Origin: Methylacidiphilum caldifontis
GTDB lineage: Bacteria > Verrucomicrobiota > Verrucomicrobiia > Methylacidiphilales > Methylacidiphilaceae
Direction of reading: 5' to 3'
DNA: 64,000 nt
Assembly (NCBI RefSeq): GCF_017310505.1
Contig: NZ_CP065957.1
Location: forward strand, 992,001-1,056,000
Part shown: in pieces, positions 1 to 64,000 of the stretch
Numbering within the stretch: position 1 is the first letter of the stretch
How the letters are laid out: each line of letters begins with the position of its first letter
The notes under the pieces: generated by a model
What the model saw: only the letters and a program-made list of their open reading frames with translations
What the model was told of the DNA's origin: nothing
Database searches by the model: none
Program-made: the position numbers and the translations under genes

Positions 1-481
1 CTTTGTCCGCTTTATAACCGTCAAAAAAATGCTCGGCATCGAATATAACTTCACGGCCATGAGATTTTAAAAACTTTATAGAGTCCCTAATCATAGCCAG
101 GTTTTCCTCAGGAGTAGTCTTCAATACCTCAAGAACATGGAAAAGCCAGCTTTTGCCAAACAAGGTGATGACGGGGCTTTGCGCCTCTAGCAGTAGCTTT
201 ATCTGCGGGTCTTCCTCCACATGCAGCTGAGCCCTACGGGTACTACCAAAAGCGGCGATCTTTGCCTGTTTTAGCTCTAAATCTTTTAAGTGGGTAAAAA
301 AAGAAAAATCTTTAGGATTGCTCCCTGGCCATCCTCCTTCAATATAATTTATTCCAAATTCATCTAATCTCTTGGCAACACGGAGCTTATCAGATAATGA
401 AAAATGGATGGCTTCCCCCTGAGACCCATCCCTTAAAGTCGTATCATAAAGAACCAATCGGCTCGGATTTACTGTATTCAT
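1..481 (-). CDS. cimA: citramalate synthase, N-terminal part (cut by window edge)
   Basis: The reading frame begins at an ATG at 481 and runs off the left edge, so only the first 160 residues are visible. They open with [15 protein letters not shown], the metal- and substrate-binding signature of the isopropylmalate/citramalate/homocitrate synthase family (DRE-TIM barrel), and continue with [16 protein letters not shown], which is typical of the CimA type rather than LeuA. CimA condenses pyruvate and acetyl-CoA to (R)-citramalate, the entry to the threonine-independent route to isoleucine. It faces away from the hibernation factor gene, so the 90-base gap probably carries both promoters. The C-terminal half and regulatory domain cannot be seen; a generic 2-isopropylmalate synthase is the main alternative. 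Confidence 0.85.
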
Positions 482-571
482 CGCTGAAAGAATAACCTTC
501 TCATAAAATAGGGAGAAATCAAATAGGATTTAATCTAGACAAGATAAATAAAAAAAAGATAAATTAATAGG

Positions 572-919
572 ATGCAAATTCAGATTTCATCACCAACCGT
601 AAAGTTGACCGATGCTCTTTACAACCATATTGAATCGAAATTTGAAAAATTGACCCGAATTAACGACCGGATCCTTTCAGCCCAGTTGAACATTCATCAC
701 GAACCGGCAAAAGCTGATATTAGCCATCAAGCTTTTTCCATAAAAGCCAGATTATACATTCCAGGGAAAGACATTGTTGCTGAAGATCGTGGCCATGACC
801 TCTATCAAGCCGTTGATCTCATCGTTGACCGCTTAGCTAGACAACTCAGGAAAAGAAAGACAGATCTCACCGATAAATCAAGGGACACTTCAAGAGAGTT
901 TAAAGAAAAAGAAAAATAA
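572..919 (+). CDS. hpf: ribosome hibernation promoting factor, short form
   Basis: This 115-residue protein has the HPF/RaiA (S30AE) fold pattern: an N-terminal strand (MQIQISSPTVKLTDALYNHI), the segment SKFEKLTRINDRILSAQLNI, and the late motif DLYQAVDLIVDRLARQLRKRK followed by a charged, lysine-rich tail. Family members bind the decoding centre of the 30S subunit in stationary phase and stop translation. Its length matches short HPF/YfiA; the long form with a dimerisation domain is nearly twice as long. The gene stands alone between the divergent cimA and the convergent oligopeptidase gene. No strong Shine-Dalgarno is seen, only a weak purine stretch before the ATG. Confidence 0.88.
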   Translation: MQIQISSPTVKLTDALYNHIESKFEKLTRINDRILSAQLNIHHEPAKADISHQAFSIKARLYIPGKDIVAEDRGHDLYQAVDLIVDRLARQLRKRKTDLTDKSRDTSREFKEKEK

Positions 920-1067
920 CCCTATTGTTTCACTGAATATAAAAGAAAGAAAGAAGGAAGAGGGAGTTGTTTTCTTAAGGCCTGTGGGGCTAAGGATATA
1001 ACTCAATTTTTAGTTAAAACGACTGGCAGCAAAAGAGGGATAAAAGAAGTATAAAACAACTGATTTT

Positions 1068-2804
1068 TTAACTTTTTAAAAGGGTCCATTGTTCTCTGGC
1101 TGCATCAATCAAGGGCTTTAATGTTTTTGAGCTGAAATCAAAAGGCAAACCTGCTGCCTGGAAAAGCTCCCTGAGCGGTTTTGATCCACCCAAAGACAAC
1201 GCATAAAGGTAACGTTCAAGGGCTGTCTTCAGGTCTTTTTTGGCTTCGATCCAGAAGGCTAATGCCCCCATTTGAGCAATGCCATATTCGATATAATAAA
1301 AAGGAATCTCAAAAATATGAAGCTGTCTGTGCCATAAATAGCGTCGGACTTCTTCATATCCCTCCCAATCCACTATTCCCCCAAAGCGGGCCATCAACCT
1401 CTCCCAAATCCGAGCACGATTCTCCCTGCTTTGATCAGGACTTGTGTAGAGTTCCTGCTGAAAGCCATCGACCGTCGCCATCCAGGGGAAAAACAGAAGG
1501 ATACCTTCGAAAAGCTTTCTATTAGCCCTTTTAAGTTCTTTTTCCGAATAAAATTCGTCTAAATATGAGGAGGCGAACAGTTCCATGGACATCGAGGCAA
1601 CCTCACAAAACTCAAGAGGAGCTGACCGGTAATCGTAAAGAAACTGTTCTCTTGCTGCCAAGGAATGAAAAGCATGTCCAGATTCATGGAGCAAGGTTTC
1701 TAGATCTCGATGTGTTCCTACGGCATTCATAAAAATAAATGGAAGACGTGCCAAGGACAGTGTACTTTGATATCCTCCTGGAGCTTTCCCTTTTCTGTTT
1801 TCCAAATCAACAAGTTTTTTCTCTCCTAAAACCTTATAAAAACTCCACAGTTTCGGATCCAGCTTCTTGAATATATTGCCGACTCTATCAAAAAGCTCTT
1901 CTGCTGTTTGAAAAGGCCTCAAAGGTTGACCCCCTTCAGGATCTACGGCAAGGTCCCACGGCTTTAATTGAACCAAACCCAGTTGCTCTTTCCTCCAATT
2001 TTCAATCTCTTTTTGCACAGGAACAACTGTCTGCTCTATAGCTTCAGCAAGTTTCAAACAGTCTTCAGGGGTATAATCGAAACGTTGATATTTCTCAAAA
2101 ATATAGCTGCGGTAGTTATCGAAACCAGCAGTTGTGGCAATCTGATTACGGAGGGAGAGCAGCTTATCAAAAATATCCTCAAAAATCTCTTTTTTTTCTA
2201 GCCTCTTATTGGCGATGATCTCCCATACTTGTTTCCTTCTTCCCCTATCCTGTTCTTCAAGGAAACGGCTTAATTGGACAAGAGTATATTCTTTGCCTTC
2301 GTATTCGGCCGTGAGCCCTCCTGAAATCTTCTGGTATTGTTGACAAAGCTTTTCTTCTTCGACTTCCCTCTGCACATTTTCTTCTCTATAAGTTTTCAAC
2401 TGGCTTAAAACTGATCTTTTGAAAACCGCATACGAAGAATCGAGAGCGTTAAAAAAAGGATTAGAGGCAAGTTGACTTAAAATAGCCATTTGCCTGGGTT
2501 TTCTCAACGGTTCGACCACCGTAATCACATAAAGATATCTTTTTTCCCTTTCCTCGTCGTCTGTCTGGCAGGTCATCGCGATATAACGCTTTGTCCTTTC
2601 CTCATCGAGTGCTTCTCTGAGTTCATCATAAAAGCCGATCCAACGTTTGAGATCTTCTACGCTATGAACATTCTGCAGCTCTTTTTGAAGCCTCTCCCAT
2701 AAAGCACATAGGTTTTTTTCCTCCAGTATATCTTTATCTGGTTCTAGGAACTGTAAGGGTTCAAAGGAAGAAAACTCTTCAAAAGCCATCTTGTTCATAT
2801 CCAT
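1068..2804 (-). CDS. pepF: M3 family oligoendopeptidase (PepF-like)
   Basis: A 578-residue metallopeptidase of the M3 family. The zinc site is HESGHAFH at roughly residue 370, and the downstream conserved segments ASMSMELFASSYLDEFY and RRYLWHRQLHIFEIPFYYIEYGIAQ supply the third zinc ligand region and the substrate tyrosines typical of M3B oligoendopeptidase F. It should cleave short peptides in the cytoplasm; there is no signal peptide. The stop of the upstream PHP-glycosyltransferase gene touches this start with no gap (2804/2805), so the two are probably co-transcribed, although no functional link is obvious. Confidence 0.9.
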   Translation of the reverse strand: MDMNKMAFEEFSSFEPLQFLEPDKDILEEKNLCALWERLQKELQNVHSVEDLKRWIGFYDELREALDEERTKRYIAMTCQTDDEEREKRYLYVITVVEPLRKPRQMAILSQLASNPFFNALDSSYAVFKRSVLSQLKTYREENVQREVEEEKLCQQYQKISGGLTAEYEGKEYTLVQLSRFLEEQDRGRRKQVWEIIANKRLEKKEIFEDIFDKLLSLRNQIATTAGFDNYRSYIFEKYQRFDYTPEDCLKLAEAIEQTVVPVQKEIENWRKEQLGLVQLKPWDLAVDPEGGQPLRPFQTAEELFDRVGNIFKKLDPKLWSFYKVLGEKKLVDLENRKGKAPGGYQSTLSLARLPFIFMNAVGTHRDLETLLHESGHAFHSLAAREQFLYDYRSAPLEFCEVASMSMELFASSYLDEFYSEKELKRANRKLFEGILLFFPWMATVDGFQQELYTSPDQSRENRARIWERLMARFGGIVDWEGYEEVRRYLWHRQLHIFEIPFYYIEYGIAQMGALAFWIEAKKDLKTALERYLYALSLGGSKPLRELFQAAGLPFDFSSKTLKPLIDAAREQWTLLKS

Positions 2805-5222
2805 TTAGTCCTCTTTAATTTTAAACATCTGCCAGAAATTTTGGAAAGCTCTATTCCAACTTCTTTCTTTTCTTATCTTTTCAGCCATTTCTATTCTCGA
2901 TTCCCATGAGAGGGGGTGATCGAGATAAAAGCTGATGGTTTCTGCCCATTCTTTTATGTCTTTAGTTTTACAAATCCTTCCCACTCCCAGCTGACTGACT
3001 AGTTCAGAAGGTCCTCCTACATCCGAAACTATTGCAGGAACCCCCGAAGCCATGGCTTCAAGAACAACATTGCCAAAAGTATCCGTTGTGCTTGGAAAAA
3101 CAAACAAAAAAGAGGAAGCATAGGCCTTGCTCAGCTCAAGACCTGTCAAAATCCCAGTAAAGATAGCTTCCGGAACAAGTTTTTGCAATTCTTCCCTAAA
3201 AGGCCCTTCCCCTACAAAGGCAACTGAAAATCGCTTTCCTTTTGCCCATAAGTAATGAGAAAGCTCAGCCAGGAAGGCCAACTCCTTCTCCTTTGAAATC
3301 CTCCCAACATAAAGAAGAACCGGCGAATCCAGTCCGTATTTTTTCCAGAACGAAGGATCAAAATAGGAAGGACTAAACATATCCACATCAATACCTCTGG
3401 GGAATAGAGCCAGTTTTTCAGGGGAGATCCCTCTTTGAATCCAACAATGCTTATAATATTCGGAATTGACCAGGATCTTGTTCAACTGTCCGTAAAACCA
3501 TTCCATGTACCTCCAAGCCAATGTTTCCATCCACGAATCATCACTCAAGAAGCGGGCATACTGGGGAAAATCGGTATGATAGATCCCCATCATAGGAATT
3601 TTAAGAATTTTCCCTATCAAAAGAGCACATAGTCCCACCGGACCCGGAGTACTGATCACAAGATGAGAAAAATCTTCTTTTTTGACATAATCCATAATTT
3701 CCAAGAAAGGAGGGAAACTTAACTTCTGCAGCTTATATTCGGGAATCTCGAACTCACCCACCGGTTCAAAATTTTTCACCGGGATATCCAACTCTTTTAA
3801 TTGACTTCTTGAAATCACCAGTTTCAAATAAGCATCTTGCTTATAGGCGGTTTTCGCCATCGCTTGGATCGTCCGAGCTACCCCATTGACATCATCAATG
3901 GTATCGGTAAACCAAGCCACCTTAATTTCAGAGAGTTCCTTGGGAAGACATCCCATATATCTGAGTGCCAGTTTTCTCAAAAAGGGCTTGTTGACAGACT
4001 GTTCAAAAAAAGCCCACAAATAGGGCATGACAGCGATCCCCAAGGGGAGAAAACCGGAGAGGGATTGAAAAGCGTCAAGATAATCTCCTTTTTCAAGCCT
4101 GGAGACAAATTGCAAAAAAAGCCTATAGGAAAGCTCGTTTACAATCTTGGATGCTATTCGAAAAGAACGGATTATGGGTTTTTCAGTTGAATTGACGATC
4201 GCATCGAGCATCTGTTTTGTTTTCGAATCGGTCAAAAAACCGATAAACTGTTTTGTTAGAGTTGATCCTTCAGTTAACCCTACGTAATTGAAAGCTTGAC
4301 CTGTCCGGATCGCTTCGGCCAAATGACCCACCCTTTCAGCGAAAGAAAAAGCTGTAGGATTTTGCCCTTTGATAAACCTCTCGGCGATCTTCCCAACGAG
4401 CTCCGCAGTCAAAGGGGCTTTTTGCTTAAGCCGACCTAGAGCAAATTTAAAAAAAGTGTTGTAAAAACCGGTAGAAACTTTCAAAGGATCTCCCATTTCT
4501 CCTTGAACTCTTCCCTCACCCCTAAACAGCGAGTCAAAAAAACCTTCAATCCCATCCCCTGCCTTTGCCTCCGTCCATGCAGAAGCAACCGAAAGTCCTC
4601 CGTGGTCGTTGGATCCTCCAACGAAAATTTTTTCATGGGGTCGGCTTACCATGGAAGCCATACCCTGCCTTTGTTCAAAATCCTCGATATGTTTGGGAGT
4701 CAATGCACCAAGACAAAGGGAAAGAATTTTTTGAGACAGGGGTTCTAATGCCCCATTACAGACTTCAAATCCTTTAAAAAGAAGGATCATTTTTTCAAAA
4801 TGATCCGTCGTGAGTTTTGAGTTTAGACTTTTCAAGGGATGTGCAACAGCATGGGGTATATTTTTTTCTACAAGGTAGCGGGAAAGCTCAAATACGTTCA
4901 AAGAGAGTTCTTTGAGTGTCTTAAAATCAAGCTCGTCAAAATGCCAAATTAAAAGATGGATTTCACAGCCATCGGGGAAAAAAGTGGATAATTCTACCCC
5001 TAAGAAAACATCCTGGTATTTTTCCATTAACTCCAAGCAACCTTCAATCCGGTTGTGATCGGTAATCGTTTTCCATCGCATTCCTTTGGATTGAAGTTTC
5101 TCATAGAGCTCTTGGGGGGGAGTGCAACTCTGGGGAAAGCCAATACGCCTAAGGACCCACTCAGAAGGTCGGTCTGAATAACTCGAATGAACATGAAGAT
5201 CAACTTTTGACCAGGATTCCAT
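2805..5222 (-). CDS. PHP-domain / GT4 glycosyltransferase fusion
   Basis: About 805 residues. The N-terminal ~250 residues are a PHP-type phosphoesterase domain (VDLHVHSSYSDRPS, then TDHNRIEGC and later HPLKSL and GGSNDHGG, giving the metal-binding histidines). The C-terminal ~400 residues are a GT-B glycosyltransferase of family GT4, with LLYVGRISKEKEL, a GEGPFREEL segment and the acidic FGNVVLEAMASGVP motif that binds the sugar nucleotide. The middle region is helical and unassigned. I prefer the ATG at 5222 because the PHP domain begins directly after it; a longer frame starting at 5273 would add 17 odd residues. It overlaps the deacetylase gene by 23 bases. PHP-GT fusions probably handle glycolipids or polysaccharides; the substrate is unknown. 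Confidence 0.82.
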   Translation of the reverse strand: MESWSKVDLHVHSSYSDRPSEWVLRRIGFPQSCTPPQELYEKLQSKGMRWKTITDHNRIEGCLELMEKYQDVFLGVELSTFFPDGCEIHLLIWHFDELDFKTLKELSLNVFELSRYLVEKNIPHAVAHPLKSLNSKLTTDHFEKMILLFKGFEVCNGALEPLSQKILSLCLGALTPKHIEDFEQRQGMASMVSRPHEKIFVGGSNDHGGLSVASAWTEAKAGDGIEGFFDSLFRGEGRVQGEMGDPLKVSTGFYNTFFKFALGRLKQKAPLTAELVGKIAERFIKGQNPTAFSFAERVGHLAEAIRTGQAFNYVGLTEGSTLTKQFIGFLTDSKTKQMLDAIVNSTEKPIIRSFRIASKIVNELSYRLFLQFVSRLEKGDYLDAFQSLSGFLPLGIAVMPYLWAFFEQSVNKPFLRKLALRYMGCLPKELSEIKVAWFTDTIDDVNGVARTIQAMAKTAYKQDAYLKLVISRSQLKELDIPVKNFEPVGEFEIPEYKLQKLSFPPFLEIMDYVKKEDFSHLVISTPGPVGLCALLIGKILKIPMMGIYHTDFPQYARFLSDDSWMETLAWRYMEWFYGQLNKILVNSEYYKHCWIQRGISPEKLALFPRGIDVDMFSPSYFDPSFWKKYGLDSPVLLYVGRISKEKELAFLAELSHYLWAKGKRFSVAFVGEGPFREELQKLVPEAIFTGILTGLELSKAYASSFLFVFPSTTDTFGNVVLEAMASGVPAIVSDVGGPSELVSQLGVGRICKTKDIKEWAETISFYLDHPLSWESRIEMAEKIRKERSWNRAFQNFWQMFKIKED

Positions 5223-5961
5223 AAGTTTGCGGCTCCATGCCCAGATCAAGAAAATGCTTAACGATCCTTTCAAGCTGCGACCACAAAGAACGATAATCGC
5301 TGTCCTCGGGATGAACGGCTACCCTTACATAAGCCTTTTTCCTTTTAATACAGTTGTTTTTGAGCCAGCCATTCCATACTTGGGAAATAGATCTTCTCCA
5401 CAGTGATCTATTCGACCAACAAAGAGAAAATGAATAAATATAAGAAGGATTGGAACTTTCAAGTAAAATAATTCGGTCAATCGCTGCGGTATAGCTGAAG
5501 CGCTCTTTTCGAAGCCAATCCAATAAGGGGGGCTCATAAAGCCATCCTGGAGCAATGAAACCCTTCGACTGCCACCCTAGATTCATGAACATTTTTTTTG
5601 CTTGAACAAGCCTCTCAATCGCCTCTTTTTCTTCAATATTGAGGAATTCAGCTTCCTGTTGTGTATAAAATTGCGTCCAAAAAAGCTGAGAAATTTTTTC
5701 GGTTATTCCTAACCGGTCGTGATAAAAACCATGTATAATCGGCTCATCCCCTGCCTGTATACGGCTGGTTACCCAATTGCAAAACTTTTCATCCTCCTCG
5801 ATAGATTTTTTGTGGTGATAATAAGGAATGATCAGCAAACCCATCTTGCTCACTCCCCAAGACAAAAGCTGTTCTCTTTGTTTTTCGATTTTGGAGCTGT
5901 TCAGGGGATGAATGTCATGGAGGGTGACAAAAAGGCTCCTTTCGATCATAGGTCTGGTCAA
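5200..5961 (-). CDS. DUF2334-type polysaccharide deacetylase family protein
   Basis: 253 residues with the pattern of the DUF2334 branch of the carbohydrate esterase 4-like NodB fold: LFVTLHDIHP near the N-terminus (the Asp-containing strand), then GLLIIPYYHHKKS, GDEPIIHGFYHDRL (the HxxxH-like metal ligands) and GFIAPGWLYEPP further on. Such proteins are expected to remove acetyl groups from a glycan or glycolipid, though few have been assayed. No signal peptide is visible, suggesting a cytoplasmic substrate. It lies between the GNAT gene (16 bases upstream) and the PHP-GT4 gene (overlap), so the three look like one envelope-glycan operon. Confidence 0.78.
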   Translation of the reverse strand: MTRPMIERSLFVTLHDIHPLNSSKIEKQREQLLSWGVSKMGLLIIPYYHHKKSIEEDEKFCNWVTSRIQAGDEPIIHGFYHDRLGITEKISQLFWTQFYTQQEAEFLNIEEKEAIERLVQAKKMFMNLGWQSKGFIAPGWLYEPPLLDWLRKERFSYTAAIDRIILLESSNPSYIYSFSLCWSNRSLWRRSISQVWNGWLKNNCIKRKKAYVRVAVHPEDSDYRSLWSQLERIVKHFLDLGMEPQTYGILVKS

Positions 5962-5977
5962 AAAAGATATCTATGCT

Positions 5978-6805
5978 TTATTTGGAATAGAGCAAAGGGG
6001 TTTTTTTCAAATCTTTTATTACAGTATAAAGAAAAACTTTTGAGTGATAATACTCTTTGTACTTGGTTACCTCTATGCTGTTAAGTACCTGGAATCCAAA
6101 CCGATGGAAAAGAGCAGGTTTTCTCCTTTCTCCAAAGACGACTATCTGTCCATAAACTTGGCTATAACCCCTTGAAAGGAGATAAGACAAAAAGCTATCA
6201 ATGAGTTTTCTTGTTGTCGTAGGGCTTTTTGCTTTCGGTAAAAGATTAATATGAAAATGTGGACAATTTTTGGGAGCCGGTGGGGTTTGCTTTCGTCCAA
6301 AGAAAAGAAGCCAATGGATATATTTTTTTGTCGAAGGCTTATAAGGCTTAAAGAAATAACGGAACATAACCTTGAATAATAAATAAGGGCTAACCCAAAG
6401 ATCATACCAGAATTTGACCTTTGGCTTGCAACAACCAATAATATAACCCACAACCTCTCCGTCTATTTCACAAACAAAGGCCGACTCCGGTTCCATATCG
6501 GTGTAGTAACGAGTTAGAAAATCAGCAAAAAGTTCCCTGTCCTCAAAAATGGGATCGATCGGCTTACCTAAAAAGCCGGTATCAGCACATATCTTGCGAA
6601 CCGCTTCCCTGTCCTGAGGACAAAATTTCCGAATAATCGGTTCTTTGTATTTCTTTTCTTCAAGGTTGATTTCCTTGTTAGCTGTAAGATTTATCAATGA
6701 GCTTGGGTCGTCCATATTGTGCTGCAAGCGCTTCATTCGAATGATTTTGAAAACCTTTCCAGCAATTTTAAAAACCTGCTTGAGTAGAGTTTTAAGGGAA
6801 ACCAT
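5978..6805 (-). CDS. GNAT-family N-acetyltransferase
   Basis: 275 residues. After a basic N-terminal stretch of about 50 residues comes a GNAT fold: PIIRKFCPQDREAVRKIC, then SAFVCEIDGEVVGYIIGC (strands 2-4) and, later, the segment AKSPTTTRKLIDSFLSYLL and YSQVYGQIV, where the acetyl-CoA pyrophosphate loop and helix would lie. The canonical Q/RxxGxG/A loop is not well kept, so the cofactor could be different from acetyl-CoA. It is first in the leftward run with the deacetylase and PHP-GT4 genes, which suggests acylation of a sugar or polyamine-like substrate. The substrate cannot be predicted. Confidence 0.72.
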   Translation of the reverse strand: MVSLKTLLKQVFKIAGKVFKIIRMKRLQHNMDDPSSLINLTANKEINLEEKKYKEPIIRKFCPQDREAVRKICADTGFLGKPIDPIFEDRELFADFLTRYYTDMEPESAFVCEIDGEVVGYIIGCCKPKVKFWYDLWVSPYLLFKVMFRYFFKPYKPSTKKYIHWLLFFGRKQTPPAPKNCPHFHINLLPKAKSPTTTRKLIDSFLSYLLSRGYSQVYGQIVVFGERRKPALFHRFGFQVLNSIEVTKYKEYYHSKVFLYTVIKDLKKTPLLYSK

Positions 6806-7026
6806 TCCTTCTGAGTCGGTAAGACCAACGGGCTTGCCCTTTATCCATTACTCCATTTTTTTGTAATGGAGCTTACTTTCTAGGCCACAAGCAAAAGTCT
6901 TGGCCCTCCATTCACATCTTGACAAGTGGTTTCTTTCTCTTCGATTGTTCTATATGTTAGCATACATTTTAAGTTTGCACGCTGTATATCGATGCTCTCC
7001 ATCTATTCCCAGGTGACTAAAGGGGA

Positions 7027-8247
7027 TTACGGTCCTCTGGTAGTCCCCCATTCCTCTAAAATGCTCTGTTTATGACCATTCAGTTTTTCGCCCCCTATCA
7101 CTCTCAAGTAATATTCCCATAAGGTCTTAAAAACCTGATCCCATCCATATTTTCCTCTTACTTTCCGAGAGAGCTCCAAACCTAACTCTCTAAGATCGGT
7201 CTTGCGAAAATTCCTTATTGCTTCAGCAAACGCACGCGGGCAATTTTTCCGTGGCCAGTACTCCAATCCTCCTTCAATCTGCTCTTCCATGTTTGTCCCA
7301 TAAACTCCTATAACGGGGCATCCACAAGATTGACTTTCAATCGTCACCAGGCCAAATGTTTCGACTATTCCAGGATGAACAAACAGATCTGCACTCCGGT
7401 AACTGCGAGCAAGATCTTTCTTGGAATCCAGGTAAGGAATCCAGACAATTCTGCCTAATTTTTTCTTAAAGTCCAAGACAAGGCTCCTTAAAGGGCCATC
7501 TCCAATGATCAGAAGCCAATAATCGCTTCCAGGCTGTTTTTCAAGCAGGCAACGGAAAGTTTCAAGAAGTAAAATAAGGTTTTTTTCTTTAGAGAGCCTT
7601 CCTACATAGAGAAGCAAAAAAGCATCGGCAGGTATTTCCAGCTGTTCTCTCCAGCTTTCTTCTTTGGTGCCCGGGTTGAAGTGCTCCGTATCCACACCAA
7701 GGGGTAGAGGAACGGAATTAATAAGCCCCCAGTTTTTAAGTAAATCGCAAAGTTTATAAGAGGGAACAACCGTGAGCTTAAATTTTGAAAAAAGTTTGAC
7801 AATATAACTTTTGGCCATGCTTCTGAATGCTGCTTCGAGAAGTTTTCCCCCATAACGGGAGCATGTTCTTAAGTAAGCCTCCGGAAAATGGCTATGGTAG
7901 AATCCTATAACAGGAATTTTAAGTCTGCGGGCTTTCTTCAAGACAAACCATGCCAACTGGTAAGGATCGCCAACTTCAATGACGTCAGGCTTGATCTCAT
8001 CTATGAGGCAAGATAAAGCTTTCAAGTTAAAAATTACTCTATATCTAGAAGTTTTATCTAGCCGGGGTGATCTAATCGTTATCGTATGGACAGATTGATC
8101 CACAAAATGTTGATTTTTTTCTCCAGGAATAATCAAGTAATGTTCATCTTTGCCTAGGCGGCGGACATAATCCTGTTTTTCAGAAAGATATCGTTTTACT
8201 CCACCACTTCGAGGGGAATAAAACTGGGTTATGTCACATATTTTCAT
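7027..8247 (-). CDS. GT4 family glycosyltransferase
   Basis: A 406-residue GT-B enzyme. The N-terminal acceptor domain begins ICDITQFYSPRSGGVKRY, with the glycine-rich loop; the C-terminal donor domain has LLYVGRLSKEKNL, LLIIGDGPLRSL and the FGLVTIESQSCGCPV motif with the two acidic residues that hold the nucleotide-sugar. No membrane segment is seen. I use the ATG at 8247; a GTG codon directly before it at 8250 is an alternative. The gene is separated from the GNAT/deacetylase/PHP-GT4 run by 221 bases but points the same way, and both GT4 enzymes may act on the same glycan or glycolipid. Retaining chemistry is known for the family; sugar and acceptor are unknown. Confidence 0.87.
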   Translation of the reverse strand: MKICDITQFYSPRSGGVKRYLSEKQDYVRRLGKDEHYLIIPGEKNQHFVDQSVHTITIRSPRLDKTSRYRVIFNLKALSCLIDEIKPDVIEVGDPYQLAWFVLKKARRLKIPVIGFYHSHFPEAYLRTCSRYGGKLLEAAFRSMAKSYIVKLFSKFKLTVVPSYKLCDLLKNWGLINSVPLPLGVDTEHFNPGTKEESWREQLEIPADAFLLLYVGRLSKEKNLILLLETFRCLLEKQPGSDYWLLIIGDGPLRSLVLDFKKKLGRIVWIPYLDSKKDLARSYRSADLFVHPGIVETFGLVTIESQSCGCPVIGVYGTNMEEQIEGGLEYWPRKNCPRAFAEAIRNFRKTDLRELGLELSRKVRGKYGWDQVFKTLWEYYLRVIGGEKLNGHKQSILEEWGTTRGP

Positions 8248-8250
8248 CAC

Positions 8251-8548
8251 ATTTATAATTTTCTCTTCTCTACCCTTTCTCTAATAAGTTTTTATTTTCC
8301 GTTTTAAAAATCAGGGTAAGATAGAAAAATTCCATACAATAATAGCTTTAGAAAATATATTTTCCATAACATATCCTCAATTTTGATTAATTTTCTCAAT
8401 AGAACTATCAAACCCAAGCTCCATCCACTCGCAAAGAAGTCCCTGATCTTTTTATTTCTTTCTTAAACCCCTATTTGGGGTTTTGGTATTCAACCTGCTT
8501 TAAGTCTTATCGTGACTATCCATCGATTCGATTGAAGACAAAAAAAAA
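8251..8548. promoter_or_regulatory. divergent intergenic region with a leader hairpin
   Basis: This AT-rich gap separates the leftward glycosyltransferase from the rightward porin gene and must hold both promoters. At 8465-8483 there is a perfect hairpin, AAACCCC-TATTT-GGGGTTT, followed by one more T and then GG. It lies about 65 bases before the porin start. It could be a weak terminator/attenuator or a stabilising leader hairpin; the short T-run argues against an efficient terminator. Confidence 0.4.
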
Positions 8549-9994
8549 TTGCTTTTGGCTTATTCCTATTTCAATATCAACCCGTTATTGGATAGACTAT
8601 TGTTTTTGGATCTTTCGACTATAAAGAGAATCTTTGCTTTGTTTTTGTTTTTTGGGATTATTGTCCAGGCTGCATTCTCCACCAACATCCAACAGGAAAC
8701 CCTTGCAGAACTCCAAAAAGCTCTTGATGAAGGAGGGATTGCCGTAGAAAGCAGGCCTCCAGCCCTTTCTCTTTCCGGCTTCCTCGATAGCAGCTACACC
8801 TACAACTTCATTTCCGCACATTCGGGCAAAACAGCTCAACAAACCGCTCAAATCCCTACACGGATGGACAGCGACGGGATCGCCGGGGGAGGATGGAATC
8901 TCAACCAAGTCTACCTAGTCCTTGAAAAACCCCTCTCCGAGCTCAACGATTGGCAGGCTGGATTTAGAACTGACCTTATGGTTGGACAAGACGCGGCTTC
9001 CATGGGTATGCCCGATAACCTCGTAGGCTTATCCAGCCCGAACAGCAATGGATTAGCTTTGAACATCTCTTCATTTCTTTTGGCCCAGGCTTATGCCCAG
9101 TTTAGAGTCCCAGTGGGTAACGGGATAGATTTGAAAATGGGCAAATTCATGTCTCCTTTTGCTTTTGAACTGATGGAAAGGCCCGCCAACGTGAACTTTT
9201 CTTATGGGCTCATCTTTTCTAACCTCATTCCTGAAATTCTCGTTGGATTTGAAGCTATTTATCCCTTTTCCAGCTCCCTAGAGCTGACCTTGGGCATTAC
9301 GGATGGGGGATTTAATACAGCAAGGGGAGGATTTCCTTTTTTTGGTGAAGTTAACAACGAACCCTTTTCTTCCCTTTTCCTCGGTTCTTTGCGATATGAA
9401 AGTCCCAAGAAAAATGCACTTATTAGCTCATCACTTCTTATTGGACCCAACGGAGCCAATCCCCCAGGCTTTGGTTTATATCCTCTTTTTGCTGGGGCTG
9501 GAGTTTTCAGGGAAAGTCCTTACAACCGCTCTGCTCCATTTGTTCTTGGGGATATCTACGGATCATGGATTCCACAAGCCAGCCATGACAGGCTGCTTGT
9601 GGCTTTCGAATTTACAGGAGGCTTTTACAATAGGGGAGTAGCCCTTCCTTCTGATCCCTTAGTTCAAAGAGCATCAGCTAATTGGTATGGCGCCAGTTTG
9701 TGGATGAAATACCAGCTTACAGCCCTTTTCAGTATCGCATTCAGGCAAGACTGGATTGAAGGATCAAACAATGAAATTCTCTACCAGCATGTGGGTCGCA
9801 CCGACATATGGAGTTCAACCCTGACTTTCCGCATTGACCTGTGGGAAAACATGATGCTGAGAGTTGAAGGAAGAATGGATTGGGGAAAAGACGTGGCCGG
9901 AGAAATTCTTTTGCCCTTAGGTCTTCCCGGAGTACCCGTATCAACAGGTCCGGCTTTTTTTGCTGCCCTTGAAGCTGCTTATACTTTCTGGTAA
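8549..9994 (+). CDS. outer-membrane beta-barrel porin, BBP2/OmpL-like
   Basis: Up to 481 residues. A hydrophobic signal-like stretch (IFALFLFFGIIVQAAFS) is followed by a short predicted helix (TLAELQKALDEGG) and then SLSGFLDSSYTYNF, the typical entry of the BBP2 (putative beta-barrel porin-2) family. The rest alternates polar and hydrophobic residues and ends in an aromatic C-terminal strand (AAYTFW), as outer-membrane barrels do. The family forms channels for unspecified solutes. The start is uncertain: the longest frame starts at a TTG (8549) and adds residues before the signal peptide, so an internal TTG nearer 8590-8610 is possible. Confidence 0.75.
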   Translation: MLLAYSYFNINPLLDRLLFLDLSTIKRIFALFLFFGIIVQAAFSTNIQQETLAELQKALDEGGIAVESRPPALSLSGFLDSSYTYNFISAHSGKTAQQTAQIPTRMDSDGIAGGGWNLNQVYLVLEKPLSELNDWQAGFRTDLMVGQDAASMGMPDNLVGLSSPNSNGLALNISSFLLAQAYAQFRVPVGNGIDLKMGKFMSPFAFELMERPANVNFSYGLIFSNLIPEILVGFEAIYPFSSSLELTLGITDGGFNTARGGFPFFGEVNNEPFSSLFLGSLRYESPKKNALISSSLLIGPNGANPPGFGLYPLFAGAGVFRESPYNRSAPFVLGDIYGSWIPQASHDRLLVAFEFTGGFYNRGVALPSDPLVQRASANWYGASLWMKYQLTALFSIAFRQDWIEGSNNEILYQHVGRTDIWSSTLTFRIDLWENMMLRVEGRMDWGKDVAGEILLPLGLPGVPVSTGPAFFAALEAAYTFW

Positions 9995-10053
9995 AAGATA
10001 TTAATTTGTATTAATTTCTTTTGTTGTATCCGTGCTTTGGATTAGTTTTCATT

Positions 10054-11046
10054 ATGCAAAACAAACAGGTCATTCTTGTCAAAAAACCCGAAGGGCTTAT
10101 TGACGAATCCCATTTTTCGGTTGTTTTTACAGATGTCCCTTCTCCCAAGGAAGGAGAAGTGTTGATCAAAAATCACTACGTTTCAATCGATCCTTATTTA
10201 AGGCTTCTCAGTGAGGAACCCACAACCTTCAGCAGGGGAGTAAAGGTAGGAAGCCGTATGGAAAGTTGGTCAGTAGGTGAAGTGATTGAATCCAAATCTC
10301 ATTCTTTTGAGCCTGGCCAATACGTTCTTTGCTACTTAGGATGGCAGCAATATGGGGTCTGCGAAGGAAGAGACTTAAGAAAAATCGATCCTTCCCTTGC
10401 ACCCTTACCCGCATTTCTAGGCGTACTCGGGATGCCTGGAATAACCGCTTATTTTGGAATATTCCGATACGGTAAGCCTCAAGCAGGGCAGACTGTTCTC
10501 ATTTCCGCAGCTTCTGGTACGGTTGGAATGACCGCTGGACAGTTAGCCAAGATGCATAGTTGCAAAGTTATAGGGATTGCTGAAACCGATGAAAAATGTC
10601 AATACCTAGTAGAAGAACTCCACTTCGATCATGCGATCAATGTTTCAAGAATAAAACTTGAAGAAGGAATTAAGGCCTATGCTCCTGAGGGGCTTGATCT
10701 TTACTATGACAACGTGGGAGGAGAAACCCTTGACACCGCCCTTTTGTTCTTAAGAAAGAACAGTCGGGTCGTGATCTGCGGCATGATTTCCCAGTACAAC
10801 CTTAAAGCCCCCTATGCCCTTAAAAATTTCGAACGCTTACATTCAGCCCGGGCTACACTTAAAGGCTTTATCGTAGCCGACCTTATGAGTGATTGGCCTG
10901 ATGCCATAATCAAACTGGAAAAATGGGTAAAAGAAAAAAAATTGAAACACAAGGAAAATATCTTTCATGGACTTGAAAGTGCTCCCAAGGCCTTAAATTC
11001 CATTTTTACAAAAGCACCCATAGGAAAAACTGTTGTAGAAGTTTAA
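10054..11046 (+). CDS. NADP-dependent, zinc-free medium-chain oxidoreductase (CurA/PTGR-like)
   Basis: 330 residues from the ATG at 10054; the frame is open back to a TTG at 10021 but family members start at QNKQVILVKKPEG. The Rossmann domain carries VLISAASGTVGMTAGQLAKM, the variant AASGxVG nucleotide loop of leukotriene B4 dehydrogenase / prostaglandin reductase / CurA proteins, then LDLYYDNVGGETLD and GMISQYN. No catalytic zinc cysteines are present. These enzymes reduce the C=C bond of alpha,beta-unsaturated aldehydes and ketones with NADPH, often a detoxification role. It is a single gene, convergent with the maltokinase gene 10 bases downstream. Confidence 0.88.
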   Translation: MQNKQVILVKKPEGLIDESHFSVVFTDVPSPKEGEVLIKNHYVSIDPYLRLLSEEPTTFSRGVKVGSRMESWSVGEVIESKSHSFEPGQYVLCYLGWQQYGVCEGRDLRKIDPSLAPLPAFLGVLGMPGITAYFGIFRYGKPQAGQTVLISAASGTVGMTAGQLAKMHSCKVIGIAETDEKCQYLVEELHFDHAINVSRIKLEEGIKAYAPEGLDLYYDNVGGETLDTALLFLRKNSRVVICGMISQYNLKAPYALKNFERLHSARATLKGFIVADLMSDWPDAIIKLEKWVKEKKLKHKENIFHGLESAPKALNSIFTKAPIGKTVVEV

Positions 11047-11056
11047 GGAGGAAGGG

Positions 11057-12583
11057 TTAGCTGATCAATTCCAACAAGGCGGATAAAGGGATTTCAACCC
11101 AAGAAGGTCTACTACCCAATTCATAACCTACTTCATATATGAGCTTTTCAAGTAGAAAGAAGCCTAGCAGCGGCTGCAAATATCTTTCAGTAGTTGGTAA
11201 AAGGAGCGTTCCCCATGCTTTTTGCTTGTAAGTCTCTAAAAAGTTTTTTGAAATTTTTAAATACCATTGGATAGCCAGCTCTTTTTCAAAAGGATCTTCT
11301 CTTTCTTTAGCCTTGAGACAACAGTAGGCTACATAATGAAATGACCGCATCATTCCCGCCACATCTCTCAAGGCCGGCCAGCGAATTTTCCTTTCCTCCA
11401 TGGTTCTGTTGGGTTCCCCTTCAAAATCGATAATCAGGTAATCGGATCCTGTCCATAACACTTGGCCTAGGTGATAATCACCATGAGTTCTTATTTTATA
11501 AAGGCATCCTTCTTCGACCTCAGCGATCTTTTCCTCTAGCCTTTGTCGAACCCTGTCCTTTAAAGAAGAAAAGGAAAGATTTTTTTTCGATAACAACACG
11601 TTAAACCAGGGATTTGTTGTCGCATCCGCCCATCTCTCATCCATGAGTTGCAAGGTCTCATCAAAAAGAAAACTGAGATCTCTTTTCTCTAGGGGCTGTG
11701 GTTCAAAAGAGGCTATCCCTTGAGCATCCGCTAAGCCAAGATGGAGTTCAGCTGTTCTTTGCCCAAGCAAGGAAGCATCAGGGCCAAAATAATCGCTCTG
11801 TAATTTTTCGTCAAGCCACCGGTCCACTTCAGCGCTAGGAATACTTCTAGCTTGCTCAATACATCGAGACAAAGCTCCCAAAGCCCTCTTCCAACCGCTC
11901 CCCTGGTTATGAACATAGGTGGTCAGCAGGCCAACAGTATAATTTGTAGCCTCGATGAAGAGTTCAATTTTACCCATGCAGGCAGGAACGTGGGCAAAAG
12001 AAGACTTTTCTGTAAGAAACGAAAGAATCTCGACCTCTGGGTTCTCTCCCGGCTCAAGCTTTCTGTAGAGTTTCAAAAAAAATTGGTTGTTTAATACACA
12101 AGAACTGTTGGATTGTTCCAGGGATAAAAATTGTACTTTAACATCATCCGGTGCGTTCCAAGAGCGTAAAAAAGAAGAGCCATAACCTTTTAATTTGGCT
12201 TTTCTCCCATAGAGCTCAGTTTCTTTAGCGATCAGATCAAAGAACAATCGACACCACTTTGTTTTTGTTGTAGCCTCCAGGTATCTTATGGAATGCTCTG
12301 GATCAAAAAACAGCTCTTCTTCTTGACTCCGTTGGCTGGACTTTATTTTCTCTAGAGGCAAAGAATAGAGTTCACGCTGGCCATCGGTATAAATAACCCA
12401 GAAAAAAAGAAGACTGAACTCATTTGTAGGATTAAGAGAAAATTCTTCTTCAACATCAACTTGTTTTATGGTTTTTGATTTAGAAGAAAACCACCGACAA
12501 CGAACCAAATAAGCTTGTAGAGCCTCTAACAGTGCCTTTTGCCTATGGGAAGTAAGGCAAAAAAAAGACTCCATGAATTTCAA
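11057..12583 (-). CDS. mak: maltokinase
   Basis: 508 residues with the eukaryotic-kinase-like/aminoglycoside phosphotransferase fold. The catalytic loop is HGDYHLGQV at residues 367-375 and the metal-binding segment is DFEGEPNRTMEER from residue 386, both characteristic of bacterial maltokinases (Mak/Pep2). The N-terminal part has the extra lobe typical of the family (FSSKSKTI). Mak uses ATP to make maltose 1-phosphate, the donor for GlgE. The glgE gene lies 23 bases upstream on the same strand, so the pair forms an operon of the GlgE glycogen pathway; TreS, which supplies maltose from trehalose, is not in the window. Confidence 0.9.
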   Translation of the reverse strand: MKFMESFFCLTSHRQKALLEALQAYLVRCRWFSSKSKTIKQVDVEEEFSLNPTNEFSLLFFWVIYTDGQRELYSLPLEKIKSSQRSQEEELFFDPEHSIRYLEATTKTKWCRLFFDLIAKETELYGRKAKLKGYGSSFLRSWNAPDDVKVQFLSLEQSNSSCVLNNQFFLKLYRKLEPGENPEVEILSFLTEKSSFAHVPACMGKIELFIEATNYTVGLLTTYVHNQGSGWKRALGALSRCIEQARSIPSAEVDRWLDEKLQSDYFGPDASLLGQRTAELHLGLADAQGIASFEPQPLEKRDLSFLFDETLQLMDERWADATTNPWFNVLLSKKNLSFSSLKDRVRQRLEEKIAEVEEGCLYKIRTHGDYHLGQVLWTGSDYLIIDFEGEPNRTMEERKIRWPALRDVAGMMRSFHYVAYCCLKAKEREDPFEKELAIQWYLKISKNFLETYKQKAWGTLLLPTTERYLQPLLGFFLLEKLIYEVGYELGSRPSWVEIPLSALLELIS

Positions 12584-12606
12584 TTTTATTCTTTCTTTTA
12601 TTAATG

Positions 12607-14610
12607 TCAGGGAGAAAACGAGCCATCTTGGGACAATCGAAAGATATGGGCAGGGCAGTTTTCAGGATCAAGTTTCACAAAGTTCCATTCTCCATGCCAA
12701 GTGTAGGTGACATCCGCAAGAAGATCGGTCAGCTGAAAGGGTTTGGAATGATCTAGCCCAGCCAACGATGGAGGAAAATGAACCCAACCCATCTCGGTAT
12801 TCCTGCTCGTGTTTACAACAATAAGAAGAGGATCTCCCTGTCCAGGTAGAATTTTAAGATAAGCGAGCAGCCTTGGATTATCGGTTTGTATAAACTGGAT
12901 GTTTTCCGTTCTCTGCAAGGCCAGATTATTCTTCCGGATATGGTTAATTTTGGTAATGAACTCTTTTATATTGCCAGGAGCATCCCAATCCCAATGTTTA
13001 ATTTCGTACTTTTCAGAATCTTTATATTCTTCCTTTCCTGGTTCAAGGGGAACATTAATACAAAGTTCGAAAGCTGGACCATAAATCCCATAATTAGAGC
13101 TCAGGGTCGCTGCTAACACAAGTCGCATTTTAAAAACTGACGGTGGTGCATACTGGAGATAACTTGGCAAAATATCGGGAGTATTAGGCCAAAAATTAGG
13201 TCTAAAATACTCAACGAGCGATGGGGATACCAACTCCTCCATGTAAGCCCTAATCTCTGAGGCTTCTGATCTCCAGCTAAAATAGGTATAGCTTTGAGAA
13301 AACCCGCGCTTGGCTAATCCATAAAGCAATTTCGGCCTTGTGAATGCTTCAGAAAGAAAGAGAGTATCGGGATAATCCTTTTTGATTTCCCATAGAACCC
13401 ACCGCCAAAACTCCAACGGCTTGGTATGAGGATTATCTACCCGAAAGATCCTGATGCCCTGCTCTATCCAAAAAACGAATATACTTTTGAGCTCTTCCCA
13501 TAAGGCTTGCCAATCCTCCGTTTCGAAATCAAATGGAACTATATCTTCGTATTTTTTGGGAGGATTTTCGGCATACTGTACAGACCCATCGGGTCTCCAT
13601 TTAAACCAGGAAGGATGCTCGATCAGGTAAGGATGATCTGGAGAACATTGAAAAGCGATGTCCAATGCTACTTCTATGCCATAATCAGCAGCCTTATTTA
13701 CAAAATGTTTGAAGTCTTCCAGGGTACCTAAAGCGGGATGGACCGTTTTATGTCCTCCTTCGGCCGATCCAATCGCCCAAGGACTTCCTACGTCCTCCAG
13801 CGAGGCGATCAAAGCATTGTTCTTGCCCTTTCTTGCCTTTTTCCCGATAGGATGGATAGGAGGCAAATAAACGATATCAAAGCCCATAGCCGCAATTTCA
13901 GGTAGAAGTCTTTCACATTCCTTGAATGTTCCATGCCGACCAGGAACCGTACTCCAAGACCTGGGGAAAAATTCATACCAACTGCTAAATTGAGCCTTGG
14001 CACGTTCTACAAAAATAAAAAAAGGCCTATCGGATTCTACAGATAAACTTCTATCTGGATTTTTTGAAACCAGTTCTTGCAAGTAGGGATTTTTAGCCAA
14101 GTGTAACCTTTGGACCAGCGATAACCGTTCATCCTTGAGATTATCTATCCAGTTTTTGATTTCCTTGTTTTGGGTAAAAGAGAAATTTTTTTCAAGCAAC
14201 CCTATCCCAATGGACAACTCCACCGCGATCTCTTCGTCGTTTTCTGCTAACTTATGAATTTTTTCCAACCAATTTTGAAAATGATCTATCCATCCGATGA
14301 TTTTCCCCTCGTATATTCCCAGATTTTCTAAAGGAAATGAGGCTTCCCATTCATCATTTCCAAGATCCACCATGGGGATCTCAATCCATTGGCTTTGAGC
14401 AATATGTTTAAAAGCAAGACTAACCGAGATCCTCTCATGTCCATCGGAAAAGACATGAGCACGAACAACCATTGTTTGCCCAATTATCCTTTTCAGGGGA
14501 AAAGCACCACAATCCACCGAGGGAATAATCCGTTCTATAACAATCCTTTTTCTGCCATCGATAGGCATGGGAGACTTTTGAAGATCATTGCGAGATAAAG
14601 ACGATTGCAT
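12607..14610 (-). CDS. glgE: alpha-1,4-glucan:maltose-1-phosphate maltosyltransferase
   Basis: 667 residues, the usual GlgE length, GH13 subfamily 3. An N-terminal domain (residues 1-190) includes the DUF3416-like segment DCGAFPLKRIIGQTM. The TIM barrel follows with YLPPIHPIG (about 248-255), EVALDIAFQCSPDHP, the nucleophile motif FRVDNPHTKP with Asp392, and LSEAFTRP with the acid/base Glu421. The Cys-Ser pair in QCSPDHPY matches the maltose-1-phosphate site region. GlgE transfers maltosyl units from maltose 1-phosphate to glycogen in the cytoplasm. The maltokinase gene directly downstream gives the donor. The start ATG at 14610 is the first good one; the next ATG lies at residue 15. Confidence 0.95.
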   Translation of the reverse strand: MQSSLSRNDLQKSPMPIDGRKRIVIERIIPSVDCGAFPLKRIIGQTMVVRAHVFSDGHERISVSLAFKHIAQSQWIEIPMVDLGNDEWEASFPLENLGIYEGKIIGWIDHFQNWLEKIHKLAENDEEIAVELSIGIGLLEKNFSFTQNKEIKNWIDNLKDERLSLVQRLHLAKNPYLQELVSKNPDRSLSVESDRPFFIFVERAKAQFSSWYEFFPRSWSTVPGRHGTFKECERLLPEIAAMGFDIVYLPPIHPIGKKARKGKNNALIASLEDVGSPWAIGSAEGGHKTVHPALGTLEDFKHFVNKAADYGIEVALDIAFQCSPDHPYLIEHPSWFKWRPDGSVQYAENPPKKYEDIVPFDFETEDWQALWEELKSIFVFWIEQGIRIFRVDNPHTKPLEFWRWVLWEIKKDYPDTLFLSEAFTRPKLLYGLAKRGFSQSYTYFSWRSEASEIRAYMEELVSPSLVEYFRPNFWPNTPDILPSYLQYAPPSVFKMRLVLAATLSSNYGIYGPAFELCINVPLEPGKEEYKDSEKYEIKHWDWDAPGNIKEFITKINHIRKNNLALQRTENIQFIQTDNPRLLAYLKILPGQGDPLLIVVNTSRNTEMGWVHFPPSLAGLDHSKPFQLTDLLADVTYTWHGEWNFVKLDPENCPAHIFRLSQDGSFSP

Positions 14611-14738
14611 CGCTTTAATAACAAAGGTTTAAAGTTTTTCAGCTTTTTTACTTTTTGAAATTAAAGCCAAAGAACTAAAGAATTTTTATTTTTTTGTATT
14701 TTTAACTTTTAGCTTGTGCTTCAACAAAAAAAAGAATT

Positions 14739-15179
14739 TTAGGAAAGACCAAAGGGAAAAATCCCATCTTCACCCCGAAAACGATGCTTGTTTATATCAT
14801 TCGGCAACTGCTTATCTTCGCCAGCGGGATGATCCTCAAAAAAATCCCCTTCATCTTCTGCAGGAAAAACTTGATAACCCGAAAGTTTCATGTCGATCTG
14901 TTCCAATTTCTGCTCAATCCTGTCGAACCGTTCATTAAGATGTTGGTCAAGCTGATCGATCCGATCCAATACCGCTTTGACAAGAAACTGCAGTTCATCT
15001 TGGGGGTTTTGCCCAGTTGATAAATTTTCATGCCAAGCTCGGGTCAAATAATCGACACGTCTTTTAAGGAATGAAAGTTTATGATCAAAATACCACCAAA
15101 GCCCAGCAAAAAGGACAAGGCCCAACAAACCTAATACAAGAAATTCTAAACCATAGGCACCAAAGAGAAAAGACTTCAT
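14739..15179 (-). CDS. small membrane-anchored coiled-coil protein
   Basis: 146 residues, not assigned to a named family. One transmembrane segment lies at about residues 10-31 (LEFLVLGLLGLVLFAGLWWY), followed by a basic helix and then a clear amphipathic helix (LDRIDQLDQHLNERFDRIEQKLEQIDMKL) with heptad spacing, suggesting a dimer or trimer coiled coil in the cytoplasm. The C-terminus is acidic and probably disordered. It stands 128 bases upstream of glgE on the same strand, with an AT-rich gap; co-transcription is possible but no functional link is evident. Confidence 0.6.
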   Translation of the reverse strand: MKSFLFGAYGLEFLVLGLLGLVLFAGLWWYFDHKLSFLKRRVDYLTRAWHENLSTGQNPQDELQFLVKAVLDRIDQLDQHLNERFDRIEQKLEQIDMKLSGYQVFPAEDEGDFFEDHPAGEDKQLPNDINKHRFRGEDGIFPFGLS

Positions 15180-15277
15180 ATTGTGTTCCTTACCGTCAAT
15201 ATTATTAAAAAAAATTATAATTAAAAGATGTTTTGATTTTTTTTTTAAAAATACTTTACAAAACTCTTTATCTGCTG

Positions 15278-15697
15278 ATGTTCAAAAGCATAAACAATTA
15301 TTTTACACAGTTGAAACCTTTAAGCTTAATCCTTTACCCAATCCTTTTCTTTTTTTTATTGTTCTGGGGAGGTTGCAGCGGAGAAGAGCAAGCCCATTTT
15401 GCGGAAAATAAAATTGAACAATATAAGCAGAACCCAACGAAAGAAAACAGGGAAGAAGCTCAAGCTGCTCTTTCCGAACTTGATGCCTCTATACACAGGC
15501 TTGAAGCGCAAATATCGAGAGAAACAGGAGAAACGAAAAGAGCCGACCAACAAAGATTAAGCAACTTAAAAAAAAGAAGATCCAAGCTCAATACAGATTT
15601 CACGAAAGCAGAAGCACAAACTCTTTTGAACGATTTAAAAAATTTTTTCCAAAACCCTCCCCTTTTAGACAACCAAAAGGATAATAAAACCCAATGA
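15278..15697 (+). CDS. putative lipoprotein with coiled-coil mature part
   Basis: About 139 residues from the ATG at 15278. The hydrophobic N-terminal stretch (LSLILYPILFFFLLF) ends in WGGCSGEE, a plausible lipobox with the cysteine as lipid attachment site. The mature part is polar and helical with the repeats of Glu, Lys, Ala and Gln expected of a coiled coil (ALSELDASIHRLEAQISRE). An upstream ATG at 15233 would add 15 residues. It is not recognised as a known family; a small periplasmic or membrane-linked structural role is only a guess. Confidence 0.55.
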   Translation: MFKSINNYFTQLKPLSLILYPILFFFLLFWGGCSGEEQAHFAENKIEQYKQNPTKENREEAQAALSELDASIHRLEAQISRETGETKRADQQRLSNLKKRRSKLNTDFTKAEAQTLLNDLKNFFQNPPLLDNQKDNKTQ

Positions 15698-15745
15698 TTT
15701 TGTGAAAGCTGTTTTCAAAAAAGAAAAGAAGCTTTTTTAATCTTA

Positions 15746-16327
15746 TCAATAAAAGTTGGATTGTGCAAAACGCTGGGCCGACCTTGGACTTCTCTTTATG
15801 GATTGATTTGGAACAGGTCCCTGACTATAGGCTAGACGGTAAAGTTTCAGTCTCGAATATTCCTTAGGCCAGAGCTGCCAGAGAGAGGCGGGCTGGTTAA
15901 AATCGGAATACCATCTGCCTTTATAAAAAATTTCCATATGCCCGTAATGACTTCTTTTTCTGGGATAGAGGATATGGACATCAAAATCCCTAGGTTGCAA
16001 GTGGGGAGGAGCTTCCCTATAAAAACCTGTTTTGACCAAGGCCTCGCCATATTCCTTGGCATAATCCCTTCTTTCTATGGGTCTACCTATAAGTCTTTCA
16101 ATACAGCTCCTTACTATCCGGGCACACATTCCCCTTGAACACTTTTTCTTTTTGGGAAGGAGAGCTTCAAACTCTTTTCTATGAATGTAAGCTGTCTTGG
16201 ATGGAGAAGTGTTAGGAGGTTGTCCAAAAGCCGATTTCGAAGAATATGCCCAAAGCCTTCCTCCTTTAAACAACGAGAAAAAGCAAAGAGAAAAAGCAAA
16301 AAAACAAACTATCCATCTTGACCCCAT
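15746..16327 (-). CDS. secreted CHAP/NlpC-like cysteine hydrolase candidate
   Basis: 193 residues. The N-terminus has a signal peptide (WIVCFFAFSLCFFSLFKGGRLWA). The mature part contains MCARIVRSCIERLIG, then, about 55 residues later, YGHMEIFYKGRWYSDFNQP. A cysteine at the head of a helix followed by a strand with Gly-His and a second Asp/Asn strand is the layout of papain-like CHAP and NlpC/P60 peptidoglycan hydrolases. This assignment is by pattern only, and PRDFDVHIL in between resembles the PGDI strand of that fold. The gene is divergent from mauB; the two predicted starts are about 115 bases apart, so they share a promoter region. Confidence 0.5.
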   Translation of the reverse strand: MGSRWIVCFFAFSLCFFSLFKGGRLWAYSSKSAFGQPPNTSPSKTAYIHRKEFEALLPKKKKCSRGMCARIVRSCIERLIGRPIERRDYAKEYGEALVKTGFYREAPPHLQPRDFDVHILYPRKRSHYGHMEIFYKGRWYSDFNQPASLWQLWPKEYSRLKLYRLAYSQGPVPNQSIKRSPRSAQRFAQSNFY

Positions 16328-16390
16328 ATGAAATTTGAATTTCTGCCAAATTTTTTTTCAGTTTGCAACCTTTTTCTATTCTCCTTGAGT

Positions 16391-16420
16391 TTGACTTCCT
16401 AGCCCGGCTGCAGTTATTCT
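16391..16420 (+). promoter_or_regulatory. candidate sigma-70 promoter of the mau operon
   Basis: TTGACT at 16391-16396 is separated by 18 bases from TATTCT at 16415-16420 (or 17 bases from TTATTC). Transcription would begin near 16427, just before the purine-rich GGAAAGGA at 16431-16438 that looks like the ribosome-binding site of mauB. This arrangement argues that the mauB coding region begins after about 16440 and does not extend upstream. Confidence 0.4.
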
Positions 16421-16441
16421 TAGAAAAAAGGGAAAGGACTT

Positions 16442-17479
16442 ATTATAGAAAGCTTTAAGACACTTTCTCTGCCGCCACTTTCTGCAGAGCAGATTTTCGT
16501 TGTTGCTCTTAATCGGGCATTCTTCATCGATATTCAAAACCAAAGGGTTCTAGGAATGATCGATTTAGGCTATGTTGGCAATATCGTTCTTTCAGCGGAT
16601 GCTCAATATGTGTATGCGGTAGAGAGTTTTTATAGCCGGGGAACAAGAGGCAAAAGAACCGATGTCGTTACTCTCTACGACATGAAAAATCTTTCAGTGG
16701 TTGATGAAATTGAAATTCCTCCGAAACGCTTTCTCTGCGTCATTAAAAAGTACACCCAAGCCTTGAGCAATGACGGCCGTTTTCTGCTTGTATGCAATAT
16801 TACTCCTGCCAGTTCGGTAACGGTTGTCGATCTGCATAAAAAGAAATTCGTCCGGGAAATTGCTACTCCCGGTTATGTTTTGCTTTATCCCTATGAAAGT
16901 CGTCGATTTGCCATGTTCGGACAAGAGGGAAGCCTTTTGCTTTTCTCTCTCAACGATGAAGGACATTTGCAACAGAAAAACCGGATTCCAGCAGGTTTTT
17001 CTCTGAATGATCCTTTGTTTGAACATGGGGTTTATCTTAAAAGAACAAACCGGTATTGCTTTATCTCCTATGAAGGTATGATTAAACTCTTGCAGCTTTC
17101 TGGTCCAACGGCACAATGGGAGAAAAGTTGGGATATAACTCAAGGAAGCGACTACAGGCCTTGTGGCTGGCAGCTTCTCAGCTGTGATTCCCTGGAAAAT
17201 AATCTTTATATCCTCATGCACAAGGCTGGAAAAGACAAACACAAAGAAAGTGGGAAAGAAGTTTGGGTAGTGGACTTAGTGGATCAAAAAGTCAGTAGGA
17301 AAATCGAGTTGGAAAGGCCGGTCGACTCAATTCATATTGTAGGTAAAGAAAAAACCTATCTTTGCGGTTTAAATCATAAGGGATATCTCGATATTTATGA
17401 TCTTCAAAAGGTAGGCCGAACTGCTTTTATAGAAGAACTTGGAGAAGGAGCCTTTCTGCTTTTAAGCTATGAATTTTAA
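16442..17479 (+). CDS. mauB: methylamine dehydrogenase heavy chain, no regular start codon
   Basis: Seven-bladed propeller chain of the tryptophan tryptophylquinone (TTQ) amine dehydrogenases. Similarity to MauB is strong from QRVLGMIDLGYVGNIVLS through FYSRGTRGKRTDVVTLYD, YRPCGWQLLSCD, LYILMHKAGKDKHKESGKE and the end. The first ATG (16556) would remove some 37 residues that still resemble MauB (SAEQIFVVALN...FFIDIQ), so I place the start at the first in-frame near-cognate codons, ATT 16442 or ATA 16445, after the purine stretch GGAAAGGA. In-frame TAG codons at 16400 and 16421 block any longer protein. As read, the chain has no signal peptide, although MauB works in the periplasm. Unusual initiation, gene decay or a sequence error are all possible. 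Confidence 0.75.
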   Translation: MIESFKTLSLPPLSAEQIFVVALNRAFFIDIQNQRVLGMIDLGYVGNIVLSADAQYVYAVESFYSRGTRGKRTDVVTLYDMKNLSVVDEIEIPPKRFLCVIKKYTQALSNDGRFLLVCNITPASSVTVVDLHKKKFVREIATPGYVLLYPYESRRFAMFGQEGSLLLFSLNDEGHLQQKNRIPAGFSLNDPLFEHGVYLKRTNRYCFISYEGMIKLLQLSGPTAQWEKSWDITQGSDYRPCGWQLLSCDSLENNLYILMHKAGKDKHKESGKEVWVVDLVDQKVSRKIELERPVDSIHIVGKEKTYLCGLNHKGYLDIYDLQKVGRTAFIEELGEGAFLLLSYEF

Positions 17480-18029
17480 GCCGATGATCGATCCTCTGAT
17501 CCATAATGGGCTTGTTTTTTTCCTAACAATTCTCTTTTTTTACTCTTCAATTCAAAAATTTGTCCATCACCCCTATTTTGTATTATCCCTAGAGAACTAT
17601 CGGATTGTTCCCGCTCCTTTTGTAAAGCCTCTTGCTTTACTCATTCCCTTTGTTGAAAGTTTAGCTGCAGGCTGCTTATTTTTCCCTCAATTGAAAGTTT
17701 ATGGGCTTTGCCTTGTCCTTGTGCTTCTTGGTCTTTTTTCCCTAGTGATAACAATCAAACTTTTCCAGGGCGAGGATTCAATCGACTGCGGATGCTTCGG
17801 TCCAGCTTTAAAACAAAAGCTTTCGTGGATACTCTTAGCCAGAAACTTCGTTTTGTCTTGCATTGCAGCCCTCTTATTTTTGCACCAATCCAACCGCGCC
17901 CTCACACCCTATGACCAACTGTTATCTCTATGGATAGCCGTCGTTTTATTCCTTAGTTTATCAGCTTGGAATCAACTAATCAGTAACCAGTCGCTTCCCC
18001 TTTTGAAAAAAAAGAGCTTTTATGAATGA
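17469..18029 (+). CDS. mauE: methylamine utilization protein MauE (DoxX-like membrane protein)
   Basis: 186 residues, four hydrophobic segments (about residues 12-30, 50-70, 75-95 and 120-170 region), and the cysteine pair in GEDSIDCGCFGPAL on a loop, the MauE signature. MauE with MauD is needed for maturation and stability of the small TTQ subunit, probably by handling disulfides in the periplasm. It overlaps mauB by 11 bases and mauD by 8, so translation is probably coupled. A second ATG at residue 6 is possible. The order mauB-E-D-A is the one known from Paracoccus and Methylobacterium. Confidence 0.88.
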   Translation: MNFKPMIDPLIHNGLVFFLTILFFYSSIQKFVHHPYFVLSLENYRIVPAPFVKPLALLIPFVESLAAGCLFFPQLKVYGLCLVLVLLGLFSLVITIKLFQGEDSIDCGCFGPALKQKLSWILLARNFVLSCIAALLFLHQSNRALTPYDQLLSLWIAVVLFLSLSAWNQLISNQSLPLLKKKSFYE

Positions 18030-18651
18030 ACTCGTTGTCCCTCTGGTTGTTTTTGCTTGGATTATGATCGGTTTTTTGGCCTTAGGCCTTTTTGCCCTGG
18101 CCCGGCAAATCGGGATCCTTCATGAAAGAATTACCCCGCTTGGAGCACTCTCTTTTTCGGGAGGGATAAAAATTGGAGAAAAAATAAGACTTTTTGAGTT
18201 AAATGATGTCGATGAAAGCCGTCCTCCCATCCGCATTGGAGGAGAACACCCTCTTAAAAAAGACTGCCTCATTTTGTTTGTTTCACCACGCTGTCCTCTA
18301 TGCAAAAAGCTTCTGCCTGGCATCAGCTCCTTTAGCCGGTTGTTAGACCACCTTGATCTTATTTTTGCAAGTGACGGAGAAGAAATCGCCGAACATAAAA
18401 AATACAGGAATTTAAAATTTTTGGCCCCATTTCCCTATGTCGTTTCAAGGGAACTTGGGATATACCTTGGAGTAGCTACCCTGCCCTACGCTATTTATAT
18501 TAATGCCGAAGGCAGGGTCATGGCCAAAGGACTCATCAACAGTCTTGAACAGCTTGAAGGGTTAATCGATCATGTACACAATCTAAAGAATGGAAAAGGA
18601 ACCTTTAGAACCACCTATACCCAGGAAGAACAAAACACTCCTCTGAATTAG
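18022..18651 (+). CDS. mauD: methylamine dehydrogenase accessory protein MauD (thioredoxin-like)
   Basis: 209 residues. One N-terminal membrane anchor (VVPLVVFAWIMIGFLALGLFAL) is followed by a thioredoxin-like domain with the redox pair CPLCKK in LILFVSPRCPLCKKLLPG and the later cis-proline-like turn GVATLPYAIYIN. MauD is a periplasm-facing thiol oxidoreductase/isomerase needed to form the six disulfides of MauA. The gene overlaps mauE by 8 bases; 16 bases separate it from mauA. Confidence 0.9.
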   Translation: MNELVVPLVVFAWIMIGFLALGLFALARQIGILHERITPLGALSFSGGIKIGEKIRLFELNDVDESRPPIRIGGEHPLKKDCLILFVSPRCPLCKKLLPGISSFSRLLDHLDLIFASDGEEIAEHKKYRNLKFLAPFPYVVSRELGIYLGVATLPYAIYINAEGRVMAKGLINSLEQLEGLIDHVHNLKNGKGTFRTTYTQEEQNTPLN

Positions 18652-18667
18652 CCAATATCTAGTTGCT

Positions 18668-19225
18668 ATGAAAGGGATTGATCGGCTTATTGAGTTTTTC
18701 TGCCGCAGCCTTGCCTTGAGGCTTCCCAGGAGAAGTTTTATTGCCACATTTTCCCTTTTCCTTGGGGCTTCTTCAAAGATCGTTGCTTTTCCCGTTGAAC
18801 ACTCTAGCCGTTCAACAGAAGGGAGGGAAGAGAAAAAAGAAAAAAATGAAGCTTCAACTCAAGATCCTACTGCTTCCTGTTCCTACTGGAGATATTGCAG
18901 TATTGACGGGTTTCTATGCAGCTGTTGTGGAGGAGGAGTCACTTCATGTCCTCCTGGGACTTTTCCCTCTCCCACTCATTGGGTGGGCAGTTGTAGAAAT
19001 CCCGAAGATAATAAACATTATCTTATTTCCTACAGGGATTGCTGCGGTAAAGGATACTGTGGACGGTGTTATTGCCGCCAAACCGACGAGCACGAAATGC
19101 CTGTGTACCAACTCAATCGAAACAATGATACAATCTGGTGCTTTGGCGCTCCCAACATGATGTATCACTGCACCGGGGCAGCGGTTCTGGGTCCTGCCCA
19201 GAATCATCCAGAAACAGAAAGATGA
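18668..19225 (+). CDS. mauA: methylamine dehydrogenase light chain (TTQ subunit)
   Basis: 185-residue precursor. The leader carries a twin-arginine-like motif (PRRSFIATFSLFLG), as in other MauA precursors exported folded. The mature part is cysteine-rich with YWRYCSIDGFLCSCCGG, GYCGRCYC and MMYHCTGAAVLG. The tryptophans that form the TTQ cofactor are Trp105 (in THWVGSC) and Trp157 (in DTIWCFG); Asp80 (SIDG) corresponds to the active-site Asp. The CSCCGG and GRCYC pattern fits MauA better than aromatic amine dehydrogenase AauA. The enzyme oxidises methylamine to formaldehyde and ammonia in the periplasm. TTQ formation normally needs the dihaem enzyme MauG, whose gene is not in this window. Confidence 0.95.
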   Translation: MKGIDRLIEFFCRSLALRLPRRSFIATFSLFLGASSKIVAFPVEHSSRSTEGREEKKEKNEASTQDPTASCSYWRYCSIDGFLCSCCGGGVTSCPPGTFPSPTHWVGSCRNPEDNKHYLISYRDCCGKGYCGRCYCRQTDEHEMPVYQLNRNNDTIWCFGAPNMMYHCTGAAVLGPAQNHPETER

Positions 19226-19269
19226 CAAATAATTACGGCACATTGGACCGCTAAAAAAGATTTTTTTAG

Positions 19270-19731
19270 ATGAGAATTACTGCTCGGTCACTACTCCTAA
19301 TGATTTGTATCACCTCAAATTCTTTATTTGGCCTGTCCAAGGAACATGAGCTTTACTTGCTCCATTGTTCAGGTTGTCATGGATTAAAGGGAGAAGGAGT
19401 AGTCGGAGTGTCGCCACAAATTAATCGGATCATCGGCTATTTTCTTGCCAATAGAGAGGGAAGAAAGTACATCATAAAGCTTCCTGGTATCGCCCTTGCC
19501 CCTTTGAGTGATGAGCAACTTGCGGATCTTCTTAACTGGGTCGTCTCCCAATTTAGCTCGCCGTCTTTTTCTTTTCAGAAATTCACAAAAGAGGAGATTT
19601 CGAAAGAAAGAAAAGAGCCTCTTTGGGATATAGAAAAAGAAAGAAAAGAACTTTTAAAAAGACTTCCTGGAAATAGAGTTTTAAGTCGGTCCTGGGAACA
19701 ATTCATTAGTTCTGCTTCACCTAAACAATAG
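19270..19731 (+). CDS. secreted monohaem cytochrome c next to mauA
   Basis: 153 residues with a signal peptide and one haem site, CSGCHGLKGEG, at residues 33-37. The core resembles a small class I cytochrome c (GVSPQINRIIGYFLAN...LSDEQLADLLNWVVSQF) and a charged, helical C-terminal extension of about 50 residues follows. No methionine occurs after the haem site, so the usual sixth ligand is missing, and there is no second histidine in the core. It occupies the place where mauC (amicyanin) stands in classic mau operons and may accept electrons from methylamine dehydrogenase; that is inference from position. Confidence 0.8.
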   Translation: MRITARSLLLMICITSNSLFGLSKEHELYLLHCSGCHGLKGEGVVGVSPQINRIIGYFLANREGRKYIIKLPGIALAPLSDEQLADLLNWVVSQFSSPSFSFQKFTKEEISKERKEPLWDIEKERKELLKRLPGNRVLSRSWEQFISSASPKQ

Positions 19732-19913
19732 GAGCACTCAAAGGCTAAAGGAATTTTTTAAGTCGCCTGCAGAATGAAAACCTGTGAACTTTGTTGCAGT
19801 TGTTTTAGACTTATAAATAAAAAAGGACCCTAGCTGAAAGAGATTTTATTTGTATTCGGTTGGCGACATGAGCAAAATATGCATTTCTTAGAAAAGGAAC
19901 TATTTTTCATAAA

Positions 19914-19999
19914 GCCCTCGTGGCGGAATGGCAGACGCACAGGACTTAAAATCCTGTGAGCTTAAAAAGCTCGTGCGGGTTCGAGTCCCGCCGGGGGCA
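19914..19999 (+). tRNA. tRNA-Leu (anticodon TAA)
   Basis: Acceptor arms GCCCTCG (19914-19920) and CGGGGGC (19992-19998) pair with one G-T, discriminator A at 19999. The anticodon stem ACAGGA/TCCTGT encloses CTTAAAA, giving anticodon TAA. A long variable arm (GAGCTTAAAAAGCTC) and the T-arm GCGGGTTCGAGTCCCGC are class II features as expected for leucine. CCA is not encoded. A T-run follows the gene. Confidence 0.95.
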
Positions 20000-20014
20000 T
20001 TTTTCTTGAACTTT

Positions 20015-21010
20015 TTATCTTTTAGCCCCGCCCATATTCTCTTCGATATAATGCAATGCACCGTATAGACCCAAATAAGGGGTAAGTACCACTTTAACGG
20101 GGATGGTTTTTAAGAAAAACGAAAGTCTACCTTTGTCACAAAAAGATTCAATAAATAAAGGTTCTTTAAACTTTTCCACAATGTGAGGGGCTATTCCCCC
20201 TCCAATATAGACCCCCGCCGAAGCCAAAAATTTTAGGGCTAAATTTCCTGCTTCAGCACCGAGCAGAGAGATAAAAAGATCGAGAGATTTCACACACAAG
20301 GAAGAATCTTTTTGGAGAGCATGAAGAGTAATCAGCTGCGGAGGATCTTCGCTTTTTTCAATCTGGCTATCCAGCTCCTGTTCATCCAATTGAGTAGAAG
20401 AGGCTTTCAAATACCTGTATATATTAAAAAGGCCTGGTCCAGAAAGTACTCTTTCATAACTTACATGCCCATAAAGCTGCTGTAGATACCTAAATAGTCC
20501 AATTTCTAGTTCATTTCTTGGAGCAAAGTCAACATGAGCGCCTTCAGAAGGAAAAGGCACAAAACGGCCATTTTCCCATCTCAATCCGGCTTCGCCTAAA
20601 CCTGTTCCAGGAGCAATAAGAGCTTGACAACCCTTGGGATCGGCTTTCCCTCCTTGAATAACAAGAACATCTTTTTCTTCCAGGACAGTCAGTCCGTAAG
20701 CTGCAGCTTGAAGGTCATTGATAAGAAAGGCATTTCTTATACCACAAATTTGACGCAAAGTTTCTTCTTCGACTATCCAGTTTAAATTTGTTAATTGTAC
20801 TTTCCCATCAACAATTGGACCAGGAAGACCAAAGCATGCCGCTTCTAGTCTCAGCTTTTTCTTTTCCAAAAAAAGACCTAAGAATGTTGAGAAATCAGCT
20901 ATATCTTTGCTTTTATAATACTCAATGGGGTAGGAAAACTGCCTTGATTTTGTAGACTCAAAGAGAGCAAGCCGTACATGAGTTCCACCAATATCTCCAA
21001 CAAGAATCAT
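20015..21010 (-). CDS. glk: glucokinase
   Basis: 331 residues of the bacterial GLK (ASKHA) family. VGDIGGTHVRLALF at the N-terminus is the ATP phosphate-1 motif; FGLPGPIVDGKVQLTNLNW and INDLQAAAYG carry the glucose-binding Asn and the catalytic Asp; LIAPGTGLGEAGL is phosphate-2, PSEGAHVDFAPR follows, and GVYIGGGIAPHIVEKF is the adenosine motif. It phosphorylates glucose to glucose 6-phosphate in the cytoplasm. It lies two bases after the methyltransferase stop in the same direction, so the two genes form a unit. Confidence 0.93.
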   Translation of the reverse strand: MILVGDIGGTHVRLALFESTKSRQFSYPIEYYKSKDIADFSTFLGLFLEKKKLRLEAACFGLPGPIVDGKVQLTNLNWIVEEETLRQICGIRNAFLINDLQAAAYGLTVLEEKDVLVIQGGKADPKGCQALIAPGTGLGEAGLRWENGRFVPFPSEGAHVDFAPRNELEIGLFRYLQQLYGHVSYERVLSGPGLFNIYRYLKASSTQLDEQELDSQIEKSEDPPQLITLHALQKDSSLCVKSLDLFISLLGAEAGNLALKFLASAGVYIGGGIAPHIVEKFKEPLFIESFCDKGRLSFFLKTIPVKVVLTPYLGLYGALHYIEENMGGAKR

Positions 21011-21012
21011 CT

Positions 21013-22029
21013 TTAATCCTTTGATCCCACAAAAATGCTATCTATCCCATTTTCAAGCATAAACTGCTGAACAGTTAAACCGCATTCTTCAAGAAAGGTT
21101 TTTATCTCTTTTTCCTCAAGCAAAAAGTTGCCTTCCACATTTTCGTGCAGATTTTGGAAAGCAACACTTTTCATATTCTCCTCTCTTAGTTGTTCGATGT
21201 CAGCTGGCCAAATAGGTTCCCAAACCAACACGCGTAGATGCGGTTTTAGGTAGGATTTGAGTTTCTGAACAAGCTTCGACCTTTCTGACCAGAGGTGATG
21301 TAACACTCGACTAAATGTAAATAAAGAAACCTCTTGGGGTAGCGGGTATTCAAAAAAATCCGCAGCTACAAATTGTACTCTTTCCTTAAATGAGCTGGAA
21401 GCAGCTTGTGCTTGAGCGATTCCCTCCTGGTTCGAATCGATACCTATCCCCCTTAATTTTTCAAATTGGGACAAAAGACGGCGCAGAAGCCAGCCGTTGC
21501 CACAGCCCACGTCAACGACAATCCCTCCCTGCCGTTCTATCTCTTCGATAAATGAAAGCCGAGGCAGAATCTCCTGCTGGAAAAGACTAGAAAACTTGTA
21601 TTCCATCATCGTCCACATATAAGGGAAAACCTCCGGATCCTCAAAAGGAGGAAAAGCATGAATATGGCCTCCGGCTTTAGAAAACTTCGATATCTGGGTC
21701 GTTATCAACGGGTAAAAAACGGATTGAAAAACCAAAGGCAATGTTTTGCTCTTCGTTTGTTCTTCTACGAAAAGAGATCCCAGTGAAGAGAGAAAATACA
21801 ACGAGTCTTTTCTTTCAATAAAACCAAAGGCATAGGCGGCCAAACAAAATCTTTTTAAGTATTCTGGATCGACACCCGTTTTTTCTTGCAAACCTTCAAG
21901 GGAAAGGGATCCCCCCGACCGATGCAAAGCTTCAAAAATTCCCATGGATATCCCCAAGTAGGCTACGTTGAGGCCTTGAAGCGAGCAGATCAACTTGTTG
22001 CCCTGCGTAAAAAGCTGTTCAAAGTTCAT
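21013..22029 (-). CDS. class I SAM-dependent methyltransferase, O-methyltransferase-like
   Basis: 338 residues. The N-terminal ~95 residues form a winged-helix-like dimerisation domain (GIFEALHRSGGSLSLEGL, TGVDPEYLKRFC), and the catalytic domain has the SAM motif VVDVGCGNGWLLRRL, an acidic motif II (GIGIDSNQEGI), AADFFEYPLP and FSRVLHHLWS. This layout matches plant-type/hydroxyneurosporene O-methyltransferase-like enzymes. The substrate is unknown. It is directly upstream of glucokinase (two-base gap), a pairing for which I know no functional reason. Confidence 0.82.
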   Translation of the reverse strand: MNFEQLFTQGNKLICSLQGLNVAYLGISMGIFEALHRSGGSLSLEGLQEKTGVDPEYLKRFCLAAYAFGFIERKDSLYFLSSLGSLFVEEQTKSKTLPLVFQSVFYPLITTQISKFSKAGGHIHAFPPFEDPEVFPYMWTMMEYKFSSLFQQEILPRLSFIEEIERQGGIVVDVGCGNGWLLRRLLSQFEKLRGIGIDSNQEGIAQAQAASSSFKERVQFVAADFFEYPLPQEVSLFTFSRVLHHLWSERSKLVQKLKSYLKPHLRVLVWEPIWPADIEQLREENMKSVAFQNLHENVEGNFLLEEKEIKTFLEECGLTVQQFMLENGIDSIFVGSKD

Positions 22030-22077
22030 AAAGAAAAAGTAAGTAAAAATGGGACCAATGAGAAAAGCTTTTAGCTG

Positions 22078-22749
22078 TTACTCATTTAAAAGCTTAAACC
22101 GAATTGGAACAATAACATAGGAAGTTACAGGAACTCCAGCCATTTTTGCAGGATTAAATTTCCACCTTTGAACAGTCTCCAAGGCAGATTTATCCATGGG
22201 TACGAACCCAGAACTTTTCGAAAGCTGCACGCTCATCGGTTTGCCTTCTGGAGAAACACAAACTTTTAGAATGACTAGCCCTTCCTGTCCTCGACAGCGA
22301 CATTCTTCAGGATAAGGAGGAATGGGGTTGTGAAGGTAATCGGGTGAAGCTGCACTCGTTACCCCTCCTCCACCACTTGATGTTCCTCTCACAAGGGTTC
22401 TTGTATTTTTGCCTTTCCCTAACTTTCCTTGCCCATTAATTGTAGAAGACCTTGGAACAGCTAGAGCAGGCTTAGGTTCTTCTTTCTTTTTTTCAACTAA
22501 AGAAAAATCTTCTGGTTTGGACACTTCTTCTTTCTGGGTTTGAGCAACTTGGGCAAGCTGAGGCTGAGTTTCTTCTTTTTGTGTAGCTGCAGTCCCCTCA
22601 ATCAGATCGACTTGCGAATAGCCTAAAGCTCCTCCCATGGCATACTCAGCTTTTTTGTAAAACAAAGATCCCACACCAAACATAAAAAAACAGTGAAAAA
22701 GTAGAGAAAGAATAAATCCAATAAGACCTTTTTTTTCTACTATCCTCAT
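22078..22749 (-). CDS. tonB: energy transducer TonB
   Basis: About 223 residues from the ATG at 22749 (a TTG at 22764 is possible but less likely). One membrane anchor (LIGFILSLLFHCFFMFGVGSLF) is followed by a Lys/Glu/Pro-rich periplasmic linker and the TonB C-terminal domain: NPIPPYPEECRCRGQEGLV, VSPEGKPMSVQL, SALETVQRWKFNPA and YVIVPIRFKL. TonB carries proton-motive energy to outer-membrane receptors. ExbB/ExbD and receptor genes are not in the window. Two cysteines in PEECRCRGQ are unusual for TonB domains in general. Confidence 0.87.
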   Translation of the reverse strand: MRIVEKKGLIGFILSLLFHCFFMFGVGSLFYKKAEYAMGGALGYSQVDLIEGTAATQKEETQPQLAQVAQTQKEEVSKPEDFSLVEKKKEEPKPALAVPRSSTINGQGKLGKGKNTRTLVRGTSSGGGGVTSAASPDYLHNPIPPYPEECRCRGQEGLVILKVCVSPEGKPMSVQLSKSSGFVPMDKSALETVQRWKFNPAKMAGVPVTSYVIVPIRFKLLNE

Positions 22750-22862
22750 AAACTTTATCCCCAAAACTCATTTTTTAAACCTCAAGTTTCAGACTCGACA
22801 AGGAATAAAAACTGACAGGTTTATTCCAGTTTTAATTCCAAAATAATCGACAGATAGACGGG

Positions 22863-23258
22863 TTAACAGGCCCTATAAACAGCAATAGCCTTTGGAGGTG
22901 GGGTAGGAGGTGGTTCCCCAGAAGGGCAACTAAAAGAAAATTCTAAGTAAGCTACAAAAGAATCTAATCCAAGGAAATGGCTAGAAAAACCGCTCGCAAA
23001 AAGGACCAGCATGAGATCTTTATCGGTAAGCTGAGGCCAGTTTTTTAGAGGAGGACCATCAAACGATCGAGGAATTTTTTTGCAGAGCTGGCAACTTTCT
23101 TTGCCGCCTAAGGTTTTTCCAATGGCTTTGTACCATGGAAGACTGCGAGAATAATCATTGAACATCCGAGTCCAAGCGATAGACTGAAGAATAAACAGCT
23201 GTCCTCCTCCAATCCAGATCAATGCCAAGGCTACTAGACAGCTTCCTACTTTTTTCAT
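22863..23258 (-). CDS. secreted or membrane protein with CxxC motif, unknown
   Basis: 131 residues. A hydrophobic N-terminal segment (SCLVALALIWIGGGQLFIL) is followed by a conserved-looking stretch MFNDYSRSLPWYKAIGKTLGGKESCQLCKKI with a CxxC, and a second hydrophobic region (LTDKDLMLVLFASGFSSHFLG). The proline-rich end (GEPPPTPPPKAIAVYRAC) looks exposed. Small proteins with this MF-DYSRS...CPLC pattern occur near TonB or metal-handling genes in Verrucomicrobiota, which fits its place 98 bases upstream of tonB; I cannot name the family. A metal- or redox-related role is a guess from the CxxC. Confidence 0.5.
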   Translation of the reverse strand: MKKVGSCLVALALIWIGGGQLFILQSIAWTRMFNDYSRSLPWYKAIGKTLGGKESCQLCKKIPRSFDGPPLKNWPQLTDKDLMLVLFASGFSSHFLGLDSFVAYLEFSFSCPSGEPPPTPPPKAIAVYRAC

Positions 23259-23412
23259 CTCTCTCTGTTTTCTTTATTTTAAGGGATAACAAGCAGAAGA
23301 ACAACTTGTATTCTTACTAAAAAAATCAGAGAAAACCAAAAACTTCTTCGAGCTTTAACCCTTTATTCTATAAAATTCTATAGGGATTTGACCTAACTAA
23401 GGACCAGGCTCA

Positions 23413-23979
23413 ATGCATAAATTTGTTTCTTTTGTTTTTTACACTACAATCAACTCCTTAATGGGCATAGCATTGGTGGCCATTCTTTGTTCCTGCAGCC
23501 CGTTATCTGGTCGTTATATAAAAGAAGCAGAAGGCAGTCCCTCTTTTAGTCAGATAAAAAAGAACCCTAACCTTTACAAAGGCAAAATGGTAATTTTAGG
23601 AGGAACAATCGCTCAAATCAAAAATCTGAAAAATAAAAGCTACATTGAAGTTATTCAAAATCCTTTAGATAATACAGATTATCCTTTAAATACCTCAAAA
23701 TCCCAGGGAAGATTTCTAGCTGTCAGCTCCCGTTTTATCGATCCACAGGTTTACAGCGTAGGCAAAAGGATTACGATTGCGGGCCGGATCGTTGGGGGTC
23801 AACAAGGGGTAATTGGACAAAGAACTTATGTTTATCCCTTGATCTCGGCTTCCCAGATTCACCTCTGGCCTTCTACTTCGGCAGCTGAATATGACTATTG
23901 GGCTGCAGGCATGGGTATGGGCCCATTTGTTGGTCCAGCTTGGGGATGGGGAGGATACGGCCCAGGATTTTTCTGGTAG
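23413..23979 (+). CDS. slp: Slp-family outer-membrane lipoprotein (first copy)
   Basis: 188 residues. The signal peptide ends at LCSCSPLS, a lipobox with the lipidated Cys. The body has the Slp signature: SFSQIKKNPNLYKGKMVILGGTIAQ, then IEVIQNPLD, GRFLAVSSRFIDPQVY and RITIAGRIVG. Slp proteins are outer-membrane lipoproteins induced by carbon starvation or stationary phase in enterobacteria; their action is poorly known. The C-terminus is a Gly/Trp/Pro-rich tail (GPAWGWGGYGPGFFW). A second copy follows 71 bases downstream. Confidence 0.88.
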   Translation: MHKFVSFVFYTTINSLMGIALVAILCSCSPLSGRYIKEAEGSPSFSQIKKNPNLYKGKMVILGGTIAQIKNLKNKSYIEVIQNPLDNTDYPLNTSKSQGRFLAVSSRFIDPQVYSVGKRITIAGRIVGGQQGVIGQRTYVYPLISASQIHLWPSTSAAEYDYWAAGMGMGPFVGPAWGWGGYGPGFFW

Positions 23980-24050
23980 TTTTTTTCTTGCACTTCCTGT
24001 CAAAACATGGGAAGAACAGAGCATCTGAAAAAGAATGCTTCGGCTGCATA

Positions 24051-24611
24051 ATGAAAGCCTTTAGATTTGATTTTAGGATTACCCAGTTTTTCCCCTTTCT
24101 CCTTTTTTTTGGATTGATTTCCTGCAGCCCTTTTTCAAGCACAGTTAAAAAAGAGACCCGAGGACAGCCCTCTTTTTCCCAGGTTTTAAGGAACCCTCAA
24201 GCCTACAAGGGAAGAGTGGTGATGTTTGGCGGAACGATAGCTCAAACAAAAAATTTAAAGAACATCACACTCATCGAAGTCATTCAAAAGCCTTTGGATA
24301 GTTCAACCGACAGACCCCTGGATACAGACAGAAGTGGAGGCAGGTTTCTTATTGCTTCAACCAAATTTCTCGATCCCTCAATCTATAGCAAAGACAGGGC
24401 CATTACGGTAGTAGGCAAGGTGCGGGGCGTGCAGCCGGGAGTTATTGGTAAAAGATCCTATAGCTATCCGGTGATTGGAGCACTGCAGATTCATCTCTGG
24501 TCGGAATCCTATTATTACCCGGGTTACTACTATCCTGGATATTTTTGGGGACCTGGTTGGGGGCCGGGCTGGGGCTGGGGTTGGGGTTGGGGTCCTGGTT
24601 GGTGGTGGTAA
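24051..24611 (+). CDS. slp: Slp-family outer-membrane lipoprotein (second copy)
   Basis: 186 residues from the ATG at 24051, which begins the signal peptide (FFPFLLFFGLISCSPFSS, lipobox ISCS). The frame is open further upstream but only over the end of the first copy. The body repeats the first Slp almost step for step: SFSQVLRNPQAYKGRVVMFGG, IAQTKNLKN, IEVIQKPLD, RFLIASTKFLDPSIYS. The tail is more extreme, with repeated GPGWG/GWGWG units ending WWW. Tandem duplication is clear. The Gly-Trp tail may lie at the membrane surface; that is inference. Confidence 0.88.
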   Translation: MKAFRFDFRITQFFPFLLFFGLISCSPFSSTVKKETRGQPSFSQVLRNPQAYKGRVVMFGGTIAQTKNLKNITLIEVIQKPLDSSTDRPLDTDRSGGRFLIASTKFLDPSIYSKDRAITVVGKVRGVQPGVIGKRSYSYPVIGALQIHLWSESYYYPGYYYPGYFWGPGWGPGWGWGWGWGPGWWW

Positions 24612-24638
24612 CAAGTTAGAAGAGCCGAGATAAGGGCA

Positions 24639-25685
24639 TCATTCTTTTTCAAATAGTTCCAGTTGTTGGGGAATAGAACCGTTTATCTTTTGTTTTTTCT
24701 TCTCAACCAATCCGTACTTGTGAAGAAAGCATCTAAACCACCGGCTAAATTCATCGGCTTGTTTTCCACTTCCCGAAAGCCTAGTCCCAAAAGAGCTATC
24801 TGAAATTTTACCTTCCCTATAATCTTTTATGCGGCTGAGGATCTTTTCTTTTTTGGCCGGAAAATGAGTGGAGAGCCACTCTAAAAAAAGATCCTTGACT
24901 GCCCAAGGTAGTCGCAATAGAGAATAACCAGCGAAAGTAGCTCCAGCTTCAGAAGCCGCTTTCAAGATTGAAGGCATCTCAAAATCATTCAACCCAGGAA
25001 TTATCGGAGCAACCATAACACCCACCGGGACACCCACCGAAGAAAGCAACCGTATGGCTTCAAGTCTTAAGGCTGGCTTGCTTGCCCGGGGTTCAAGGAC
25101 AGATGCCAGAAGGGGATCTAAGGTCGTCACGGAAATAGAAACGCTTAACAGATCAAGTTCTGCCAGCTGTTTCAACAGATCCATGTCTCTGCATATAAGC
25201 CGATTTTTTGTGATCACGGCAAGAGGATTGCGATATTTCAAAAATATTTCCAGGCAACGCCTGGTCAGCTTAAAATGGGATTCGCAAGGTTGATAACAAT
25301 CCGTTACCCCACTCATCATGATTAACTTGGGTTTCCATCGCGGTAAACAAAATATTTTTTCTAAAAGAAGCGCAGCTTTGGTCTTTACAAGAATACGGCT
25401 TTCAAAATCTAGGCCAGCAGAAAATCCCAAATACTCATGGGTAGGACGAGCATAGCAATAGATGCATCCATGTTCACAACCTCTATAAGGGTTTAGGCTG
25501 AGCTCAAAACCAAGATCAGGGCTTTTATTATAAGACAAGATTTCAGAGGTCGGATCTTCGTAAAAAAAAGTTTTAATTACTCCTTTCTCTGTCGGATACT
25601 CTTCTTCCCACTCTAATTTTAGAGATTCAAATCGGTTGGATGGATTTGAAAGAGCTCCTCTACCTCTCCACCTCCCCTTGGTCAT
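24639..25685 (-). CDS. PA0069-family radical SAM protein
   Basis: 348 residues from the ATG at 25685 (a GTG six codons earlier is possible). The radical SAM cluster motif is CEHGCIYCYARPTHE, a CxxxCxxC in the spore-photoproduct-lyase-like context; KGRGALSNPSNRFE at the start and LSVSISVTTLDPLLASVLEPRA are typical of the PA0069 family. The [4Fe-4S] cluster would cleave SAM to a 5'-deoxyadenosyl radical. The substrate of this family is unknown. The gene is convergent with the slp pair and lies 34 bases downstream of the LysR gene on the same strand. Confidence 0.87.
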   Translation of the reverse strand: MTKGRWRGRGALSNPSNRFESLKLEWEEEYPTEKGVIKTFFYEDPTSEILSYNKSPDLGFELSLNPYRGCEHGCIYCYARPTHEYLGFSAGLDFESRILVKTKAALLLEKIFCLPRWKPKLIMMSGVTDCYQPCESHFKLTRRCLEIFLKYRNPLAVITKNRLICRDMDLLKQLAELDLLSVSISVTTLDPLLASVLEPRASKPALRLEAIRLLSSVGVPVGVMVAPIIPGLNDFEMPSILKAASEAGATFAGYSLLRLPWAVKDLFLEWLSTHFPAKKEKILSRIKDYREGKISDSSFGTRLSGSGKQADEFSRWFRCFLHKYGLVEKKKQKINGSIPQQLELFEKE

Positions 25686-25719
25686 AGAAAAAGATGGTTG
25701 CACGTTCAGCTTCTTTTAA

Positions 25720-26736
25720 TCAAGCGATCTTTCCCATCACATTGTTGTTTTCTTTTAGGGATTCATTTTTAGCCTTCCTATCCTGTATTCTATGACTCAT
25801 CTGCATACACATATCAACAAGTGCCTGGGCAGCACGACTTTTCATCTTCTCAATGGGTTCGATGATGTTTATCCACCATTCAATGCCATGGGGAGGATCA
25901 ATTTCACTAAAGAGAAGATCCGTGGTTCCATGTTCAAGGACTCGTCTTGCCACAAAACCTATGCCCATTTTTGCTCTTACCGCTTCTTTTACCGCATCCG
26001 CCCCGCTTACCTCAAAGCAAAGCTTGAATCTCAATCCTTTTTTCTCTATAGCCTTTTCAACCGTCTTTCTTACTCCAGATTCAGGTTCTCTCCAGATAAT
26101 CGGATAATCAACCAGCTCCTCCAGCATTACCCCTTTTTGCCATTTTTCAGCCATGGGATGGTCTTTCCAATAAATCAAGACAATTTTATCTTTCCACCAT
26201 TTCTTAACCTGAAAAGTTTCTGGAATATCCTCCTCAATAGGATCTTCAACAAAACCCAGATCCAAATCGGTCATGCGCCGGAACAGTTCATGAGTAGGAG
26301 CTGTCTCCACAGAAATTCGAATGCCGGGAAACTTCTTCTGGAACTCTACAAGAGATAGGGGGATGTAATAATTGGAAGCAGTGACCGTGGCCCCAATGCG
26401 CAAGGTTCCTGCAGATAACCCTTTTAGCCGCCGAATGTAGCCTTCAGCCTTTTTCATGTTTTCTTCAAGGGCCACGGCAAAAACCATCAAGCCCTCTCCT
26501 GCTGGAGTCAGAACGACCTCATGCCCTTTTCTACGGTATAAAGGCTCGCCCACAACAAGATTCAATTGACGAAGTCTTGCTGAAATAGCAGGTTGACCAA
26601 GATTCATAAGTTCCGCAGCTCGGGTCACACTTTTCTCTCTAATAACTCTCAGCAAAGTCAATAAATGATTAGGATTAAGTTCTATAGAATCAGCCCCCTG
26701 GAGTTTCTGAAAAAAATAATCATTATCATTTTCCAT
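25720..26736 (-). CDS. LysR-family transcriptional regulator
   Basis: 338 residues. The N-terminal HTH is LLTLLRVIREKSVTRAAELMNLGQPAISARLRQL with LVVGEPLYRRKGHEVVLTPAGE after it, followed by the linker helix and a two-lobe effector domain (LRIGATVTASNYYIPLSLVEFQKKFPGI, GFVEDPI, EAVRAKMGIGFVARRVLEHG). The domain order and length fit the family. Its effector is not predictable. Instead of the usual divergent target gene, more than 550 bases of non-coding DNA lie upstream, so its regulon cannot be guessed from position. Confidence 0.9.
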   Translation of the reverse strand: MENDNDYFFQKLQGADSIELNPNHLLTLLRVIREKSVTRAAELMNLGQPAISARLRQLNLVVGEPLYRRKGHEVVLTPAGEGLMVFAVALEENMKKAEGYIRRLKGLSAGTLRIGATVTASNYYIPLSLVEFQKKFPGIRISVETAPTHELFRRMTDLDLGFVEDPIEEDIPETFQVKKWWKDKIVLIYWKDHPMAEKWQKGVMLEELVDYPIIWREPESGVRKTVEKAIEKKGLRFKLCFEVSGADAVKEAVRAKMGIGFVARRVLEHGTTDLLFSEIDPPHGIEWWINIIEPIEKMKSRAAQALVDMCMQMSHRIQDRKAKNESLKENNNVMGKIA

Positions 26737-27293
26737 AATTTTATAATTTTTTTTGTTTAAGAGTAAATGTCAATAAAAATTATCAATAGATTTTAAAAAA
26801 AACTTTATTTTATAAATGTTATGATAAGCTTATAATTTCCAATAAATAAGCTTTTCTTTTGAATTATCGATTATTATTGGAACTCACATCTTTTTTAGGG
26901 ATAAATTTGGTTGTTTATCTCTATCCTTAAGGGAAATAAAGTGCATGTCAGGGAAGTGGTTCATTTTCTCTAGATAGAAAAGAATGAATCGGTCAATAGT
27001 AGAGGATGTTTTGACAATGAACAATGAACTTAATCTATTCTGAAGAAATGATGAGAAACGAACTAGGCAGTTATAAAATTAGGGAAAAATCCGAAGGGAT
27101 GATTTAGAAAGCTAAAAATCAAGCCAGTGTTGCTACCAACAAAAAAGCAATAGACTTCCCCAACCGCACCCTCATCGTTAGCCATCTTACATTACTATTG
27201 CTAACGGATTTTCTTCATGAACCGAGAGACATTGACAGGGCAAAGCTTTGTATGAAAGCTAAAGGACAATTAAAAAAGACTTAGCAGAGGCTC
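26737..27293. other. 557-base intergenic region without a gene
   Basis: The part next to the LysR gene (26740-26890) is very AT-rich and includes two copies of AATAAGCTT-like sequence (AAGCTTATAA near 26827, AATAAGCTTTTC near 26845), a plausible site for regulator binding. From about 27109 a frame of some 57 codons is open to the TAG at 27282 but has no start near its beginning and no recognisable similarity. I see no RNA gene or terminator. Confidence 0.4.
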
Positions 27294-27704
27294 TTACTTT
27301 TTGATAGCCCACCAGTAGCGAAACTCACTGAAGCGTAGTGTACCTCGATGTCTGCCTACCCACCGGGGAACATAGGGGATTTCACTGCGCTTGATCAGAA
27401 TAATCCCGGTTGCTCCATGTTCAACTGCTACCCTTGCGGCATGTTTTCTTTGCCTATTTGTCTCTATAAGCCCCAAGATATAATAAGGATAAGAGGGAGC
27501 AGAATCAATCCACACCTCTACGGGGATTTTAGCTCCATCGACAACGAGGGTAATTGTTTGGGGTTTTACTTTTGTCGTTGCCGGTGCATGGCGCTCAGGT
27601 TTAGGAGAAGGAAAATATTCTGTTTTGGCCAGGATCGGCGAACAAAAGGCAAGGCAAAATAAAAAGATATAACAGCTGCTCTTTATTTCTCTTGATTTTA
27701 GCAT
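27294..27704 (-). CDS. small secreted protein of unknown function
   Basis: 136 residues. The N-terminus is a signal peptide (SSCYIFLFCLAFCSPILAKTEYF). The mature part has two short beta-rich stretches (QTITLVVDGAKIPVEVWIDS and GATGIILIKRSEIPYVP) and ends with a Trp/Arg-rich segment. I do not recognise a family. It is transcribed toward the LysR gene but with the long gap between, and is divergent from the lonB gene 94 bases away. Confidence 0.5.
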   Translation of the reverse strand: MLKSREIKSSCYIFLFCLAFCSPILAKTEYFPSPKPERHAPATTKVKPQTITLVVDGAKIPVEVWIDSAPSYPYYILGLIETNRQRKHAARVAVEHGATGIILIKRSEIPYVPRWVGRHRGTLRFSEFRYWWAIKK

Positions 27705-27798
27705 GATACTTAGTAATGAAAAAGGGAACTATTAACAAGAAAAAATTCAAAAAATTATCATTTTTAATAATTAAAAATGAATATGATGGACAATTTCT

Positions 27799-30243
27799 AT
27801 GTCATCTCCCCTTCCATTGACAAGGCAACAGCTTGAAACTCATATCAGTTTTACAGAAATACCCTATGAAACAACCGAGGAAATTCCAGAAGGCGTTGAA
27901 TTTGTGGGTCAAAAAAGGGCCTGCGAGGCTTTCGATTTTGGCCTTTCTCTTTTTAAGCCTGGCTACAACATTTTCGTCATGGGTCCCCCAGGCATTGGTA
28001 AAAAGACTTTCCTAGAAAAGGTACTGAAAGAAAAGGCAGCCCAGGGTCCTACTCCTCTTGATTGGTGTTATGTCTTTAATTTTGAGAATGAAAGCAAACC
28101 CAAGGCCCTATCATTTCCTGCTGGAAAAGCATCGGAATTTGCTGATGACATGGCAAGGCTTGTTGATGATCTTAAAATAGGAATTCCTGCCATTTTTGAA
28201 AGTGACGAATACCGAACAAGGGCCCAGGAAATCGAACAGGAGTTCATTGACAAGAGAGAAGAAGCTTTTAACAAGCTTAGAGAAAAAGCTCAAAAAGAAG
28301 GTATAGCTCTTCTACAAACACCCGCTGGGATTGCTTTTGCTCCCTTTAAGGATGGTGAAGTGCTCGATCCTGAAAGATACAATGCCTTGCCTGAAGAAGA
28401 GAAAAAAAGGATAGAATCGGCAATCCGAATGCTGCAGGAAGAGCTTACCGCCATTCTCAGGCAGATCCCAAAATGGCGCAAAGATGTCCAGAACAAACTT
28501 CGGGAACTCAACCGTAACTATATACAGGGAGTTGTTTCTGGGCTTCTCGAAGAGCTCAAAGCCAAATACAAACATATGGATAAGGTCTTGAGCCACCTTG
28601 AGGAGATTCAAAAGGATGTTCTGAAAAATGCCGAAAGTTTTCGGACGCCTAAGGAAGCTGAATTGCCTCCTTTCCCAGGTATGGGAGGAATGAGCCGAGA
28701 ACCCTTAGAATATTTACTCAAGCGTTACAAAGTCAATGTTATCGTGGATCATTCTCAATTATCCGGTCAACCCATTGTCTTTGAAGATAATCCTTCTTTT
28801 GTAAACATTGTGGGCAGAATCGAACATATTGCCCAGATGGGAGCTCTCCTCACCGATTTTTCTCTAATTCGGCCAGGAGCCTTGCACCGTTCAAATGGTG
28901 GCTATCTTGTTATGGACGCCTTGCGGGTTCTTTCCCATCCCTATGCATGGGAAGGACTTAAAAGAGCCCTGCGCAGCCAACAGATCAAAATAGAACCTCT
29001 GGGCGAGGCCTTGGGGTTATTAAGTACAGTCTCTCTTGAACCCCAACCCATTCCTTTGAGTCTTAAAGTTATCCTTATAGGAGACCGGCTGATCTATTAC
29101 CTGCTTTATCAACTTGATCCTGAATTTAAAGATCTTTTTAAAGTCAGCGCTGATTTTAGCGAAGAGTTTGAAGTCAATCCTCAAAATCTGCACCTCTACT
29201 GTCAGCTCATCGCTTCTCTTTGTCGTACTCACAACCTCGCTCCTCTGGACAAATCGGCTCTACGTCATATTGTTAAGCAAAGTTTAAGATATTCTCAAGA
29301 TACCCAGAAATTCTCCCTACATACCAGAAGGATCCTCGACCTTCTTGAAGAAAGTGATTACTGGCGTAAAAAAGAAAATGCTCAGATTATTACCGCAGGA
29401 CATGTCCGGTCAGCTATTGTATCTTATTATAATCGCATAAACAGAGTGCAGGAAAAAATTAAAGAATCTATTTTAAGGCAGATCCTGTTGGTTGAAACTG
29501 AAGGGAAAAAGATTGGTCAAGTCAATGGACTTGTGGTGGTTGATATGGGGAACTTTTCGTTTGGCTACCCAACAAAGATAACTGCCCGTGTGCGATTCGG
29601 TAATGGACATGTTATCGATATCGAAAGAGAAGTCAAATTAAGCGGTCCCATTCATTCAAAAGGGGTTTTAATCCTTTCTGGACTTCTAGCGGGCAAGTAC
29701 CTTCCAGACGAACCTCTTTCTTTAAGTGCAACTTTAGCTTTCGAGCAATCTTATTCTTTTGTTGAAGGGGATAGTGCCTCTGCAGCAGAACTTTGTGCAC
29801 TGCTCTCCGCTCTTTCTGAACAGCCCATAGCTCAATCGATTGCTATAACCGGTTCAATCAATCAACTCGGAGAAATTCAACCCATTGGTGGGGTTAACGA
29901 AAAAGTAGAAGGGTTTTTTGATATCTGTGCATCCCGAGGACTGCATGATCAGTGCGGGGTGATCATACCATGGTCTAATCTTCAACACCTTGTTCTTAAA
30001 GAAGAGGTCCTTGATGCTGTAGAAAAAGGACTCTTCAAAATTTATCCCGTGAAAACGATCGACGAGGTGATGGAAATTCTAACCGGGATTCCTTCGGGTC
30101 AAAGGGGACCGGAGGGAAAATATCCTCCAGGTAGCCTTAATGGGAAAGTCGAAGAAAAGCTGTCTCAATTTGCCAGACGCGCTCAAAAATTCGCCTCCCC
30201 TAATTTAAAAACGGGTACTGAATCCATGGAAGGAAATGAATGA
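27799..30243 (+). CDS. Lon-like ATP-dependent protease (LonB/YcbZ type)
   Basis: 814 residues. The N-terminal AAA+ region has Walker A GPPGIGKKT (residues 62-70) embedded in EFVGQKRACEAFDFGL; a helical insertion follows (about 150-280), then GGYLVMDALRVL and the sensor regions. The C-terminal S16 protease domain has the catalytic Ser659 in VEGDSASAAEL and Lys702 in GGVNEKVEGF, 43 residues apart as in Lon. The family (AAA_32-type, E. coli YcbZ) is soluble and probably degrades damaged or regulatory proteins. It is coupled by a 4-base overlap to a universal stress protein gene, pointing to a stress role. Confidence 0.92.
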   Translation: MSSPLPLTRQQLETHISFTEIPYETTEEIPEGVEFVGQKRACEAFDFGLSLFKPGYNIFVMGPPGIGKKTFLEKVLKEKAAQGPTPLDWCYVFNFENESKPKALSFPAGKASEFADDMARLVDDLKIGIPAIFESDEYRTRAQEIEQEFIDKREEAFNKLREKAQKEGIALLQTPAGIAFAPFKDGEVLDPERYNALPEEEKKRIESAIRMLQEELTAILRQIPKWRKDVQNKLRELNRNYIQGVVSGLLEELKAKYKHMDKVLSHLEEIQKDVLKNAESFRTPKEAELPPFPGMGGMSREPLEYLLKRYKVNVIVDHSQLSGQPIVFEDNPSFVNIVGRIEHIAQMGALLTDFSLIRPGALHRSNGGYLVMDALRVLSHPYAWEGLKRALRSQQIKIEPLGEALGLLSTVSLEPQPIPLSLKVILIGDRLIYYLLYQLDPEFKDLFKVSADFSEEFEVNPQNLHLYCQLIASLCRTHNLAPLDKSALRHIVKQSLRYSQDTQKFSLHTRRILDLLEESDYWRKKENAQIITAGHVRSAIVSYYNRINRVQEKIKESILRQILLVETEGKKIGQVNGLVVVDMGNFSFGYPTKITARVRFGNGHVIDIEREVKLSGPIHSKGVLILSGLLAGKYLPDEPLSLSATLAFEQSYSFVEGDSASAAELCALLSALSEQPIAQSIAITGSINQLGEIQPIGGVNEKVEGFFDICASRGLHDQCGVIIPWSNLQHLVLKEEVLDAVEKGLFKIYPVKTIDEVMEILTGIPSGQRGPEGKYPPGSLNGKVEEKLSQFARRAQKFASPNLKTGTESMEGNE

Positions 30244-31043
30244 TTAATAAAATCCTACTTTTCGAAAATCTCACCGTTTCTCTCAACAATGCAGCGCTAC
30301 TTGCTGCAAAGCTCGAAGCTGAGCTTTTAGGGCTATTCGTTGAAGATATCAACCTCTTACGGCTAAGTTCACTTCCTTTTGCTTATGAAACCGAAACGCA
30401 CTCGGCCATAACAAGGCCTTTACATGCCGAATCCCTCTTAAGAAGATTCCGCAGGATGGCAAGCCAAATGGAAGAAAGACTTTCTCATGTAGCTCAGCAG
30501 CTCAATGTTCCCTGGTCATTCCAGGTTTCTCGGGGGATTCTCTGGATAGAGTTGGTCGAAGCCGCTAAAAATTGTGATCTCATTGTTGTTTCACAAAAAG
30601 GTCAATTCTCAAATTTTTTATCTTTTTTTGAAGACCCTCTTTTCCGGTTACTTGAAGAAGCTCAAAAACCCATTCTTTTCTTTTCTACGGAAAAGCAGCT
30701 CAGTCCTCCTTTCGGTTTGCTCATCGATCCTTCGAAAGATTTCGTCTCTATCCTCAATTTAGCTGTTGGTATTAGCAAGAAATTCTCTGCAGCCTTGACT
30801 CTATTTTTGTTGAACAAGCCTCTAGATGAGGTTCAACGACATAGAATCGAAACTCTGACAAAAGATATTGGTAGGCTTTCTGTTATTCAGGGAGTGGGAG
30901 AAGAGCCAACAGCAATCGCCTCCCTTATAGATGAAGAAAAAATTGGGCTACTGTTTTTCTCCCTGAAAAGCTTAAGTTTAGAGAAGGAAAAATTAAAGAT
31001 TCTTCTGCGTTTATTGGATTGTCCAGTCTTATTATCTCCTTAA
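30240..31043 (+). CDS. universal stress protein family
   Basis: 267 residues that overlap the lonB stop by 4 bases (ATGA), a sign of translational coupling. The N-terminal half resembles a UspA domain: INKILLFENLTVSLNNAALLAAKLEAELLGLFVEDINLL, then SRGILWIELVEAAKNCDLIVVSQKG and PILFFS. The second half (from about residue 150) repeats the alpha/beta pattern more loosely, giving a tandem Usp layout. The ATP-binding G-2x-G-9x-G(S/T) motif is not clear, so it may not bind ATP. It probably acts with the LonB-like protease under stress; the link rests on context. Confidence 0.72.
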   Translation: MINKILLFENLTVSLNNAALLAAKLEAELLGLFVEDINLLRLSSLPFAYETETHSAITRPLHAESLLRRFRRMASQMEERLSHVAQQLNVPWSFQVSRGILWIELVEAAKNCDLIVVSQKGQFSNFLSFFEDPLFRLLEEAQKPILFFSTEKQLSPPFGLLIDPSKDFVSILNLAVGISKKFSAALTLFLLNKPLDEVQRHRIETLTKDIGRLSVIQGVGEEPTAIASLIDEEKIGLLFFSLKSLSLEKEKLKILLRLLDCPVLLSP

Positions 31044-31141
31044 GGAAATCTCAAAAATTATCTTTAGCTTATCCTCCATTTTACAAATCATAAGACTTGC
31101 ATTACTCGATTTACATCGATAAAAAAGAAAATAAAGTGTCG

Positions 31142-33619
31142 ATGAAATCGGAAAGTTTAAATCCTTTTTGCCATCCTATTTTATCCCTTTATCCTGAAAG
31201 GTTAACCGCTGATTCCCTCTGGCATGGACATATTCCTTTTGCATTCTGGATTACAGCAGCGACTCAACCCCATGTATTCGTTGAGCTTGGTGTATACAAG
31301 GCAGACTCTTATTGTGCTTTCTGTCAAGCTGTAAAATATTTACATTATCCCACTGCCTGCTATGGCATAGATCACTGGAAAGGAGATGAGAACACCCCAC
31401 CCCTAAGCAAGGATCAGGTAGAAGAACTGGAGGCGTACCATTACCCTCGTTATGGTTCTTTTTCAAAACTCCTTTCTCATAGCTTTGACGAGGCCCTGGA
31501 ATTTTTTAAAGATAATTCCATAGATCTGCTTCACCTTGACGGATCCTCATCGTATCCTTCTGTACGCCATAATTTTGAAAGGTGGCTTCCTAAAATGTCC
31601 GATAGAGGGGTTGTACTCATTCATGGGACCAATGCCCGGGAAAAAGATTTTGGGAGTTGGTTATATTGGGAAGAAATCAAAGAGGCTTATCCTCACTTCC
31701 ATTTTCTCCATGGCTATGGGTTAGGTATACTTGCGGTTGGCAAAGACATTCATCCTTCCTTAAAAGCATTGTTGAGCCTAGAAAAAGAACAGACAGATAT
31801 CGTCCGCTCCTTTTTTTTACGTCTAGGGGAAGGAGTCGTAGCACTAACCAAAAACGAAAAGCTAAGAAAAGAAAAAGAGAGTCTTCTTTCGAGAATAAAA
31901 GAGCTTGAAGAAAAGATTCAAGAAAGTGCTCTTATCAGTTTGCAGTTAAAAGAAAAGGAAAAAGAAGCCGACGATCTGTCAGAAAAGCTCCATAAACTCC
32001 AAGAAAAAGAAAAAGAATTTTACCTGGATCTTTCTCAGCTCTTTAAAACTGCTCCGGAACAATCTACAGATCCCCTTTCTCTTTACAATAGCATTAAGGA
32101 AAAATGGGAAGAACAACACAACCTTATAGCCAGCTTAAACGACCGACTCAGCCGGCTAGAAAAAGAAAAAGAAGAGCTACTGCGTAGAGAAGAAGAAAAA
32201 AATAAGATCAAAGCTCATCCCGTTGAAAAAATAGATTTACAATCACCGATCAAGACGCCCAAAGCCAATTCTGTAGTGCAACAACTCAAGGTAGTTGTAG
32301 AAAAAGAGCCTTCCAGTTTTGATACATCTGAGAATTTAAAGAAAATACAGCTTAATTTAGCTAACCTTGAAAAAGAATTTCACACTTATCAAAACCGGTT
32401 GATAGAAGAAATTCGAAGAATTAACTGCCTGGATGCAAAGCGATTAGAACAGCAGTGTAAAATCTATAAAAAGACCGTGAAGAAAAATTCTTTCTTTGCT
32501 TGTCTTTTCAATCCGAAAGCCAGGGAAGAAAACAGGCTTTTCGAAAAAGTTCTTGAATTCAATCTCTTTGACCCCGATTTTTATATTCTTCAGGCTCCCG
32601 ATGTACCGAGGGATGAAGCCCTACGCCATTATTTCAGAGAAGGCTGCTTTTCCGATCTCAACCCTAATCCCTATTTCGATACCTCTTATTACTTGAAACA
32701 AAATCCTGAAGTTAGCCAACAAAAGAAAAATCCTCTTATCCATTTTATTGAGGAAGGGGCAGCAAACCGGAGGAATCCCAGCCCCTATTTTGATATCCAG
32801 TACTACCTAGAACAGTATCCAGAAGTTGCAGAACAGAACTTAAATCCCCTTTCACACTTCCTTATCCAGGGAAGAAAGGAAGGCAGACTAAGCCGAGCTA
32901 TTCTTAAAATCAGCTCCCGTATCAGGCCAAGTTTGATGCTTAAAGAACCACAACCAACCTCGCTTTGTCCAGTTTGCGGAAAAGAGCTTTCGCTTATTTC
33001 CAGAAAAAAGTCTTCACCGGATCAAATTATTTGTCCTCATTGTCACTCTAAAGAAGCGGAAGTGGAACTCAGCAAAACCCTGATTCAATACCTCGCCCCA
33101 CAAGCCCATTGCCTCAAAGAAGTTGCCGAGATAGTCCAAGATAGACAACTTCTTCTTTTTGGGCCCCTTAAATCTATTCAAGAAGTTCTTTCGAGGAGTT
33201 CCACCGTTCATTTTTTCTCCGACTTTAATCCTCAACAGCTTTTGGCTTTTTCTAAAGATTTTTTCGACTTCGTTTTAGGACTTCTCCCTCAACATTTTCC
33301 TATGAAAGACAAAGAGCTGTTCCTGGCAATATTTGAAAGATTGAAGCCCAAAGGAAAATTGATTCTATCTTTCTCTCTTCTCAACGTTCCTTCTGAGCAG
33401 CCCATCAAGGAGGATCAAACCCAATCCGAACCCAGTTCGTCGGTTGATCTTAATTGGCAAACCGATTTATTTCAAATACTCAAAGAATGCGGTTTTAACT
33501 TTGTTAACCCTCAACAAGGAGTTATCCAACCCCCTGCCTCAGCTGTGATCGTTCTTGAAAAGCCAGAAACCCTCAGCGAGAAAAATCATTCCACTGGTTC
33601 TTCTGTTGTTGCAGAATAA
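31142..33619 (+). CDS. composite protein: methyltransferase, coiled coil, repeat and second methyltransferase-like domain
   Basis: About 825 residues from the ATG at 31142 (a TTG at 31097 would add 15). Visible parts, in order: a class I methyltransferase-like domain (VFVELGVYKADSYCAF, CYGIDHWKGD, IDLLHLDGSSSYPS, RGVVLIHGT); a long Glu/Lys-rich coiled coil (about 215-450); two tandem repeats of the form FDxxYYLxQxPEV...NPLxHFxxxG, known from exopolysaccharide glycosyltransferases; a probable zinc ribbon (CPVCGKEL...ICPHCHS); and a second, degenerate methyltransferase end (FFDFVLGLLPQHFP, RLKPKGKLILSFSLL). It could be a scaffold or modifier of surface glycans; no glycosyltransferase domain is seen. 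Confidence 0.7.
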   Translation: MKSESLNPFCHPILSLYPERLTADSLWHGHIPFAFWITAATQPHVFVELGVYKADSYCAFCQAVKYLHYPTACYGIDHWKGDENTPPLSKDQVEELEAYHYPRYGSFSKLLSHSFDEALEFFKDNSIDLLHLDGSSSYPSVRHNFERWLPKMSDRGVVLIHGTNAREKDFGSWLYWEEIKEAYPHFHFLHGYGLGILAVGKDIHPSLKALLSLEKEQTDIVRSFFLRLGEGVVALTKNEKLRKEKESLLSRIKELEEKIQESALISLQLKEKEKEADDLSEKLHKLQEKEKEFYLDLSQLFKTAPEQSTDPLSLYNSIKEKWEEQHNLIASLNDRLSRLEKEKEELLRREEEKNKIKAHPVEKIDLQSPIKTPKANSVVQQLKVVVEKEPSSFDTSENLKKIQLNLANLEKEFHTYQNRLIEEIRRINCLDAKRLEQQCKIYKKTVKKNSFFACLFNPKAREENRLFEKVLEFNLFDPDFYILQAPDVPRDEALRHYFREGCFSDLNPNPYFDTSYYLKQNPEVSQQKKNPLIHFIEEGAANRRNPSPYFDIQYYLEQYPEVAEQNLNPLSHFLIQGRKEGRLSRAILKISSRIRPSLMLKEPQPTSLCPVCGKELSLISRKKSSPDQIICPHCHSKEAEVELSKTLIQYLAPQAHCLKEVAEIVQDRQLLLFGPLKSIQEVLSRSSTVHFFSDFNPQQLLAFSKDFFDFVLGLLPQHFPMKDKELFLAIFERLKPKGKLILSFSLLNVPSEQPIKEDQTQSEPSSSVDLNWQTDLFQILKECGFNFVNPQQGVIQPPASAVIVLEKPETLSEKNHSTGSSVVAE

Positions 33620-33676
33620 GATATTGCGTGCTTGTCATTGTTTATTTTAAAGCTATTTTTTTATTTAACCTTGCTT

Positions 33677-34810
33677 ATGACCAGCAGTTGCCTTCAAAAA
33701 CTCCCCTTTTATACACATTGTGATAGACAGCTCTTATCGAAGTTCTCGGCTCTTATTGCTCCAAAAAACGATACGGAGCTGCACGCTCTAGCTCTCGAAG
33801 CCCGAAGGCTAACCCAGCTTTATTTTGGCAAAACCCTTCGGCTCTATACTCCTCTTTATCTTTCCAACGAGTGTATTAATAGCTGTGTTTATTGTGGGTT
33901 TTCCAGGGAAAATCCCATTCTGCGATTAACCCTAAGTCCCGAAGAGGTCTACCAGGAAGCTCTTTATCTTTGGAATGAAGGATTCCGATCGATCCTTCTT
34001 GTTGCTGGAGAACATCCGAAGTTTGTCTCTATAAACTACCTTGAGAGTTGTATAGATAAAATACGAAAGCTCTTCCCGGCGATCGCCATAGAGGTCGCCC
34101 CTATGGAAGTGGCTGAATACGAAAGAATGGTCAATGCGGGGGTTGAAGGAGTTGTCGTTTATCAGGAAACATATAATTTCGATCTCTACAAGCTTTACCA
34201 TCTTTTTGGTCCCAAAAAAGATTTTTTCTGGAGAATGGATTCAGTCGAAAGAGCCTATGCTGCGGGTGCACGTCGATTAGGCATTGGTGCTCTTTTTGGA
34301 CTTGCTCCATGGCGAGAAGAAGCTTTATGTTTAGCTGCCCATACATCATATCTTTTAAAAAAATGCTGGCGGGCTACAATCACTGTCTCTCTTCCTCGTT
34401 TGCGCCCTGCAGCTGGTGGATTCACACCTCCCTATCCTATGGAAGACAGGGACATGTTTCATTTTTTGTGTGCCTTCCGGGTTACTTTTCCCCAGGTAGG
34501 AATTGTTCTTTCTACAAGAGAACAACCTCAATTCAGGGAAAAATTAATTCCTTTTGGAATAACGGCTATGAGTGCCGGCTCAAGAACAGAGCCAGGAGGT
34601 TATACCCAAGCAGGGACACACTCTTTGCATAAACGGTTTAAGGGCAAAGAAATGCCACTTTGTGAAAGTGAAAAAAAAGGAGCCAAAGCTACCGAACAGT
34701 TTGAAATTAGCGATAGGAGAACCCCCGATCAGATTGCCAATGTTCTTAAAACCATGGGTTATGAACCCGTATGGAAGGATTGGGAAACATGTCTAAACAG
34801 ATCCCGGTAA
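33677..34810 (+). CDS. thiH: 2-iminoacetate synthase (tyrosine lyase) of thiamine synthesis
   Basis: About 377 residues from the ATG at 33677 (the longer frame from 33632 starts with an unlikely hydrophobic stretch). Radical SAM motif CINSCVYCGFSRENP, then the ThiH-specific segments SILLVAGEHPK, VAPMEVAEYERMVNAGVEGVVVYQETY, GALFGLAPWREEAL and ITVSLPRLRPAAGGF, and the C-terminal ITAMSAGSRTEPGGY. ThiH splits tyrosine to 2-iminoacetate and p-cresol for the thiazole ring. The last 22 bases overlap thiS. ThiG, which joins these products, is not in the window. Confidence 0.93.
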   Translation: MTSSCLQKLPFYTHCDRQLLSKFSALIAPKNDTELHALALEARRLTQLYFGKTLRLYTPLYLSNECINSCVYCGFSRENPILRLTLSPEEVYQEALYLWNEGFRSILLVAGEHPKFVSINYLESCIDKIRKLFPAIAIEVAPMEVAEYERMVNAGVEGVVVYQETYNFDLYKLYHLFGPKKDFFWRMDSVERAYAAGARRLGIGALFGLAPWREEALCLAAHTSYLLKKCWRATITVSLPRLRPAAGGFTPPYPMEDRDMFHFLCAFRVTFPQVGIVLSTREQPQFREKLIPFGITAMSAGSRTEPGGYTQAGTHSLHKRFKGKEMPLCESEKKGAKATEQFEISDRRTPDQIANVLKTMGYEPVWKDWETCLNRSR

Positions 34811-35001
34811 CCGTAAATGGAAAAGTCATCACGGTGGCCGAAAACAGCTCTATTCTGATGCTTCTTCAACAACTCAATTTGGATCACAATACGGTTTTAG
34901 TCGAGTTAAACAAAACCGCTCTTTTAAAAAAAGAGTATGCTTGCACTGTTTTAAAGCCCCACGATAGGATCGAGTTAGTACAAGTCAGTGCAGGAGGCTA
35001 G
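34789..35001 (+). CDS. thiS: sulfur carrier protein ThiS
   Basis: 70 residues from the ATG at 34789 with the ubiquitin-like ThiS pattern: IPVTVNGKVITVAENSSIL, LLQQLNLDHNTVLVELNK and the C-terminal IELVQVSAGG. The final Gly-Gly is the site that is adenylated and becomes the thiocarboxylate sulfur donor for the thiazole ring. It overlaps the end of thiH by 22 bases, so the two proteins are made together. Confidence 0.92.
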   Translation: MSKQIPVTVNGKVITVAENSSILMLLQQLNLDHNTVLVELNKTALLKKEYACTVLKPHDRIELVQVSAGG

Positions 35002-35022
35002 CTGCGTTATTCGTTTCTTAAT

Positions 35023-36165
35023 TCAAATCCTCTGCAAAATTTTCAGAGCCTGTTTATCCAGGCTAATTATTTCTTCGAGATCTTCACCCAGCAAGCAATA
35101 ATGGCCCATTTTTCTACCTATTCTAGGATGCTTCTTCCCGTAAAGATGCAGCTTAAGAGATGGAATCTTCAACAATTCAATCCAATTAGGCGACTGGCCA
35201 TCCTGCCAAAGATCTCCCAACAAATTACGCATGAAAACTGGTCCTCTCAGAGTCGTTTGACCTAGGGGTAGGTTACAGATAGCCCGGATTAATTGCTCAA
35301 ATTGGCTTGTTAAACAACTATCTAAGCTAAAATGGCCTGAATTATGCGGCCTTGGAGCCAATTCATTGACAAAAATCTCAGCATTTTCTGTAAGGAAGAA
35401 TTCAACTGTGAGTAGTCCCACTACCTTCAAGGATAAAGCAATTGCAAGTGCAATTTCCTTGGCCGTTTCTTCAATTTTTTTTTCTATGTTCGAAGGCACA
35501 ATGGAATAATCTAAAATGGAGTTGCGATGAAAATTTCGAGGGATAGGGAAAAAAGCATAGTTCTTTTTATATCCTAAAGCAACGATGACAGAAAACTCTG
35601 CAAAAAGGTCCAGTTTTTTTTCGACCAAAGCCAGTTCCGGTTTGCCAATATCCTCCCACCCTCTCTGACAATCCTCGATCGAATGCAGTTGCACCTGTCC
35701 TTTGCCGTCATAACCAAGTAAGGCGGTTTTTAATATCAAGGGCAGCCCAAGCCTAGCGGCTGCATCTTTTATATCCTCAACGCTTCGGACTACTTGATGA
35801 GGAACAACAGGAAAGCCGTTGCAAGCCAAGAATTCTTTTTCTTTGACCCTATGCTGACTGATATCAAGAACTGACCCCGAAGGACAAACAAGGCTATTTT
35901 CCTCAAGCTTTTTTACCAATACAGCTGGAATATTCTCAAATTCGTAAGTGAGGATATCAACCGACTGAGAAAAATCCTTTAATCTATCGGAATCATCATA
36001 GGGATAGTTCCAATGCCGACTTGCCACCTTTGCAGCTGGACAAAAAGGATCGGGATCATAAATCTCTATCTCATAACCCATCCTTCGTGCTTCCATGGCG
36101 GTCATTTTCCCCAACTGACCTCCGCCAAGTATGCCTATTGTTGAACCAGGTAAAATTTCTTTCAT
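35023..36165 (-). CDS. purK: N5-carboxyaminoimidazole ribonucleotide synthase
   Basis: 380 residues with ATP-grasp architecture: IGILGGGQLGKMTAMEARRMGYEI at the start, LPLILKTALLGYDGKGQVQL as the ATP-grasp glycine loop, VEKKLDLFAEFSVIVAL, and VGLLTVEFFLTENAEIFVNELAPRPHNSGHFS as the metal-binding part. PurK joins bicarbonate to AIR with ATP in purine synthesis. It follows purE by six bases and the two are the usual pair, with PurE rearranging its product. Confidence 0.94.
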   Translation of the reverse strand: MKEILPGSTIGILGGGQLGKMTAMEARRMGYEIEIYDPDPFCPAAKVASRHWNYPYDDSDRLKDFSQSVDILTYEFENIPAVLVKKLEENSLVCPSGSVLDISQHRVKEKEFLACNGFPVVPHQVVRSVEDIKDAAARLGLPLILKTALLGYDGKGQVQLHSIEDCQRGWEDIGKPELALVEKKLDLFAEFSVIVALGYKKNYAFFPIPRNFHRNSILDYSIVPSNIEKKIEETAKEIALAIALSLKVVGLLTVEFFLTENAEIFVNELAPRPHNSGHFSLDSCLTSQFEQLIRAICNLPLGQTTLRGPVFMRNLLGDLWQDGQSPNWIELLKIPSLKLHLYGKKHPRIGRKMGHYCLLGEDLEEIISLDKQALKILQRI

Positions 36166-36171
36166 CTTTTC

Positions 36172-36675
36172 TTACAACGTTTCATCAAGAACTTTTCGAG
36201 TCTGCTCTACCCTAAAAAGTTCGAGTTTCTTAGCCAACTCCTTATCTTCAAGGGCTAATATAGCAACCGCAAGTAAGGCTGCATTCTTGGCTCCACTTTC
36301 ACCGATCGCTAAACAACCCACAGGGATACCAAAGGGCATCTGTACAATGGAAAGAAGAGAATCTACTCCTCTAAGTACCTTGCTTTCTACAGGCACTCCC
36401 AGTACAGGGAGTCGGGTATAAGAAGCCATCATTCCAGGAAGATGAGCCGCCCCCCCAGCTCCAGCAATAATTACTCGAAGTCCTTTTGCAGCCGCACTCA
36501 AGCCAAATTCCCTTAAAAGTTCAGGGGTCCGATGAGCAGAAACGATCTTTTTTTCATAACCAATGTCAAATTCATCAAGAATATCGGCAGCTGCTTTCAT
36601 TGTTTGCCAATCAGAGCGGCTTCCCATAACAATGGCCACAACAGGAAGTTTATCTTTTCTACGGTCAAGATTCAT
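36172..36675 (-). CDS. purE: N5-carboxyaminoimidazole ribonucleotide mutase
   Basis: 167 residues of the class I PurE family. [17 protein letters not shown] at the N-terminus holds the phosphate-binding GSxSD motif; [14 protein letters not shown] has the catalytic His; [17 protein letters not shown] and [11 protein letters not shown] follow. It moves the carboxylate of N5-CAIR to C4 to give CAIR. Its start overlaps the end of coaC by 4 bases and purK follows directly. Confidence 0.95.
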
Positions 36676-37265
36676 TTTGTCTCATCTTTTTTTTCGAAAT
36701 TCTTCAACGGAAATTGTTTTACTATTTTTGTAAATATTCCTTCCACAGGCCACAGCCTTCCTTTTCCATAATCCCCACATGCAAGTTCACCTTCATCAGG
36801 TCCAATGAGAGCAACACCTCTTTGTTTTAAAATTTGCACATTTTTCTGAACAGCGGGATGTTGCCACATGATCTTATTCATTGCGGGAGCGACCCACACA
36901 GGAGAATGAGTAGCAAGCAAAAGGGAGGTAAGAAGATTGGGAGCAAGCCCCAAGGCGTATTCGGCTATCAGATCAGCCGTAGCTGGGGCAAGAAGAACCA
37001 GTTTTGCATTGCGAGCTAACTCGATATGCACGGGATTCCCATTAAGGAGTTCCCAAAACATCTCATCGGTATAAGCCCTCCTATGAGTAACGCTTTCAAA
37101 GGAAAGCGGTCTTACAAATTGCAGTGCTGCAGGCGTAAGAACGGCATCTACAGCATAGCCTGCTTTAGACAAAGCACTAGCCAGTTCCACAGCCCTAAAG
37201 GCAGCAATTGAGCCACTTACTCCTAGAACAATCGGGAAAGATTCACTTTGTTTTTCTCCATTCAT
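36672..37265 (-). CDS. coaC: phosphopantothenoylcysteine decarboxylase-type flavoprotein, single-domain
   Basis: 197 residues with the HFCD flavoprotein pattern: [20 protein letters not shown] (FMN site), [27 protein letters not shown], and the clamp/active-site motif [12 protein letters not shown]. CoaC decarboxylates 4'-phospho-N-pantothenoylcysteine in CoA synthesis. In many bacteria it is fused to CoaB; here no CoaB domain follows and purE begins 4 bases before the stop, so the other half must be encoded elsewhere. The UbiX/Pad1-type flavin prenyltransferase is a less likely alternative, because of the PAMN motif. Confidence 0.85.
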
Positions 37266-37293
37266 AACCCAATCTCTTTAAGGGCCAGGTCAA

Positions 37294-37917
37294 TCAATAA
37301 ATATCTTCAATCAAGGTGAGCCTTCGACTCAGGTAGCGCTCAGCACGCATGATCGCCCGGAACTTCGTCAAATCCTCCTCCATGGAACCACTCAGTATGG
37401 TATATTTAAACTCAGGCCAAAGCTTCATTTCTTCTCTGGCAGTTTTGAGCCGTTCACGGAGCTGTTCCTCAGTCTCAGTCCCCCTTTTCCTCAATCTTCT
37501 TTCTAGTTCTTCAAGAGTTGGAGGCATGATAAAAACATCGACTAGGGCATTCTTGAGGAGAGGATCCTTATTTGATCGAATTTGCCTTGCACCCTGAACA
37601 TCGATGTCAAGAAGAACGTCAGTCCCATTTTTTAGGGCACTGATTACACTGCTTTTTAATGTCCCGTAATAATGACCATGAACCCGAGCATACTCGAGGA
37701 ACTCCTGGGCTGAAATTTTTTTAAAAAATTCATCTTCGGTTAAAAAAAAATAATCCTCCCCATTAACTTCTCCGACTCGGGGTGGTCGGGTGGTGCAAGA
37801 GATTGAAAATATAAAATCAGGAGTTTTCCTTAAATTGGAACAAAGGGTACTTTTCCCCGCACCGGACGGAGCTGATATCACAAACAATATACCTTCTCTT
37901 CGAAAAAACTTTTCCAT
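37294..37917 (-). CDS. gmk: guanylate kinase
   Basis: 207 residues. P-loop FVISAPSGAGKSTLC, the GMP-binding segment SCTTRPPRVGEVNGEDYFFLTEDEF, EYARVHGHYYGT and VLLDIDVQGARQIR are all present, as is the arginine-rich lid region RRLRKRGTETEEQLRERL. It makes GDP from GMP and ATP. It is 28 bases upstream of coaC; in many bacteria gmk, rpoZ and coaBC lie together, and here rpoZ is missing from between them. Confidence 0.95.
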   Translation of the reverse strand: MEKFFRREGILFVISAPSGAGKSTLCSNLRKTPDFIFSISCTTRPPRVGEVNGEDYFFLTEDEFFKKISAQEFLEYARVHGHYYGTLKSSVISALKNGTDVLLDIDVQGARQIRSNKDPLLKNALVDVFIMPPTLEELERRLRKRGTETEEQLRERLKTAREEMKLWPEFKYTILSGSMEEDLTKFRAIMRAERYLSRRLTLIEDIY

Positions 37918-38025
37918 TAAAAAAAATATTTCAAAATGAAAAAGAAAATAAAGAAAATCTTATTTAATAACCTTTTTTTTTGCGGGTTAAAAATAGCACT
38001 TTTACTTTATGAAACTCCTCTTTGC

Positions 38026-39243
38026 TTAAAAGGCTTTTTGTTGCAAGGATGCAACTTGGCTTACGTCCTTGTCTCCCCTTCCAGAAAGGTTTACAGCTAC
38101 GATTGAACCTTTAGGCAGTTGTCGACAAATTTTCATGCAATAGGCCACCGCATGAGCACTTTCCAACGCGGGCAATATACCTTCGGTTTTAGATAAAAGG
38201 AAAAACCCCTCTAAGGCTTCCTCATCTGAAACCTTCGTATAAAGGGCTCGAGAATGATCTCTTAAAAAAGCATGTTCAGGACCAACCGCTGGATAATCGA
38301 GTCCTGCAGAAACCGAATGGGTTAAAGCGATCTGTCCATCATCATCCTGCAGAACAAAAGTTTTCGTTCCGTGCAAAATCCCTAACCTTCCAGAAGCAAA
38401 ACGGGCCGCATGATCACCCAGTTTCTCTCCTTTTCCTCCCGCCTCGACGCCTACCAGCTGAACTTGAGGATCAGACAGAAAGCCATAGAAAAAACCTATA
38501 GCATTACTACCACCCCCGACACAAGCTATAGCCACGTCGGGAAGCCTCCCTTCCTGCCTGAGAAATTGCTCTCTACACTCTTCACCGATCACTTTCTGGA
38601 AATTTCTAACAATCATGGGATAGGGATGTGGACCCAAGGCCGATCCAAGAACATAATGGGTTGTCCGTATATGGGTCACCCAATCTCGCATCGCTTCGTT
38701 TATTGCTTCTTTCAGAGTTCTCTGGCCAACCTTCACAGCCACTACTTCCGCTCCAAGCATCTTCATCCGAGTAACATTCAAGGCTTGCCTTTCCATGTCC
38801 ACTTCACCCATGTAGATTCTACATTCCAAGCCAAAAAGGGCACAAGCTGTCGCTGTCGCAACTCCATGTTGACCCGCACCCGTCTCAGCCACTATTCTTT
38901 TCTTTCCCATTCGCCTGGCCAAAAGAACCTGGCCTAGAGTATTGTTAATTTTATGAGCTCCCGTATGGAGTAGATCCTCTCTTTTAAGATAAACCTTGAC
39001 TTCTCCAAGGATTGAAGAGAGCCTTTTTGCATAATAGAGAGGAGTGGGTCTACCCGCATAATTTTTAAGCAGCTCTTCGAGTTCTTCTTTGAACCGGGGA
39101 TCCTGCAAAGCTTTGTTGTATTCAACTTCTAACTGTAACAAAGCTTCCATTAACGATTCAGGCGCAAAACGTCCTCCATACGGACCATAATAACCTGAAC
39201 TATCTGGAACAGTTAAGAGACTGGGTGAGTGGGTTTTTTGCAT
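38026..39243 (-). CDS. trpB: tryptophan synthase beta chain
   Basis: 405 residues. The N-terminus [17 protein letters not shown] is typical of TrpB1; the PLP lysine is in [32 protein letters not shown] and [12 protein letters not shown] bind the phosphate; [10 protein letters not shown] closes the protein. It joins indole and serine to tryptophan. The first 31 bases overlap the end of trpF. trpA is not found directly downstream; gmk follows after about 108 bases. Confidence 0.95.
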
Positions 39244-39884
39244 TTTTCGATAAAGTCCAAGAGTTTCTTTTTGTCTTTTTTCCCGGGATATTTTTCTACC
39301 CCGCTAGAAACATCAACCCCAAAGGGTTCGACTTCACGCAGGGCTCTTTGAATATTGTCCGGGTTTAGACCCCCCGCAAGAATAAAAGGATAAGAATAGT
39401 GTTGCCTTAGCAAAGAAGCTTTTCCCCAATCAAAGGGTTTTCCGGATCCTCCCCATTTTTCAGAAGGAGAATCGAGTAAAAAAGCGAATGTACAGTCTGC
39501 CCACTCTTTAATTTTTTGCTCAAAAGGAGGCCTTAAAGCCTTGATTATTTTACCCCGAGGCAAACGGTGACCGAGCGCGAGGGATTCTTCTCCATGAAGT
39601 TGCCAAAGGTCAATTGGCAGTTCTTTTTTTAATATCTCAATCTCTTCTAGCGATGGATTAACAAGAACAGCTACTTTCAAGATATTCAGCCGACTAAGGA
39701 GATTGGAGGCCTGGGAAAGGGGAAGATAGCGTGGACTTTGAGGATAAAAAACAAATCCAAGGGCATCAGCACCATATTCTATAGCCAACTGGCCATCTTC
39801 ATAAGAAGTAATCCCACAAATTTTTACCCAGACCTTTGCCTTGCCAATAGGGTAATCAAAAACCGTTCCATCAGAATTACTCAT
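39213..39884 (-). CDS. trpF: phosphoribosylanthranilate isomerase
   Basis: About 223 residues from ATG 39884. The TIM-barrel motifs are [55 protein letters not shown] and [16 protein letters not shown]...GVDVSSGVE. It isomerises PRA to CdRP in tryptophan synthesis. The frame is open further upstream to an ATG at 39923 and beyond, but those residues look like the C-terminus of a TnpB transposon protein, so the extension is probably foreign. trpF overlaps trpB by 31 bases. Confidence 0.92.
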
Positions 39885-40049
39885 TGCTGTCCATACATAA
39901 TCGAAGCGGATTTCCTGCTTCATCGAGGCCCGTTTTACTTCGGGCTTTGCGGCCGAAGCCAGAGCCTTCCTCTTAACAGGACAGCCTTCCGGCAGAACTC
40001 GCCGTAGGGCCGCCCGAGGTAGGCCAAACCATGCTCCAGCATGCTCAAG
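39885..40049 (-). mobile_element. 3' tail of a TnpB (IS200/IS605-type) gene between trpC and trpF
   Basis: On the minus strand an open frame from 40049 (after a TAA) leads in frame through MKQE into trpF. It reads PVKRKALASAAKP and then VKRASMKQE, which matches the PVE(R/M)KAL...SVKQE end I know from IS1341-type TnpB proteins. The bases here are richer in G and C than the neighbours and include CATGCT/AGCATG (40030-40044 region) as an inverted repeat. There is no room for the rest of TnpB, no TnpA and no complete element; it is a remnant sitting in a trp operon gap that is otherwise tight. Identification is by remembered motif, not by search. Confidence 0.6.
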
Positions 40050-40122
40050 TTATATAACAACACGCAACTTTGCACAAGCAACTAACGAGCAGTTATAACC
40101 CTTTTCATGGATTAGCCAAAAT

Positions 40123-40953
40123 TCATCCAAATATAGGGCTCTTCCTCGTGCCCCTGGGTAAAAAAGATCGAGATAAAAGATCAGCAATCGCTTTTGCTGG
40201 ATCTTCTTGCCTCATAAGAAACTCCCCTACTAAAACCGCATCCGCCCCTCTCATTCTCAAGTCACAAAGATCATCACTTGAACTTATGCCACTTTCGCTC
40301 ACCACAATTTTATCCTCGGGAATAAGGGGTAGGAGTCTTCGGCTCACTAACAAATCCACATGAAACGTTCTTAAATCTCTATTATTAATCCCAATCATCG
40401 AGGCTCCTGCTTCCAATGCCCTCTCTATTTCCACTTCATCATGCACTTCAACAAGAGGCTCTATGCCCACCTGCATACAATAAGAATACAATCTAAAAAA
40501 GTCTTTTACGGGAAGGATTGAAACAATCAACAAAATCGCGTCAGCCCCTGCAAGAATACTTTGAAGAATCTGCAGTTCGTGAATGATAAAGTCTTTTCTC
40601 AACAAGGGAAGTTTAACCGACTGTCTTATTTTTTTAAGATCCTCCAGAGAACCATTGAAAAACTTTTCCTCCGTAAGCACACTTATACAATCAGCCCCAG
40701 CTTTCCTATATTTCGATACCTGCAGAATAGGATCGGTTGATGAACCGATAACCCCTACAGAGGGAGAACTTCTCTTAAATTCAGCGATCAATCCCATCTT
40801 TTTTTTGTGGCGTAAAGCTGCAGAAAAAGCTTTCCTGGGCATGGACAACTCAGAGAGTTCTTTTTCCATCTTGGAATGAAGAGGAAGGAGCTTTTTGATT
40901 TCCTCTTTTTTAGATGCGATAATCTGGTCTAACCAGCTTAAATTTCTATTCAT
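40123..40953 (-). CDS. trpC: indole-3-glycerol phosphate synthase
   Basis: 276 residues, the usual length. SWLDQIIASKKEEIKKL, GLIAEFKRSSPSVGVI, DPILQVSKYRKAGADCISVLTE, PLLRKDFIIHELQILQSILAGADAIL, EVHDEVEIERALEAGASMIGINNRDLRTF and VVSESGI are the ordered TIM-barrel motifs with the catalytic Lys and Glu residues. It closes the indole ring of CdRP. trpF and trpB follow on the same strand after the tnpB remnant. No trp leader peptide or attenuator is recognisable in the AT-rich upstream gap (to 41138). Confidence 0.94.
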   Translation of the reverse strand: MNRNLSWLDQIIASKKEEIKKLLPLHSKMEKELSELSMPRKAFSAALRHKKKMGLIAEFKRSSPSVGVIGSSTDPILQVSKYRKAGADCISVLTEEKFFNGSLEDLKKIRQSVKLPLLRKDFIIHELQILQSILAGADAILLIVSILPVKDFFRLYSYCMQVGIEPLVEVHDEVEIERALEAGASMIGINNRDLRTFHVDLLVSRRLLPLIPEDKIVVSESGISSSDDLCDLRMRGADAVLVGEFLMRQEDPAKAIADLLSRSFLPRGTRKSPIFG

Positions 40954-41137
40954 ATATTCCTTTTTTTTTGGCTAAAGGATAATATTGGTACTAATATTAT
41001 GGGAAAAAGGGTAACGATCCGAAGAAAATTTATAATTTTTTAAACAATTTTCTCTTTTTAGGAGTAAAACCTAATAATCCGAAATCCAGTCAAAACTTAT
41101 TGACTTTTAAACTAAAAGCGAAAAAAAATTGGCGACG

Positions 41138-43075
41138 ATGCAGCGACAAAGACAGCTTTTTTGGCTCTTTTTCCTGCTATCAACCTTTTTATTGAGATCC
41201 ATAGTTTTCGCTGCAATTTCCCCTCAAGATGAATTTTTGAATATCTACTTGTCTTTGCAGGAAGCCGAGCAGATGGAAAAAAAGGGGGAAATTGCTGGGG
41301 CTTTTCAAAAATATACTGAATGTTGTAAACGGCTTGAACTCTTGAAAAAGAACTATCCGGAATGGGAACCGGGTATTGTGAATTTCCGGATCAATTATTC
41401 CAAAGACAAGCTTAAAGTCCTTGCACCGAAGCTTGGTAAAACTCCCGATGATCTGCAAAAAGGAGTCATGACAGCCCTAGGTTCATCTCGAACTGAGCCT
41501 CCTACGTTGGAATCAAGCCATGACGTCATCAAAAGTCTCCTTTCAAAGCATAACAAGGGATCTAATTCTGACGAAGAAATAACCAAGTTGAAATACAGGA
41601 TAAACCAGCTGGAATCCGAGCTTGCACAGACGAAAATGAAACTTGAAGAGGCTGTAACCGAGGCAAACATGCTTAGAAACAGACTTGCGGCAACACAAAA
41701 AGAACTGGCGATCTTTCGATCCTCAAACATCGAAAACAAAATTACCGCTGTCCTCCAGGAGAACAACTCTTTAAAAGCAAAACTTGCACAGGCTGAAGCA
41801 AAGATCCGGACTTTACAAGCTGGAAACAGTGAAGCGGGTATAGCTGCCCTACGCGATCAACTCAAAGGAGTTCAAGAACAACTGACCATCCTTGAAAGAG
41901 AAAACGAAGTTTTCAGAAATACAGCCAGTGCCCTTAAGTCACAACTGGAGAATGCTCAACAAAAACTTGCCGAGTCAGCCCGTGAATTGGCTACTGCACC
42001 CAATACCGAATCTTTAAGAAAAGAAAATGAGATCCTCAGGGGCATCATTAACAGGCAGCTTCAAGAACAAGCACGTCGGGACTCCGCGAAACGATTAGTT
42101 ATTGAAGAACTCCAGAACCTTAAAATTGACTCCAAGTTCTTGCAGAAACAACTTGAATTTTTATCCTCCCCTGTCGTCAATCTCTCTCCTGAAGAAATAG
42201 CTTTACTTAAATCACCTTCCCAACCTAGGTTGAACGAAATACAGCAATCCAGTTTTGAAGCTCAGCTCACAAGACCACCTGAAGAACAACAACAACAATC
42301 CCTTGCTCAATCTAATGATGTCCCAAAAACAGAAACTAAGACTGAGACTACGGCCGACCACATTCAGGCAAATCCCGTGCTTCCTACTGAAAATGCCCAG
42401 CAAGTCGCTTATCATTTCCCTCATGAAGGAAGCGCAGCCTCCACCGATACCAAAACTCAAGCCGAAACTCCCAGTTCCCCTAACAACGAATCGGCCGCTG
42501 CCACTCTTCCCGCCGCTCTCCCTGAAGATGTCCAGAAACTTGTGGATGAAGCATCTACTCTTTTCTCTGGGCAGCACTACCAGGAAGCTGCAGAAAAATA
42601 CCGTCAAATCTTGGAAAAATTTCCCAACAGCGTTACCGCTTGGGCTAATTTAGGGGTCATTTATTACCAACAGGGCCAGCTTAAAGAGGCTGAAAATGCT
42701 TTATTCCAAGCTCTGAAACTTAATCCTAACGATGCTTTTTCTCATTCTATATTGGGAATTGTTTACTACCAGGAGGGACTTTTTGATAACGCCGTCACTG
42801 AACTTACCCGGGCAATAGTTATTAATCCCAATGATCCTAAAACAAGAAATTATCTTGGGATTGCTTGTTCAAAAAAAGGATGGCAGGAAGCAGCTGAAAA
42901 AGAGTTGCGCAAAGCTTTAGAATTGGATCCTAACTATGGGGATGCTCACTTCAACCTTGCTGTTATCTATGCAACTCAGCGTCCTCCAGCCAAGGAACTC
43001 GCAAAAAGGCATTACCAGGATGCATTGAGTTTAGGTATACCCAAGGATCCAGGCTTGGAAAAATTTCTTGAATAA
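41138..43075 (+). CDS. secreted coiled-coil/TPR protein
   Basis: About 645 residues from the ATG at 41138; a TTG nine bases earlier is also in frame. A signal peptide (LFWLFFLLSTFLLRSIVFA) leads to a helical region of about 65 residues, a long coiled coil (roughly 145-320, e.g. ITKLKYRINQLESELAQTKMKLEEA), a Gln/Glu/Ser-rich linker and at least four TPR units near the C-terminus (YQEAAEKYRQILEKFPNSVTAWANLGVIYYQQGQ, then three more ending in DAHFNLAVIYA). TPRs hold protein partners, so a periplasmic assembly role is likely. It is divergent from trpC and followed by the MFS gene after 65 bases. Confidence 0.75.
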   Translation: MQRQRQLFWLFFLLSTFLLRSIVFAAISPQDEFLNIYLSLQEAEQMEKKGEIAGAFQKYTECCKRLELLKKNYPEWEPGIVNFRINYSKDKLKVLAPKLGKTPDDLQKGVMTALGSSRTEPPTLESSHDVIKSLLSKHNKGSNSDEEITKLKYRINQLESELAQTKMKLEEAVTEANMLRNRLAATQKELAIFRSSNIENKITAVLQENNSLKAKLAQAEAKIRTLQAGNSEAGIAALRDQLKGVQEQLTILERENEVFRNTASALKSQLENAQQKLAESARELATAPNTESLRKENEILRGIINRQLQEQARRDSAKRLVIEELQNLKIDSKFLQKQLEFLSSPVVNLSPEEIALLKSPSQPRLNEIQQSSFEAQLTRPPEEQQQQSLAQSNDVPKTETKTETTADHIQANPVLPTENAQQVAYHFPHEGSAASTDTKTQAETPSSPNNESAAATLPAALPEDVQKLVDEASTLFSGQHYQEAAEKYRQILEKFPNSVTAWANLGVIYYQQGQLKEAENALFQALKLNPNDAFSHSILGIVYYQEGLFDNAVTELTRAIVINPNDPKTRNYLGIACSKKGWQEAAEKELRKALELDPNYGDAHFNLAVIYATQRPPAKELAKRHYQDALSLGIPKDPGLEKFLE

Positions 43076-43140
43076 TTTCCTCCTTTCCTTAATTTAAGCA
43101 CTCAGAACTTCTTTTCTGTAGTTCACAAATTTTTTAAGGG

Positions 43141-44442
43141 ATGATCGCATTTAAAAAAAATCCAAGCCCTAAATCCACACAAGAAGCAGGAATCCTTGAA
43201 AGAATATCTTGGTGTGCTTTTGATTTTTCCAACTCCGCCTTTAGTACCGTAATCGTTGATCTTGTTTTCAGCCTTTATTTTATAAGGATAATCTGTGCAC
43301 ACAGAACGGATGCTACCTTTTTATTAACTTTTACAACTTTTCTTAACCAACTGCTTGTTGGTCTTATTCTACCCCTAGTTGGAACTCTTTCTGATGTTAC
43401 AGGAAAAAGAAAAGAGATTATTTCTTTTTTCTTTATCCTCTGCACCCTTAGTACCGCATACTTGGGAACTACCGTTGAAGGAGATATCTTGAAGGCTCTT
43501 ATAACCTATGCCATCGCCCATATTACGTTTTCCTTTTCTGAAAGTCTCGTTGCAAGCTTTTTACCTGAAATCGCTCCCGAATCAATGTTGGGTAGGCTTT
43601 CAGGCTGGGCAAGATCTGCAGGTAACCTTGGAGCTTTTGTAAGTCTCATGGCTATTTATCCCATGCTTTCTGGAGGCTTTATCCAATCAAACATTGAGCG
43701 CATCCGGTTATGTTTCCCCTTGGTCGCAGCCTTGTATGGATTTGCTGGATTGCCTTTTTTCTTTAATACTCAACAACGAACTCCAGGTTCTCAAAAAGAT
43801 TTCTCGGTAGCTCTAAAAAATTTTTATGCCCGTACTGCCCTTATGATCCCTTCCCTTTTAAAACAGAAATATGTGCTTCTATTTTTTTTGGCTTTTTTCC
43901 TCTATGGAAGCGGGGCAACGGTTATCATGGTTGTTATAGCCGTTTTTTCCCAAATGCAGCTAGGAATCAGCGGCGCTGAACAGATCTGGCTTTTTTTAAC
44001 CCTTCAATTGGGCAGTGCTATAGGAGCATTCATTTTTGGATTTATCGAAGATACTTTCGGACCCAAAAGAACCCTCCAACTTAATATCGCCCTGTGGTTC
44101 ATATGTGTAACCTTAACTCTTTTTTTGGAACAAAAGTGGCTTTTCTTCTTTGTCTCCTTTCTTATCGGGGCAGCCAATGGCTCTTTATATTCAGTCAGCA
44201 GGGCTTTAATGGGGCTCATCTCCCCTCCTGAACAAGTGGGAGAATATTTTGGTTTATGGGGATTGGTCGGCCGTTTTGCTTCAGGGATTGGGCCTCTTGT
44301 ATTCGGTCTGCTTTTTGCTGTCAACAAGTCCTTTCAAACCCCTCTTTTTGCTCCTCTTGTATTTTTTGGATGTGGCTTAATTGTGCTATTTTTCCTTCCC
44401 AACCAGAAACCCCAGAAAATAGATCACAAAATCTCTACTTAG
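43141..44442 (+). CDS. MFS transporter, UMF1 (Atg22-like) family, first copy
   Basis: 433 residues with 11-12 hydrophobic segments. The N-terminal motif WCAFDFSNSAFSTVIVDLVFSLYF resembles the (Y/F)DWANSAF motif of UMF1 proteins, and the conserved cytoplasmic loop DVTGKRKEII (after TM2) plus DTFGPKRTLQL (after TM8) repeat the MFS pattern. Substrate unknown; in yeast the Atg22 relative exports amino acids. A purine stretch (TAAGGG) sits before the ATG. It is followed by a second, closely related transporter. Confidence 0.85.
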   Translation: MIAFKKNPSPKSTQEAGILERISWCAFDFSNSAFSTVIVDLVFSLYFIRIICAHRTDATFLLTFTTFLNQLLVGLILPLVGTLSDVTGKRKEIISFFFILCTLSTAYLGTTVEGDILKALITYAIAHITFSFSESLVASFLPEIAPESMLGRLSGWARSAGNLGAFVSLMAIYPMLSGGFIQSNIERIRLCFPLVAALYGFAGLPFFFNTQQRTPGSQKDFSVALKNFYARTALMIPSLLKQKYVLLFFLAFFLYGSGATVIMVVIAVFSQMQLGISGAEQIWLFLTLQLGSAIGAFIFGFIEDTFGPKRTLQLNIALWFICVTLTLFLEQKWLFFFVSFLIGAANGSLYSVSRALMGLISPPEQVGEYFGLWGLVGRFASGIGPLVFGLLFAVNKSFQTPLFAPLVFFGCGLIVLFFLPNQKPQKIDHKIST

Positions 44443-44607
44443 GATTACTTCCACAAATAAAGAAGGCTTATAGTAGGGGCAATATACAATTAGATTTAAA
44501 CACAATAAAACGACTGATTTACAACTTGCTTATAAAAAAAATTAAGCCAAAGCTCGTTGGTGGGATACCCATTACAACTGTTAGCCTAGCAGCAAATCCA
44601 GGACGCA

Positions 44608-45906
44608 ATGAATGATACTCAAAAGATCACTTTGAAGAATAATCTTTCTATCAGCATTAAAGAAAAATTATCCTGGGGCATTTTTGATCTGGGCAACGTA
44701 TCCTTTACCATCGTTCTGGTTGATCTCGTTTTTAGTCTTTATTTTGTTCAGATCATTTGCGCGCGCCGGACCGATGGGACTTTTCTTTTAAGCCTAGCTG
44801 CTTTTTTCACACAAATCTTTGTGGCTCTTTTTTTGCCCTTTGTCGGGGCCCTGTCCGATATCATGACCAAAAGAAAGTTTTTACTCGGTTTTTTCTTTTC
44901 AGTTTGCATTATCGCTACAACTTTGTTGGGAACAACAAAAGAGGGAGATGTCTGGAAAAGCCTGCTTAGCTATTCAGTAGCAAATATCTCGTTTTCTTTT
45001 ACCGAAAATATCTTTTCTACTTTTCTACCTGAATTGATCCCAATCAGCTTCATTGGTCGATTTTCAGGCTGGACCCGAGCTTTTGGAAACCTCGGTGGTC
45101 TTTTTAGCCTACTCATTGTTTATCCTCTTCTTTCCCCTGGCTTCACAGTCACCAATACCGAGCTGCTTCGACTCTGTTTTCCCATCGTTGCAGCTATTTA
45201 CATGATGTGCGGGTTACCCCTTTTTTTTAATCTCGAACTGCAAAAAAAACCTAAAACCCACTTGAAATATAGCAAAGCCCTTTTAAAAATCTTTTCTGAT
45301 CTTAAAGAAACTCTTCTTCTTCTATTTCATAACAAGGCTTTAATTCTTTATTTCGCAGGTTCTTTTCTTTTTTTCTCAGCGGCAACTATCCTTATGATTA
45401 TACTGGCTGTTTATGCTCAGATGGAATACGGGATTACAGGAGCCCAACAGATCGGTGTTTTTCTTTTAATTCAGACAGGAGGCACTCTAGGTTCATTTAT
45501 CTTTGGCTTAATCCAGGACAGGTGGGGATCTCGAAGAGCTCTACAAATAGATCTTTTGCTATGGATAATCTGTATCAGTAGTCTTGTTTTCGCTAATACA
45601 AAATCCTCTTTTTATGCTGCCTCCTTCCTTATTGGAATTGGTAACGGCTCCCTTCCCTCACTATCCCGAGCCGTCATGAGCCTTCTTTCAGATGAGGAAA
45701 AAATAGGAAAACATTTTGGTCTTTGGGGTCTTTCCTGCCGAATCGCTACAGGCATTGGTCCCTTGAGTTTTGGTTATCTGTTCATGATTACCCATTCTTT
45801 CAAAACCCCGATGCTTTTGCCCTTATTCTACTTTCTGGGAAGCCTCTTTTTTGTTTCATTCCTCCCTAAAATTAGAAGAGAATCAAGGCTATCTGATAGC
45901 GGTTGA
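44608..45906 (+). CDS. MFS transporter, UMF1 family, second copy
   Basis: 432 residues, aligned end to end with the preceding gene: WGIFDLGNVSFTIVLVDLVFSLYF, DIMTKRKFLLGFFFS, FLPELIPISFIGRFSGWTRAFGNLGG and QDRWGSRRALQIDLLLW match. A tandem duplication with divergence is the simplest reading. A good Shine-Dalgarno (CCAGGACG) precedes the ATG. The pair may form heteromers or transport related solutes; this cannot be decided from sequence. Confidence 0.85.
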   Translation: MNDTQKITLKNNLSISIKEKLSWGIFDLGNVSFTIVLVDLVFSLYFVQIICARRTDGTFLLSLAAFFTQIFVALFLPFVGALSDIMTKRKFLLGFFFSVCIIATTLLGTTKEGDVWKSLLSYSVANISFSFTENIFSTFLPELIPISFIGRFSGWTRAFGNLGGLFSLLIVYPLLSPGFTVTNTELLRLCFPIVAAIYMMCGLPLFFNLELQKKPKTHLKYSKALLKIFSDLKETLLLLFHNKALILYFAGSFLFFSAATILMIILAVYAQMEYGITGAQQIGVFLLIQTGGTLGSFIFGLIQDRWGSRRALQIDLLLWIICISSLVFANTKSSFYAASFLIGIGNGSLPSLSRAVMSLLSDEEKIGKHFGLWGLSCRIATGIGPLSFGYLFMITHSFKTPMLLPLFYFLGSLFFVSFLPKIRRESRLSDSG

Positions 45907-45996
45907 ATCTTTTTTCTAATTGCTTTCTCATTGCTTTTGCCAATTTGGCTTTTTCCGGTTATCTGGCAGTTAGTTTCAGGTCATTATTGTCATCGA

Positions 45997-46017
45997 TCCT
46001 CAAATTATACTTGAGGA
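45997..46017. terminator. possible bidirectional terminator hairpin
   Basis: TCCTCAA (45997-46003) and TTGAGGA (46011-46017) form a perfect 7-base stem around the loop ATTATAC, between two convergent genes (MFS and efflux pump). No T-run of length follows on either strand, so it would be a weak or factor-dependent stop. Confidence 0.35.
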
Positions 46018-46053
46018 ACTTGTTTAGATCACAACAGCTGGATTTAAAAAAAA

Positions 46054-49000
46054 CTAAACATTTTTAATCAGCCATTTATGCCAAGCCTTTTCAATCCAAA
46101 AATAAAACACCGGAAGGACTACTAGATCCATCAGTGTTGAAGAAACTATGCCTCCAATGACCACTATCGCAAGTGGTTTTTGAACTTCCGCTCCTGGACC
46201 ATGAGCAAAAGCCATGGGGACAAAACCTAGGATCGCCACAAGGGCCGTTGCCAAAACCGGTCTTAGCCGGATTAAAGCCCCTTCTTCTATCGCTTTTTCT
46301 AGATTATATCCTAAAGAACGCAACCGGTTAATCGCTCCCAACATAACCAACCCTTCCAATATGGCTACTCCTGAAACAGCGATAAACCCAATCCAGGCTG
46401 AAATACTAAAAGAAAGACCTGAAAAAAGCAGGGAAAATATTCCTCCTGTTATCGCCAAGGGAATGGAAAAAAATACGATTAAACAATGCCTGAAGTTTTT
46501 GAACAGAAAATAAAGCAAAAGAGCTATCGCCAACAAAGCCAAAGGAACAACCACTTTGAGTGTTTCTTTTGCTTCAATATAATTTTTATATTGGCCTCCG
46601 ATTTCGTAATAATAACCTTGGGGAAAATGCAGCCGTTTCTTTATCTTTTCGGTAGCTTCCCTAACAAAACTTTCTAGATCCCTCCGTTCAAGGTCCACAA
46701 GCAAAGCGATACGACGTATCCCATTTTCTCTGGAAATCGACCGCAATCGCTCTTCGTACCGAGCAGAAGCCAGTTGAGATAAATAGAGAATACCCCCAGT
46801 TCCAGAGCGCACGGGTAAAGAGAGCAAAGCACCCAAATTTTTTCTCTCTTGATCAGGAAATCTAATCACAATATCATAGCGTCTGACTCCATCGATCATT
46901 TTCCCGACGATTTTTCCTCCCAAGGCTCCCGACACCGCTTCGTTAATCTCGGAAGATTGAACAATCTGTCCAGCCATCGCTGAGCGATCGGGAAGGACTT
47001 CAAGAGAAGGAGCAACCCCTGATGTTTCAAAAGCCAAACCGACAACTCCTCTCACATTTTCCAACAATTTCTTGATCTCCTCAGCCAATGAATAAATAGT
47101 GCTGTAATCCGATCCAAACACCTTGAAAGCCACGTCCGCTTTTACTCCTTGAAGCATATCATTAAACCTGTTTTCAATGGGTTGAGAAAAGATCATATCT
47201 TGTCCAGGAACCTTGAGTTTGATTTCCTCTTCAATCAGATCCTCTAGATCTTCCTTGGAAAGAGCTTTCCCATTGATTTTTCTCCACTGCGATTTGGGTT
47301 TCAGAAAAATATACAGTTCAGGTTCGTTAGGACTAGCGGGGTCAGTAGCAACATCAGCCATTCCAATCCGCGAATACACATAGCGAATTTCAGGAAAAGA
47401 CTCCAGAAGTATCTCTTCGGTCTTTTTTTCCATAGCCACACTCGCCTCCAAGCTGATCGTGTTTTCCCTGAAGATATTGATATCGTAAGCTCCCTCGTCA
47501 AGCTTCGGAACAAAATCTGCACCCAATGAACCAAATTTCATAATGGCGATGAAAAAAAAGAGCAGGGCCGTAGAGCAAAAAAACCATCCATATTTGAGGG
47601 AAAACCGGATAAAAGGACGATAAATGCTTTGTAAAAAGTCCAGTAGCCTATTCTGCTTTCCCCTTAAAGCATGTTTACCCCCAAGTCCTATCGCAGCAAG
47701 GACAGGAACAAAAGTAAAACTAAAAATAAGGGAACCAAGGAGAGCAAAGATAACAGCTATAGCCATTGGCCTAAATGTCTTTCCTGCAACCCCACCTAAA
47801 CTTAATATTGGAACATAAACAAAAGTAATAATTAATACCCCAATAAAAACCGAAGGTCCTACTTCTGAAGCCGTTTCTTTAACAACTTGTTCTTTTTCAT
47901 TTCTGGAAAAGATTGAACAGCCCGTTTGAGCCTCTTTGTCAGATAACTTTCGAAGTATGTTCTCTACCATGATGACGACTCCATCGACAATCAGCCCAAA
48001 ATCAATAGCCCCAAGGCTCATCAGGTTTCCCGAGATATGGAAAAGTTTCATCCCATAAAGTGCAAAAAGGAACGACAGTGGAATGGTAAAAGAAACAATC
48101 AAGGCTGCTTTAAAATCGGCAAGAATAAAAAAAAGGATCAAAGCAACGAGGGTTGCTCCTTCCAGGAGGTTTGAAAAAGCGGTGTGGATCACTTGATCGA
48201 TAAATTCTGAGCGGTTATAAAGGACCTCTATTTTTATCCCATCAGCTAACCGGGATTGTATTTGCTGTATTTTTCTAAAAACTCTCTGAGAAACCGTCCT
48301 TCCATTTTCTCCACTTCGCATAAGAATAATCCCTAGAACCGTTTCTTTCCCATTTTTCAAGGCTGCTCCCACCCTTATTTTTGATCCGACTTGAACCTGC
48401 GCAACATCCTCAACAAGGACCGGTTTTACAGATCCTGGATATTTTATAGGTAGAATCTGTATCTGCCGAATATCTTCTACCCGACTCACCGCCCTGACCG
48501 TCATCTGCTCTCCCGCTTTCTTGATGTATCCACCCCCCACGTTTTCCACGTTCATGGCCACCACATCAGCCAATTCTTTCAAAGTCAACCCCAAGTTCAT
48601 GAGTTTTTTAGGATCGGGCATCACGACTATCTCCTTGTCATATCCTCCAATGGTGTTCACCTCAGCCACGCCCGGAACCATCCGCAGCTGGGGAATAATC
48701 TGGTATTCCTGGATTAACTTGAGCTCCATGAGCTGCTCGTACCGAGTTGGAGGCTTATCTAAAGCATCTTCTTTCCAATCCAGGGAATAAACAAAAACTT
48801 CTCCCAAACCCGTACTCATCGGTGCTAATCTTGGAACAAGCCCAGCGGGTATTTTATCAAGAGCCGTCAGCAACCGTTCGCTAGTCAGTTGCCTGGCTCT
48901 ATAAATATCAGTCCTGTCATTAAAAATAAGGGTAATCTGTGAAATCCCAAATTTGCTCACCGAACGCATTTCCTCTAAGCCGGGTATTCCTGAGCATTCT

Positions 49001-49212
49001 CTTTCCAAAGGAAAGGTGACGAGCTTTTCGATCTCTTCAGGGGCAAGATCTCGAACTGGAGTAATAACCTGGACTTGAACATTTGAAATATCTGGAACAG
49101 CGTCTATAGAAAGATGGGCTGCTGTATAAAGGCCTAAAACCAGATAGAAAAACAATCCGATGTTAACAATCAGCTTATTTGCTAACAAAGAAGAAATAAA
49201 TTTTTCGAGCAT
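46054..49212 (-). CDS. heavy-metal efflux RND transporter, CzcA/CusA type
   Basis: About 1052 residues from the ATG at 49212 (a start at 49278 is possible). The N-terminus IDAVPDISNVQVQV is the HME-RND entry motif; FPLERECSGIPGLEEMRSVSKFG, LGEVFVYSL and IVMPDPKKL follow. The membrane part has GAIDFGLIVDGVVIMVEN, containing the charged Asp of the proton pathway, plus GVAILEGLVMLGAINRLR. This is the inner-membrane pump of a tripartite metal exporter (copper, zinc, cobalt or nickel). No adaptor (CzcB) or outer-membrane (CzcC) gene is beside it, which is unusual because they are commonly one operon. Confidence 0.92.
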   Translation of the reverse strand: MLEKFISSLLANKLIVNIGLFFYLVLGLYTAAHLSIDAVPDISNVQVQVITPVRDLAPEEIEKLVTFPLERECSGIPGLEEMRSVSKFGISQITLIFNDRTDIYRARQLTSERLLTALDKIPAGLVPRLAPMSTGLGEVFVYSLDWKEDALDKPPTRYEQLMELKLIQEYQIIPQLRMVPGVAEVNTIGGYDKEIVVMPDPKKLMNLGLTLKELADVVAMNVENVGGGYIKKAGEQMTVRAVSRVEDIRQIQILPIKYPGSVKPVLVEDVAQVQVGSKIRVGAALKNGKETVLGIILMRSGENGRTVSQRVFRKIQQIQSRLADGIKIEVLYNRSEFIDQVIHTAFSNLLEGATLVALILFFILADFKAALIVSFTIPLSFLFALYGMKLFHISGNLMSLGAIDFGLIVDGVVIMVENILRKLSDKEAQTGCSIFSRNEKEQVVKETASEVGPSVFIGVLIITFVYVPILSLGGVAGKTFRPMAIAVIFALLGSLIFSFTFVPVLAAIGLGGKHALRGKQNRLLDFLQSIYRPFIRFSLKYGWFFCSTALLFFFIAIMKFGSLGADFVPKLDEGAYDINIFRENTISLEASVAMEKKTEEILLESFPEIRYVYSRIGMADVATDPASPNEPELYIFLKPKSQWRKINGKALSKEDLEDLIEEEIKLKVPGQDMIFSQPIENRFNDMLQGVKADVAFKVFGSDYSTIYSLAEEIKKLLENVRGVVGLAFETSGVAPSLEVLPDRSAMAGQIVQSSEINEAVSGALGGKIVGKMIDGVRRYDIVIRFPDQERKNLGALLSLPVRSGTGGILYLSQLASARYEERLRSISRENGIRRIALLVDLERRDLESFVREATEKIKKRLHFPQGYYYEIGGQYKNYIEAKETLKVVVPLALLAIALLLYFLFKNFRHCLIVFFSIPLAITGGIFSLLFSGLSFSISAWIGFIAVSGVAILEGLVMLGAINRLRSLGYNLEKAIEEGALIRLRPVLATALVAILGFVPMAFAHGPGAEVQKPLAIVVIGGIVSSTLMDLVVLPVFYFWIEKAWHKWLIKNV

Positions 49213-49560
49213 CTTTATGAAGAAATCGAAAAGGGGTTTTTTACATTCCTTCTCGAAACCCAGTTTATCTTTAAGCAAAATAAGGCAAAGAGTAAAATAA
49301 CAATACCAGCTCTTTGGCTTTCAGGATCAAAGCAAAGAATTTTTTAAACAGGAGTATAAAGAAAAGAGCCTTTTGGTCTGTTCTCAAAGCGAGGACAACT
49401 AAGTCGAGTAATTCTCAAAACCAAGACTTGCTTTTTACTTTAAAAAAATTTATCCTAAACTATTTGAGAAAGGGGAGGAGGATAGAAGATAAAAATTTTG
49501 GTAATCATAGAACCAGAAGCTCTAAATTGGTAAGCTTTTTGATTTTGTTTTTATCTTCTT

Positions 49561-50991
49561 ATGAAAAATTCTAAAAACACAATCTCTCCTTTTTTCCAAG
49601 TCGCTAAGCTTTTTTTCTTCTTCTACATTTCCTGGTTTTTCCCCTGCGAACTTTTAACCGTTCGCAAAATGGGCAAACAATATGCCAATCCCAAGCGTTT
49701 TCTTTTTTCATTAGCTATCCTGTTAGTTTTAAGCTGGATCAATAAAAGCTCTCAAAACAAAGACATCGGCCTTGTTCTTTTATTCTGCGGACTTCTTACC
49801 CTTATCTATTTTTTTGAATCCCTTCGTCTCTATTACGAAGAAGAAAAGAAAAAGATTGCAAGAAATCCCCTATCTTGGGGAATTCCACTTCTGGGTATCC
49901 CTCGAAACGAATGGTTCTGGTATCTCTTTCAACCTTTAATGATCATTTTGCTCTCTTTTCTCTTTTCATTCTTTTCTCAAACCCTTTTCTTTTACTTTTT
50001 ACTTTCGGCGATTTTTCTCTGGATCTTCCGATTTCTCTCTTTCCGATTCTATAAAGAAAAGGAAATACAACCCCCTTGGGATGATGATTTCTCCCCTCAA
50101 GAAGATCAAATAGTTAATAACAGTACCGAGATTATTGATCGTTCTCTAGGGAATGAGAATCAGCAGCAGACAAGGCTCAATCCTCAATTGATTTCCCTGG
50201 TCGTTATTGGCTCTTTGGCAATCTCCTCTTTCATTTTACATGAGAAACCTTTCTTCTCTTCGTTCATCTCTGGTAGCAGCTATTCGCTCTCCAAGGCGTT
50301 GGCCAAAGAAGAAGAACAGCTCTCCAGCTCCATGCCTTTTGGATGGACATTAAAGACTGCCCTCTCCAAGGAGGAATTTTTTTATACTGTTCCTCAACTT
50401 CTTGAGAAATACCAAAATCATCCCCATTCTTTCTTCCAACAACTCTGGTCTTACTGGAGAGAAGAAAAGGCTGAGGTCGTCTGCGGTCGGTTTACTCCCA
50501 AAAAGATTGAACCTTTATGGGCTCCATTCACAGGGGTCATGATCGCTTGGATCCCCGTAGAGGAAAATCAGAAAGAAAATCCCGACGTTGAGTTATGGAC
50601 TTACATCGAAACACCATCCTCTCTCTACTCCAAACTGTCAAAATCCTTCTTAACTCGACCTTCTGTTGTCATAACTTTCGGTAAGGACCTTAAAGCCTAT
50701 ATATTTGATGTGACTCAGCTAAATGGTAAAACCCTATTCCATACGGTCATCCCCTTTCCTTTTACCCTTAATATTGCCGGCTGTTCAATTGTCCAGAATC
50801 CACAACCCTATTATGTCCAAAACGCATACCAATCTCAGGGACAAAAGATAAAGGAATTTATTATCAAAAGACAAAAAGAACTTTTGACCGAGCTTAAAAC
50901 AACCCCTTTGACAAAAGAAAAACTTGAGGAAATTAAAAAAGAGGCCAATATCCTAAAAACAAAACTTGCTGAAATTGAAGGTAAAAAATAG
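49561..50991 (+). CDS. large membrane protein of unknown function
   Basis: 476 residues. The N-terminal ~170 residues hold about five hydrophobic segments (FFFFYISWFFPCELL, FLFSLAILLVLSWI, IGLVLLFCGLLTLIYFFES, LMIILLSFLFSFFSQTLFFYFLLSAIFLWI in two); then an acidic polar loop, another membrane segment (LISLVVIGSLAISSFIL) and a C-terminal domain of about 240 residues likely outside the membrane. The end is Lys/Glu-rich and helical. I do not recognise a family. The next gene begins about 8 bases after its stop and encodes a secreted protein, so they are probably one operon. It is divergent from the metal pump by about 350 bases. Confidence 0.55.
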   Translation: MKNSKNTISPFFQVAKLFFFFYISWFFPCELLTVRKMGKQYANPKRFLFSLAILLVLSWINKSSQNKDIGLVLLFCGLLTLIYFFESLRLYYEEEKKKIARNPLSWGIPLLGIPRNEWFWYLFQPLMIILLSFLFSFFSQTLFFYFLLSAIFLWIFRFLSFRFYKEKEIQPPWDDDFSPQEDQIVNNSTEIIDRSLGNENQQQTRLNPQLISLVVIGSLAISSFILHEKPFFSSFISGSSYSLSKALAKEEEQLSSSMPFGWTLKTALSKEEFFYTVPQLLEKYQNHPHSFFQQLWSYWREEKAEVVCGRFTPKKIEPLWAPFTGVMIAWIPVEENQKENPDVELWTYIETPSSLYSKLSKSFLTRPSVVITFGKDLKAYIFDVTQLNGKTLFHTVIPFPFTLNIAGCSIVQNPQPYYVQNAYQSQGQKIKEFIIKRQKELLTELKTTPLTKEKLEEIKKEANILKTKLAEIEGKK

Positions 50992-50999
50992 GGTTGCCG

Positions 51000-51569
51000 A
51001 TGAAAAAATTTGCCCTGCTTTTATTCCTTTTGTTGGCTTTAGGGTTAAATCTAGGAGCACAAACTTCGGAAACTGAAGAACTGGATAAAGCCATCGAACA
51101 AGCTCAAAAACAGTTAGAAAAACAACAAAGAGGAGGGAAAGAAGAACTCAACCAAGCAGCTATTAACAAAGCTCCTTCTTTAGAATATTCTCCTAAAAAT
51201 GGGAAGCTTGTTTCAGCCCAAGATTTTTCCAGTTATATCAAAAAACACAAAACCAAAAATCTCTGGGTGTATGGGCATTTCAAAGTCGTTCAAATTAAAA
51301 AAAATAATCAACTTGTAGCTAAACCGATTGTGAAAGGATTTATTCCCTTGATCAATTCTCTGGCCTTACCTAAAGTCCGATTTGTCTTTTTAAACCCTCA
51401 AAATCTAAAGAACTCTAGCCATCTTTATCCCGGAGACAGCTTTTATGTTTCTCCCCGACATCCTGCCCTTGTTACTCGGGTTATTTATAAGAATAGAGAG
51501 GAAACTATAGCTAGAGCCCTTTTCAGCAACCAACCCATGAACCATCTGCTCAGTTCAAAAAATAAATAA
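51000..51569 (+). CDS. secreted protein of unknown function
   Basis: 189 residues from the ATG at 51000; a TTG at 50994 would add two residues. A clear signal peptide (KKFALLLFLLLALGLNLGAQT) is followed by a Glu/Gln/Lys-rich helical stretch (ELDKAIEQAQKQLEKQQ) and a beta-rich domain (KTKNLWVYGHFKVVQIKK, FVFLNPQNLKN, GDSFYVSPRHPALVTRVIY). No known family comes to mind. It follows the membrane protein gene closely, and the two together may form an envelope complex; this rests on the spacing only. Confidence 0.5.
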   Translation: MKKFALLLFLLLALGLNLGAQTSETEELDKAIEQAQKQLEKQQRGGKEELNQAAINKAPSLEYSPKNGKLVSAQDFSSYIKKHKTKNLWVYGHFKVVQIKKNNQLVAKPIVKGFIPLINSLALPKVRFVFLNPQNLKNSSHLYPGDSFYVSPRHPALVTRVIYKNREETIARALFSNQPMNHLLSSKNK

Positions 51570-52099
51570 TTGATTGTCAACTCATTGATTGCAATCTGAT
51601 AAGATCAAAAAATTGATTCTCTCTTAAAATATAGCGGGAAGAAGAAAAATTTATCTTTATCCAAAAGATTCAAACTTAATTTTTTTTCACAACTCGCACT
51701 TCCCCTCTTCTATTCCTATCTGATGGATCTAATCTAAGAAGAAATGGCGGTGTTTATTGGCTGAAATTCGAAAGACCTCTAAGAGAAATCCTGTGGATTG
51801 CGCTAATTGAACTTACCTCGTAGCTCGGTGTAACACTGCTCTGCATAAAGCCTGCAAAAAATGATTTATTTTGCAGAGGGAACGTGAAAAAAATCTTTTT
51901 CCATTAAGGAAACAATTGTTTGCGTACTTTGCTTGCTAATGCAATGACAAGCCGCTTCCCACCCTAAAGCCAAGTTTCGCGGGCAGAGCAGGCAGGCAAA
52001 ACCCCTCTGGCGACAGGCAAGAATTCATTTTCCAAAGACCACTTTGTCCTTTTACCCGATTGCATGACTACACTGCTTTTCCATGTGGATAACAAAATA
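51570..52099. other. intergenic region with inverted repeat and atypical segment
   Basis: No gene is seen over about 530 bases. CTGCAAAA (51852-51859) and TTTTGCAG (51869-51876) form a perfect 8-base inverted repeat around a 9-base loop. The stretch 51945-52020 is richer in G and C than its surroundings and stays open on both strands for 30-50 codons without a start, e.g. a minus-strand frame ending near 51880. It may be a fragment of an old mobile element. It forms the left border of the accessory island that ends at the tRNA-Ser gene. Confidence 0.4.
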
Positions 52100-52501
52100 T
52101 CATTTTGAGTGGTAGGTGGAACCATGATTTTTCAAATACTCTTTAATCCGCACAAAGTCCTCATTATTTTTTTCCCCTTTGTAGTATATCTCAATAAAAT
52201 CAACCTTGAAAGTCGATGGATAAAAAGCATAAATGACTCGGATACCGCTTATTACGCCACTTCCTTTGAGTGCTTTGCAGGCGAATTTCTTAACTTTAAA
52301 GATCTTAATTTCATCGTTGCAAAAATCTGGTATGGGGAAAACGCTTCTGTTATCCATGTTCTTGAGATGGTAAAGCTCTATGGCGTTGCGCTTGACCGTT
52401 TCTAAATCTTCCTTAAGCGTTCCAAACTTCTTGAGGAGTCGTTTGAGATCTTTTTGAAAGACATTAGTTTCACTATATTCAATCTTCGTCGGTGTTGCCA
52501 T
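52100..52501 (-). CDS. RelE/HigB-like toxin of a Panacea toxin-antitoxin pair
   Basis: 133 residues from the ATG at 52501 (MATPTKIEYSE); an upstream in-frame ATG at 52564 lies inside the antitoxin gene. The protein is basic with the RelE-superfamily pattern: a helix FQKDLKRLLKKFGTLKEDLE near the N-terminus and the C-terminal strands SGIRVIYAFYPSTFKVDFIEIYYKGEKNNEDFVRIKEYL. Such toxins usually cut mRNA on the ribosome. It overlaps the antitoxin stop by 23 bases, so the antitoxin is made first. The exact toxin subfamily and catalytic residues are not clear; the pair with a Panacea antitoxin supports the call. Confidence 0.72.
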   Translation of the reverse strand: MATPTKIEYSETNVFQKDLKRLLKKFGTLKEDLETVKRNAIELYHLKNMDNRSVFPIPDFCNDEIKIFKVKKFACKALKGSGVISGIRVIYAFYPSTFKVDFIEIYYKGEKNNEDFVRIKEYLKNHGSTYHSK

Positions 52502-53270
52502 ATTCTCGAACTGATGTCTCGGGAGTTCGGTAGAACACCGACTCATAGTCAAGCCGTTTGCCATACTCTGCGCTTACCCATGGAACATCTTTATGTGATA
52601 ATTCAGAAAGCTGCTTCGCAGTCAGATCAGAAAGTCGTTGTAGTTCCCAATCAATGTGCTCCTTCTCTCTTCCATTGAGGATGCTTAAATCCGGTTCAAC
52701 CTCTGGATTGACAAGATATTTTGTCTGAGGGTACTTGTAAAATTTGCTTTTGATTTTTTCTACCTCGCCTTTTTTAATCATGTCTTCAATAAGCTTTTCA
52801 AACAAAAGAGGCGTTGGACCATGTTGGTTTTTAATATACACCAGACCCATTAGCTGATCTTCATATTTTTCGTAGTAGTCAAAATCCATGAAATAAAGCA
52901 GTTTATACAGAGCTGTCATGCCGATATTCGGCTTGCCGCCAACTTTTTTCAAAACATAAATTAAAATCTGCCGAAACTTGTCAACTTTTTCTTGAGGTAC
53001 GCTAATACGAATTTCCTCTTTTGTTTCTTCCGCCTGTTTTTTCTTGCGATCAATTTCAACGATGGGTTTTGCTCCTTCTTTACCATGTAAAAAATTTTCC
53101 AAAGGAATATCAAAAACCTCCGAGAGCTTCTTTGCCTCAGTGATAGTTAAATCTCTCTCTCCCCGCTCAATCTGCATATAAGTCGTTCGAGAAATGCCAA
53201 GTATTGATGCCAAAAACTCCTGCGTCAGACTACGTTTTTTCCTTTGTTCTTGGATGAATTTAGCAAGCAT
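52479..53270 (-). CDS. Xre-HTH / Panacea (DUF4065) antitoxin
   Basis: 263 residues. Residues 1-60 are a Xre-type HTH (FIQEQRKKRSLTQEFLASIL, then GISRTTYMQIERGERDLTITE). Residues ~95-245 match the Panacea domain: MTALYKLLYFMDFDYYEKY, GLVYIKNQHGPTPLLFEKLIEDM and, near the end, ELSHKDVPWVSAEYGKRLDYES. Panacea antitoxins are known to neutralise very different toxins, and fused HTH domains let them repress their own operon. It lies between a small HNH nuclease gene (two-base gap) and a RelE-like toxin gene (23-base overlap). This module order is not one I know. Confidence 0.85.
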   Translation of the reverse strand: MLAKFIQEQRKKRSLTQEFLASILGISRTTYMQIERGERDLTITEAKKLSEVFDIPLENFLHGKEGAKPIVEIDRKKKQAEETKEEIRISVPQEKVDKFRQILIYVLKKVGGKPNIGMTALYKLLYFMDFDYYEKYEDQLMGLVYIKNQHGPTPLLFEKLIEDMIKKGEVEKIKSKFYKYPQTKYLVNPEVEPDLSILNGREKEHIDWELQRLSDLTAKQLSELSHKDVPWVSAEYGKRLDYESVFYRTPETSVREYGNTDED

Positions 53271-53272
53271 GG

Positions 53273-53533
53273 CTATTTCCCTTTATGTTGAGCTTTTGTA
53301 CCCTTCTTGCGGTTTTCTTGCCAATGAAGGGGTTGCAGATTTCTCAAATTATCACTTCCCCCTTTGTCCTTTGGATTCTTATGGTCGATTTCCCACCCAT
53401 ATTCACCATTTGTTCCATAAGAATCAAAACGAATTATATTTCCATAGTTATCTTTGCGCCATACCTTAGGATTTTTTCCGGGTATGGGTTTTGCTTTTTC
53501 CCAAACTTCTTCAATCATATTTTTCGAAACCAT
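53273..53533 (-). CDS. small stand-alone HNH nuclease
   Basis: 86 residues, or 81 if the ATG at 53518 is used. The HNH core is EIDHKNPKDKGGSDNLRNLQPLHWQENRKKG, with His51, Asn65 and Asn74 as candidate metal and catalytic residues. A zinc-ribbon CxxC is absent. The N-terminal half (VWRKDNYGNIIRFDSYG) is a short beta hairpin typical of these small HNH proteins. It is followed two bases later by the Panacea antitoxin gene, so they are surely one transcript. It may be a DNA-cutting effector, a second toxin or an accessory; which is unknown. Confidence 0.8.
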   Translation of the reverse strand: MVSKNMIEEVWEKAKPIPGKNPKVWRKDNYGNIIRFDSYGTNGEYGWEIDHKNPKDKGGSDNLRNLQPLHWQENRKKGTKAQHKGK

Positions 53534-53690
53534 AATATAACTGTGCAGGATTTCTTGTCAATAAAAATGTCAGAAAATTATACACAGCTATTATAACATT
53601 TGATCCTCGCATCTCAGTGGATATTCGCGCAATATTCATTATACCATCAAACTCAAGCTGGTCTTTTTTCTTTAAGTCTTTGTGCGACAT
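53511..53690 (-). CDS. possible 59-codon gene upstream of the HNH gene
   Basis: The frame MSHKDLKKKDQLEFDG...GFEKYD starts with ATG at 53690 and ends at a TGA at 53511-53513, overlapping the HNH start by 23 bases, the same distance as the antitoxin-toxin overlap. It stays open a further ~29 codons upstream without a start (...PAPLKAAS...GQPPEQEYLV), so it may be the 3' end of a broken gene. No family recognised. Confidence 0.3.
   Translation of the reverse strand: MSHKDLKKKDQLEFDGIMNIARISTEMRGSNVIIAVYNFLTFLLTRNPAQLYYGFEKYD
53532..53561 (-). promoter_or_regulatory. candidate promoter overlapping the HNH start
   Basis: Read on the minus strand: TTGACA (53561-53556), an 18-base spacer and TATTAT (53537-53532). 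The -10 box overlaps the first ATG of the HNH gene (53533), so a transcript from it would begin near 53525 and use the second ATG (53518) with an almost absent leader. A second TATAAT at 53582-53577 could serve a longer leader. Confidence 0.4.
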
Positions 53691-54042
53691 AACGAGATAT
53701 TCCTGTTCAGGAGGTTGGCCATCAATACTCGATTTACTCGCAGCTTTGAGCGGCGCAGGCTTTAAAAATCACAATGAGTTTATTTGTCTCTTTTGATTAA
53801 AAGAATGATAATCGGTTCGACCCCTTGATCCGGTTCATAAAAGCCACCAACCAAGCTGAAAATATACCTTTGCAAGGGAATCCCGAGCAGTGTCAAGATT
53901 TCCTGAAAAAGATTGGTTTGAACCTCGCATTGCCGAGCGGACGCTCGACCTTAATGTCGAAATTCCTTTTAAAATCGCCATAAAATGGCGTGCCATGCGG
54001 TTTTGCCTTGAGATGCACTTACAATCTTCCGAAAGTAAAATT
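53691..54042. other. gene fragments between the HNH module and tRNA-Ser
   Basis: On the plus strand a frame is open from 53801 to a TAA at 53981 (FDPLIRFIKATNQAEN...GNPEQCQDFLKKIG) but has no start codon near its beginning, and on the minus strand the frame described upstream of the HNH gene enters from 53777. Both look like pieces of decayed accessory genes. No direct copy of the tRNA 3' end is seen on the far side of the island, so integration into the tRNA gene is not proven. Confidence 0.35.
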
Positions 54043-54134
54043 TGGCGGACAGGGCGGGATTCGAACCCGCGATGGGGTTTTAGCCCCATTCTCAATTTCG
54101 AGTTGAGTGCTTTAAACCTCTCAGCCACCTGTCC
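54043..54134 (-). tRNA. tRNA-Ser (anticodon CGA)
   Basis: On the minus strand the gene begins GGACAGGTGGCTGAGAGG at 54134. The anticodon stem CTCAA/TTGAG encloses CTCGAAA, anticodon CGA. A long variable arm (GGGGCTAAAACCCC-like) and T-arm GCGGGTTCGAATCCCGC are class II features of serine tRNA. CCTGTCC closes the acceptor stem, followed by G and an encoded CCA (54045-54043). The HNH/Panacea island lies on its 3' side. Confidence 0.95.
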
Positions 54135-54205
54135 CTGATAGCTTCAAACCAACACTATATAATCATAAAAAAGAAAGAAAAAAGTTAATTTCATGCAACC
54201 ATAGT

Positions 54206-54661
54206 TTATTGAAGCTGTTTTTCACATTCGCTGATAAGAGCAACGAACTCTTCAACACTTTTGACTCTAAGCAGGCGGTTTTTATTTTTTGATACAATTC
54301 TGGCAAGGGAACCTACCACGACGATATCGGTTGTACTAATTTTCTTAGGGGCACCGATTACGAAAATCAATTGGACCAGAGGAGCATTTTCCCTAAAGAA
54401 TACTCCTGAGGGGAAAAAACCTACCGCTATGACAAGTTCCTTTACCAGTTCGCTTCGGATATGTGGGAAAGCAACCTCCTGTTCAAACCATGTTAAGCCC
54501 GCTTTCTCAGCTTCTATAACAGCATTCAAAAAAGGCTCAAAAGATTGAAGCTGGGGAGCATTCGAAAGGATCTGGACAACTTTTGTTATTGCTTCGAACC
54601 TGTCAGAAGCTGTTAGGTTAAGAAGGACTCGGTCCTGAGTCAAAATATCGGATAGGTTCAT
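54206..54661 (-). CDS. ptsN: PTS EIIA domain protein, nitrogen-PTS (PtsN) type
   Basis: 151 residues from ATG 54661, chosen for its Shine-Dalgarno (GGAGA) and for MNLSDILTQDRVLLNL, the usual PtsN start. The phosphorylatable His is in EQEVAFPHIRSELVKEL, followed by VAVGF-like IAVGFFPSGV and LVQLIFVIGAP. EIIA(Ntr) proteins take phosphate from NPr and regulate potassium or nitrogen metabolism rather than sugar transport. EI(Ntr) and NPr are not in the window. It follows nadK (54713) by about 50 bases on the same strand. Confidence 0.85.
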   Translation of the reverse strand: MNLSDILTQDRVLLNLTASDRFEAITKVVQILSNAPQLQSFEPFLNAVIEAEKAGLTWFEQEVAFPHIRSELVKELVIAVGFFPSGVFFRENAPLVQLIFVIGAPKKISTTDIVVVGSLARIVSKNKNRLLRVKSVEEFVALISECEKQLQ

Positions 54662-54712
54662 CGTTGTCTCTCCGTAAAAACCACAGAACATTCATGCCGG
54701 ACAAATACCTCA

Positions 54713-55579
54713 TTAGTCCTCGACAGCAGCACCGCTCCATCTTAGCTTTTTCCTTAATATTTCAAAAAAATCTCTCTCTTCAAGAAATCCCAGGACCACG
54801 CTTTCTGGTCTAGCTTCAACCTGAAGCCAATCCCCTGGATGAAGATCTCCATAAGCTATCCCATCATATTCAAGCCGCACCGGTCCTCCCCCCAAAGGGA
54901 TAGAAAAGCGTAAAACCATCTCCTCGGCAAAGACCAAGCTCCTATTTGTCAGGGTATGGGGACAGATAGGATTTAGACTAAAAACCTTCGATTCAGGAAC
55001 AACAATAGGCCCTCCAGTAGACAAGGCATAAGCAGTGGATCCGGTAGGTGTTGCAATAACAAGACCATCGGATTGATATTCGGTTACTAGGTTTCCTTGG
55101 GCAAAGACATCGATAGTAGTCATGTGGGAAAAAGATCCCCTGAAAAGCACAATATCATTGAGAGAACAAGGAATCTCAAAATCTTTTCCATAGGCACTGC
55201 CTATAGCTTTAAGAACCATTCGTGGACTTTTTCTAAAATGACCAGTTAAAATTTTGGGTAGCTCAGGAATAATTTCATCTCTGGAAACCGCTGTTAAAAA
55301 TCCAAGACTGCCTGTATTTACCCCGAAAATAGGCACTTGCGATGGAAAAATTTCATGGGCTATGCGAATAATTGTTCCATCTCCACCTGCTGCCAGGATT
55401 AGATCCACTTCAGTAGAAATTTGGCTTAAGGAAACACCCTTTAGTCCTACCAGTCTTGCCGTAGAATCTTCAAGTGAAAAACAGACATTGTGTTTCTTAA
55501 AATATTCAAGAAGCTCTAGGAGAAGTTCAAGAGCACCTCTTTTCTCTTTATTGACAAAAAGGCCGACTCGTAAAGACAT
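54713..55579 (-). CDS. nadK: NAD kinase
   Basis: 288 residues from the ATG at 55579 (a GTG at 55618 would add 13). The start MSLRVGLFVNKEK leads to the DLILAAGGDGTIIRIAH motif with the catalytic GGDG, then GVNTGSLGFLTAV, LNDIVLFRGSF and SDGLVIATPTGSTAYALSTGGPIV. It phosphorylates NAD to NADP. The gene sits upstream of ptsN and is divergent from the PfkB kinase, with about 170 bases between. Confidence 0.94.
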   Translation of the reverse strand: MSLRVGLFVNKEKRGALELLLELLEYFKKHNVCFSLEDSTARLVGLKGVSLSQISTEVDLILAAGGDGTIIRIAHEIFPSQVPIFGVNTGSLGFLTAVSRDEIIPELPKILTGHFRKSPRMVLKAIGSAYGKDFEIPCSLNDIVLFRGSFSHMTTIDVFAQGNLVTEYQSDGLVIATPTGSTAYALSTGGPIVVPESKVFSLNPICPHTLTNRSLVFAEEMVLRFSIPLGGGPVRLEYDGIAYGDLHPGDWLQVEARPESVVLGFLEERDFFEILRKKLRWSGAAVED

Positions 55580-55747
55580 AGCTTTAGAAAGGAAGATTCT
55601 TCTTTCTTCTATATCCACAATAAGTCGTTCCCAGACATCCGCAATCTTTTTATCCTTTAAAAAAAAACCTGCTCTTGATTTTTTCTTTTGTTGTTCATCT
55701 CAAAAGAATCTTTTTCTTTTTCTACTCATCCGTAAAATTTTTTTCCA

Positions 55748-56668
55748 ATGAAGAACGTGGATGTCCTTGCTATCGGGCATAGCTGTTATGACCTCTCCTT
55801 TTTCGTAGAGAACGACCCGCAAAGCGATGAAAAGACTACAGCCACAGACCTTATCCTTTGTGGAGGAGGACCTGCAGCAAACGCCGCGGTAGCGGTTAGC
55901 AGGCTTGGAGGCAAATCAGCGTTTTGCGGGTATGCAGGTTTAGATCCCTTAGGAGAAATGATTAGCAAGGAATTTAGAGATGAAGGAGTGGATACTTCCC
56001 TCTTGATAAGAAAAGAATATCCAACTCCGGTTGCCTGTTGCCTTGTTAAACCTAGCGGGCAAAGGGCCGTCGTCAATTATAGAAAAAAGACTCCATGCCT
56101 GGACCCTGGAGAGATCGACATTTTTGCTATAAGACCTAAGGTTATTCTTTTTGATGGGCATGAGCCAGCGGTTTCTTTGAAATTCCTAAACAGGGCTAAA
56201 GAAGAAGGCATTCCGACCGTGCTTGATGCTGGTTCATTGCATGAAGGCAGCTCGTTACTTGCTCCACAGGTCGATTACCTCGTCGCTTCAGAAAAGTTTA
56301 TCCAACAACTCACAGCAGTAAAGGATCCAAAGGCAGCTTTTGAAAAATCATCAAAACTCTATTCCCATCTCGTCGTTACCCTTGGAGAAATGGGTCTGTT
56401 TTGGAGTCATGCAAACAAAAAGGGGATGATAAAAAGCTTGCCCATTAAACCTGTAGATACCAATGGTGCAGGAGATGTTTTCCATGGGGCTTTTTCCCTT
56501 GGCCTAGCCCATGGAATGGAGTGGAATAGCCTGCTTCTTTTTTCCACGGTTGCAGCCGGATTAAGCTGTACTCGCAAAGGTGCAAGAACCTCTTTTCCAT
56601 CTAAAGAAGAAGTTGAAAATTGGTTAAAAAAAATTAAGCTTGAAGATTTTCTCCTTTTCCCCTTTTAG
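55748..56668 (+). CDS. PfkB-family carbohydrate kinase
   Basis: 306 residues of the ribokinase fold. The N-terminal CGGGPAANAAVAVSRLGGKSAFCGYAGLDPLG binds the sugar; the C-terminal DTNGAGDVFHGAFSLGL contains the catalytic Asp and anion hole; VVTLGEMGLFWS precedes the ATP loop. The exact sugar (ribose, fructose, adenosine, sulfofructose and others are possible) cannot be told from the sequence. No sugar transporter or pathway gene adjoins it. Confidence 0.85.
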   Translation: MKNVDVLAIGHSCYDLSFFVENDPQSDEKTTATDLILCGGGPAANAAVAVSRLGGKSAFCGYAGLDPLGEMISKEFRDEGVDTSLLIRKEYPTPVACCLVKPSGQRAVVNYRKKTPCLDPGEIDIFAIRPKVILFDGHEPAVSLKFLNRAKEEGIPTVLDAGSLHEGSSLLAPQVDYLVASEKFIQQLTAVKDPKAAFEKSSKLYSHLVVTLGEMGLFWSHANKKGMIKSLPIKPVDTNGAGDVFHGAFSLGLAHGMEWNSLLLFSTVAAGLSCTRKGARTSFPSKEEVENWLKKIKLEDFLLFPF

Positions 56669-56691
56669 GAGCATCTACAAAAATAACAATC

Positions 56692-56713
56692 AAGGCTGTT
56701 GTCGTTGCCTTTT
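56692..56713 (+). terminator. weak terminator-like hairpin after the PfkB kinase gene
   Basis: AAGGC (56692-56696) can pair with GCCTT (56707-56711), followed by TT and AAAAGCTTTTTT. The stem is only five bases, so this is a weak candidate; the rest of the gap to 56955 is AT-rich with nothing clear. Confidence 0.25.
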
Positions 56714-56955
56714 AAAAGCTTTTTTACCTCTAAATATTGCTACAATAGTTGAAATTGAAAATTTGCCCAAAACATGAACCATTCAAAAATAAGTTGAAAT
56801 TAAGCTAAAACCAAAGAAAGACTTAAGTTCTTGCCGGAGATCTGAAAAGAGCGCAGCAAATCTTCAAAATAGAAGGGAATCAACAGGTAAAAATTTATAC
56901 AATTTTTAAAAAAGCTGAAACTGCTCACAAAAACTTTTTAAAAATCTTAATGGCC

Positions 56956-57996
56956 CTAGTTAACACGACTCATCCGGCAACCATGACAAGAAAAACCTGC
57001 TCCAAAACTAAAAAGCAATATCTCTTTTTCTTTGAGTTGAAGTTCAATCCCTTTTTGAAAAGCGAACAAAACAGAAGGACTGCTCATATTACCGTAATCT
57101 CTTAGGACCTCAGCACTTTCTTCAAAGCGATTGGCAGGGAACCTCTTTTTGAGCTCAATAAGCACTTCTTTTCCCCCAGGATGAACAATAAGCTTCCGGC
57201 AATGGACCGAAGGATTATCCTCATACTTTTTATAAAGTTCAAAAACTGCTCCCGCAGCTAATACCGGAACAGTTCGATGAAGTTTATTACGCAGTTTTCC
57301 ATAAGCATTCTCAAAGCGTAGCAGTTCTCTGTTTTTGGGAATATGAAGTGAAAAAAAATCCTTACTTTGCCATCCTAATCCTTCTTTTGATCCATGCCAA
57401 AGGGTAGCACAACATCCATCGGCAAAAATACACATACTAACCAAACAACCCGGATCATCATCAACATAAAAGGCAGTAGAGGAAAGCTCAACAGAAACTG
57501 CGGCAGCATAACAACTTGGATTTTCATTCAAAAAACTTTTTACGGCATGAAGTGTAGGCAAAGCCGCTCCACAGCCATGTCCAACGATATCTATAAGAAA
57601 ACTGTCCGCCCGCATTCCTACTCTTTCAGCAATATGGCTAGAAAGTCCTGGACAGAGGTAACCTGTACAGGTACAAACAAAAAGGGCATCGAGATCAGAA
57701 GGCCTGAGTTCAGATCTTTCAAGAACTTCACAGAGTGTTTTAGCCGCTAATTTTGGAGCCAGTTCTTCAAATTTCTTGTTCAAGCTTTCTGCCGACATAT
57801 CAAAGACCATTTCAATGGGATCGACTGCAAAATGTCTTTTGTCTATCCAACTGTCGCCTAGAAGAATTTTCTTTACCAGATCAACAGAAGATGCTTTCAG
57901 GGTACGTGCTACTCGAGAGCGACTAAAAATCTCCCAACATTCAGACTGCTTGTATCCCTGTTCTGGGACCAAGGAGAATATAGATTGTAGAAACAT
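56956..57996 (-). CDS. type III polyketide synthase (chalcone-synthase-like)
   Basis: 346 residues of the thiolase fold. The catalytic triad is visible: Cys142 in VGHGCGAALPTL, His272 in IVHPGGKEVL and Asn303 in DYGNMSSPSVLF. Other motifs are CTCTGYLCPGLS and AADG-like IFADGCCATLW. Type III synthases extend an acyl-CoA with malonyl-CoA and cyclise the chain to pyrones, resorcinols or phloroglucinols. The next genes upstream on the strand encode an FAD oxidoreductase (64-base gap) and a methyltransferase, so it probably makes a modified aromatic lipid or pigment. Starter and chain length are unknown. Confidence 0.9.
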   Translation of the reverse strand: MFLQSIFSLVPEQGYKQSECWEIFSRSRVARTLKASSVDLVKKILLGDSWIDKRHFAVDPIEMVFDMSAESLNKKFEELAPKLAAKTLCEVLERSELRPSDLDALFVCTCTGYLCPGLSSHIAERVGMRADSFLIDIVGHGCGAALPTLHAVKSFLNENPSCYAAAVSVELSSTAFYVDDDPGCLVSMCIFADGCCATLWHGSKEGLGWQSKDFFSLHIPKNRELLRFENAYGKLRNKLHRTVPVLAAGAVFELYKKYEDNPSVHCRKLIVHPGGKEVLIELKKRFPANRFEESAEVLRDYGNMSSPSVLFAFQKGIELQLKEKEILLFSFGAGFSCHGCRMSRVN

Positions 57997-58060
57997 ATTT
58001 TAGACTATTAAAAATATAGTGAAAAACTGCCTTATGGATGAGTTTTTTTTCCATCTTAGC

Positions 58061-59101
58061 TTATCCTTTTCTATCAAAAAACGAGAAATGATCCTTGGCT
58101 CGGGTGAGCTTGTAAAGGCTTTTGACAACACTGTTCTGAGTAAGAAAATGAAGAAGCAATTCTTGTTCATTCAGAAGTAGTGGATGTAAACAAAGACCAA
58201 GATAAACCCGCAAAGAAAATCGCTTTTTAAGTTTCTGATTAATGCTTTCTACCGCTTGAAGCCAACTGAGTTTTCCCAGAGCATAAAGTACAAGATCGTC
58301 TGCAGCTATGGCTGCTGATTCCATAGCCATCGCCATACCATTACCCATAAAAGGGGGGACGGTCACAAAACTATCTCCAATTTTGACAACTTGTTGGTTA
58401 GGTTGTAGAAATCCCAGAGAAAAAGAAGGAACAGCTGCAAAACTCTCCTCTAAAAACTGGCTTTTTTCAAAATAAAGGTAAGGTTTATTCAAGTTCAATA
58501 CCCTAAGATAACCTGCGAACAGATCTTTTTTGGAAGTAGCTGAAACTTTGCATTTCTTAAAGAGCCCGCATAGATTTACTGTTTGGCTATCGATTTTGCA
58601 AAATCCCAGATAACCCTGAGTCGCTGCATACATCTCTAGATCGTGATCAAGTTTTACTCCTTGAAGATGGACTTTTAAGCCGATCCATTCACCCGCTTCC
58701 TTTTTTTTGCCGCAAGCAATCACCATCCCTTCTTTAAAAGAAGGAGAGCAGTAGGATCTCGTATAAAGGATCCCTCCACAATCCATAAAGCGGTAAGCCA
58801 GCAGGCTGTCCAGGTTTTCTCTCGGAGTAAGATAAACAGGAAAAGGAAATTTCAAGAAAAACTTTCTTTTATCTCCTATGGTAAAACTGGCTTCTTGAGC
58901 TTTGGGAAACTTTTCTAAAATATCTTCAATCCCTAGTTTCTGTATAACCCAGAAGGGAAGTCCAGAAAGAAACTCTCCGCAGACCTTTTTAAGGGGATAA
59001 TCACAAGCTTCATAAACCCATACAGGGATATCAAACCTACGCAAGCAGATTCCCAGAGAAAGCCCTGCGATCCCTCCGCCTATGATAGTGATGGGTTTCA
59101 C
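58061..59101 (-). CDS. FAD-dependent oxidoreductase
   Basis: 346 residues. It begins ITIIGGGIAGLSLGICLRRF, the Rossmann dinucleotide motif with VWVYEACD as the ribose-binding acid. The C-terminal FAD motif is KIGDSFVTVPPFMGNGMAMAMESA. Together this suggests a geranylgeranyl-reductase or aromatic hydroxylase-like flavoprotein. The 4-base overlap with the methyltransferase and the nearby type III polyketide synthase point to tailoring of a polyketide, e.g. ring hydroxylation to a quinone. Substrate not known. Confidence 0.85.
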   Translation of the reverse strand: MKPITIIGGGIAGLSLGICLRRFDIPVWVYEACDYPLKKVCGEFLSGLPFWVIQKLGIEDILEKFPKAQEASFTIGDKRKFFLKFPFPVYLTPRENLDSLLAYRFMDCGGILYTRSYCSPSFKEGMVIACGKKKEAGEWIGLKVHLQGVKLDHDLEMYAATQGYLGFCKIDSQTVNLCGLFKKCKVSATSKKDLFAGYLRVLNLNKPYLYFEKSQFLEESFAAVPSFSLGFLQPNQQVVKIGDSFVTVPPFMGNGMAMAMESAAIAADDLVLYALGKLSWLQAVESINQKLKKRFSLRVYLGLCLHPLLLNEQELLLHFLTQNSVVKSLYKLTRAKDHFSFFDRKG

Positions 59102-59784
59102 TTTACAATCGCTTCAAACCTATAAGCACCTAACCAAGTCATCTTTATTTGATAGGGCCAATCAACTCGATGAAGACCAAGAAAAACAGGAAGTTCATCA
59201 CCATAAAATCCACTTTTAATGCTTAACAAGCCGTCATGAAAAGTAATCGGGTTAAGCCCTACTAACCGCAGCAAGGAGAGTTCAACCAAAGTTAACCCGC
59301 TACGCAAAGGCTCACAAAAAAAAAGAAACGAAGGCTTTATTTTGTTTATCCACTCTCCCAACCCCTCCAATTGAGAAGAGGAAAAATGATGAAGCACCAT
59401 GTTCGCTAGAATGCCCTGAAAAGAAGAGGAATCGACAAAATCCTTGCATTTTATAAACTCAAAGAGATCCATCCTTATCCAATTCCAGTCTTTTGGCCAA
59501 CCTTGCGGTCTTGGGATTCGATCCAATCCGGTTAAGTTCATCTTCTGCCTAAGGAGGCTATCTCGATAAAGAAATTGGCCTAAGGAACCATCTCCTGCCC
59601 CTATCTCCAGGAAAACTGCTGGCTTATCCAAAAAAGAAAGGCTATTTTTAACTTTCCTTTTAAACCAAAAGAAATTGCCCATTATAAAATTAATTTTCTT
59701 AAGGCCCCTTCTGCCCTTTATCGCTTCAACCGAGTCAGGGGGAAAAATGTCCAGGTACTCCATCTCTTCAAGCTTTCTTTCCAT
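59098..59784 (-). CDS. class I SAM-dependent methyltransferase
   Basis: 228 residues. The SAM motif is FLEIGAGDGSLGQFLYR, with LTGLDRIPRPQ, NWIRMDLFEF and ILANMVLHHFSSSQLEGL further on. The start overlaps nothing upstream, and the stop overlaps the FAD gene by 4 bases, so it is first in the operon with the oxidoreductase and the type III polyketide synthase. It resembles the methyltransferases that accompany type III synthases in other bacteria. It may methylate the polyketide ring or its acid. Confidence 0.83.
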   Translation of the reverse strand: MERKLEEMEYLDIFPPDSVEAIKGRRGLKKINFIMGNFFWFKRKVKNSLSFLDKPAVFLEIGAGDGSLGQFLYRDSLLRQKMNLTGLDRIPRPQGWPKDWNWIRMDLFEFIKCKDFVDSSSFQGILANMVLHHFSSSQLEGLGEWINKIKPSFLFFCEPLRSGLTLVELSLLRLVGLNPITFHDGLLSIKSGFYGDELPVFLGLHRVDWPYQIKMTWLGAYRFEAIVK

Positions 59785-60122
59785 GGCTTGGTTTATCCCA
59801 ACTCTTGGGGAAAAAAAAGATCCTTCTGCCCATTACCTTATCCAATGGCTTGCCCTTCGCAATAGGTTAATTCACAAAGCAGAAGATGGGTTCTAACCTC
59901 CTAAAAACTTCATTACAACCCGATCAAAAGGACAACTCGGTCTTAGCTGCAATCCATTCCCAGTCTACCCATTTAAGGGATTTGCCCTTTGGCAGTCCCC
60001 CCCCCGGGCTTTATTCTTGATACGGTTCCCAAAGCAATAGGACCAACCTAGTCCAGAGAAGAGAGAACAAAAACTCTTCTTTTAACTCTCTCTCTATGCC
60101 CCGATTAGCTTAATCTACTCGA
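59785..60122. other. intergenic region without a convincing gene
   Basis: A short plus-strand frame of 39 codons (59784-59897) has no family match. AGAAGAG (60056-60062) can pair with CTCTTCT (60075-60081) followed by TTT on the plus strand, a weak terminator-like hairpin; no gene on that strand needs one. The promoter of the polyketide operon must lie close to 59800 but no clear -35/-10 pair stands out. Confidence 0.35.
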
Positions 60123-62234
60123 TTAGGGGCTCCAAGGAAAAGGTCCTACTACAAGGCCGGAAGGTTTCAATCCGACTGTATATACAGTCGGGTTAGAGGA
60201 AGAAATCGGGGTTACTGCATAAACCCCCTGACTAACCGGAGATGAAACTGTAACTAGGGTATTTCCATTGGTGACAAAAGGAGAAGCTACAGCTAGAGAA
60301 GATCCCGAAAGGAAAATCCCCTGATAATTAGTTCCTGCTGAAGGAGAATAGCCATTATCCAAAGACGCATTGACTGTAAGCGATCCTCCGGCTTTCATCG
60401 CGATACCACCTGGAAATACAAAACCGGGAAAGCCAAGGATATCCCTGCTCATCGCAAATTGAGAAGGATTTCCTGGATTGACCGTCAAATTCCCACTCAC
60501 ATTGAGAAGAAGATTACCACCCGCATTGGGAACGGTTAAGGTTAATCCCTGAACGCCGTTGACTGTGGCCTGCTCCATAAAGGTAGAAGTATTGCCTGAG
60601 TTAATCACCGCATTCCCATTTACCGCTAAATTGATGAACTGAGGTCCTGTCCCATCCGCATTCAGTGTAATGTTAGTAGAGCTAAAGGGCCCGTTGGCTA
60701 ACTGGAAACCATTCAACAAGGGATTGGATTTTGAAACGAAATGATTGACATTACCACTGAGGGTAAGATCAAGCGATTGAACCGTCAAAACAGCCCCACC
60801 CACAAGACTACCTCCAGTAAAAGATACATTTTGAGCTAAGAGATTGGTAGCTAGCACAAAAGGATATCCGGGAGAAAACCCGCTACCCAAAAAAACATTG
60901 GTAAGCCCATTTTCTGAAGAATAACTTACTGTTCCTCCTAAATAACCAGGTCCTGTTGCACTACGGAAAATAAAAGTCGTTGGGGAATCCTCAGCGCTAA
61001 AAGAGATCGTTCCATTCGAAAATACCCCCCCTTTAGGAAAAATTCCTGTTCCCGAAGGATTAGTAGCCGCCACTATAATTTCATCATGACCGCTGATCGT
61101 GCCGTAGTTGGCAATCCCACCTTGCCAAGCTCTTAAAGTAACGTTCTGATCAACATCTTCGCTTTCCTGCCCACCCGTAATTGACCCATAATTAATGATA
61201 GAACCATTGACATTGATGACGATCGGTTGGTCTTCAAAAGATACAATCGAGCCATAATTGTATAGAGAACCACTGTACTGCCTGTTCGCAATAGTCAAAG
61301 GACCCGAAAAGGCTAACGTCCCATGATTAGCTAAAACCGTGGACCAAACCAGGCTTCCATAACCAGGAGCTCCAGTAGGAGGTAATACCACATTGCCTCC
61401 CGTTATATTGATACTTCCATTGCTAATCGCTGTAGCGATCACAAAAGGGTTTTCATCTTCTGACCCATGAATATTTAAGCTACCCAGAACACTAAAGGCA
61501 CCATTGGCTGGAATTGTAAAGCCCTGTGCACTGGCATTAATGGCATAGCCAGTGATCAGGCTTACTCCTCCCTTAGCCACAATCCCTCCTTCCCCAGGTT
61601 CCCCTTTTAAAGCTGCAATGTTTACCGAGGAAGGAGCTGCAATCAGAATCATCGCCCCAGGCTTTTCGGATCTCAATGTTGCCCCATTCATCACCGTAAC
61701 GAAACTGCCCGGCGTATCTTTGGCAATGCTCACGGAACCTCCAAAATTGGAGGGATTTATCGAATAACCAAAAAGACCTATTCCAGCTGGAGCATTGATC
61801 GTCCCTGAGGGTCCCACGATGATCCCACTGCCGTTTGCTAAAAAGAAGACAACATCACCTGCCACGGTGATATTCCCATAGATCTGGGAGGGATTGCCAC
61901 TGACGTCTACATTTAATAATGTCGCTATGGTTGGACCAGGAAAATTTTTAACGATCCCAAAGTGAGCAGCTGAGCCCACATTAAACCCTGGGGGCTGATT
62001 GACATTTAAATTATAAGCTGGACCTCCCCATAGTATAGAGGTAAATGGACTATCCACATGAAGAGAGTTTCCAGGCGGGTTCAACGTCGCCGACCCACTC
62101 ACTACTTGCCCATGACCAGGGAGTTGGTTCGGAGCAGGAGGAATAAAAGCTAAAAGCTTCTGACTACAAAGGCTAACTAAAAATAGAGATAAAAAAAGAA
62201 ACTTCCTTAATTTTTTCAAAAAGTTCTTATTCAT
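60123..62234 (-). CDS. secreted haemagglutinin-like (two-partner secretion) beta-helix protein
   Basis: 703 residues from the ATG at 62234, chosen because a purine stretch (GGGGGGAAAA) lies before it and a signal peptide (FLKKLRKFLFLSLFLVSLCSQKLLAF) starts there. The first mature part resembles the TPS/filamentous-haemagglutinin N-domain: VVSGSATLNPPGNSLHV, SAAHFGIVKNFPGP and GDVVFFLANGSGIIVGPSGTI (cf. NPNGIxFG). The rest is rich in G, N, S, T with repeats of beta-strand length (IYGNITVAG, VSGNLTVNPGN) as in right-handed beta helices. It is probably exported as an adhesin or surface protein. No TpsB transporter gene adjoins it. Confidence 0.75.
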   Translation of the reverse strand: MNKNFLKKLRKFLFLSLFLVSLCSQKLLAFIPPAPNQLPGHGQVVSGSATLNPPGNSLHVDSPFTSILWGGPAYNLNVNQPPGFNVGSAAHFGIVKNFPGPTIATLLNVDVSGNPSQIYGNITVAGDVVFFLANGSGIIVGPSGTINAPAGIGLFGYSINPSNFGGSVSIAKDTPGSFVTVMNGATLRSEKPGAMILIAAPSSVNIAALKGEPGEGGIVAKGGVSLITGYAINASAQGFTIPANGAFSVLGSLNIHGSEDENPFVIATAISNGSINITGGNVVLPPTGAPGYGSLVWSTVLANHGTLAFSGPLTIANRQYSGSLYNYGSIVSFEDQPIVINVNGSIINYGSITGGQESEDVDQNVTLRAWQGGIANYGTISGHDEIIVAATNPSGTGIFPKGGVFSNGTISFSAEDSPTTFIFRSATGPGYLGGTVSYSSENGLTNVFLGSGFSPGYPFVLATNLLAQNVSFTGGSLVGGAVLTVQSLDLTLSGNVNHFVSKSNPLLNGFQLANGPFSSTNITLNADGTGPQFINLAVNGNAVINSGNTSTFMEQATVNGVQGLTLTVPNAGGNLLLNVSGNLTVNPGNPSQFAMSRDILGFPGFVFPGGIAMKAGGSLTVNASLDNGYSPSAGTNYQGIFLSGSSLAVASPFVTNGNTLVTVSSPVSQGVYAVTPISSSNPTVYTVGLKPSGLVVGPFPWSP

Positions 62235-62372
62235 TTTTCCCCCCAAGAATTTTCCTTTGTCATAGGTATCCCTTTTCCCATTGAGAAAAAGAGTGAAAGC
62301 TATTACGGCAAAAAGAATAAAAAATGTCAACGTATTTTTTTTCATCTTCCAGAGATGAAAAAGAGCCAACCT

Positions 62373-63563
62373 TTAGCTTTTTTTCCTAAACCAGAATGAG
62401 CCGCCTAAGGGCTTTAATCCCTTAAGCTGGGGAGCCTCCCATAACTCAGCGAAAATTTTAACCAACTTAGCCTGTTTCGAAACAAAATGAGAAGCAAACA
62501 AGACTTCGAACTTCTCTTGGGAAAAAAGGAGAAGAGAACCTAATAGATACTGTTCAGAATAGTACCTTTTTGACCAATCTTTCGGATAATCCTCAGGCCA
62601 GAATATGTCATGGAGATGAATGATGACCCCGGGTTTAAGGGCCGGTAAAATTTCAAGGAAAAAGACCGTCACATCGGATCCCTGAAGAACCCGGTGCGAT
62701 CCATCCAGAAATAAAATATCCCCTCCTTCCAGTTGTTCAAATAGAGAAAGGGGACAGCTTTGAAGTGCCGACCGGAAAGTTTCATCGACTAACTGCTCTA
62801 CTGCTGTCCTGGGTTCAGGATCTATTGTCAGTATCTTTGTTCGGGGACTGTAGGCTTTTTTTGCCCTATAGGCAAATCGGGTAGAATAACCTGAGCCAAT
62901 TTCCAGGAATATCTTTGGTTTTTGTTGGGCTATCATCCCAAAAAGAGAGATCGCATCCAGGCTATCAAACCATCTATTGTGCCAGAATGGGGAAAGGTTA
63001 TCCGAAGGAGGAACAGGACTGATCAAAAGAAAATCAGCAATAAAATTTTTCCAATCGATAAGATATTGCTCGAAGATCGGAAGCTTCGATTCAAGAAGGG
63101 CGGTAATCAAGGGATGCCCACTTTTTTCATAGTTCCACCGAGGCTCAAGAGTCGCTCCGTAAGGATACCAATCTTCAACTTCCACAAAACCTCCCTCTGC
63201 TTCTTTTTGAACATTATCCTTTTTCTTTGAAACCAAAGCATAAAATTTTGCCAATCTTATCCAATCTCCCGATTGGCTACGAGCTAAAAGCCATAGAGTT
63301 TTAAAACCCCGACTCAGCTCTATTTCTAGCTCAAAACCGCTCAGCGGATCAATTTCTTTACCTTTTTGCTTATATCTATGTTGGACATCCAAGCGTTGAG
63401 CTTTTCTGGTAAAATAAACCTCTTTTTTGATGATCACCCGAAGCTCTTCGGCAGCCCTTCCCTGGGAATCAAAAAAATAGCCTTTAATGAAAAATTGCCG
63501 GTTAGGTAGAAAAAGGAAAGAAGAGCAAGGCTCTTCTATCTTATAGTAATAGGCCTTGGTCAT
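62373..63563 (-). CDS. class I SAM-dependent methyltransferase with an N-terminal beta domain
   Basis: About 396 residues from the ATG at 63563 (a TTG at 63590 is in frame). Residues 1-130 are a beta-rich domain (FFIKGYFFDSQGRAAEELRV, GFELEIELSRGFKTLWLLARS). The C-terminal part has a Methyltransf_24-type core: IFLEIGSGYSTRFAYRAKKA, ILTIDPEPRT, GGDILFLDGSHRVLQGSDV and VIIHLHDIFWPEDYP. Proteins of this type methylate small sugars or glycans. It is separated from the haemagglutinin-like gene by 138 bases in the same direction, and the start lies near an inverted repeat. Confidence 0.75.
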   Translation of the reverse strand: MTKAYYYKIEEPCSSFLFLPNRQFFIKGYFFDSQGRAAEELRVIIKKEVYFTRKAQRLDVQHRYKQKGKEIDPLSGFELEIELSRGFKTLWLLARSQSGDWIRLAKFYALVSKKKDNVQKEAEGGFVEVEDWYPYGATLEPRWNYEKSGHPLITALLESKLPIFEQYLIDWKNFIADFLLISPVPPSDNLSPFWHNRWFDSLDAISLFGMIAQQKPKIFLEIGSGYSTRFAYRAKKAYSPRTKILTIDPEPRTAVEQLVDETFRSALQSCPLSLFEQLEGGDILFLDGSHRVLQGSDVTVFFLEILPALKPGVIIHLHDIFWPEDYPKDWSKRYYSEQYLLGSLLLFSQEKFEVLFASHFVSKQAKLVKIFAELWEAPQLKGLKPLGGSFWFRKKS

Positions 63564-63589
63564 CAACTTGCCCCAAAAAGATTGATCCA

Positions 63590-63631
63590 AAAATAGCCAT
63601 CTTAAGATTTTATAGATAAAATGGCTATTTT
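63590..63631. repeat. perfect 11-base inverted repeat upstream of the methyltransferase gene
   Basis: AAAATAGCCAT (63590-63600) is repeated as ATGGCTATTTT (63621-63631), with a 20-base AT-rich spacer. It sits 27-68 bases upstream of the methyltransferase start on the minus strand. The palindromic arms could be a regulator binding site or a hairpin in the transcript leader. A small plus-strand ORF beginning with the right arm (63621) has no support. Confidence 0.5.
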
Positions 63632-63930
63632 AGAACAATTTTTTTTCGACTGGTTTTTTTTCATCTTTTTAAAGCCAATACTCTTTTCCATTAGGTCTGT
63701 TATTAGTCTCAACCTTCTATCCAGAAAGCAGAAGGACTACTTCAAGAAAAAAATCCTAAGAAAATTAGTCAGGAAAAAAAGCTTGGCTTTTTTAAGTTTC
63801 CCCAATTTCAAAAGAAAAACAAAGGGATAAGAAGCAAAAGATATTTTCCCATGCCCAGGCTAATCGGTAATAAGCGGTTTTCTTTGTCTTTGGACCATGA
63901 AAACAACAATGGAATTTTTTTTTTGTTATT

Positions 63931-64000
63931 TTAAAAATCCTTTTCCCCTTTAAAAGTCTCCCTCCAATAAGGACCAAGGATTGTAAAGATCTTTTCCTCT
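63931..64000 (-). CDS. possible C-terminus of a gene cut by the right edge
   Basis: A minus-strand frame enters from the right edge and ends at a TAA at 63931-63933 (ILGPYWRETFKGEKDF). Only 22 codons are visible, so it could be coincidence; no product can be given. Confidence 0.3.
   Translation of the reverse strand, partial: EEKIFTILGPYWRETFKGEKDF

Follow-up and report, generated by a model that had tools for sequence, protein, structure and literature searches.

A putative TTQ amine dehydrogenase operon of a MauG-less, cytochrome-bearing class in Methylacidiphilum caldifontis

Introduction

To our knowledge, MauG is the one established enzyme that completes the TTQ cofactor, and it has been studied almost only in Paracoccus. 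The complete genome of M. caldifontis, a methanotroph from hot springs (2.25 Mb), carries a mau-type operon with no adjoining gene for MauG, MauF or amicyanin. The locus therefore raises two questions: whether the operon encodes a methylamine dehydrogenase (MADH), and how TTQ would be made in its product. We analysed a window of 64,000 nucleotides (contig NZ_CP065957.1, positions 992,001 to 1,056,000), to which all coordinates below refer.

An operon of this kind has been described in the genus. Hou et al. 2008 (PMC2474590) reported a mauBEDA-moxG operon (Minf_1997-2001) in M. infernorum V4, which did not grow on methylamine; they noted that amicyanin, MauF and MauL were missing and that a MauG homologue was encoded elsewhere in the genome (Minf_1905). 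A reviewer of that paper doubted the methylamine dehydrogenase identity. The V4 operon is like that of M. caldifontis in genus, in its five genes and in their order. Transcripts of mauA and mauB have been reported in M. fumariolicum SolV (PMC5623727, PMC3404531).

Results

Gene content and conservation of the operon

The operon comprises five genes on the + strand, mauB, mauE, mauD, mauA and a gene for a monohaem c-type cytochrome, which together span positions 16445-19731. The features identified are as follows.

16433..16438, + strand: AAAGGA, Shine-Dalgarno-like site of mauB, located 6-7 nt before ATA in 5/5 Methylacidiphilum genomes
16445..17479, + strand: mauB, large subunit, 7-bladed beta-propeller, 344 codons from ATA (PF06433, 1.7e-49, 169 bits)
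17469..18029, + strand: mauE, membrane accessory protein (PF07291, 2.1e-28, 100 bits)
18022..18651, + strand: mauD, thioredoxin-like accessory protein with a CPLC motif (TIGR02661, 8.6e-38, below the equivalog cut-off)
18668..19225, + strand: mauA, TTQ small subunit with a twin-arginine (RRSF) leader (PF02975, 6.8e-47, 159 bits)
19270..19731, + strand: monohaem c-type cytochrome, CSGCH at residues 33-37 (PF00034, Cytochrom_C, 26 bits)

The Pfam matches and the gene order, which is kept together with two upstream neighbour genes in all five Methylacidiphilum genomes, agree with a preliminary description of the locus as mauB-E-D-A followed by a monohaem cytochrome c in place of mauC. The start given there, 16442, precedes any ATG, GTG or TTG; among possible start codons, only the ATA at 16445 is conserved.

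Across the five genomes, the MauB and MauA proteins share 66-77% identity, and the scoreable pairs and genes give a dN/dS of about 0.05-0.2. With the order conserved and selection of this strength, the operon is neither a chance arrangement nor a decaying one, and its genes are maintained. It is thus a real operon, already described in the genus, and its mauB was found in every Methylacidiphilum member searched (5/5) and in none of 55 other members of the family or order.

The start of mauB and the export of its product

The mauB frame is closed by a TAG codon at 16421, 21 nt upstream of the ATA, and its first ATG, GTG or TTG lies at 16556, inside the propeller. All five species share an AAAGGA-like site followed, after 6-7 nt, by ATA GAA, while the DNA further upstream cannot be aligned; counted from this ATA, MauB has 344 codons in each of them. 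Codons 2-37, which precede the first ATG, have a dN well below dS, indicating purifying selection, and residues 16-40 form the first propeller strands in a structure model of MauB, whose pLDDT is about 95 from residue 11. Because of this conserved site and codon, the constant length, the selection and the modelled strands, AUA is the most likely start of MauB. Initiation elsewhere, either at the ATG at 16556 or, in a different frame and with a frameshift, further upstream, with the ATA a coincidence, appears improbable: AUA is known to initiate very weakly in model bacteria, but a start elsewhere fits poorly with a conserved site, ATA and GAA below unalignable DNA, with the stop codon closing the frame, and with conserved, structural residues ahead of 16556.

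The MauB proteins of relatives begin with a hydrophobic leader; those of Methylacidiphilum begin at the mature part and have no signal peptide. We considered a signal peptide hidden upstream, where MKFEFLPNFFSVCNLFLFSLSLTS is found in frame, followed by two TAG codons. As the other four species do not share this stretch, it was taken as chance and not as read-through. The leader of MauA is of the twin-arginine type and tatC is present in the genome, and it is possible, judging from the sequence, that MauB is exported as a passenger of Tat-exported MauA. Passenger export sits uneasily with periplasmic disulfide formation by MauD and MauE. The leaderless MauB and the apparent AUA start are oddities specific to the genus; neither these two features nor the Met-less cytochrome described below were found in the available part of PMC2474590.

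Phylogenetic position of MauA

The TTQ tryptophans of MauA are W105 and W157 (codons 18980-18982 and 19136-19138). None of the 114 small subunits compared departs from the equivalents of Trp57 and Trp108, or of Asp32 and Asp76, the aspartates needed for TTQ; given this pair of tryptophans and pair of aspartates, TTQ formation is expected. In a tree of these 114 sequences, whose deeper forks are weak owing to the few columns available, the mauG-linked small subunits and the MADH of known structure (PDB 3c75) constitute one clade (100/100 support). The MauA of M. caldifontis falls outside this clade and also outside that of the aromatic amine dehydrogenase (AADH; aau cluster, PDB 2AGY family) of Alcaligenes faecalis, from whose branch it is split with 98/92 support. 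Its best PDB relative is the A. faecalis AADH small subunit (148 bits, compared with 146 bits for MADH), and the NCBIfam equivalog cut-offs for MADH were missed (TIGR02658, 182 vs 454 bits; TIGR02659, 169 vs 197 bits). Judged by these comparisons, the operon is not MADH by descent. A small subunit with fourteen cysteines was considered as an AADH marker and rejected, as it also occurs in 14 of 20 mauG-linked small subunits.

The mau clusters of MADH (Methylobacillus, Methylophaga, Paracoccus) and the M. caldifontis operon have in common the mauB-E-D-A order, the TTQ tryptophans and the fold. In the MADH clusters examined, however, mauG adjoins mauA, and mauF lies upstream in the two that were checked; neither gene was found in M. 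caldifontis, nor one for amicyanin. Its operon has the AADH-type layout, i.e. BEDA plus a monohaem cytochrome gene without mauG. The same layout is present in a close relative, Castellaniella L085, whose cluster has BEDA and a Met-less cytochrome but lacks mauG. The A. faecalis cluster itself is reported to contain a monohaem cytochrome gene and no mauG (Chistoserdov 2001). The electron acceptor is azurin in A. faecalis and amicyanin in the case of MADH. M. caldifontis differs from the A. faecalis system in having no azurin-family protein and in its MauB without a signal peptide. The view of the locus as a reduced methylamine dehydrogenase operon is not supported, since its MauA lies outside the MADH clade and mauBEDA plus a cytochrome, with no mauG, mauC or mauF, is the usual arrangement in the wider non-MADH class. 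Operons of this type should not be taken as evidence for methylamine use.

Search for MauG, MauF and amicyanin

The genome-wide search for mauG, mauF and amicyanin suggested in the preliminary description was carried out family by family in M. caldifontis, and it extends the absence of mauG and mauF at the locus, which we confirm. The whole genome yielded no match to the PF00127 cupredoxins (amicyanin/azurin family) and none to a Methylobacillus MauF query, the latter search having been run without a positive control; no complete mauG cluster, which would have made the locus ordinary, was found.

A single protein of the MauG superfamily (PF03150) is encoded in the genome. Its score is 343 bits with solved cytochrome c peroxidases and 98 bits with MauG, and its second haem, like that of the peroxidases, has Met as the distal residue. 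Met occupies this position in all scoreable PF03150 proteins of the Methylacidiphilaceae, and Tyr in every aligned MauG encoded beside mauA. This Tyr is known to be important: MauG loses its near-infrared bis-Fe(IV) feature on the substitution Y294H, as does its relative BthA on Y463H (PMC6405878). Orthologues of the Met type occur in sister genera without mau genes, and no PF03150 protein was found in a Methylacidiphilum congener (G001) that has the operon. By sequence, the sole PF03150 protein of M. caldifontis is thus identified as an ordinary cytochrome c peroxidase and not as MauG, and the 'MauG' of Methylacidiphilum would be better annotated as a peroxidase. While Hou et al. 2008 took the distant homologue as possibly relevant, its axial residue here marks it as a peroxidase. 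This residue and the absence of such a protein in the congener indicate that MauG is not encoded elsewhere; of the two options named earlier, MauG elsewhere or another route to TTQ, the former is thus disfavoured and the latter gains. Genomes with mauA and without any PF03150 protein are not confined to Methylacidiphilum: they make up 11 of 47 others, including those that hold the isolate records of Modicisalibacter luteus, Novosphingobium beihaiensis and Marinimicrococcus flavescens.

Distribution of mauG and of the operon cytochrome

A scan with the small subunit identified 80 related clusters. Most of them lack mauG and have a gene for a cytochrome of this family after mauBEDA. The reverse holds in Methylobacillus, Methylophaga and Thauera, where mauG comes after mauA and the cytochrome is missing; mauG adjoins mauA in all 14 sampled mauA-bearing Methylophilaceae. 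A cytochrome profile (35-row alignment A2), run over 75 mauA-bearing genomes, detected a full-length relative in 55 and none in 20. Sixteen of the latter have mauG beside their only mauA. The remaining four come from a group of Burkholderiaceae in which MauG-like di-haem genes lie at a distance of about 9 kb from mauA; L190, the only one of the four inspected, has a divergent Met-less cytochrome beside two such genes. As this group (L058, L190) combines two MauG-like di-haem genes with a divergent Met-less cytochrome, mauG and this type of cytochrome are not strictly exclusive. Strict mutual exclusion, treated as two independent events, was accordingly rejected on account of the divergent cytochrome beside the tandem di-haem genes of L190.

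The linkage of the cytochrome to mauA extends further. In one class, represented by 337 genomes, those with the full-length family are precisely the 12 that have an intact mauA. Extra cytochrome copies adjoin extra mauBA copies (four in one genome), and in a genome with two clusters (G570), one contains a MauG-type gene and the other the cytochrome. On the MauA tree, the presence of mauG or of the cytochrome follows what amounts to one split, which points to one evolutionary event and not to many independent swaps; the co-occurrence counts therefore overstate the amount of independent evidence.

The layout of the M. caldifontis operon is thus ordinary, that of a typical member of a MauG-less, cytochrome-bearing class of TTQ amine dehydrogenases. 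As delimited here, the class comprises clusters with mauB, mauA, mauE, mauD and a Met-less c552-type cytochrome, all of which are found in M. caldifontis.

Structure and haem site of the cytochrome

The closest solved relative of the cytochrome is cytochrome c552 of Thermus thermophilus (1C52), which scores 94 bits against the family profile; 1c52 is also the top fold match of the structure model (pLDDT 89.8). The two proteins share the fold and a C-terminal extension. The c552 protein, however, has a loop bearing Met69, its distal haem ligand, whereas in the operon family about 18 residues are missing at this place, the Met included: Met69 falls in an alignment gap and the family profile skips its loop. 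CxxCH is invariant in the family apart from its variable residue, and there is no other conserved His or Met. The operon cytochrome therefore lacks the distal Met ligand of class I c-type electron carriers. Where a second cytochrome is present in a cluster, it keeps the Met. The one further match among the 337 genomes of the class surveyed, a weak one in a mauA-free genome (G588), carries the Met and was set aside as a paralogue.

Given the deletion of the Met loop, the haem is probably five-coordinate, with an open iron site that could activate O2 or H2O2, although another ligand is possible. MauG is a di-haem protein (PF03150) with a His/Tyr haem, whereas the operon cytochrome is monohaem and of another family; their likeness would lie only in a hypothesised function, haem-based completion of TTQ.

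Discussion

Gene content, class membership, the absence of a MauG-type protein and the linkage of the Met-less cytochrome to mauA were established directly. Proceeding from them, we consider it probable that the operon encodes a periplasmic TTQ amine dehydrogenase of the MauG-less class, in which TTQ is formed without MauG and MauA has a dedicated partner in the cytochrome. The activity, the substrate, the haem coordination and any maturase role are predictions. MauB2A2 would be a TTQ-type primary-amine dehydrogenase of the periplasm, in a class that would also include the A. faecalis AADH, with the true MADHs as one distinct clade beside it. MauA would be exported by Tat, MauE and MauD would form or shuffle its disulfides, and the adjacent monohaem cytochrome would complete TTQ in place of MauG, electrons then passing to other periplasmic cytochromes. 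In MADH, a first hydroxylation of the TTQ tryptophan precedes the action of MauG (PMC7876137), and this step is a further possible role of the cytochrome.

For the cytochrome itself, maturation of TTQ is the role that we favour tentatively, at somewhat less than an even chance. Nearly as likely is that of a dedicated electron acceptor, with TTQ formed by another enzyme or autocatalytically; what probability remains falls to some other function. An acceptor role is favoured by the absence of a cupredoxin in the genome and is consistent with the c552 fold and with the presence of one cytochrome per mauA copy. However, a protein that only carries electrons would not usually lack the distal Met throughout its family, several clusters contain an additional cytochrome that has the Met and would be better suited, and the known acceptor in A. 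faecalis is an azurin. A dedicated acceptor would give the same linkage to mauA as a maturase.

Two further explanations deserve far less credence. It is very unlikely that the operon is a true MADH operon, now decaying or inactive after the loss of mauG, mauF and mauC. The lack of a canonical start and of a signal peptide in MauB could be read in this way, as could the absence of growth of M. infernorum on methylamine (PMC2474590), but they are opposed by the low dN/dS over five species with frames of equal length, by the transcripts in strain SolV and by the position of MauA outside the MADH clade. Slightly less credible still is completion of TTQ by the cytochrome c peroxidase, whose gene is located about 70 kb upstream of the window (near 921 kb). 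It is the only PF03150 protein of the genome, and a MauG homologue elsewhere in the M. infernorum genome was named by Hou et al. 2008 (PMC2474590); yet its axial Met in place of Tyr and its scores place it with the peroxidases, and it occurs in mau-free sister genera while missing from the operon-bearing congener.

Returning to maturation by the cytochrome, a wider proposal would be that open-haem c552-type monohaem cytochromes are the TTQ-forming enzyme of the whole non-MADH class, possibly by a route older than MauG, combined in Methylacidiphilum with an AUA-initiated, leaderless MauB carried as a passenger of MauA. In this full form it is doubtful.

The survey indicates that most clusters near the M. 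caldifontis operon do not use MauG, and some of the host genomes with mauA have no member of the MauG superfamily at all. It also singles out one gene, that of the cytochrome found nearly always beside mauA, as a candidate for TTQ maturation. If the cytochrome is the maturase, TTQ would be made with a single c-type haem by a protein of about 130 residues, simpler than MauG; if it is the acceptor, TTQ would form with neither MauG nor the cytochrome. In either case, the class raises a testable question, that of TTQ synthesis without MauG.

Surroundings of the mau operon

A leader-like peptide, MKFEFLPNFFSVCNLFLFSLSLTS, is encoded in frame 5′ of mauB (16328-16423) and is followed by two TAG codons; it shows no conservation in other Methylacidiphilum species. 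Two further features lie beyond the operon:

19914-19999, tRNA-Leu (TAA), directly 3′ of the mau operon
23413-23979 and 23898-24611, adjacent pair of genes for Slp-family outer-membrane lipoproteins

Both lipoproteins have Gly/Trp-rich C-termini, and their genes are likely tandem duplicates.

Related genes in other loci and genomes

Genomes G061 (loci L138 and L149) and HR39 (L014 and L048) each carry, besides a full cluster, a second mauB-mauA pair that lacks mauE, mauD and the cytochrome gene. A degraded mauA remnant with four stops (L148/L205; G413:C1:1656488) was observed in G413. This 2.0-Mb genome, which shares its class with G086, likewise lacks a Met-less cytochrome.

The AADH-related cluster L190 (G083:C13) contains two tandem MauG-like di-haem genes, which are adjoined by a divergent Met-less cytochrome. 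The axial position is Tyr in one of the di-haem proteins and, as read by eye, Phe-Phe-Asp in the other.

The operon cytochrome profile also matched a multihaem protein encoded elsewhere in the M. caldifontis genome:

G000:C1:1340000-1348000 (L191), frame 2128-4383, minus strand, 752-residue protein with nine CxxCH motifs

This protein combines an N-terminal cytochrome c domain, to which the profile match corresponds, with a multihaem domain of the hydroxylamine-oxidoreductase type (PF13447), and similar matches, in frames of 717-752 residues, are present in all five Methylacidiphilum genomes.
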